DNA from: Patescibacteria group bacterium
Lineage (GTDB): Bacteria; Patescibacteria; ABY1; JAGPKW01
Assembly (NCBI GenBank): GCA_021735565.1
Contig: JAIPGT010000002.1
Span: forward strand, 1-29,384
DNA length: 29,384 bases
Reading direction: 5' to 3'
The notes under the pieces are model-generated. The model saw only the letters and a list, made by a program, of their open reading frames with translations, was not told the origin of the DNA and did no database searches. The position numbers and the translations under genes are program-made. Below are positions 1 to 29,384 of the stretch, piece after piece; the first letter of the stretch is position 1; every line of letters begins with the position of its first letter.

Positions 1-635
1 TAAATGAAAAAACTGCAAAATATTTTTATTTTCAAACAAATTCATACAATAATGAAAATAAAATAGATTCAATTGGTATAGAATTCACAACATCAGGAGT
101 AGCTTTTAATAAAATTAATAAAAAAAGAAAAACATTCTGCCCGATGGGTGCTTGTATGTTATATAAAAAAGAATTAATAGAAGAATTATTGGAAAAACAT
201 AGATATTTTTTTGATGAAGATTATTTTTGTTATGCAGAAGATTTAGATGTTGGTTTTAGATCTTTATTATTAGGATATAAATCAGATTTTATAAATGCAA
301 AAGTTTTACATAAAGGTTCGGCGTCAACCTCAAAAATGAGCGATTTTGCTATATATCATTCATACAGAAATATAGAATGGACAATAAAAAAGAATTATCC
401 AAAAAGTTTTTTAATAAAATATTTTTTCTGGATAAAAATTGCTAAATTAGGAATAATTTTAAATAGTATATATAAAAAAAGATATAAAATATACAAAAAA
501 GCCTATAAAGATGCTAAAAAAGATAAAAAAAATATAAAAAATAAAAGGAAAATAATACAAAAAAGTAAAAAAATAAAAAATAAAGAATTATTAAAATTTT
601 TCACAAAAACATTATATTCACGGGATTATATGTAA
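1..635 (+). CDS. Glycosyltransferase family 2, C-terminal part (5' end outside window)
   Basis: The reading frame is open from base 3 at the left edge and ends in TAA at 633-635, so this is the C-terminal ~210 residues of a longer protein. An inner ATG at 144 is not the true start, because the conserved family sequence begins before it. The visible part matches rhamnosyltransferase-like GT2 enzymes: a Pro-Met-Gly-Ala-Cys-Met-Leu stretch, then Phe-Asp-Glu-Asp-Tyr-Phe, then the acidic Glu-Asp-Leu-Asp motif (usually close to the acceptor or catalytic base), then Leu-His-Lys-Gly-Ser-Ala-Ser. The tail is strongly basic (Lys/Ile/Asn rich) and has a hydrophobic patch, suggesting membrane association. 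It probably adds a sugar to a cell-surface glycan; donor and acceptor cannot be told. No terminator follows directly, but a hairpin with a T-tract lies at 1021-1047. Confidence 0.88.
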   Translation, partial: NEKTAKYFYFQTNSYNNENKIDSIGIEFTTSGVAFNKINKKRKTFCPMGACMLYKKELIEELLEKHRYFFDEDYFCYAEDLDVGFRSLLLGYKSDFINAKVLHKGSASTSKMSDFAIYHSYRNIEWTIKKNYPKSFLIKYFFWIKIAKLGIILNSIYKKRYKIYKKAYKDAKKDKKNIKNKRKIIQKSKKIKNKELLKFFTKTLYSRDYM

Positions 636-671
636 AATAACGTTAATATATAAAAATATGTGAATACACAT

Positions 672-701
672 TGTAGGAACGGGCCATGGCGCGTTCCCAC
701 A
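672..701 (+). repeat. Dispersed palindromic element, copy 1
   Basis: Imperfect palindrome starting TGTAGGAACG and ending CGTTCCCACA, with a GC-rich centre in AT-rich surroundings. Related copies are at 903, 20485, 21231 and 27306. Confidence 0.75.
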
Positions 702-800
702 TGAATCATAAAACAAAACGCATCATATCCAAAAAATCGCACATTAAATTACATCCATTAAACGTGCAAATTATTTAATAAATATTAATTGAATAAATAT

Positions 801-854
801 TGTAGGGGCGCACAGTGTGCGCCCGAATGGCTGGCCATAAAAATTGTGCGCCCG
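801..854 (+). repeat. Dispersed palindromic element, copy 2 (GGGCGCAC subtype)
   Basis: TGTAGG is followed by a perfect GGGCGCAC/GTGCGCCC palindrome at 805-824. A short echo of its right arm (GTGCGCCC) recurs at 846-853. The left flank (740-800) resembles the left flank of the 20485 copy, although the palindrome core is different. Confidence 0.7.
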
Positions 855-902
855 ATATATGAATGTGTATTATATTAAAAAAAATATTAATTAAATAAAA
901 AT

Positions 903-932
903 TGTAGGAACGCGTCGTGGCGAGTTCCCACA
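903..932 (+). repeat. Dispersed palindromic element, copy 3
   Basis: Runs TGTAGGAACGCG...CGAGTTCCCACA and closely matches copy 1, with a few arm mismatches that suggest decay. Confidence 0.75.
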
Positions 933-1019
933 TAAATTATAAATAAAACAATATTTTCCAAAAAATTCATCTCAATTTAATCCCAAATTAATATAAATTT
1001 AATATTTATCACATAAAAT

Positions 1020-1047
1020 TAAGACAAGAAAAATTGTCTTATTTTTT
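1020..1047 (+). terminator. Hairpin with T-tract directly before the PLD-like gene
   Basis: An 8-bp stem (TAAGACAA/TTGTCTTA) with a 6-nt A-rich loop is followed on the + strand by six T. It has the shape of a rho-independent terminator, weak because the stem is AT-rich. The T-tract touches the ATG at 1048. It could end transcripts from the glycosyltransferase or attenuate the gene behind it. Confidence 0.5.
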
Positions 1048-2202
1048 ATGAATATTATAAAAAAAGAAATAAAATTAAAAAAATTAATAGAAATATTAAT
1101 TCTAATCATAATATTCTCTCTACCTTTTTTATTTCTAAAAAATACATCATTAAAATCTAAAATAGAAATAAATAATTTAGAAAAAAGCAATTTATATACC
1201 CTTCCAGAAGAAAATGGTGAAAAAATTTTAATAAATTATCTAAATTTAGCAAAAGAAGAAGTAAATATAAATATTTATTTATTCTCAAATAAAAAAATAA
1301 TAGAAAAAATTAAAAATCTTGCTAAAAATAATGTGAAAATAAATATAATAATAGAAAAAGAACCATTTGGGGGTGGATATTTAAATTATAAAACCGTTTC
1401 AGAATTAAGCAATATAAAAAATATAGAAATAAAAAATATAATAAATATATATTCCTTAAATCATGCAAAATATATAATAATAGATGGTAAAATAAGCATA
1501 ATCATGACATCCAATCTTACAGGCTCGGGACTGAATTCATCAAGAGATTTTATATTTGTAACAAAAGATAAAGAAATAACAAAAAGTTTGAATAATTTAT
1601 TTAAAAGTGATTTTGAAATTAAATATTTTTGGGAAAGAAATCTTCCAGAAAATCTAGTTGTAAGCCCTATAAATTCTAGAAAAATATTAGAAATTCTAAT
1701 TAAAAATGCTAAAAATAGACTAGAATTATATGCTGAAAATTTTAATGATGAAAGAATAATAAATTTATTAAATAAAAAAAGTGAAGAAAATGTAAAAATA
1801 AAAATAATTTTATCAGAAGATATATCTTCAAATAAATACACTATAAAGAAGTTTAATAAAAATATAGAAACAAAATTAATCAAAAAACCCTACCAGCATT
1901 CAAAAGTAATAATAGTAGATAAAAAAATATTATATATAGGATCGATTAATTTTTCTATGCAAAGCATGGATCAAAATAGAGAAGTCGGAATTATATTGAA
2001 AGAAAAAAAATTTATAAAAAGAATAGAAGATATTTTTGAAAAAGATTGGAATAATATTTTATCTATTGAAATAATATTCAATAATTTCATAAGCCACATC
2101 CATAGCAGTCTCACTTCCCTCTCCACCTTCTTCAATAAGAATTACAAAAGCAAACTCGGGATCATCATATGGCCCAAATCCTACAAGCAAAGCATTATTT
2201 AA
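1048..2202 (+). CDS. Membrane-anchored phospholipase D-like protein (two HKD motifs)
   Basis: 384 residues. An N-terminal hydrophobic helix (about residues 13-31) anchors the protein; the rest is probably extracytoplasmic. Two PLD half-domains each carry a catalytic HxK(x)4D motif: H139/K141/D146 followed by Thr-Ser-Asn-Leu-Thr, and H284/K286/D291 followed by Gly-Ser-Ile-Asn-Phe-Ser. The family includes phospholipases, cardiolipin-synthase-like transferases and nucleases such as Nuc; the substrate cannot be told. The usual family end (Asn-Arg-Glu-Val-Gly and a short helix) is reached near residue 335. Residues 338-384 are read antisense to the PBP2 gene and look like non-conserved read-through. 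The start is unusual: ATG follows a terminator-like T-tract with no ribosome binding site, but no other in-frame ATG precedes the first HKD motif. Confidence 0.85.
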   Translation: MNIIKKEIKLKKLIEILILIIIFSLPFLFLKNTSLKSKIEINNLEKSNLYTLPEENGEKILINYLNLAKEEVNINIYLFSNKKIIEKIKNLAKNNVKINIIIEKEPFGGGYLNYKTVSELSNIKNIEIKNIINIYSLNHAKYIIIDGKISIIMTSNLTGSGLNSSRDFIFVTKDKEITKSLNNLFKSDFEIKYFWERNLPENLVVSPINSRKILEILIKNAKNRLELYAENFNDERIINLLNKKSEENVKIKIILSEDISSNKYTIKKFNKNIETKLIKKPYQHSKVIIVDKKILYIGSINFSMQSMDQNREVGIILKEKKFIKRIEDIFEKDWNNILSIEIIFNNFISHIHSSLTSLSTFFNKNYKSKLGIIIWPKSYKQSII

Positions 2203-3966
2203 AGATCCAGCAACTTGCGCTGTTCCTGTTTTTGCTGCAAGATCTTTATTTAAACTATTTAATCTAACACAAGTCCCTGAAGTAACTGCCTTTTTCATTC
2301 CCTGTCTTATAACAGAAGTATTGTAATCATCAAAAATATTAGAAATTATAACTTGATCCTCATATTTATAAATCAAATCTCCATCTTGAGAATAAACAGA
2401 ATCTAAAAAATGAGGAACAAAATTTTTCCCTTCTTTAGCAAAATAAGAAACATAATTTACTATTTGAATTGGAGTAAGTAATAAATCTCCTTGACCAATT
2501 GAAGTATAATAAGTATTTCCTAAAGTCCAAGATTCTCCTTTTACTTCTTTTTTCCATTCTGGAGTTGGCGTAAATCCAGTAATTTCATAACTAAGATCTA
2601 TTCCAGTTTTTTGGTCCAATTTTAATAAATCAAAATATTCATTCATTTTTGCTATTCCAAGCCCCTTAAATTCTTTATGTCCCCCACCAACATAATAAAA
2701 ATAAATATTAGAAGAACGAGCAATTGCATCATAAATATTCATATATCCAAGCCCAGTAGATTCCCAACTTCTATAATAATAGAAAACATTAGGATTATAA
2801 ATATTTACAACTCTTATATATCCCTTATCTTGGATTACAGTATTTGTTGAAATAATATCTTCTTCTAATCCTATAGCTCCCATAACAATTTTAAAAGTAG
2901 AAGCGGGCGCATATCTACCTGAAATAGCCCTATTTAACATAGGGTTATTTTCATCATTTAAAGACTTAGTTATTTCTTCATTATTTTTTAAAGAAAAATC
3001 ATTACTTGAAAAAGTTGGCATAGAAACCATTGATAAAATAGAACCATCATCTGGATCTAAAAAAATAACAACACCCTTTTCTAAATCATTTTCATCTAAT
3101 ACTTTTTTCAAAACTTCTTCAGATTTTTTTTGTAAATCATAATCAATAGTCAATTTTAAATTATATCCGGATTTTGGCTCTGAAGTAGAAATAATATTAT
3201 TTTTATAACCCAAAGAATCAACTTCATATCTTTCCAAACCTAATTCACCTCTTAAATAATCTTCATAATAAAGCTCTATTCCATAATCTCCAATAGTATC
3301 ATCCGGTAAATATTCTTCTTTATTCTTTTCATATTTTTCAGGAGAAATAGATGAAACATATCCTAAAATATGAGAAAGGGAATCTAAATCATCATATTTT
3401 CTATAATAAGAAGATTCTAAATAGAAACCAGGAAAATCTTTTATTTTGATATTAATATCTAAAGCCAAAGAAGAATCATAAATTTCTTTTATTAATTTTT
3501 TATCTATATAATCAGCAAAAGAAATTTTAGAAACTTCATCTTCAGATAATCCTAATTCATTAATTAATCTTTCTTTTAATACAATTAATTCATTTAAATC
3601 ATCTGTAATATAATAAGGAATATAATACAATTGAAATTTGGGTATATTATAAACAAGTTTATTAAAATCTTTATCATAAATAATTCCCCTTTTTGGTTTT
3701 ATATAAGATTCTCTTTCTCTATTTCCATAAGATAAAGAATTAAAATAATCAAATTTATAAGTTTGTAAATAAAATAATCTAAAAAATAAAATAATAATAA
3801 AAAAAATACATAAAAAAATAGCAAAAATATAAGAAAAATAAGGAATTTTATTTATATTATCTTCTTTTTTTAAAAAAAAATGTACACTCTTTGAGAGAAT
3901 TTTATTATCAGAATAAGATTTTATAAAAACATCATCCTTTTTATGTTTTTTTCGGAAAAAATTCAT
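2059..3966 (-). CDS. mrdA: Penicillin-binding protein 2 (peptidoglycan D,D-transpeptidase, elongation type)
   Basis: Cross-links peptidoglycan during side-wall growth and works with MreB/C/D. A cytoplasmic Lys-rich N-terminus precedes one membrane helix (about residues 45-67). Then comes the PBP dimerisation domain, with an Arg-Gly-Ile-Ile-Tyr-Asp motif near residue 93, and the transpeptidase domain. All three active-site motifs are present: STFK (S356 nucleophile, K359), SSN (418-420) and KTGT (from 579), followed by a normal C-terminus. The length (635 aa) is normal. I chose ATG at 3966; an in-frame TTG at 3975 would add three residues. The start overlaps the mreD end by 26 nt, so the two genes are probably translationally coupled. 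This is the last gene of the mreB-mreC-mreD-PBP2 operon. Its 3' 144 nt are overlapped by the convergent PLD-like frame. Confidence 0.96.
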   Translation of the reverse strand: MNFFRKKHKKDDVFIKSYSDNKILSKSVHFFLKKEDNINKIPYFSYIFAIFLCIFFIIILFFRLFYLQTYKFDYFNSLSYGNRERESYIKPKRGIIYDKDFNKLVYNIPKFQLYYIPYYITDDLNELIVLKERLINELGLSEDEVSKISFADYIDKKLIKEIYDSSLALDINIKIKDFPGFYLESSYYRKYDDLDSLSHILGYVSSISPEKYEKNKEEYLPDDTIGDYGIELYYEDYLRGELGLERYEVDSLGYKNNIISTSEPKSGYNLKLTIDYDLQKKSEEVLKKVLDENDLEKGVVIFLDPDDGSILSMVSMPTFSSNDFSLKNNEEITKSLNDENNPMLNRAISGRYAPASTFKIVMGAIGLEEDIISTNTVIQDKGYIRVVNIYNPNVFYYYRSWESTGLGYMNIYDAIARSSNIYFYYVGGGHKEFKGLGIAKMNEYFDLLKLDQKTGIDLSYEITGFTPTPEWKKEVKGESWTLGNTYYTSIGQGDLLLTPIQIVNYVSYFAKEGKNFVPHFLDSVYSQDGDLIYKYEDQVIISNIFDDYNTSVIRQGMKKAVTSGTCVRLNSLNKDLAAKTGTAQVAGSLNNALLVGFGPYDDPEFAFVILIEEGGEGSETAMDVAYEIIEYYFNR

Positions 3967-4486
3967 AATAATCAACTTTAATATGGGGTTTAAAAATAAA
4001 AAATATTATTAAATAAAAAATAATAGAAAATAAAAATTGAATAAATAAATTAATATCTAAAACAAAGTTTTCATAAAATCCTATTTTTAATAATATAAAT
4101 AATGATAAATAATATAAAAATAAAAATATAGAAAAAGAAGTAAAACTAAATAAAAAAAGCCTAATTATAGTTATTTCTGGATGTATTTTCTTTTTTAAAA
4201 ACAAAATAATTTTAGTCCATAAAACAAATAAAAATATATGAAATATAAAATGAAAACTAGAAAATATACCATTCAAAAATCCAAAAATAATAGCAGTGTA
4301 ATATAAAATTTTATTATTATCAGAATTTAAACATAAAAGTAAAAGAATAAAGGTAAATAAATTAAAACTCAAAAAAGAAAAATTTAAATTATTTATAAAA
4401 CCAATTTGAATAAAAAAAGAAGATAATATAAAAGATACTATAATAAAATTATCTAAAATTTTCTTCAAAGTAGCATGTTTTATCAT
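3941..4486 (-). CDS. mreD: Rod shape-determining protein MreD (divergent)
   Basis: 181 residues, almost wholly hydrophobic, with about five or six membrane helices and a short basic N-terminus. Sequence alone would not identify it strongly, since MreD is poorly conserved. Its place between mreC and the PBP2 gene, its size and its topology fit MreD well. MreD is an inner-membrane partner of MreC in the elongasome. ATG at 4486 overlaps the mreC TGA (ATGA, 4-nt overlap), which suggests translational coupling. Its 3' end overlaps the PBP2 gene start. Confidence 0.85.
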   Translation of the reverse strand: MIKHATLKKILDNFIIVSFILSSFFIQIGFINNLNFSFLSFNLFTFILLLLCLNSDNNKILYYTAIIFGFLNGIFSSFHFIFHIFLFVLWTKIILFLKKKIHPEITIIRLFLFSFTSFSIFLFLYYLSLFILLKIGFYENFVLDINLFIQFLFSIIFYLIIFFIFKPHIKVDYYEFFPKKT

Positions 4487-5280
4487 TTTTTAGGTATAAT
4501 TACTGATAAAATTTCAAAATAATCATTATTAATATATGGATCTATATAAACATCTTGAAAAAAATCATTATCGTTATAATAAATAGAAGAAATTTCACCT
4601 ATAACTAGACCATAAGGAATATATTTTTCAATTCCGGAAGTAATAACAATATCTCCTTCAGATATATCAGTATCTATTGATACATAATTAAATTTTAAAG
4701 CCAAATCATAATCTCCTGCTACAACACCCAAATTTTTATCCATCCCTAAAACCGTAGATGCTATATTACTATCATTTTTTGAAATTAAAGAAACAAAAGA
4801 AGTATATTCAGAAACTTCTTTAATTTTTCCAACTAAAAAACCATTTTTGTAAACAACTGGGTATCCGATATCAATACCATTTTTACTACCAAGATCTATA
4901 GTTAAGGTATTAGATTCAAATTGATCTTTTGAAATAATTTTTGCAAATTCAAAATTATAATCTTTTTGTTCTAAATAAGATAAACTTTCATCAAAAATAA
5001 CAGATTCTTTTATTTTATCTTTTAATGCTATATTTTCTAATATTAATTTTTGATTTTCTGATTTTAAATTTTTATTATCTAAAATTAAAGAATTAAAATT
5101 TGAAAAAAAATAAGAATTATCATTAATATCAAAAGCTAAAGATGCATAATTAGAAATTATAGGTGAAGTTATTTTTTTAAAAAAATTAAATGGAAAATTT
5201 ATAAAATTAGGCTTTATAAAAAAAATAAAAACTAAAGCAATAATTAAAGTAAAAAATATTGTATAATGAGTATTTTTCAT
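4483..5280 (-). CDS. mreC: Rod shape-determining protein MreC
   Basis: 265 residues. A membrane helix near residues 7-23 is followed by a coiled-coil segment of about residues 60-95 rich in Lys/Glu/Leu/Asn. Two beta-barrel-like domains then carry the family pattern: Gly-Ser-Lys-Asn-Gly-Ile near residue 132, Val-Gly-Lys-Ile-Lys-Glu-Val, Gly-Val-Val-Ala-Gly near 190, and Gly-Asp-Ile-Val-Ile-Thr-Ser-Gly near 213. MreC is the extracytoplasmic scaffold that links MreB, MreD and PBP2. It ends in TGA, overlapping the mreD ATG. Its ATG shares one base with the stop of the upstream mreB-like gene (TAATG). Confidence 0.95.
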   Translation of the reverse strand: MKNTHYTIFFTLIIALVFIFFIKPNFINFPFNFFKKITSPIISNYASLAFDINDNSYFFSNFNSLILDNKNLKSENQKLILENIALKDKIKESVIFDESLSYLEQKDYNFEFAKIISKDQFESNTLTIDLGSKNGIDIGYPVVYKNGFLVGKIKEVSEYTSFVSLISKNDSNIASTVLGMDKNLGVVAGDYDLALKFNYVSIDTDISEGDIVITSGIEKYIPYGLVIGEISSIYYNDNDFFQDVYIDPYINNDYFEILSVIIPKK

Positions 5281-6299
5281 TATCTAATTTTATTTATAAC
5301 TAAAGAATATTCATCCATTTTACCAATTAAAATTCCAAGCCCTCTAATAACTGATGTAGCTGGATCATCAACAACATACATATCTAATCTTACTAAATTT
5401 TTTAATTTCTTTTTATAATTAAAAAGCCTAGAAGAATCCCCTGAAAGCATTATTCCTTTTTCATAAATATCAGATAATATTTCAGTAGGAATATTCTCTA
5501 AAACTAGCTTAATATTTTCTGCTATTATTTCAATATATTTTTCAGTAGCAAAAACTATATCAGCAATTCTAATATTCACTTGCTTAGGCATACCTGTTGA
5601 AACATCCCTCCCCTTTATAATAACATCTTTTTCTTTATCAGAAGAACTTAAACTTTTTTTTAATTTTTCTGCCATAAGCTCACCAATGGCAATAGAATAA
5701 TTATTTTTTATTTGAGAAATTATAGAATTATCAATATCATAACCACCAATATTCAAAGATTTGGAATATATAATTCCACCAGTTGAAACTGCTGCAATTT
5801 CTAATTTAGAAGAACCATATTCAACAATCATATTACCAACAGACTCTAAAACATCACATCTACTAGCAACAGTAGCTGCAATAACTTTAGGAACTGAATA
5901 AACTTTTTTCATACCAACAGAAAATAAAATATCTTCAAAAGATTTTTTTTGAACTTCTGTCATATCTAAAGATATAGCTACTAAAGCTTCATAACCAAAT
6001 AAATTACTATATTTTTCCCTTATTTCTTTAAAATAATGATTTAGTAAAGCTTGCATAGCTTCAAAATCATAAATTACTCCATTTAGAACTGGCTTTATAA
6101 TTTTGATATAAGGAGGAACTCTTCCAGACATTTCTTTAGCTTCTTTTCCAATAGCAAAAACAGAGTCATTTTTTGTATTGACAGCTATATAAGTATAATC
6201 AGAAATGACGATCCCCTTATCTTCAAGATAAAAATAAATCTTTTCAGAACCTATATCAATTCCAATTTTTTTAGGTTTAAAAAAATTATCTAAAAACAT
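5280..6299 (-). CDS. mreB: MreB-like actin homologue with degenerate nucleotide-binding motifs
   Basis: 339 residues, normal MreB length and clearly alignable along its whole length. Recognisable stretches are Lys-Pro-Val-Leu-Asn-Gly-Val-Ile near 69, Thr-Glu-Val-Gln-Lys-Lys near 114, Ile-Gly-Gly-Tyr-Asp-Ile-Asp near 184 and Gly-Arg-Asp-Val-Ser-Thr-Gly near 230. The ATP-site motifs are altered. Phosphate-1 reads DIGSEKI (15-21) where DLGTANT is usual. Phosphate-2 reads EYGSSKLE (160-167) where DIGGGTTE is usual. The adenosine motif reads SGDSSRL (286-292) where TGGGA is usual. The gene heads the mreC-mreD-PBP2 operon, so it presumably acts in the elongasome, perhaps as a filament partner that does not hydrolyse ATP. 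A near-canonical MreB lies at 24071-25072. Confidence 0.88.
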   Translation of the reverse strand: MFLDNFFKPKKIGIDIGSEKIYFYLEDKGIVISDYTYIAVNTKNDSVFAIGKEAKEMSGRVPPYIKIIKPVLNGVIYDFEAMQALLNHYFKEIREKYSNLFGYEALVAISLDMTEVQKKSFEDILFSVGMKKVYSVPKVIAATVASRCDVLESVGNMIVEYGSSKLEIAAVSTGGIIYSKSLNIGGYDIDNSIISQIKNNYSIAIGELMAEKLKKSLSSSDKEKDVIIKGRDVSTGMPKQVNIRIADIVFATEKYIEIIAENIKLVLENIPTEILSDIYEKGIMLSGDSSRLFNYKKKLKNLVRLDMYVVDDPATSVIRGLGILIGKMDEYSLVINKIR

Positions 6300-6367
6300 T
6301 AAAATTTATATTAATTAGATTATAAATAAAATAATCTAAGTATAATCTAGCAAAATAATAAATTAAT

Positions 6368-7582
6368 TTAAAGTGAAAGTAACTGAATTTCTTTTTCAGA
6401 TCTTTTTTTGAGCTCAAATTTACCCTGTTCTACTGTTTTTTTAGAAATAATAATTCTATAAGTAGCACTTATTAAATCGGCATCTTTTAATTTACTTCCC
6501 GTAGATTCATCTCTATCATCAAATAAAACTTCTTCCCCTTTTTCTAAATAGGTTTTATAGAGCTTATTAGCTTCTTTTAAAACTTCTTCATCATTTCCAA
6601 TAGGAATAATATGATATTTAAAAGGGGTAATTTCTTCTGGCCAAATTATACCAGAATCATCATGCAAAACTTCAATAATAGTACCCATAACTCTACTACT
6701 TCCAATACCATAACAACCCATATATACTAAATTTTCTTTATTATCTTCATCTAAATACTTTACAGAAAAAGGTTCAGAAAATTTTGTTTTTAATTTAAAT
6801 ATATTTCCAACTTCAATTGCTTTTTCTTTTCTAAAATCAGAAGACCCACAAATAGGACAAACTTTTTGCTCCTCGATTATTTCATCATTAATAGCAATAT
6901 TGCATTTATCACAAATATAAATATTATCTTCTCCAAATTCAGAAAGAGTTTGAAACTCATGAGAATATTTAGAAAAAGTTCCACCTGAGGCATAAGTTAA
7001 ATAAGTAATATCAGAAATACCTAATCTTTCATATATTTTTTTATAAGAATTCAAAACTATTTCATAATATGAATTTAAATCATCTTCATTTTTTGAAAAA
7101 GAATATAAATCTTTCATTCTAAATTCCCTCCCCCTTAAAATACCAGACTTAGCTCTTTTTTCATCTCTAAATTTAGTTTGTATTTGATAAACAGAAATGG
7201 GAAGATTTTTATATGAAGATATAAATTCAGAAATAAGTGGAGTAACAATCTCTTCATGAGTAGCTCCTAGTGAATATTCATTTCCTGTTTGTGATTTTAA
7301 TTTAAAAAGAACATCAAAACTATCCCATCTTTCAGTTTTTAATAAATTATCTTTGGGGATAAGTGCAGGCATTAAAACCTCAGAAGCATCGATTTTATTC
7401 ATTTCTTCTCTAATAATATTTTCAATATTAGAAAGTACCTTTAAACCAAGCGGTAAAAAAGTATAAACTCCTGAAGCTTCTTTTTTTATATAAGAACCCT
7501 GAATTAATAATCTAGCATTCAAAGAATCTTCGTCTTTAGGAAAATCTTTTTTTATTTTGTAAATTAATTTTGATTGCAACAT
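6368..7582 (-). CDS. proS: Prolyl-tRNA synthetase, compact form without the editing insertion
   Basis: Class II aminoacyl-tRNA synthetase that charges tRNA-Pro with proline. At 404 residues it is far shorter than the ~570 of common bacterial ProRS. Motif 2 (Arg-Asp-Glu...Gly-Arg-Glu-Phe-Arg-Met-Lys-Asp) lies at about 139-160 and motif 3 (Gly-Ile-Gly-Ser-Ser-Arg) near 292-297. A C-terminal anticodon-binding domain has Phe-Asp-Asp-Arg-Asp-Glu-Ser-Thr-Gly-Ser-Lys. The INS editing domain that normally sits between motifs 2 and 3 is missing; in its place is a short segment with two CxxC pairs (C224/C227, C242/C245), a likely zinc ribbon. Two bases separate its start from the rseP stop, so it is probably in the same transcript. 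Confidence 0.95.
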   Translation of the reverse strand: MLQSKLIYKIKKDFPKDEDSLNARLLIQGSYIKKEASGVYTFLPLGLKVLSNIENIIREEMNKIDASEVLMPALIPKDNLLKTERWDSFDVLFKLKSQTGNEYSLGATHEEIVTPLISEFISSYKNLPISVYQIQTKFRDEKRAKSGILRGREFRMKDLYSFSKNEDDLNSYYEIVLNSYKKIYERLGISDITYLTYASGGTFSKYSHEFQTLSEFGEDNIYICDKCNIAINDEIIEEQKVCPICGSSDFRKEKAIEVGNIFKLKTKFSEPFSVKYLDEDNKENLVYMGCYGIGSSRVMGTIIEVLHDDSGIIWPEEITPFKYHIIPIGNDEEVLKEANKLYKTYLEKGEEVLFDDRDESTGSKLKDADLISATYRIIISKKTVEQGKFELKKRSEKEIQLLSL

Positions 7583-7584
7583 AT

Positions 7585-8685
7585 TTAAGTAATAAATCTA
7601 ATTATATCTTTATAAGTTATAATAACCATAAGTAACATAAGTAATGCAAAACCTACTAAATTTACCCAACCTTCTATTTCTTGTTTTACTGGTTTTCTTC
7701 TAATTGCTTCAATAATTAAAAAAACTAATCTTCCACCATCTAAAGCAGGAAAAGGAAGTAAATTTATTAAAAATAAATTCAAAGAAATTATAGCAATCCA
7801 ATTTATATATATACCAAATCCTTGACTTACAAAATTTTTAGTAACAACAGCAATTCCAATTGGTCCTGCAAATCCATCAGGAATTCCAGAACCTGAAAAA
7901 ATATTAGAAAAAAGATATTTTATACCAAATAACATATCATTTAATGAGCTCCAAGTAGTTATAAAAGCTTGAGGAAAAGCACGCAAAGGAGAATATCTAA
8001 GGATTCCAGAATTTATAAAACCTATATCATACAATAAGTATGAATTTTCTATAGGTTCTTCTAAATCAGAAGATACAACATTTATTTCTTTTTCTTCCCC
8101 AAAAGAATCTTCAATAATAAGAGTTCCGAATTCTTTATTTTCTAAATATTCCATAGCATTTGAAGTCATGGTTTCAGAAAAATCAATATTATCAATTTTG
8201 TTTAAATAATAAACCTGTCTTAATTGATCTTCTATAGTTCCATCAGAAGGTAATGTAATAATAGGCCTATAAGATTTTATAGTAACACCTTTTTGATTTA
8301 AAGTATCGTCAGTTATGATTTGTGATGTTCCTAAAATAGCAGCAAAATAAAAAAATAAAACAGCAAGTAATAAGTTTAAAAAAACACCCGCAGATAAAAC
8401 AATAGCCCTTTGCCATATTTTTTTACTAGAAAAAGAATCTTCTTCATTATTATTTTCACCATTTTCACCTTTTATTTTACAAAATCCTCCTATTGGTATC
8501 ATTCTTAATGTAAATTTTGTTTTAAATTTTTTTGAATCTCTTTTAAAAAAAATAGGTCCCATCCCAATAGCAAATTCATCAACTTTAATACCAAATTTAT
8601 ATGCAGCCACAAAATGCCCTAATTCATGAATGAAAATAACAAGAGAAAGCATAAATACAACAGCAAGAATAGTTATAATAGTCAT
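7585..8685 (-). CDS. rseP: Site-2 intramembrane zinc metalloprotease (RseP/RasP family)
   Basis: Cuts membrane-spanning substrates such as anti-sigma factors and signal-peptide remnants inside the bilayer. The first helix carries the zinc motif HELGH (H20, E21, H24). The second active-site motif Pro-Ala-Leu-Asp-Gly-Gly lies near the C-terminus (D316), inside a hydrophobic helix. Between them are a membrane helix at about 93-115 and a PDZ-like region at about 130-200 of low conservation. Length 366 is normal. It sits between frr and proS. In many bacteria uppS, cdsA or dxr lie between frr and rseP; none is present here. Confidence 0.95.
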   Translation of the reverse strand: MTIITILAVVFMLSLVIFIHELGHFVAAYKFGIKVDEFAIGMGPIFFKRDSKKFKTKFTLRMIPIGGFCKIKGENGENNNEEDSFSSKKIWQRAIVLSAGVFLNLLLAVLFFYFAAILGTSQIITDDTLNQKGVTIKSYRPIITLPSDGTIEDQLRQVYYLNKIDNIDFSETMTSNAMEYLENKEFGTLIIEDSFGEEKEINVVSSDLEEPIENSYLLYDIGFINSGILRYSPLRAFPQAFITTWSSLNDMLFGIKYLFSNIFSGSGIPDGFAGPIGIAVVTKNFVSQGFGIYINWIAIISLNLFLINLLPFPALDGGRLVFLIIEAIRRKPVKQEIEGWVNLVGFALLMLLMVIITYKDIIRFIT

Positions 8686-8714
8686 AATTTAATTAAATTT
8701 AAGTTAATTTTAAG

Positions 8715-9254
8715 TTATACAGTCATTACTTCTTTTTCTTTTTGATTTTTTATTTCTTCAACATTATCATTATATTGGGAAGTAATTTTTTCTAAATCTT
8801 CAAAAAAAACATCTCTTTCATTTTCAGATATATTTCCATCCTTTTCTTCTTTTTGAATATTTTTTTTAATATCATCTCTTGCTTGTCTAATTTTTATTCT
8901 AGCTTCTTCAGAAAATTTATGAACAGTTTTAACAAGTTCCTTTCTTTTATCTTCTGTCATGGCTGGAATATTTAATCTTATAACAGATCCATCTAAAGTA
9001 GGATTGATGCCTAAATCAGAATTTAATATAGATTTTTGAACTTGACTTAAAAGACCTTTATCCCAAGGTTCAACAACTATTTGAAAAGATTCTGGAATAC
9101 TAATACTAGCAACAGATTTTAATGGCACTCTTGATCCGTATGCTTCTACTTGAATATTTTCAACTAAAATAGAAGAAGCTCTGCCAGTTCTAATACTAGA
9201 ATATTCTTTTTTTAAAAAATCAATAGCCAAATCAAATTTATTTTTATCAATCAT
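8715..9254 (-). CDS. frr: Ribosome recycling factor
   Basis: With EF-G it splits post-termination ribosomes. 179 residues, close to the usual 185. The hallmark segments are all present: Arg-Thr-Gly-Arg-Ala near residue 22, Ala-Tyr-Gly-Ser near 38, Pro-Trp-Asp near 63, Asn-Ile-Pro-Ala-Met-Thr near 100, and the C-terminal helix with Arg-Gln-Ala-Arg-Asp-Asp. ATG at 9254 has no visible Shine-Dalgarno site. Twelve bases or fewer separate it from the ppiC-like gene, with rseP 30 bases downstream. Confidence 0.97.
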   Translation of the reverse strand: MIDKNKFDLAIDFLKKEYSSIRTGRASSILVENIQVEAYGSRVPLKSVASISIPESFQIVVEPWDKGLLSQVQKSILNSDLGINPTLDGSVIRLNIPAMTEDKRKELVKTVHKFSEEARIKIRQARDDIKKNIQKEEKDGNISENERDVFFEDLEKITSQYNDNVEEIKNQKEKEVMTV

Positions 9255-9265
9255 AAAATTTTTTA

Positions 9266-10252
9266 TTAATAAATTTTTATTTTAGTTTTTATAATAGAAT
9301 CATTAATCTTTTCATTTATTAAATCATCTAATCCTTTAGTTCTTATTAAAATATGAGAAACTCTAACACTCTCTTCTGGTTCTCCAATAGAAGCTCTAGA
9401 AGACACTTTTGCAATATGATATCCATATTTTGTTTTAAAAATATCAGAAATTTCATCTTCTTCCAAAGAAAAAACAACATCTTCAAACTCTTCTATCATT
9501 TGACCTCTTAATATCCAACCTAAATCCCCTCCATTTTCAGAAGATCCTACATCTTCACTATATTTTTTAGCAAAATAAGAAAAATCTTTATTTGAGTTTT
9601 GAATTTCAGAAAGAATACTAGATATTAAATCTTTTTTATCTTTATTTATTTGGTCATTTAAAGAAATATAATTCTCTAATTTTTCCCTTAAAATAAAAGG
9701 TTTTAAAACATTTTCTTTAAATTCATCAATACTCCAAGAATAAGCATCAAATATAGCCTGTTCTATTTTAGAAGCATCACCTAATTGATCTATAACTTCA
9801 TTAAATTCATTTTCAATTTCAACAGAAGAAACATTTATATTATAATCAGAAGCAAGTTGAAACATAAAATAATCTTGGATTGTTTTTTCTTTTAATTCTT
9901 TTTTTATGTCATTATCTGGTATTATTGGCATATCTGGATTTTCTGAATTTCTTTTTTGATAATAATAAGAAAGCGTTTTAAAATCAGATATAAAATCATT
10001 ATATAACATTTTATCACCATTAATTACAAAAGCTGGTATATTAAAAAAATCAGCATATTTTAAAGAAAAATCATCCTTTTTATCAAATTTATAAATAGAG
10101 AATCTATAAACAGAATTAATTACTACAATAATAAAAAGAATACTTATTATTATAATAAAAAAATTTCTAAATTTTTTATCTTCTTTTAATTTTTTAAAAA
10201 AACTAGAAAAAGAAGAAAGAAGAGATTGTATAAATTTGCTATTTTTAAACAT
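9266..10252 (-). CDS. Membrane-anchored parvulin-type peptidyl-prolyl isomerase (PpiC/SurA/PrsA-like)
   Basis: 328 residues: a short basic cytoplasmic N-terminus, one membrane helix (about 30-47), a SurA-N-like helical chaperone region (about 75-200) and a parvulin core (about 209-283). The core has the family pattern Phe-Ala-Lys-Lys-Tyr-Ser-Glu-Asp, Gly-Gly-Asp-Leu-Gly-Trp, and Tyr-Gly-Tyr-His-Ile-Ala-Lys-Val. It probably folds exported proteins outside the membrane, like PrsA. The strand that normally opens a parvulin domain (Ser-His-Ile-Leu-Ile) is not before the core; it follows it, at 299-303, close to the C-terminus. The domain therefore looks circularly permuted, or followed by a cut-off second domain. 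It lies between the FtsB-like gene and frr with gaps of 2 and 11 bases. Confidence 0.88.
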   Translation of the reverse strand: MFKNSKFIQSLLSSFSSFFKKLKEDKKFRNFFIIIISILFIIVVINSVYRFSIYKFDKKDDFSLKYADFFNIPAFVINGDKMLYNDFISDFKTLSYYYQKRNSENPDMPIIPDNDIKKELKEKTIQDYFMFQLASDYNINVSSVEIENEFNEVIDQLGDASKIEQAIFDAYSWSIDEFKENVLKPFILREKLENYISLNDQINKDKKDLISSILSEIQNSNKDFSYFAKKYSEDVGSSENGGDLGWILRGQMIEEFEDVVFSLEEDEISDIFKTKYGYHIAKVSSRASIGEPEESVRVSHILIRTKGLDDLINEKINDSIIKTKIKIY

Positions 10253-10254
10253 AA

Positions 10255-10650
10255 TTATTCAAAAAAATAATTAAACCATTTTGATAAATTATTACCTTTA
10301 TCTAAATTTTCTACATCAATTTCTTTATTAAAAACTATTTCAAAGCTATCTTCACTTATAACAACAACTTTTTCACCTTCTTTTTTAAGATTTAAATCTT
10401 TCCTTGCAATTTCTTCAAAAGAAGTATCATAAGAATAAAGATTTATCATATCTTCTATTTTTATATTTTTATCTTCTAATTCAGATATTTTATCTTCTAA
10501 TTCAGAAATAGCTTTATTTTCAGAAATATTAGAAGAAGCAGCTTTTATAAAAGAAGAAAAAGTAATAACAAAAATAAAGAGAAGAATAAAAAGTATAAAA
10601 TTAAGAAATATTTTTTTAGTTTTAATATTTTTTTTACTTCTTTTAGGCAT
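10255..10650 (-). CDS. FtsB/DivIC-like septum formation initiator protein
   Basis: 131 residues. A Lys-rich cytoplasmic N-terminus is followed by one membrane helix (about 14-34), a coiled coil with a repeated Ser-Glu-Leu-Glu-Asp-Lys pattern (about 45-70), and the family segment Phe-Glu-Glu-Ile-Ala-Arg-Lys-Asp-Leu-Asn-Leu (about 78-88) ahead of Gly-Glu-Lys-Val-Val. FtsB/DivIC is a bitopic division protein that bridges FtsL, FtsQ and the septal synthase. It appears to be the first gene of the - strand run down to PBP2. The region just upstream (10651-10735) is AT-rich and is the likely promoter site. FtsL is a possible alternative, but the downstream segment favours FtsB/DivIC. Confidence 0.85.
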   Translation of the reverse strand: MPKRSKKNIKTKKIFLNFILFILLFIFVITFSSFIKAASSNISENKAISELEDKISELEDKNIKIEDMINLYSYDTSFEEIARKDLNLKKEGEKVVVISEDSFEIVFNKEIDVENLDKGNNLSKWFNYFFE

Positions 10651-10735
10651 AATTACAAATTACATACACAAACTAATTATAGCATACTTTAGATTATAAA
10701 TACTAACCAAATTATTAATTTTAATAAAAAAATAA

Positions 10736-11233
10736 TTAATTTTTAATATTTAAAACTCTATCATTTATAAGCTCTTGAATATCAAAAGGTTTTCTTATAT
10801 TTTCTATTATAAAATTATTTTCAGGTATTTTAGATTCTATACTTATATTCCCACATTTAAAAATTGAATTAAAAATACCAGAAATTGTATGAGAAATATT
10901 TAATATATCATCATAAAAAATAAAGCTAACACTCCTATTAAAAAATCCATCTTGCTTTATATTAAAAATCCTATTATTTGTAATAACTATTGAATTATAT
11001 TTAGAAATAAAATAAGCTCTAAATGAAAAAAATAAAATAAAAAACAATGGAATAAAAAATATAATTTTATTTAAAATATCATTTTCAAAACCAAAATCAA
11101 AAATTAATTGAGCTATTAAAAATAAGAAAAAAAGTGTTATAATGAATTTATATTTTAATAACCAAAAGTAATTTTTTTTTATTATAAAAATAATATATTC
11201 TTGTTCCTTTAGGTTATCTTCTATAAATTTCAT
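10736..11233 (-). CDS. Membrane protein with bacterial PH domain (bPH2/YdbT-like)
   Basis: 165 residues. Two membrane helices (about 27-47 and 57-77) are followed by a beta-rich domain with Ile-Thr-Asn-Asn-Arg-Ile near 98-103, then Tyr-Asp-Asp-Ile near 122, and Cys-Gly-Asn-Ile-Ser-Ile-Glu-Ser. This pattern (Thr-x-x-Arg, then an Ile-rich segment, then Gly-x-Ile/Val at the end) is that of bacterial PH-like domains. Function is unknown for most members; some are linked to envelope stress. It appears to be a single-gene unit, divergent from the small + strand ORF at 11269. Confidence 0.75.
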   Translation of the reverse strand: MKFIEDNLKEQEYIIFIIKKNYFWLLKYKFIITLFFLFLIAQLIFDFGFENDILNKIIFFIPLFFILFFSFRAYFISKYNSIVITNNRIFNIKQDGFFNRSVSFIFYDDILNISHTISGIFNSIFKCGNISIESKIPENNFIIENIRKPFDIQELINDRVLNIKN

Positions 11234-11268
11234 ATTTTTAATATTATATAAATCTATTTTACAAAAAA

Positions 11269-11376
11269 ATGTCTAAATTATCAAAAAAGAAAGAAAAAAT
11301 ATATAAAATATTCGTATTAATAGTAATAATAGCTATGATAAGCTCATTAATATTACCAATATTATCATTTTTTTAA
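11269..11376 (+). CDS. Small 35-residue membrane protein (possible)
   Basis: ATG at 11269 to TAA at 11374-11376. The start is Met-Ser-Lys-Leu with a highly basic run (Lys-Lys-Lys-Glu-Lys), and one hydrophobic helix from about residue 14 to the end contains a Pro near residue 30. It lies divergent to the PH-domain gene and convergent to lepA, with a 3-nt gap to the lepA stop. The basic head plus single helix ending right after it resembles the Prli42-like small membrane proteins of Firmicutes in shape only; I cannot claim homology. It fits snugly between two genes in otherwise unused sequence, and its codon use is like its neighbours. Confidence 0.5.
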   Translation: MSKLSKKKEKIYKIFVLIVIIAMISSLILPILSFF

Positions 11377-11379
11377 AAA

Positions 11380-13158
11380 TTAACGCTTCAAAACTTTTAA
11401 AAAAGTATTTTGATCAATATCTACTCTACCCTGAGACATCATTCTCTTTTTTCCTTCTTTTTGTTTTTTAAGAAGCTTCATTTTTCTTGTAACATCTCCT
11501 CCATAAAGTTTTGCCAAAACGTCTTTAGAAAGTGCTGATAATTTTTCTGCTGCTATTATTTTTCCACCAATACAAGCCTGAATTTTAATAACAAAAGTTT
11601 GTTTAGGAAGTAAATCCTTTAATTTCGAAACAATTCTTCTTCCTTCTCTATAAGATTCTTCTCTATAAACTAAAGTAGATAAAGCTTCTTGTTTTTCTTC
11701 AGCAACTAAAATTTCGAGCAAAACAACATCAACTTTTCTATAATCTAAATATTCATAATTTAAAGAAGCATATCCACGGCTTACGCTTTTTAATTTATCA
11801 TAAAAATCTATCAAAATTTGAGATAATGGCATTTCATATTTAAGTATTAATCTAGTTTCTTCAATATATTCCATAGATTTATAAATTCCATGATAATCTT
11901 CAAATAAATTCATTATAGCCCCAACATATTCTTTATCAGTTAATACTTCACATGAAACAAAAGGTTCTAAAACTTGAGAAATATAAGAAGGATCAGGGAA
12001 TTCATGAGCACTTCTTATTACGAGTTCTTCATTAGTTTTAGTAATTACTCTATATTCAACAGAAGGAACAGTAAGGACAAGATCTAAATCATATTCTCTT
12101 CTCAATCTTTCAGTAATTATTTCCAAATGCAATAAACCTAAAAATCCACATCTAAATCCTAATCCTAATCCAATACTTTTTTCAGGTTCAGAAGAAATAG
12201 AGCTATCTTCAAGGCTTATTTCTAAAATAGCATCTCTTAATTTTTCATAATCCTGATTTTTTTTACAAAAAATACCAGTAAAAACAAAAGGTTTCATTTT
12301 TTTATAGCCAATAAGTATTTCAGGATTTTGATTTTTTAAAGTTATAGTATCACCAACTCTAGCACTTGCTATAGATTTAATATTAGTAACAATATAACCA
12401 ATTTGACCAGCTTCTAAATCTTTTTTTGAAATCATAGTAGGACTCAAAACTCCAATATCTAAAACTTCAGCTTCCTGTTTTTGTGATATTAATTTTATAA
12501 TATCACCTTTTTTTATTTTCCCATTTTTTAAGCTAATATAAACAATAATCCCCCTATATTTATCAAATTTTGAATCAAAAATTAATGCTTGAGTATCTTT
12601 ATCAGAAGATCCAGAAGGAAAAGGAATTTTTTTTATAATTTCATCTAAAATTTCAGCAACTCCAGTTCCAACTTTCGCAGAAGCAAGTAAAATATCTTCT
12701 TTTTTACAACCTAATAAATTAATAATTTCAGTAGAAACTCTTTCAACATCAGATGCAGGAAGATCTATTTTATTAATAACAGGAATAATTTCTAGATCCT
12801 GTTCTAATGCAAGATATAAATTTGCAACAGTTTGAGCCTGAATACCTTGAGTTGCATCAACAACTAAAATAGCTCCTTCACAAGCAGCAAGAGACCTAGA
12901 AACTTCATAATTAAAATCAATATGACCAGGAGTATCAATTAAATTCAAACAATAACCTTTATATTCCATCTGAACAGGCTGTAATTTTATTGTAATTCCT
13001 CTTTCTCTTTCAAGATCCATACTATCTAAAAGCTGTTCTTTCATATCTCTTGATTCAACGGTATTTGTAATTTCCAAAAACCTATCCGCTAAAGTAGATT
13101 TACCGTGATCTATATGAGCAATAATAGAAAAATTTCTAATTTTATCTCTAGTAATCAT
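11380..13158 (-). CDS. lepA: Elongation factor 4 (LepA) GTPase
   Basis: 592 residues, normal length. A ribosome-associated translational GTPase. The G1 motif is AHIDHGKS (14-21), G3 is DTPG (75-78) and G4 is NKID (129-132). The rest has the LepA-specific C-terminal domain that ends Met-Ser-Gln-Gly-Arg-Val-Asp-Ile, and the Gly-Leu-Gly-Phe-Arg-Cys-Gly-Phe-Leu-Gly-Leu-Leu-His segment typical of the family. The upstream dus stop abuts it with no gap, so the pair are co-transcribed. Confidence 0.98.
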   Translation of the reverse strand: MITRDKIRNFSIIAHIDHGKSTLADRFLEITNTVESRDMKEQLLDSMDLERERGITIKLQPVQMEYKGYCLNLIDTPGHIDFNYEVSRSLAACEGAILVVDATQGIQAQTVANLYLALEQDLEIIPVINKIDLPASDVERVSTEIINLLGCKKEDILLASAKVGTGVAEILDEIIKKIPFPSGSSDKDTQALIFDSKFDKYRGIIVYISLKNGKIKKGDIIKLISQKQEAEVLDIGVLSPTMISKKDLEAGQIGYIVTNIKSIASARVGDTITLKNQNPEILIGYKKMKPFVFTGIFCKKNQDYEKLRDAILEISLEDSSISSEPEKSIGLGLGFRCGFLGLLHLEIITERLRREYDLDLVLTVPSVEYRVITKTNEELVIRSAHEFPDPSYISQVLEPFVSCEVLTDKEYVGAIMNLFEDYHGIYKSMEYIEETRLILKYEMPLSQILIDFYDKLKSVSRGYASLNYEYLDYRKVDVVLLEILVAEEKQEALSTLVYREESYREGRRIVSKLKDLLPKQTFVIKIQACIGGKIIAAEKLSALSKDVLAKLYGGDVTRKMKLLKKQKEGKKRMMSQGRVDIDQNTFLKVLKR

Positions 13159-14112
13159 CTAAAATTTCTTTAATAAATTATTAATATCAGAAATATTATT
13201 TACAGAAGTCATCTCATTCCTTAACTCTTTTATATTTGGAAGTCCTTTAGTATACCAAAGTAAATATTTTCTAATTTCATATTTAGCATTTTCAGGTTTA
13301 GTTTTAAAAAGAATTTTACTATGTAATTTTATTAATTTTTTAACATCAGAAATATTAAATTCAGAATATTTTCCTTTTTTTAAAAAATCATTTATTTGTT
13401 TAAAAATATAAGGCTTTCCATAAATTCCCCTTGCAATACCCAACCCAGAAACGCCAGTTTTGTCTAAAACTTTTTTTGCATCTTCTGGGGTAAATATACC
13501 TCCGTTTGCAATTATTTTTATTTTCTTTGAAGAAAAATATTCTCTTATCTCTGAAATAGCATTATAATCAATTTCTCCAGAAAATTTTTGTTCATAAGTT
13601 CTTCCATGAACCATGATGGCTGATATTGGTAAATCTTCTAAATTTTTAAGAAAATCAATTGCTAAAATATCAGAAATACCTGTCCTGATCTTTATAGAAA
13701 TAGGAATGGAAGAATTAGAAATAACATTTTCAACTATTTTTCTAGATTTGTCAAAATCTTTCATTAAAAAAACTCCTCCACCATGAGAAACAACTTTTCT
13801 TGCTGGACATCCAAAATTTATATCTATTCCATCAAAACCATATTCACAACAAATTTCAGAAGCCTTTTTAAAAGTTTCTGGATTTTTTCCAAAAAGTTGA
13901 ATAACAACAGGATGTTCTTTTTTAGAAATTTTGAGCATTTGTAAAGTTTTTTTACTATCATAATACAAAGCATCCGCAGAAATCATTTCTGTATATAAAA
14001 CATCAGCCCCAAACTTTTTACATACCTGTCTAGTAGCAGAATCAGTAATCCCAGCAAGAGGAGCTAAACATAAAAAAGGAGTTTCTAAATCATTCCAAAA
14101 ATTTACATCCAT
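13159..14112 (-). CDS. dusB: tRNA-dihydrouridine synthase (DusB-like)
   Basis: An FMN-dependent TIM-barrel enzyme that reduces uridines in tRNA D-loops. 317 residues. The N-terminal Ala-Pro-Leu-Ala-Gly-Ile-Thr-Asp motif binds FMN. The catalytic Cys is C102 in Asn-Phe-Gly-Cys-Pro-Ala. The basic and Gly-rich FMN contacts are Lys-Ile-Arg-Thr-Gly, Val-His-Gly-Arg-Thr, Asn-Gly-Gly-Ile and Gly-Ile-Ala-Arg-Gly. Assignment to the DusB subfamily is by general likeness. ATG at 14112 overlaps the end of the CorA-like gene by 10 nt, suggesting an operon corA-like-dus-lepA. Confidence 0.93.
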   Translation of the reverse strand: MDVNFWNDLETPFLCLAPLAGITDSATRQVCKKFGADVLYTEMISADALYYDSKKTLQMLKISKKEHPVVIQLFGKNPETFKKASEICCEYGFDGIDINFGCPARKVVSHGGGVFLMKDFDKSRKIVENVISNSSIPISIKIRTGISDILAIDFLKNLEDLPISAIMVHGRTYEQKFSGEIDYNAISEIREYFSSKKIKIIANGGIFTPEDAKKVLDKTGVSGLGIARGIYGKPYIFKQINDFLKKGKYSEFNISDVKKLIKLHSKILFKTKPENAKYEIRKYLLWYTKGLPNIKELRNEMTSVNNISDINNLLKKF

Positions 14113-15023
14113 TTATTTCTTTTAAAAAACCATATAACAGGTACTATACTAAATATAGAAAGAAAAATCAAAAATAAAAATCCAGAAGGATGATATAAAA
14201 ATGGAGTTCCATCAGAATTTACGGAAAAAATTGTCATGATGAGAGTAGGAACGGCAATAACAACAGAAAAAACAGTAAGTGCTTTCATTATATGATTAAG
14301 TTCAAAAGATATTAAAGATTCATTAGTTTCATTTAAAACTTCAATTGATTCTTTTTGAGATTCAACAATCATCCAGATATCTTTTAATTGTTCTATTAAA
14401 TTACCATAATGTAATTTTAATGTATTAACAGAAAAAAGATTTTCTCCTTTAGAAATTAATTTCTGAATTATATTTTTATGAGCCTGCATAGTTCTTCTAA
14501 AGGTAATAATATTTTGTCTAATCTTTAATATTTTTTCAGTATTTTTATATTCAGCAATAGAAAATAAACCTTTTTCTAATTTCTTTATATCTTCATTTAT
14601 ATGATCCAACATAGGAAAATAGCTATCAAGAAGCCTATCCAATAATTCATATAAAAGAATTACAGGATTTCCAACAAAATACTTTTTTCTTAAAGATAAA
14701 TCAACTTCTAAATTACTAAAAAAATCTAAAATAGAAAGTAACTGATTATCATGAACAGTTATAAACATTTTATCTTTTAAAAAAATATTAAGTTCAGTAG
14801 GTTCTATGGTTTGGGTAGCTCTATTGTAAAAAGGAAAAAGCATGGAAATAAAAATATAGTTCGGATACATTTGAATAGCAGAGTGTTGCGTATCTTTTCT
14901 ACAAGATTCTAAATTTTCAGCACTAAAAGGAAAATTTTTAGATAAAAAATCTAATTCTTCCTCTCCTATTTTGGAAATATTAATCCAATGCGTTTTATTA
15001 TATTCTATTTTAGAAATATTCAT
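14103..15023 (-). CDS. corA: CorA-family divalent metal transporter with altered GMN motif
   Basis: 306 residues. A large cytoplasmic alpha/beta and long-helix domain (about 1-245) is followed by two C-terminal membrane helices (about 246-266 and 281-300) and a basic tail (Lys-Arg-Asn-Lys), the CorA plan. The selectivity loop that follows the first helix normally reads Tyr-Gly-Met-Asn. Here it reads Phe-Ser-Val-Asn (SVN at 267-269), so the Asn is kept but Gly and Met are not. The family is clear; whether it carries Mg2+ is uncertain. Confidence 0.88.
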   Translation of the reverse strand: MNISKIEYNKTHWINISKIGEEELDFLSKNFPFSAENLESCRKDTQHSAIQMYPNYIFISMLFPFYNRATQTIEPTELNIFLKDKMFITVHDNQLLSILDFFSNLEVDLSLRKKYFVGNPVILLYELLDRLLDSYFPMLDHINEDIKKLEKGLFSIAEYKNTEKILKIRQNIITFRRTMQAHKNIIQKLISKGENLFSVNTLKLHYGNLIEQLKDIWMIVESQKESIEVLNETNESLISFELNHIMKALTVFSVVIAVPTLIMTIFSVNSDGTPFLYHPSGFLFLIFLSIFSIVPVIWFFKRNKWM

Positions 15024-15102
15024 AAATATATTATATCATAAAAATAAAAAATATATTATTTATATAACAATGTTTATATATATTAAAAATGTCGATAAAA
15101 AT

Positions 15103-15132
15103 TGTAGGGGCCAAATATCTTTGACCCCCACA
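15103..15132 (+). repeat. Dispersed palindromic element, copy 4 (GGGG-CAAA subtype)
   Basis: TGTAGGGGCCAAA...TTTGACCCCCACA, in the 134-nt gap between the corA-like gene start and the secF end. It keeps the TGTAGG/CCCACA edges but has a different centre from copies 1-3. Confidence 0.7.
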
Positions 15133-15157
15133 TTATAAATAATGAAACCTTAAAATA

Positions 15158-16078
15158 TTACTTCCTATTTGAATTCCAAGAAACAAGTAAAGGACTTGCT
15201 ATAAAAATTGAACTATAAGTTCCAACAACAACTCCAATAATAAGAGCTAAAACAAAGTTTTTTACAGAAGTACCACCAAAGAAATAGATTGATAAAAGAA
15301 CAATAAGAGTAGTAGAAGAAGTATATATAGATCTCTTAATATTTTCGTTTATACTCTTATTAACTAAAACATCAAATTTATCATTTGTTCTTTTTAAATT
15401 TTCACGAATTCTATCATAAATTACAATAGTATCATTAACTGAATATCCTAAAGTTGTAAGAATTGCCGTTATAAATAATATATCAATTTGAATATTAAAA
15501 AGTAAGCCTAAAATTGAAAATACACCCATCATTATTAAAACATCATGAATAAGTGCAATAATAGCACCTATACCATATTTCCAAGACGAAACAGGATAAG
15601 AAACCTTTCTAAAGGCCCATGCAATATAAAGAATAATAAGAGAAATAACTAAAAATATAGTTATGTATGTTTTTTCTTTAAGTTCATTCCCAATAATACT
15701 ACCTATAAATTGATAAGCCTCTTCATTAGCATTTGGATCTAATTTTTCTCTTATTTTAGATAATATTTCTTGATGTTTTTCTTCATCTACTTCCTGAAAT
15801 TTAAACATATAATAATCATCTTCAACTTTTTGAACAGTAAATTCTCCAGTTATTTCATCTGCAATATTTTCATCAAAATATTTCTTCATTGAAGAAGCAG
15901 AAATTATATTAATTTCATCTGAAATATCAGAAAATCTTATCTCCATAAGAGATCCACCAGTAAAATCTATAGAAACTTTAAGTCCAAAAAATATTATAGA
16001 TAAAAGAGAGATAGAACATAAAATTCCTGAGATTAAATACCAAATTTTACTTTTTTTAATAATTTCAATATTTTTCAT
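15158..16078 (-). CDS. secF: Protein translocase subunit SecF
   Basis: Works with SecD as a proton-driven motor that pulls exported proteins through SecYEG. 306 residues: a first membrane helix (about 12-32), the Asp-Phe-Thr-Gly-Gly-Ser motif near 38, a P4-type periplasmic domain (about 45-140), then five more helices. The family signature Leu-Gly-Tyr-Ser-Val-Asn-Asp-Thr-Ile-Val-Ile-Tyr-Asp-Arg-Ile-Arg-Glu is at about 210-226. secD lies directly upstream with a 16-nt gap. Confidence 0.97.
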   Translation of the reverse strand: MKNIEIIKKSKIWYLISGILCSISLLSIIFFGLKVSIDFTGGSLMEIRFSDISDEINIISASSMKKYFDENIADEITGEFTVQKVEDDYYMFKFQEVDEEKHQEILSKIREKLDPNANEEAYQFIGSIIGNELKEKTYITIFLVISLIILYIAWAFRKVSYPVSSWKYGIGAIIALIHDVLIMMGVFSILGLLFNIQIDILFITAILTTLGYSVNDTIVIYDRIRENLKRTNDKFDVLVNKSINENIKRSIYTSSTTLIVLLSIYFFGGTSVKNFVLALIIGVVVGTYSSIFIASPLLVSWNSNRK

Positions 16079-16094
16079 ATCTTTTTTTAATTAA

Positions 16095-18062
16095 CTAATG
16101 CCAAAATTTTTTAGATATCTTCAAGTTAGAAACTAATTGAAGAAGAAGTTTTGTAACAACATAAGAAGTAAACATAGAAATAAGAACACCAAGACCAAGT
16201 GTTAAACCAAAACCTTTAACAATAGATGTCCCAAAAGTATAAAGCACAAAACATGTAATTAAAGTAGAAATATTTCCATCCCTTATAGATGTCCAAGCTC
16301 TATTAAAACCAATATCTATAGAATCCTTTAAAGATCTTTTATTTTTTAATTCTTCTTTCATTCTTTCAAAAATAAGAACATTAGCATCAACTGCCATACC
16401 AATAGACAATATAAAACCAGTAGCTCCAGCAAGAGTTAAAGTAACTGGAATCATTTTATAAAAAGCTAATACTATTAGTGCATAAAATAATAAAGATAAA
16501 TTAGCAATAATTCCTGGGACTTTATAAACAATAACCATAAATAAAGCAACAGCTAATATACCAAAAATGAAAGCTTTAATACTTTTTTCAACAGAAATTG
16601 CTCCAAGAGTAGGTCCTATATTTTTTTGACTGATAAGATTAATAGGAACGGGAAGAGCTCCAGAATTAAGCCTCATAGCAAGTATTTTAGCTTCTGAAAG
16701 AGTAAAGGTTCCATTTATAACAGCACTGCCAGAAGTAATAGGTTCATCAACTCTAGGAGCGCTTATAATCATTCCATCTAAAAATATAGCAACTTGTTTA
16801 TCAACATTTCTTTCAGTAATATCAGCAAATAATTCTCCACCTTCTGAATCAAATTCTAAAGAAACCCTAGGTTCACCAGTCATTTGATCAAATGTAACGG
16901 AAGCACTTTCTAAATTTTTACCAGAAAGTTGAGTATTTACCCAAGGATTAGAATAATCTATATAATTATATTCAGTCTTTTTTTCAAAAAGAATTCTAGA
17001 AACTTTTATTTCATATAAAGGCTTTTCAGCTTTTTTATAAATAATATGATAACCAAAATCAGTTTCAACAACATCAGAAACATCAGAATCAGCCATATCA
17101 AAAACAACATCAGAAAATTCTTCTACCATATCCCCTTTTGCAAACCAACCTAAATAACCAGCTCCAGAAGCAGCAGAGGGATCGTCAGAATTAGTAGTAG
17201 CAAGTTCTTTAAAATATTCTTCTCTATCTCTAGATGATAGCAAGAAATCAGACCTTAAATTTTTAGTAAGTTCTAAAGCTTCGTTTTTAGTTCTTGTAGC
17301 TTCAGATCTTAAAGCACCTTCATAAGCAATTAAAATATGATAAGCTTCAACCTGTTTTTCGGTATCTCTAGAATCAACTCTTTTTAAAATATTATAACCT
17401 TCTTGATTTTCAGAAACAGTATTTAAAACTTCACCATTTTCTAAATCAGAAAGAAGTGAATAAAAATCGGAATAAGGCCCAGTTTCTGAGATAAAATCTA
17501 AATCAGAACCATTATTTTCTGAAAAAGCTTCATCAAAAGAAATTGAATTAGAATTAATTTTAGAAAGTAAAGATTCAGCATTATTTTTTGATTCTGTATT
17601 AAAATCATTCATTTCCTTTTCTTGATCTTCTGTAAGCTCTAAAGACTCAGGATCAATTTGTTCTTTAAATTCTAAAAGAGGAGTTTCACCAATCATTTCA
17701 GTAGCCTCATCAATATTAGTAATACCAGGAAGTTCTATCAAAACTCTATAATCAGAATCAACTTTACTAGTTTGAATAACGGGTTCAGATACACCAAAAG
17801 CATTAATTCTTCTTTCTAAAACATCACGAACACCTTCTACAGCAGTAGCTTTATCAGAATTTTCTATATTAGAAACATCAGCTTGATAAGTAAGATGAGT
17901 TCCGCCCTGAAAATCTAAACCTAAATGTAATTTAATTTCAGAAATTCCGTCTTTAGTTTTAATATCAGGACCATTAGGTATATCAATTAAAACAGCAAGA
18001 ACAACTAATAAAAAAATCCCAGCTAAGGATAAATTTCTTTTTAATCTTTTAGTCATTTTCAT
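16095..18062 (-). CDS. secD: Protein translocase subunit SecD with inserted parvulin-like domains
   Basis: 655 residues from the ATG at 18062; a second ATG at 18056 is equally possible. A longer frame from a TTG at 18125 adds 21 unlikely residues. After the first helix come the family motif Leu-Gly-Leu-Asp-Phe-Gln-Gly-Gly (about 47-54), Arg-Arg-Ile-Asn-Ala-Phe-Gly-Val-Ser-Glu-Pro (about 84-94), the P1 base (about 390-475, including Asp-Gly-Met-Ile-Ile-Ser-Ala-Pro-Arg-Val), and five C-terminal helices with Gly-Met-Ala-Val-Asp-Ala-Asn-Val-Leu. Residues about 135-364 are an insertion. A weak parvulin-like unit (about 160-230) is followed by a clear one (about 237-347) with Tyr-His-Ile-Leu-Ile, Gly-Tyr-Leu-Gly-Trp-Phe and Phe-Gly-Tyr-His-Ile-Ile. 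It lies upstream of secF. Confidence 0.95.
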   Translation of the reverse strand: MKMTKRLKRNLSLAGIFLLVVLAVLIDIPNGPDIKTKDGISEIKLHLGLDFQGGTHLTYQADVSNIENSDKATAVEGVRDVLERRINAFGVSEPVIQTSKVDSDYRVLIELPGITNIDEATEMIGETPLLEFKEQIDPESLELTEDQEKEMNDFNTESKNNAESLLSKINSNSISFDEAFSENNGSDLDFISETGPYSDFYSLLSDLENGEVLNTVSENQEGYNILKRVDSRDTEKQVEAYHILIAYEGALRSEATRTKNEALELTKNLRSDFLLSSRDREEYFKELATTNSDDPSAASGAGYLGWFAKGDMVEEFSDVVFDMADSDVSDVVETDFGYHIIYKKAEKPLYEIKVSRILFEKKTEYNYIDYSNPWVNTQLSGKNLESASVTFDQMTGEPRVSLEFDSEGGELFADITERNVDKQVAIFLDGMIISAPRVDEPITSGSAVINGTFTLSEAKILAMRLNSGALPVPINLISQKNIGPTLGAISVEKSIKAFIFGILAVALFMVIVYKVPGIIANLSLLFYALIVLAFYKMIPVTLTLAGATGFILSIGMAVDANVLIFERMKEELKNKRSLKDSIDIGFNRAWTSIRDGNISTLITCFVLYTFGTSIVKGFGLTLGLGVLISMFTSYVVTKLLLQLVSNLKISKKFWH

Positions 18063-18154
18063 ACTACAAATTTCAAAAAAGTTAATTATTTTATGTATTC
18101 TATAATAAAAATATATCAAAAGCAATAAAAAATGTTTATAAAATATTTAAGAAA

Positions 18155-19273
18155 TTATAAATTTTCAAATATTTTAATAGTTTTTAGTGCAGTATTCTTC
18201 CAATTAAATCTTTTTATATTAAACAAAGATTTTTCTTTTAAATCATTATATAAATTATCATTATTTAAAATTTCTTCTAATTTATGAGAAATATCATTCA
18301 AATCATAAGGATTAACAAATAAAGAAGATTTACCAAGAATTTCTAAAAAAGAAGAATTATAACTACAAATAACAGGTATTTCTTTTGATTGAGCTTCTAA
18401 AATAGGTAAACCAAAACCTTCATAAAAAGAAATAAACATTAATATTTTAGCATGATCAATTAAAAACCATTTTTCACAATCTGAAACATAATCAAAATAG
18501 AAAATTCTATCAGAAAATTTAGATTTTTTAATTAAATTTAAATATTTTCTACTTTTATATCCCCTTTTACCAATTAAAACTAATAAAATATCTTTATTAT
18601 TTAAAGCTACATTCTCAAAAGATAAAATAGTATTTTCAATATTTTTTCTAGGCTCAAAAGTAGCAATAGATAAAATATATTCCCTAGAAATTAAATTATT
18701 TATTTTAGTTCTAACAGAAGAACTATCATAAAAAGAATAAGGATTAACGCCTAAGTGAACAACATTAGTATTTTTTTTACTAATATTACAAAGCTTAATT
18801 AAATCTTTTTTAGTATTAGAAGAAACAGTTATAACAGAATGGAATTGAGAAGCAATTTTACAAACATTAATAAATTTATGCCAGAGTCTTTGTTTTATGG
18901 AAAAAAATCTAGGAAATAATTTAAAAGATAAATCATGAATAGTAATAATCTTTTTTACTTTTTTAGATAATGAAAAAAAATTTAAATTAGGAGCAAAAAA
19001 AATATCACACCCACCAACCATTTTATCTATTTTAGGATATTTAAAAAACAAAAAACAAAAATTTAAAAACTTATTAGGAATTTTAAAATTATAAAGTTTT
19101 ACATTAGAATAATCAAAATTAAAATTTACATTTTTTCTGAAAGAATTACAAAAAAGTTTATAATGATTTTTATTATCAATTTCAAATATATTACTTAATA
19201 AATTATAAGTATAATAACTAACACCAGAGTATTGATCTTCAAGAAGTGGCCTTATATCAATGCAGATAGTCAT
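18155..19273 (-). CDS. Glycosyltransferase family 4 (GT-B), first of a pair
   Basis: 372 residues. The N-terminal Rossmann fold begins Ile-Asp-Ile-Arg-Pro-Leu and has Tyr-Ser-Gly-Val-Ser-Tyr-Tyr, the usual GT4 acceptor loop. Other marks are Thr-Ile-His-Asp-Leu-Ser near 115, Thr-Val-Ser-Ser-Asn-Thr near 150, Phe-Glu-Pro-Arg-Lys-Asn near 210, and the donor-site Glu-x7-Glu region (Tyr-Glu-Gly-Phe-Gly-Leu-Pro-Ile-Leu-Glu). It likely transfers a nucleotide-activated sugar such as mannose or a related hexose to a surface glycan. ATG at 19273 overlaps the TGA of the upstream glycosyltransferase by 4 nt, so the two act together. Confidence 0.9.
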   Translation of the reverse strand: MTICIDIRPLLEDQYSGVSYYTYNLLSNIFEIDNKNHYKLFCNSFRKNVNFNFDYSNVKLYNFKIPNKFLNFCFLFFKYPKIDKMVGGCDIFFAPNLNFFSLSKKVKKIITIHDLSFKLFPRFFSIKQRLWHKFINVCKIASQFHSVITVSSNTKKDLIKLCNISKKNTNVVHLGVNPYSFYDSSSVRTKINNLISREYILSIATFEPRKNIENTILSFENVALNNKDILLVLIGKRGYKSRKYLNLIKKSKFSDRIFYFDYVSDCEKWFLIDHAKILMFISFYEGFGLPILEAQSKEIPVICSYNSSFLEILGKSSLFVNPYDLNDISHKLEEILNNDNLYNDLKEKSLFNIKRFNWKNTALKTIKIFENL

Positions 19274-20367
19274 AAATGATTATTAACAAATTCTAAAATA
19301 TTATTTTTAAAAGAAGAAATAGAAAATTTTTCAGCATGTAATTTTATTTTTTCTCTATCAAATTTTTTACAATCAAAATTAGAAATTACAGAAACTAAAG
19401 AATTAATATCCTGAGAATTAAAAAATTCACCAGTAACTCCAGATATAACAGTTTCTAAAGCTCCTCCAGAAGCATAAGCAATAACAGGAACACCACACAT
19501 CATAGCCTCAACAGGAGCAATACCAAAATCTTCTTCTTGAGGATTTATAAAAGCAATACTATTTTTTAAATATTCAAATTTCTTTTCATCTGGTAAATAT
19601 CCTAAAAATTCAATATTATTAGATTTTACTAAAGATTTATAATAATTTAAATCACCCTCACCAATAATTTTTAATTTATAATTATCTCCAAGCTTATTAA
19701 AAGCATCAATAACCAAATCCACTTTTTTGTAAGGCCTTAATCTACATACCATAATATAATATTCAGGTTTATCCACAGTTTTTAAAGAATTTATACACAT
19801 ATTATCAACAGGAGGATATATAGTATGAGAAGTTCTTCTATAATATTTTTTTATCCTTTTTGCAACAAAATCAGAATTAGAAATAAAATAATCCACCCTA
19901 GAAGAAGAAATAAAATCCCAAATTCTAATTTTATATAAAACAGATCTAATAATTCCCTTTAAAAAAGAGGGAAATTTTAAAGAACCGATATAAAAACTTG
20001 TATCAGACCATAAATATCTAGTAGGAGTATGACAATAACAAATATGAACACAATTAGTAGGAGTTATAACCCCCTTTGCAAAAGCAGAAGAACTAGAAAT
20101 TACTAAATCATAAGCAGAAAGATCAAAGGACTCAATAGCTTTAGGCATTTGAGTTAAATAATATTTAAAAAGTTTTTTTGAAAATGGAAATTTTTGAATT
20201 TTAGAAGTAATAATTTTTTTATTAGCAAAAAAACCTTTAGTATCTTTTTCATCATAATAAAGGGTATATATGGGAGCATCAGGAAAAATATCAGATAATG
20301 CAAGTAAAACTTTTTCAGCTCCACCCATTTGATTTAAGTGATCATGAATTAATGCAACTTTTAACAT
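19270..20367 (-). CDS. Glycosyltransferase family 4 (GT-B), second of a pair
   Basis: 366 residues from ATG at 20367 (Met-Leu-Lys-Val-Ala-Leu-Ile-His-Asp). An in-frame TTG at 20403 would add 12 residues that do not fit the family. Signs of a GT4 fold: Gly-Gly-Ala-Glu-Lys-Val acceptor loop near 17-22, Cys-His-Thr-Pro-Thr-Arg-Tyr near 120, Cys-Arg-Leu-Arg-Pro-Tyr-Lys-Lys near 210, and Glu-Glu-Asp-Phe-Gly-Ile-Ala-Pro-Val-Glu-Ala (donor site) near 285. The Cys-His-Thr-Pro segment is common in WcaI/WbaZ-like mannosyltransferases, but the substrate is not certain. It ends in TGA overlapping the next gene. Confidence 0.9.
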   Translation of the reverse strand: MLKVALIHDHLNQMGGAEKVLLALSDIFPDAPIYTLYYDEKDTKGFFANKKIITSKIQKFPFSKKLFKYYLTQMPKAIESFDLSAYDLVISSSSAFAKGVITPTNCVHICYCHTPTRYLWSDTSFYIGSLKFPSFLKGIIRSVLYKIRIWDFISSSRVDYFISNSDFVAKRIKKYYRRTSHTIYPPVDNMCINSLKTVDKPEYYIMVCRLRPYKKVDLVIDAFNKLGDNYKLKIIGEGDLNYYKSLVKSNNIEFLGYLPDEKKFEYLKNSIAFINPQEEDFGIAPVEAMMCGVPVIAYASGGALETVISGVTGEFFNSQDINSLVSVISNFDCKKFDREKIKLHAEKFSISSFKNNILEFVNNHL

Positions 20368-20484
20368 ATAAAAATATAATATTATTTTATTATAACACGC
20401 CAAAAAATAATCACCATATAAAAATACACATTAAATAACCCAAAAAAACGTGCAATTTTATATAAAAACATTAATTGATAAATA

Positions 20485-20514
20485 TTGTGGGAACGCGCCG
20501 AGGCGCGTTCCAAC
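20485..20514 (+). repeat. Dispersed palindromic element, copy 5
   Basis: TGTGGGAACGCGCC...GGCGCGTTCCAACA, a nearly perfect inverted repeat. Its left flank (20427-20484) shares CACATTAAAT, AACGTGCAA and ATTAATTGA with the flank of copy 2 (740-800), so the mobile unit may extend at least 55 nt to the left. Confidence 0.75.
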
Positions 20515-20537
20515 AAACAAAACATTAATTTCCAAAC

Positions 20538-20684
20538 AAAAAAAGTAGCAACCAATTCACCGCCTATTAGCTAAGCATTTGAATAAATTCAATTCTCATT
20601 TAAAGATACTAGCTAAAAAGAAAGGAGGAGGATCTATTTAGTTTTCTCTACTAATAGGCAGTGAACTAATCACTACTCTTACAA
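20538..20684 (-). ncRNA. Candidate structured RNA with anti-Shine-Dalgarno-like loop
   Basis: Bases 20676-20651 and 20570-20545, read on the - strand, form a 26-bp stem with no unpaired base: 20 Watson-Crick pairs and six G-U pairs. On the + strand those six would be A-C mismatches, which fixes the strand. Seven U follow directly (20544-20538), so the stem can act as the RNA's own intrinsic terminator. The 80-nt interior includes a 5-bp hairpin UUGAA/UUCAA (near 20581-20594) and, at 20634-20618, GAUC-CU-CCUCCUUUCU. This matches the usual 3' tail of bacterial 16S rRNA (GAUC-A-CCUCCUUUCU) except for one A replaced by CU. A possible 5-bp AU stem (20641-20637 with 20617-20613) would present it as a loop. 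Size is about 147 nt if the promoter below is right. I do not recognise it as a known family. Confidence 0.75.
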
Positions 20685-20690
20685 TAAAAA

Positions 20691-20717
20691 TGTATAATAA
20701 ATATAAATAAAAGTCAA
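20691..20717 (-). promoter_or_regulatory. Possible promoter for the structured RNA
   Basis: On the - strand TTGACT (20717-20712) is followed after 15 bases by TATACA (20696-20691), resembling -35 and -10 boxes. The spacing is shorter than the ideal 17 and the -10 is only partly consensus. It lies between the stop of the VirD4-like gene and the RNA, and predicts a 5' end near 20684, just ahead of the long stem. Confidence 0.4.
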
Positions 20718-20719
20718 AT

Positions 20720-22909
20720 TTAATTTTTCAAATCTAAATTTTGCCCCTTTTCTAATGATAGCTTCTTAGGCTTATTTTTATTTTTATTAAGATTTTTACT
20801 ATCTTCAGTAAAAACACTTTTTAATGAAACATATTCTATATCATTTTTTTCATCTATTTTTTCATCAATAATATTTTTTGATTCATTTTCTGTACGAACA
20901 GGAGAAGGAGCTTGTCCTATCCCTACATTATTATTTTCCTTTTTTGGTAAGATTTCATGATTTTTTTCATCATTTTTATTAATATTTATATCATTTTCAT
21001 AATTTTTTTTGTTTAATGATATTTTTTTATAAAACTCCCCCATTTTATTTAATTCTATTTTTTTTGATTCATTTTCTAACTTAATATCATCTGCAATACC
21101 TAAAATACAATCAGAAATATTAGAATCAGAAGAATTGTTTAAAGTTTTTTTCTTCTTTTTTTTCTTCTTTTTCTTTTTTTTATTTAACACATTTTCATTC
21201 ATTTTTTCATTTTTCTGTACGGACGCACCATGTTGGAACGCGCCACGGCGCGTTCCCACATCATTATTATCATTTTTTTCATCAATTTTTATATCAATTT
21301 TTTTATCATTCTTTATTTCATGATTTTCATGATTTTTTTCAACTTCATTAATTGGGCGAATACTGTTCGCCCCTACAACATTTTTTTCTTTTTTTACATT
21401 ATCGTTTTCTTTTTTACTTTTTTTACCTTTTTTAGCTTCAGGAATAAGCCCAGATTTAACCTTTTTTAAACAATCAACACAATAAATAGGCCTAACACCA
21501 TCAGGTTTAAAAGGAACTTCCATAGGAACACCACAAACCCAACAATTAGATTTATGTGTTTCAACTTTTTCTTTAGATTTTTCAGAATTTCCAGAAGATT
21601 TTTTATGATCATTTCCATTTTCTGAAGATAAAGTCCAAGTACTAATAATATCTTCAATTTCAGATCTTGAATGCGAATATTTATTTCTAGAAAAATTAAT
21701 AGCTTCCAAAGAATTATTAATCTCTGGATTTATCATAGAAGGTAATGTTGAACAACTAAAAGATCTTGAAACTACTCCATCAATTAAAAGCTTAATCAAA
21801 ACATTCCATTTAGGGATATTAACAAGATCATCAATATTAAAATCAGGTAAAAATTCTTTTTCCAAAACTTCAGCATCTTGAGGCCCAACTCTAAAAGCTA
21901 TTAAAGTTCCTACATTACCAAAAACAGCAGCAGCAACATTTTCTGGAAGTTGCTCAATATATTGGTGAGCCAAATTTAAACAAAGCCTATATTTTCTAGC
22001 TTCAGACAAAATATCAGCAAAAGCTTCTGTTGCAAAGTTTTGAAATTCATCAACATATAAATAAAAATCTTTTCTTTCAGACTCAGGTATATCAATTCTA
22101 CTCATAGCAGCAAGATATAGTTTTGTGATAATCATAGAACCTAAAAGAGAAGAATTATCTTCACCAATTTTACCTTTTGATAAATTAACAAGAATAATAC
22201 TATTTTCATCCATAGCCTTTCTTAAATCTAAAGTAGATTTAGATTGTCCTATAATATTACGGATCAAAGAATTAGATAAAAATTGACCAACTTTATTTTG
22301 TATAGGACCAATAATTGTAGGAAGTTCTCTGCTATTGTAATGTTCATATTCAGTTGACCAGAAAGCCTTAACAACTGGATCTTTAACCTGAGAAACGACA
22401 TAATCTCTATAAGTTTTATCAACTAAAATTCTAGTGACTCCAAGAAGAGTGCTACCAGGAACATACATTAAAGATAAAATAGAATTTCTTAAAATATATT
22501 CCATTCTAGGCCCCCAAGAATCAGCCCATATTTTTTTAAAAACACCAATAAGACCTGAAGCTATAAGATGCCTTTTTGAATCATCTTCACCACCTTCTAA
22601 TATATTAAAAGCGATAGGAAAATCTAAATCAGAAGGATCAAAATATACAACATCATTTATTCTAGATTTAGGAATAGTTTTAATAATAGCCTCAGCAAGA
22701 TCTCCATGAGGATCCATAACACAGCATCCTTTACCATTATTAATATCCTGAATAATCATATTCTCTAAAAGACAAGACTTACCAGAACCAGACTTCCCTA
22801 TTGCATAAAGATGTCTTCTTCTATCGTCTTGTTTGATACCAAACTTTTTTCTCATGTGTCTGAAATTAGTTTGGCCAATAATAGTTATATTACTTTCTTC
22901 TTCTATCAT
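20720..22909 (-). CDS. VirD4/TraG-like type IV secretion coupling ATPase with zinc ribbon and repeat-bearing tail
   Basis: 729 residues. The ATPase core has Walker A GKSGSGKS (38-45), Asp-Pro-His-Gly-Asp (66-70), and Walker B Tyr-Leu-Tyr-Val-Asp-Glu (283-288) followed by Phe-Gln-Asn-Phe and Ala-His-Gln-Tyr. This is the pattern of the DNA-pump/coupling ATPases common in CPR genomes. No N-terminal membrane helices are visible. Next is a CxxC-x17-CxxC zinc ribbon (C456, C459, C477, C480). Residues ~490-729 are low-complexity Lys/Asn/Glu/Asp sequence with a run of 12 Lys (577-588). Three GC-rich islands in the tail encode out-of-character peptides at ~511-521, ~550-565 and ~662-673; they coincide with palindromic repeat copies translated in frame. 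Likely role: moving DNA or protein through a pilus or secretion channel, with the pilin at 28527 a possible partner. Confidence 0.88.
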   Translation of the reverse strand: MIEEESNITIIGQTNFRHMRKKFGIKQDDRRRHLYAIGKSGSGKSCLLENMIIQDINNGKGCCVMDPHGDLAEAIIKTIPKSRINDVVYFDPSDLDFPIAFNILEGGEDDSKRHLIASGLIGVFKKIWADSWGPRMEYILRNSILSLMYVPGSTLLGVTRILVDKTYRDYVVSQVKDPVVKAFWSTEYEHYNSRELPTIIGPIQNKVGQFLSNSLIRNIIGQSKSTLDLRKAMDENSIILVNLSKGKIGEDNSSLLGSMIITKLYLAAMSRIDIPESERKDFYLYVDEFQNFATEAFADILSEARKYRLCLNLAHQYIEQLPENVAAAVFGNVGTLIAFRVGPQDAEVLEKEFLPDFNIDDLVNIPKWNVLIKLLIDGVVSRSFSCSTLPSMINPEINNSLEAINFSRNKYSHSRSEIEDIISTWTLSSENGNDHKKSSGNSEKSKEKVETHKSNCWVCGVPMEVPFKPDGVRPIYCVDCLKKVKSGLIPEAKKGKKSKKENDNVKKEKNVVGANSIRPINEVEKNHENHEIKNDKKIDIKIDEKNDNNDVGTRRGAFQHGASVQKNEKMNENVLNKKKKKKKKKKKKTLNNSSDSNISDCILGIADDIKLENESKKIELNKMGEFYKKISLNKKNYENDININKNDEKNHEILPKKENNNVGIGQAPSPVRTENESKNIIDEKIDEKNDIEYVSLKSVFTEDSKNLNKNKNKPKKLSLEKGQNLDLKN
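20891..20927 (+). repeat. Palindromic element inside the ATPase gene, copy 6
   Basis: TGTACGAACAGGAGAAGG... ending TATCCCTACA, with imperfect arms around GGAGAAGGAGCTTGTCC. It is translated as Val-Gly-Ile-Gly-Gln-Ala-Pro-Ser-Pro-Val-Arg-Thr on the - strand. It shares the TGTAC edge with copy 7. Confidence 0.55.
21145..21181 (+). repeat. 37-nt pyrimidine-only tract in the ATPase gene
   Basis: Every base from 21145 to 21181 is C or T, with runs of seven, eight and eight T. On the coding (-) strand it is a purine tract encoding the poly-lysine stretch. Such runs are prone to replication or transcription slippage. Confidence 0.8.
21216..21260 (+). repeat. Palindromic element inside the ATPase gene, copy 7
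   Basis: The core at 21231-21260 is TGTTGGAACGCGCCACGGCGCGTTCCCACA, a GC-rich palindrome matching copies 1, 3 and 5. An extra TGTACGGACGCACCA lies to the left; TGTAC also begins copy 6. The 45-nt unit is exactly 15 codons and keeps the reading frame. Confidence 0.75.
21351..21377 (+). repeat. Palindromic element inside the ATPase gene, copy 8
   Basis: GGGCGAATACTGTTCGCCC palindrome ending in CTACA, the GGGCG subtype related to copy 2. Translated on the - strand as Val-Val-Gly-Ala-Asn-Ser-Ile-Arg-Pro-Ile-Asn. Confidence 0.75.
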
Positions 22910-22931
22910 TTTATATTATTAACTTCTTATA

Positions 22932-22957
22932 TTATACCATAATATTAACTATTTTTT
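22932..22957. repeat. Partial duplicate of the 3' end of the neighbouring glycosyltransferase gene
   Basis: Bases 22932-22957 match 22996-23021 at 23 of 26 positions; all three differences are T versus C. The second copy holds the last codons and stop of the GT4 gene, so the first looks like a decayed local duplication in the gap. Confidence 0.5.
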
Positions 22958-22995
22958 ATTTCTTAAAACAGAAACTAAAAAGAATATTATTAATA

Positions 22996-24066
22996 TTACA
23001 CCATAATACTAACCATTTTTTTTGCCTCATTTTCTAAAGAAAAATTTTGAAATCTAATTTTTCCTTTATTAATTTTTTCTTCTCTTATTTTTTCAGAATT
23101 AGCATATTTTTTATATGCAAGAGCTATTTTATTAATACTTTTAGGAGATACAGCAAATCCTGCATCTGATAAAACTTCAGCAGTAGCAGTATAATTAGAT
23201 GTAACAATAGGAACATTATAATAAAATGCTTCTAAAATTGGTATTCCAAAACCCTCATAAAAAGAAACAAAGGTAAAGATAGAAGCATTTTCAAATAAAT
23301 ATTTTTTTTCTCCTTCGCTTATGTATCCCAATCTTATAATATTTTTATTATTATTTATTACTTTATTTATTTCATCTGCACCATAACCATCGGTTCCAGC
23401 TAAAACCAATTTATATTCAGGGAATTCTTTATTAAAAACCTCAAAAGCCTTAATCTGATTTAAAATATTTTTTTTATGTTCTATTCTTCCAATATAAAAT
23501 ATATACTTTTTATTTTTTACCAAAGAAACTTCAATAGGTTTTATGTTTTTATCCATATTTAAACCTATATTTATAACATCAATTTTATTTTCATCTATAT
23601 TTAGATTTTCTATTATTTTTTCTTTAGTAAAATGAGAAACGGTTATTATTTTTTGTGAAAATCTAGTATTTATAAATAATGCTAATCTTTGCCTAATAAA
23701 TTCAATTCTAGAATAATATTCAGGATAATCTAAAAATGCAACATCATGAACAACTGATATTTTTCTAGTTAATAAATTTCCAAGAAAAGGTATAACGGAA
23801 CCAGGAACTAAAAGATAATCTAAATCATCTTTTTTTATAGCCTTTAAAAGTTTTATTTGAGTCCAAAATTTACAATTTTTTAAAATAGAAGAAGAAAAAT
23901 TAGAAGGTAACTTAGCAAGTTTTTCTTGTAAAGTATTTCTTGAATATAAAATATATTGGTTTTTTGAATCAACTTTTTTAATAGCCTCAATAAGATCATA
24001 AGAATATTTTTCAACACCTGTTCTGTTTTTTTTATTTGCAGAAGAGGCATCAATACCAATTTTCAT
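22996..24066 (-). CDS. Glycosyltransferase family 4 (GT-B), third copy in window
   Basis: 356 residues. It opens Met-Lys-Ile-Gly-Ile-Asp-Ala with Arg-Thr-Gly-Val-Glu-Lys-Tyr-Ser near 15-22. It carries Val-Val-His-Asp-Val-Ala near 105, Ile-Thr-Val-Ser-His-Phe-Thr near 140, Gly-Arg-Ile-Glu-His-Lys-Lys-Asn near 195, and the donor-site segment Tyr-Glu-Gly-Phe-Gly-Ile-Pro-Ile-Leu-Glu near 270. The layout is that of WbaZ/mannosyltransferase-like enzymes that build surface polysaccharide; the real sugar is unknown. It starts four bases after the mreB stop, so it is probably co-transcribed with mreB. Confidence 0.9.
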   Translation of the reverse strand: MKIGIDASSANKKNRTGVEKYSYDLIEAIKKVDSKNQYILYSRNTLQEKLAKLPSNFSSSILKNCKFWTQIKLLKAIKKDDLDYLLVPGSVIPFLGNLLTRKISVVHDVAFLDYPEYYSRIEFIRQRLALFINTRFSQKIITVSHFTKEKIIENLNIDENKIDVINIGLNMDKNIKPIEVSLVKNKKYIFYIGRIEHKKNILNQIKAFEVFNKEFPEYKLVLAGTDGYGADEINKVINNNKNIIRLGYISEGEKKYLFENASIFTFVSFYEGFGIPILEAFYYNVPIVTSNYTATAEVLSDAGFAVSPKSINKIALAYKKYANSEKIREEKINKGKIRFQNFSLENEAKKMVSIMV

Positions 24067-24070
24067 AAAT

Positions 24071-25072
24071 TTATTTTAAAACGCTTTTTTTATAATATTC
24101 TATATTTTCAATAATAGTACCAATACCATTTACTGTTGAAAAGGAATTATCAGAAGATGTAGAAACAGAAATTTGAAGAGCTTTAGTAAATAATTTAGAA
24201 ATACCATTTAAACTAGAAAAACCGCCTGTTAAAATAATTCCATTATCATATATATCAGAAGCAAGTTCAGGGGGGGTAACAGAAAGAACTTTTTTTATAG
24301 AATCTATAATAGCAGTTAAATCGTCTTGAATAGCAAAAGTAATATCATTTACATTAACATTAACACTTCTAGGAAGCCCAGAAAAAACATCTCTACCTTT
24401 TACTTCAATAAATTTTTTCTTTCTAGTATAAAAAGCACTTCCATATTTTTCTTTTATAAGGCAAGCAGTTCTAGAACCTATTATAAGTCCGTATATTTTT
24501 TTTAAATAATCAGAAATAGAATCGTCTATATTGTTCCCAGATATATCACAAGACTCAGAAACTATTATACTACCAAGAGATATAACAGCAATTTCAGTAG
24601 TTCCTCCGCCCATATTAACAATCATATTTCCAGATGGAGAAGCAATAGGAATAGAACATCCAATAGCAGAAACTATGGATTCAGAAACTACATACGCTGT
24701 TTTACCTCCAGAAGATACACATATATCTATAACAGCTCTTTTTTCTGCAGAATTTATTTTTTCTGGAACAGAAACTATAATTTCTGGTCTTATAAATCTA
24801 AACTTTCCAGATATTTTATTTATAAAATAATTCAACATTATTTCACAATAAGTATAATCAGCTATAACACCCTTTTTTATGGGGTTTATTATTTCTAATT
24901 CATCAGGTGTTCTCCCAATCATATAAGTAGCATCTAATCCTATAGCAAGTGGTTTTTTACTTTTTTTATCCACAACAACAATAGAGGGCTCGTTAATTAA
25001 AATTCCCTTTTTAGGAGCAAAAATTAAAGTATTAGAAGTTCCAAGATCAATCCCTAACTTTGAAAAAAACAT
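24071..25072 (-). CDS. mreB: Rod shape-determining protein MreB (near-canonical)
   Basis: 333 residues, normal length. Bacterial actin that organises side-wall synthesis. The ATP site is largely canonical: phosphate-1 DLGTSNT (9-15), Gly-Arg-Thr-Pro (53-56), Val-Pro-Glu-Lys-Ile near 102, the Glu-Ser-Ile-Val-Ser-Ala-Ile-Gly segment at 131-138, phosphate-2 NMGGGTTE (153-160) and adenosine motif Leu-Thr-Gly-Gly (281-284). Two acidic positions differ from the usual consensus: Asp to Asn at 153, and Asn-Asn-Ile-Asp at 180-183 where Gly-Asp-x-x-Asp is usual. It is not next to mreC/mreD, which lie about 18 kb away behind a more degenerate paralogue. It is divergent from comEC. Confidence 0.94.
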   Translation of the reverse strand: MFFSKLGIDLGTSNTLIFAPKKGILINEPSIVVVDKKSKKPLAIGLDATYMIGRTPDELEIINPIKKGVIADYTYCEIMLNYFINKISGKFRFIRPEIIVSVPEKINSAEKRAVIDICVSSGGKTAYVVSESIVSAIGCSIPIASPSGNMIVNMGGGTTEIAVISLGSIIVSESCDISGNNIDDSISDYLKKIYGLIIGSRTACLIKEKYGSAFYTRKKKFIEVKGRDVFSGLPRSVNVNVNDITFAIQDDLTAIIDSIKKVLSVTPPELASDIYDNGIILTGGFSSLNGISKLFTKALQISVSTSSDNSFSTVNGIGTIIENIEYYKKSVLK

Positions 25073-25120
25073 AATTTCTTAGATTTATTTATCATCAATT
25101 AATTATTTTATTCTACACTA

Positions 25121-25180
25121 TAAAATGCTAAATGAAAAACTTTACAGACTGTGTAAAAAATAAGTAGTTTTAGCGTTTTA
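25121..25180 (+). promoter_or_regulatory. Structured element upstream of comEC
   Basis: Arms 25121-25132 and 25169-25180 form a 12-bp stem with one U-G pair (25126 with 25175) on the + strand. Inside is a 6-bp hairpin TTTACA/TGTAAA (25141-25157) with loop GACTG. It lies 24-83 bases before the comEC start, in the divergent mreB/comEC gap. It could be an RNA leader or a DNA operator. A TATAAA at 25119-25124 overlaps its left arm, so if that is the -10 box the whole stem would not be transcribed. Confidence 0.4.
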
Positions 25181-25203
25181 AATAAAATAAATAAATTATA
25201 AAG

Positions 25204-26571
25204 GTGCATAAAAGTTACGTTTTTATTTTTTCTTGCTTTAGTTTTATTGTTGGAATAATGATTTCTAATTATTTTAAAATAAATAATATATTAAATTTAA
25301 TATTTTTTTTATTATTTATTTTTTTATGTCTAATATTAAATAAAAATTTTAAATATATATTTTTTATTTTATCTTTTATTTTTTTAGGTTTTTTAAAAAA
25401 TAATATTTCTGAATTAGATTGTAACAATCCTAAAAATATATGTAATTTTAATGAAAAAAATATAAAAATTAAAGGAATTATAATAGAAGAACCTAAATAT
25501 AATTATGAAAATGTAAAAATAATCCTTAAAAACAATACAAAAAATGGAAGAATACAAGTAGACTTCAAAAGTTATGAAAAATTTGAATTTGGAGAAATTG
25601 TAAAAATAGATTGTTTTTTAGAAACTCCAGAAAATTTTGAAGGATTTGATTATGTAAATTATTTAAAAAAAGAAAATATTTATTCACTATGTAAAAATGC
25701 AAAAGTAGAAAAAATTAATAAAAAATCTGAAAATATAGGGATTATTATAAAAAATAAGATAATTAATTTTAAAAATATAATAAAAAATAAAATAAATGAT
25801 AATTATTATTATCCTTATAACGCTTTTATAACCGCTCTTATCTTGGGAGATAAAAGTTTAATGCCTGATAGTTTTAATAATTTATTTAGAAGAGCAGGAA
25901 TATCTCATATAATAGTAGTTTCGGGATATCATGTAGCTTTATTTTTAGGAATTATAAATTCAATATTAGCTAAATTTAGCTTAAATAAGAAAAAATCTTT
26001 TTTTATAATACTAATTTTTTTAATTTTCTTTTCAATAATGACAGGCCTCTCTGCTTCTGTTATTAGAGCTTCTATTATGAATATTTTTAGTTTAATGGCT
26101 ATACTTTTTGGTAGAAAAAAATCCCCTATAATAACTTTAACGGCAACTGCTACAATAATGATTTTTCTAAATCCAAAAATATTAACTAATGACCTAGGTT
26201 TTCAATTATCTTTTTTATCTACAATTGCTATTTATTATTTAGTTCCTATTTTTCAAAAGGTTTTTATAAAAATACCAGATTTTTTAGGTTTTAAAGAATC
26301 TTTTCTTGTTTCATTATCATGTTATCTACTGACTTTTCCTTGTGTATTTTTAAGCTTTAAAAGCTTTTCTACAGTTAGTATATTAACAAATATACTAATA
26401 TCACCTTTTCTTAGTTTAGCTTTTATTTTAAGCCTTATTTCTATAATTATTTTATTTATTTTTCCCTTTTTATTTCCAATAATTAAATTTGCATCAGAAT
26501 TATTTTTAGAATATATGATTCTAATATCAAAATTTTTATCAAGTTATGGATTTTCATATATAGAATTATAA
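25204..26571 (+). CDS. comEC: ComEC/Rec2-type DNA uptake channel, short form
   Basis: 455 residues from GTG at 25204. Upstream in-frame choices are only ATT/ATA before a stop, and the next ATG would cut the first helix. The N-terminal region has three membrane helices (about 5-70), then an OB-like DUF4131 segment (about 75-165). The competence core begins at Ala-Leu-Ile-Leu-Gly-Asp-Lys-Ser, with the signature Ser-His-Ile-Ile-Val-Val-Ser-Gly-Tyr-His-Val and about eight helices. The C-terminal metallo-beta-lactamase-like domain of full ComEC (700-800 aa) is absent, as in many CPR genomes. It probably moves single-stranded DNA across the membrane in natural transformation. Two TA-type genes follow at a 19-nt gap. 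Confidence 0.93.
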   Translation: MHKSYVFIFSCFSFIVGIMISNYFKINNILNLIFFLLFIFLCLILNKNFKYIFFILSFIFLGFLKNNISELDCNNPKNICNFNEKNIKIKGIIIEEPKYNYENVKIILKNNTKNGRIQVDFKSYEKFEFGEIVKIDCFLETPENFEGFDYVNYLKKENIYSLCKNAKVEKINKKSENIGIIIKNKIINFKNIIKNKINDNYYYPYNAFITALILGDKSLMPDSFNNLFRRAGISHIIVVSGYHVALFLGIINSILAKFSLNKKKSFFIILIFLIFFSIMTGLSASVIRASIMNIFSLMAILFGRKKSPIITLTATATIMIFLNPKILTNDLGFQLSFLSTIAIYYLVPIFQKVFIKIPDFLGFKESFLVSLSCYLLTFPCVFLSFKSFSTVSILTNILISPFLSLAFILSLISIIILFIFPFLFPIIKFASELFLEYMILISKFLSSYGFSYIEL

Positions 26572-26590
26572 ATAATAAACAAAAATACTT

Positions 26591-26854
26591 ATGATAAAAA
26601 TTAATTATTCTGCAATTTTCATAAAAAAATATAAAAAACTACCAAAAAATATAAAAATATTGGCAGAAAAAAAAGAAATTATTTTTAAAATAAACCCTTT
26701 TGAAAAAGGATTAAAAACGCATAAATTATCAGGAAAATTATCTAATTTCTGGTCATTCTCTATAAATTATAAATATAGAATTATATTTGAATTTATTAAA
26801 AAAGATGAAATTAATTTTCTTTTTATAGGAAAACATGATATTTACAACATATAA
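26591..26854 (+). CDS. RelE/ParE-superfamily toxin
   Basis: 87 residues. Typical RelE-like plan: a strand and helix with Lys-Lys-Tyr-Lys-Lys-Leu-Pro-Lys, then Asn-Pro-Phe-Glu-Lys-Gly-Leu-Lys-Thr-His-Lys-Leu-Ser-Gly-Lys-Leu, Trp-Ser-Phe-Ser, Tyr-Arg-Ile-Ile-Phe-Glu, and a C-terminal Gly-Lys-His-Asp-Ile-Tyr. The Lys-Leu-Ser-Gly and Tyr-Arg-Ile segments are hallmarks of YoeB/YafQ/RelE mRNA interferases. It probably cuts mRNA at the ribosome A site and is blocked by the antitoxin at 26904. It is the first gene of the pair, the reverse of the classic order. Confidence 0.85.
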   Translation: MIKINYSAIFIKKYKKLPKNIKILAEKKEIIFKINPFEKGLKTHKLSGKLSNFWSFSINYKYRIIFEFIKKDEINFLFIGKHDIYNI

Positions 26855-26865
26855 AACATATTATA

Positions 26866-26890
26866 CAATTGTAATACAAATTATTACAAT
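26866..26890 (+). promoter_or_regulatory. Perfect 10-bp inverted repeat between toxin and antitoxin (operator candidate)
   Basis: AATTGTAATA, a 5-nt spacer CAAAT, then TATTACAATT. It lies 13 bases before the antitoxin ATG. Ribbon-helix-helix antitoxins bind short inverted repeats at their own promoters, so this is a likely autoregulatory site. The position between the two genes suggests that the antitoxin has its own promoter. Confidence 0.65.
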
Positions 26891-26903
26891 TAAATAAAAA
26901 AGT

Positions 26904-27113
26904 ATGAGAAATATAATAAATATATCAATACCAAAAGAAATGAAAGACTTTATTAATACAGAAATAAAAGAAAAACAATATTCTTCTGTTTCTGAGTTTT
27001 TTAGAATGCTTATAAGAAATTATAAAGAAGAAGAACTTCTAAAAATTTTACAAAAAAGTCAAAATACAATAAAAAATACAAAAAAAATTACCTCATTAAA
27101 AGAATTAAGATAA
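26904..27113 (+). CDS. Ribbon-helix-helix antitoxin (ParD/CopG-like)
   Basis: 69 residues. The N-terminal half reads Ile-Asn-Ile-Ser-Ile-Pro-Lys-Glu-Met-Lys-Asp-Phe-Ile, then Tyr-Ser-Ser-Val-Ser-Glu-Phe-Phe-Arg-Met-Leu-Ile-Arg, the classic DNA-binding RHH fold with the second helix starting at Ser-Val-Ser-Glu. The C-terminal half is Lys/Ile rich and probably wraps the toxin. 49 bases separate it from the toxin gene, leaving room for the operator at 26866-26890. Confidence 0.88.
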   Translation: MRNIINISIPKEMKDFINTEIKEKQYSSVSEFFRMLIRNYKEEELLKILQKSQNTIKNTKKITSLKELR

Positions 27114-27125
27114 TTGTTAAAAATT

Positions 27126-27243
27126 TATAAATAAATATGTTATATATAAAAATATAGTAGTGCGGGGCAATCATACTTTATCTTTTCCAGAATACAATAG
27201 CAGGCTAATTGCTATATTTTTATATATAATATATTTATTTGTA
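27126..27243 (+). ncRNA. Long-stem element, possible RNA hairpin or miniature inverted-repeat element
   Basis: Arms 27126-27157 and 27212-27243 pair over 32 positions with no mismatch on the + strand, using two wobble pairs (27139-27230 and 27128-27241). On the - strand both would be A-C mismatches. The arms are almost pure AT, while the 54-nt loop is GC-richer. Inside, ATAGCA (27197-27202)/TGCTAT (27210-27215) is an alternative 6-bp hairpin followed by ATTTTT, terminator-like. Forming one fold excludes the other because both use 27212-27215. A MITE with 32-bp ends is an equally good reading. Confidence 0.45.
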
Positions 27244-27305
27244 TAAAATTGCACGATAATTAAACTCTTACATAAATTTGAAAAAAATACGTTATTGCAA
27301 TAAAT

Positions 27306-27335
27306 TGGGTGGAACGCGCCACGGAGCGTTCCTAC
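27306..27335 (+). repeat. Dispersed palindromic element, copy 9
   Basis: TGGGTGGAACGCGCCACGG...GCGTTCCTACA, matching the GGAACGCG subtype, with one arm difference. Confidence 0.75.
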
Positions 27336-27396
27336 ATAAATTTAAAAAATAATGCATTATTTAAATAAAAATTTATTATTCCAAATAAAACACCAA

Positions 27397-27430
27397 GAAC
27401 AGGACGATTAAAAATCGTCCTGTTCCTACA
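27397..27430 (+). repeat. Palindromic element, copy 10 (possible prfB 3' hairpin)
   Basis: A perfect 13-bp stem GAACAGGACGATT/AATCGTCCTGTTC with a 3-nt loop, ended by CTACA as in other copies. It lies five bases past the prfB stop and could also shape the end of that transcript, but on the - strand only a weak T-rich stretch follows. Confidence 0.65.
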
Positions 27431-27434
27431 TTTT

Positions 27435-28523
27435 TTATTTATTTGATAATTGTTGAAATTGTTCTATATCTCCATCTAAAACTGAATCTATATCTGGGGT
27501 TTCATATCCCGTTTTATGATCTCTCACCTGTTTATATGGATGCATAACATAAGTTCTGATCTGAGAACCCCATTCTATTTTTGAATAATCTTCTTTTAAT
27601 TTATTTTTTTCATCTAAAAACTCTTCCTCTTTTAATTTTAATAATTTTGATTTTAATATTTTAAAAGCAAATTCTTTATTTTGAGCTTGCGATCTTTCAT
27701 TCTGACAAGAAACACTTATTCCTGTTGGTATGTGTACTATTCTAACTGCTGAATATGTTGTATTTACGCTTTGTCCTCCTTTTCCAGAAGCCATAAAAAC
27801 ATCAATTCTTATTTCATCATCTTTTATTTTTATCTCTGGAATTTCATCTATTTCTGGTAAAACTTCAACTAAAACGAATGATGTATGTCTTGCATGATCT
27901 GAATCAAATGGAGAAAGTCTAATTAATCTATGAACTCCATATTCATTTTTTAATAATCCATAAGAATATTTTCCAGAAATTAACATAGAAACATTTTTTA
28001 TTCCTGCTTCTTGCCCCTTATTTTCATTTATAATTTCTACTTTTAAGTCTTTTTTATTGCAAAATTTTATATACATTCTAAGTAATATTTCCGCAAAATC
28101 TTGAGCATCATCTCCTCCTGCACCTGAATGTATTGATAAAATTGCATTTTTTTTATCATTTTTCCCTGTAAATTTCAATAAAAATTCTTTTTTTTCTAAT
28201 TCATCTAATATTTTATTATAATGTTTTTCTATTTCTTCTCTTAATGTAACATCTTTATCTTTTATATCTTCTTTTACTATCTCATAAAGATCATTGATTT
28301 CTTTTTCTATTCTTTCCCAAAAATCTAAATTTTCCTTTAAATCTGAAAATTCTTTAGAAATTTTTTGTGCATTCTCTACATCATCCCAAAAATCTTTTTC
28401 TTTCATTAAAAATTCTATTTCTTTTATTCTATTTCTATCATCTTCTAAATTTAAAACAGAAAGAGTATCTAAAACTCTTTTTTTTAAATCTGATATGCTT
28501 GTTTTTAATTCTTTTATATCCAT
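27435..28523 (-). CDS. prfB: Peptide chain release factor 2
   Basis: 362 residues, normal length. Recognises UAA and UGA. The SPF anticodon-like tripeptide is at 204-206 (Arg-Leu-Ser-Pro-Phe-Asp-Ser) and the catalytic GGQ at 249-251. The frame is continuous from ATG at 28523; the programmed +1 frameshift site found in many prfB genes is absent. Its presence fits UGA being used as a stop, as seen at the ends of mreC and one glycosyltransferase. The pilin gene stop lies three bases upstream, so they may share a transcript. Confidence 0.97.
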   Translation of the reverse strand: MDIKELKTSISDLKKRVLDTLSVLNLEDDRNRIKEIEFLMKEKDFWDDVENAQKISKEFSDLKENLDFWERIEKEINDLYEIVKEDIKDKDVTLREEIEKHYNKILDELEKKEFLLKFTGKNDKKNAILSIHSGAGGDDAQDFAEILLRMYIKFCNKKDLKVEIINENKGQEAGIKNVSMLISGKYSYGLLKNEYGVHRLIRLSPFDSDHARHTSFVLVEVLPEIDEIPEIKIKDDEIRIDVFMASGKGGQSVNTTYSAVRIVHIPTGISVSCQNERSQAQNKEFAFKILKSKLLKLKEEEFLDEKNKLKEDYSKIEWGSQIRTYVMHPYKQVRDHKTGYETPDIDSVLDGDIEQFQQLSNK

Positions 28524-28526
28524 AAT

Positions 28527-28841
28527 CTAAGGTGTTGTAGAAGAAATTATTTGAGGAAATAGATTAAATATGAATATTAATATACTATAGCTTAAAAATA
28601 TTATTATTATTCCTATTACTGCCCATTTTAATGTTTCTACTCCTCTATTAAATTTATCTGGTTTTCCCATTGAAAATAGCATCATTGCTCCTCCATAAAC
28701 GAATAGGACTAACAATATTATTCCTAATATCCCGAATACACTTGCTATAATTTCTCCTAATTTTCCTTGTATAACTGCTACACCGGATAATCCTGATGTT
28801 GCAAAAGGGTTTATTAATTTTCTTATTGTTATATCACCCAT
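28527..28841 (-). CDS. Small type IV secretion-type pilin / membrane protein
   Basis: 104 residues. After a short polar N-terminus come two membrane helices (about 29-54 and 72-93), separated by a short loop with Gly-Lys-Pro-Asp-Lys-Phe. Then follows Thr-Leu-Lys-Trp-Ala-Val-Ile-Gly-Ile-Ile, the pattern of CPR T4SS-pilin (TrbC/VirB2-like) proteins. It could be the subunit of a pilus or secretion channel, with the VirD4-like ATPase at 20720 as a motor partner. Family assignment is by general likeness. Confidence 0.7.
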   Translation of the reverse strand: MGDITIRKLINPFATSGLSGVAVIQGKLGEIIASVFGILGIILLVLFVYGGAMMLFSMGKPDKFNRGVETLKWAVIGIIIIFLSYSILIFIFNLFPQIISSTTP

Positions 28842-28846
28842 AAATT

Positions 28847-29380
28847 TTATTTACAATATTTATCTAAGGTTGTTTGATTTAAATTTAAAAAATTATCTAA
28901 TAAATTTTCTGAAATTTCAGATAAGGGAATTTTACAGTTAGTATTTAATTCTTGTATATCCTTTAAATTTTGTATCAATAATAAGCAATTATCTTCATAT
29001 TTATTTACTATTGAAAAACTATAAGGTGAATTCTCATCTACAAAATTTATATGATTTCCTGTATTACATTCTAAAAATAAGTTTTTAAAACATTCTTCAT
29101 CATATCTGCAATATTTAAATCCATCTATTTCTATATTTAATCCTTTATTTGGATCTCCTTCTTCAAGGGTAGAAGTATTTGAAAAATTTTCTTCATTTTC
29201 TTCTTTTAAACCTAGATTTTCTTCACTCATTTCTTCATTATTAATTAAATCGGAATTTTCCAAATTATTATCTGAATTTTGAATATTTATATCTCTAAAA
29301 AATAATATATAAAAAACAATTATTAATAATATAGTTAATATTATAGGGGCTATTATTATAAAAAGTTTTTTAAATTTCAT
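28847..29380 (-). CDS. Membrane-anchored extracytoplasmic protein with six cysteines, unknown function
   Basis: 177 residues from ATG at 29380, near the window edge. A membrane helix (about 7-29) is followed by an acidic linker rich in Glu/Asn (about 33-78) and a compact domain (about 80-176) with six Cys: three close together in a Cys-x6-Cys-x7-Cys pattern, one in the middle, then two near the end. Six Cys outside the membrane suggest three disulfides. I do not recognise the domain. It precedes the pilin gene by five bases, so it may work on pilus assembly or the surface. Confidence 0.7.
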   Translation of the reverse strand: MKFKKLFIIIAPIILTILLIIVFYILFFRDINIQNSDNNLENSDLINNEEMSEENLGLKEENEENFSNTSTLEEGDPNKGLNIEIDGFKYCRYDEECFKNLFLECNTGNHINFVDENSPYSFSIVNKYEDNCLLLIQNLKDIQELNTNCKIPLSEISENLLDNFLNLNQTTLDKYCK

Positions 29381-29384
29381 ATAT

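Follow-up and report, generated by a model that had tools for sequence, protein, structure and literature searches.

The stretch between positions 20,538 and 20,684 of the window (the whole 29,384-nucleotide DNA that was analysed) raises the question of whether it holds an RNA gene, how widely such a gene is conserved, and what might be the role of a loop that recalls the 3' end of 16S rRNA.

Fold and anatomy of the RNA element

Folding was evaluated for both strands of the region 20,530-20,700. The minus strand reaches a predicted energy of -51.8 kcal/mol, as against -30.7 +/- 3.5 for its shuffles (z -6.07, none out of 200 being as good); the corresponding figures for the plus strand are -29.8 kcal/mol, z -2.70 and 2 out of 200. 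The placement of an RNA gene on the minus strand, proposed in a preliminary description of the locus, is borne out by this fold and by the conserved homologues reported below. The stem, given there as an uninterrupted one of 26 bp with six G-U pairs, is indeed uninterrupted, but both counts were too low: in the minimum-energy structure 30 consecutive pairs, eight of them G-U, join 20,679-20,650 to 20,542-20,571. The element rises above chance because it is conserved: the nearest genome has a 97% copy, and diverged copies share the fold.

The part of the RNA gene covered by the covariance models described below spans 20,547-20,681 of the minus strand, on which all the features of the RNA lie; it scores 86 bits with model R2 and 149 bits with R1, of which the window is itself a training sequence. 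The conserved part of the closing stem, P1, was placed by the pairing of helix 1 and its mapping to the window, with the 5' strand at 20,650-20,674 and the 3' strand at 20,547-20,571. Above it stand P2 (20,647-20,649 paired with 20,604-20,606), the GAA half (20,644-20,646) and the AGUA half (20,607-20,610) of a putative bulged-G (loop E-like) motif, and P3, mapped to the window approximately, at 20,636-20,642 and 20,612-20,618. The loop region at 20,634-20,619 reads, with its edges, GAUCCUCCUCCUUUCU, and contains an invariant CCUCC core. The P4 hairpin region (20,573-20,597) is short in the window; in the family it is well paired, and some copies do without it.

The stem foot and the T run at 20,538-20,546 are the likely 3' end. 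The run itself, already pointed out in the preliminary description, is present in the sequence; a scan of the window with a loop limit of 8 found no terminator, and TTTTT lies at most 60 nt from the RNA end in 43 of 70 copies. The promoter-like boxes that had been claimed upstream (TTGACT-17-TACATT, 20,717-20,689) are also there, and recur in the 97% copy, but taken alone they are not above chance (1 found, 2.1 expected). It is among the homologues that the excess appears: a TTGACA-TATAAT-like promoter is found within 100 nt upstream of 119 out of 170 copies, whereas mononucleotide shuffles give 16.7 and the downstream controls 15 of 168.

In the window the RNA is flanked by a glycosyltransferase and by an ORF of 729 aa that carries a type IV secretion coupling-protein domain; all three share one strand. 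The protein encoded at 20,720-22,909 (minus strand) combines the type IV secretion coupling domain with a treble-clef zinc finger, and an ORF resembling it adjoins the RNA copy of locus L061. Near-palindromic repeats of the form GGAACGCGCC...GGCGCGTTCC occur twice, at 20,487-20,514, in the intergenic DNA beside the RNA, and at about 21,228-21,258, within the 729-aa ORF.

Homologues, covariation and genomic setting

When 38 related genomes were searched at the DNA level, the nearest of them (G001) yielded the 97% copy, and two diverged copies surrounded by other flanks came from the window's own family, besides further short matches. The window and these three relatives have similar folds, in which one sequence or more shows a change on both sides at 16 of 40 pairs, and the four were used to build covariance model R1. 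Against 380 genomes of the class, R1 matched 45 at E<=1, weak matches included. Model R2, at E<=0.01, matched 142 of the 380 sampled class genomes and 42 of 379 genomes sampled from the phylum, five being common to the class sample; all together these correspond to 179 genomes, 142 of the class and 37 more from other classes of the phylum, with three weak matches among them (G351, G356 and G700, E 2.8e-4 to 0.0078). Among the matches listed, where a genome has a second one it is mostly the other strand of the same place or a tandem copy. About three fifths of the class sample gave no match under the scans run; these genomes need not be free of the RNA, because the R2 scans used strict filters and scored eight candidates per genome. 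A permissive search with model R3 of 35 R2-negative genomes yielded 7 matches, 4 of them credible; the others (L129-L131) were dropped as plain hairpins without the loop. An exact DNA pattern was also run over the genome collection, giving 19 records, 18 of which were confirmed by R2 and are labelled Doudnabacteria, Kerfeldbacteria, Kuenenbacteria, Parcubacteria, Patescibacteria group or plain bacterium. These records cannot be used to assess the conservation of the loop, since the pattern itself required CCCTCCT. Two pattern matches are not members of the family: a Chloroflexi contig (L105), unconfirmed by R2, and a viral contig (L111), with a 16-bit match elsewhere in it.

Compensatory changes were evaluated on two alignments. 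The first, A5, was produced by MAFFT from 28 R1-matched copies and the window (29 sequences) and was not fitted to the structure. In it 44 of 47 pairs change on both sides, so the covariance-model search suggested in the preliminary description did bring up covarying homologues. Paired cells amount to 84.3%, versus 67.9% in shuffled alignments, which ignore relatedness, and 37-48% for slid structures, which preserve it; the covariation score is 0.592, versus 0.277 for the shuffles, none of 500 being as high. P3 pairs poorly on A5 (53%) because its length varies. In the second alignment, A6, containing 70 sequences fitted to the model, with a mean pairwise identity of 52%, the share of paired cells is 91.3%, and double-sided changes are seen at 48 of 49 pairs. 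The strand is indicated by the wobble pairs: on the RNA strand the fitted alignment holds 493 G-U versus 64 A-C cells, and P1 of the unfitted one 122 versus 5.

Across the family P1 is 25-30 pairs long; 93.6% of the cells of helix 1 are paired, with changes on both sides in 24 of its 25 pairs. Its sequence is conserved in the upper half, and near the top it is almost fixed, though paired (G-C at the second pair from the top and A-U at the third, each in 69 of 70 copies). P1 is followed by the three pairs of P2, GAA opposite AGUA, P3 with the loop, a short linker and P4. GAA is found in 51 and AGUA in 48 of 70 copies, both being exact in 35; facing each other, they resemble a bulged-G (loop E) motif. 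By eye, this region is made of ordinary pairs in L030, L044, L048 and L050. The second tandem copies of L027, L135, L146 and L217, and the copy of L128, from an R2-negative genome, lack P4 and retain the CCUCC loop, and P1-P3 with the loop therefore seem to be the core of the RNA. In a mutual-information scan all but one of the 26 strongest couplings fall within the fold, the exception extending P4, and no additional tertiary pair is found among them. A weaker coupling links the first pair of P2 with the pair at the foot of P4 (A6 model positions 33-73 and 80-111).

Neighbouring genes were identified by tblastn, with one query for each gene and flanks of up to 1.5 kb, and named from their translations rather than by a family search. 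In 124 of 170 loci pth lies downstream of the RNA on the opposite strand; upstream, also on the opposite strand, are dprA (88 loci), mfd (34) or topA (17). None of the six query genes was found in 20 of the 170 loci, and the window has no neighbourhood of the pth/dprA type. The simplest reading of this arrangement would be a separate gene inherited in place. As far as sequence comparison goes, the gene of a structured RNA, which genomes usually carry at a single place, is shown to be conserved in sequence, in fold and often in location over much of Patescibacteria, and the covariance model can be used to annotate it. A tRNA-linked role was rejected: L026, L030, L044 and L050 have tRNAs nearby, but ARAGORN finds tRNAs in 9 of 71 loci. 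Pairing of the loop with the start of dprA was also set aside; over the 200 nt upstream of the RNA, GGAGG on the opposite strand shows no clear excess (11 and 8 per 100-nt bin, versus 2-11 in the other upstream bins).

The loop and its likeness to known RNAs

In keeping with the preliminary description, the loop proved to be conserved, unlike much of the stem, whose sequence varies. CCUCC is found in 170 of 170 copies examined (70/70 and 100/100), a set made of the window and 169 of the 179 matched genomes that leaves out G001, G053, G144, G257, G262, G292, G351, G356, G660 and G700; the G001 copy has the same loop as the window, and CCUCC is also present in 4 further copies from R2-negative genomes. 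Shuffling of the arm region produced it in 1,972 of 34,000 cases. Since the models were trained with the loop included, its recovery is partly built in; most matches, on the other hand, probably score well above anything the loop could contribute. Over seven bases the loop reads CCCUCCU in 145 of 170 copies (62/70 and 83/100). Its predicted unpaired probability averages 0.84, versus 0.31 for other pyrimidine hexamers (n 400), and is at least 0.5 in 149 of 170 copies; in the remaining 21 it is predicted to be mostly paired.

The preliminary description saw in this loop a mimic of the 16S rRNA 3' end. The likeness holds for the CCUCC core, the only part shared family-wide; the longer match, with GAUC and UUUCU, is peculiar to the window's own family, and at the position of an A in 16S the usual loop carries C. 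The 16S genes themselves end in the ordinary tail GGAUCACCUCCUUUCU in 9 of 10 carriers of the RNA. In G001, the genome nearest to the window, the tail reads GGAAUUACUCCUUUUU, without CCUCC, versus GGAUCACCUCCUUU, an alteration that may be real or an assembly fault; the 16S gene concerned is that of L115, and the RNA copy of the same genome retains CCUCCUCC. The ordinary tail is followed by CUAAGGAG or CUAGGGAG in nine out of nine cases (L112-L114 and L116-L121), and these trailers are able to pair with CUCCUU.

That no described family fits, as had been stated, was confirmed within the searches made. At the gathering cut-offs of Rfam 15 the window had no match and 20 loci matched only through tRNAs in their flanks; in 20,400-20,800, with E up to 10, seven weak matches were obtained, all far below the cut-offs, and L042 had no match at E<=5. 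The models for SRP RNA (RF00169, at gathering score), 6S RNA (RF00013) and tmRNA (RF00023) do not match the window or the 20 loci; tmRNA is found over the cut-off elsewhere in the genome in 12 of 16 carriers. Among the matches listed from open-licence PMC papers, large RNA-motif surveys aside, no RNA of this kind in these bacteria, or with this loop, was described.

The closest parallel is provided by the alpha-r14/NfeR1 RNAs of Rhizobiales (SmelA075), in which a CCUCC-containing, ultraconserved motif is exposed in hairpin loops on variable stems; these RNAs consist of three or four hairpins, with CCUCCUCCC in each of them (PMC10746234, PMC3927594), and silence a message through the CCUCCUCCC loops (PMC10746234). 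The Patescibacteria RNA displays instead a single loop, carried by an arm that tops a long stem. It usually occupies one locus in a genome, frequently in a syntenic position, and its hosts are bacteria unrelated to these, in which strong Shine-Dalgarno sites are few. With one CCUCC loop per RNA, it does not fall within alpha-r14/NfeR1, taken as RNAs with CCUCCUCCC in at least three hairpin loops. The family appears to be new, the principle of an anti-Shine-Dalgarno loop being already known from Rhizobiales.

Possible roles of the RNA

Strong Shine-Dalgarno sites are uncommon in the genes examined. Taking the first ATG as start codon, a Shine-Dalgarno-like five-mer precedes none of 23 ORFs in the window and 37 of 379 in the 170 loci, where the positional excess is 82 five-mers, overlaps counted, versus 8.2 expected. 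When longest ORFs are considered, any four-mer is found in 31 of 275, versus 22 in the control, and GGAGG in 14, versus 3. AGGAG precedes 2 of 82 pth starts; at several pth genes, TATAAT stands only a few bases ahead of the ATG, as in leaderless messages. In four whole genomes the pattern AGGAGG-N4-9-ATG occurs 31-49 times, versus 8-18 for the reversed pattern, an excess of 23 to 32 sites per genome. Many such sites precede short ORFs, sometimes in clusters, in G001 (L262-L281) and G003 (L240). For ten small proteins led by these sites (nine of G001, one of G003), searches of Pfam and PHROGs gave nothing at E<=0.01; the AGGAGG-led genes of G001 are not only accessory, since a CTP-synthase-like gene is among them.

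The explanation that we tentatively prefer, with less than even confidence, is that of a trans-acting anti-Shine-Dalgarno RNA with a small regulon, whose CCUCC loop would pair with AGGAGG. The RNA would be transcribed as a stable molecule, the long closing stem providing the stability; the arm would present the loop to Shine-Dalgarno sequences, and pairing would lower, or otherwise modulate, translation of the minority of messages led by them. As most genes examined have no strong Shine-Dalgarno site, the loop would address a small set of messages. The preliminary description had already suggested that Shine-Dalgarno-bearing messages might be sequestered, or else that the RNA might bind ribosomal protein bS1 or uS2. 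The conserved extra C of the loop speaks against simple Shine-Dalgarno pairing and is not explained by it: in G132, whose loop is CCCUCCU, G follows AGGAGG, by eye, in only 2 of the 22 sites listed out of 31. No covariation between loop and targets was seen. Messages are also not the only possible partners, since GGAGG cores occur inside 16S as well. A bolder form, which we regard as improbable, makes of this a housekeeping RNA as old as several Patescibacteria classes, which would read the few Shine-Dalgarno-led messages and so separate core from accessory or foreign expression. If so, core genes would mostly have given up Shine-Dalgarno initiation, the targets would often be small accessory genes, and G001 would have lost CCUCC from its 16S tail and kept it twice over in its RNA. 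Patescibacteria make up a large part of bacterial diversity and have small genomes, with no SRP in the carriers tested. An RNA kept by such genomes, often at a fixed place, is likely to be important; it could provide an entry to translation control where strong Shine-Dalgarno sites are uncommon.

Somewhat less likely than the anti-Shine-Dalgarno reading, though the nearest to it, is that the RNA is the scaffold of a ribonucleoprotein, with CCCUCCU as a protein or tertiary-contact site that resembles the anti-Shine-Dalgarno by convergence. It would account for the conservation of seven loop bases, rather than five or six (CCCUCCU in 145/170), for the near-fixed sequence of the paired top of P1 and for the often fixed location; an exposed core that coincides with the anti-Shine-Dalgarno core in every one of the 170 copies examined would, however, be most simply a base-pairing seed. 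We consider unlikely a contact with 16S rRNA during ribosome assembly or initiation, in which the RNA would titrate a CCUCC-binding factor or pair with GGAG-containing 16S or precursor sequences. Possible partners do exist: AAGGAG or AGGGAG, able to mask the tail, follows it in 9 of 9 ordinary ends, the G001 trailer also has UAGGGAG, and GGAGGAAGG and CGGGAGGC lie inside 16S in 8 and 6 of 10 carriers, respectively. In addition, most CPR bacteria lack Era, the binder of GAUCACCUCC (PMC10582724). Yet GGAGG is missing from the interior of 16S in G002 and G003, which belong to the window's own family, only one 16S locus out of nine contains the seven-base complement AGGAGGG, the RNA does not conserve GAUCA, and trailer and loop types do not match by eye; moreover, a similar 16S trailer is found in other bacteria.

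A diverged SRP or 6S RNA is hardly probable at all. RF00169 and RF00013 are unmatched in 16 of 16 carriers (E<=0.001), so those RNAs are either missing or unrecognised there, although for 6S the test is weak, only 5 of 14 controls being detected. With SRP RNA it would share a rod shape and a housekeeping-like character, and AGUARCC faintly resembles the SRP motif AGCAGCC; with 6S RNA it shares the long closing stem and a similar size. The tip of the Patescibacteria RNA, however, lacks the SRP tetraloop, no genome out of 380 of the class exceeds the RF00169 cut-off (one reaches E 0.07), and the RNA-binding part of Ffh, the M domain (SRP_SPB, PF02978), is detected in 0 of 16 carriers and 14 of 14 controls. 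SRP thus appears to be absent from the carriers, so that the RNA would not be an SRP RNA with its usual partner, and this identity is mostly refuted; SRP loss in Parcubacteria has been published (PMC4508563). As to 6S, the centre of the RNA consists of structured arms and not of the open 6S bubble. Very unlikely as well, if a little less so, is a cis-regulatory leader, whose loop would mask the Shine-Dalgarno of the next gene. In the first 200 nt downstream, on the strand of the RNA, GGAGG is more frequent than elsewhere (1.93 per kb versus 0.69), being present there in 58 of 170 loci versus 27 and 21 in control windows, and in 30 of 170 it is followed by a start and an ORF of at least 30 aa within 260 nt; but the other 140 loci have no such ORF, downstream pth is on the opposite strand in 124, and the downstream ORFs are, by eye, mostly unrelated to one another. 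Several of the GGAGG-led ORFs in the 30 loci look lipoprotein-like by eye.
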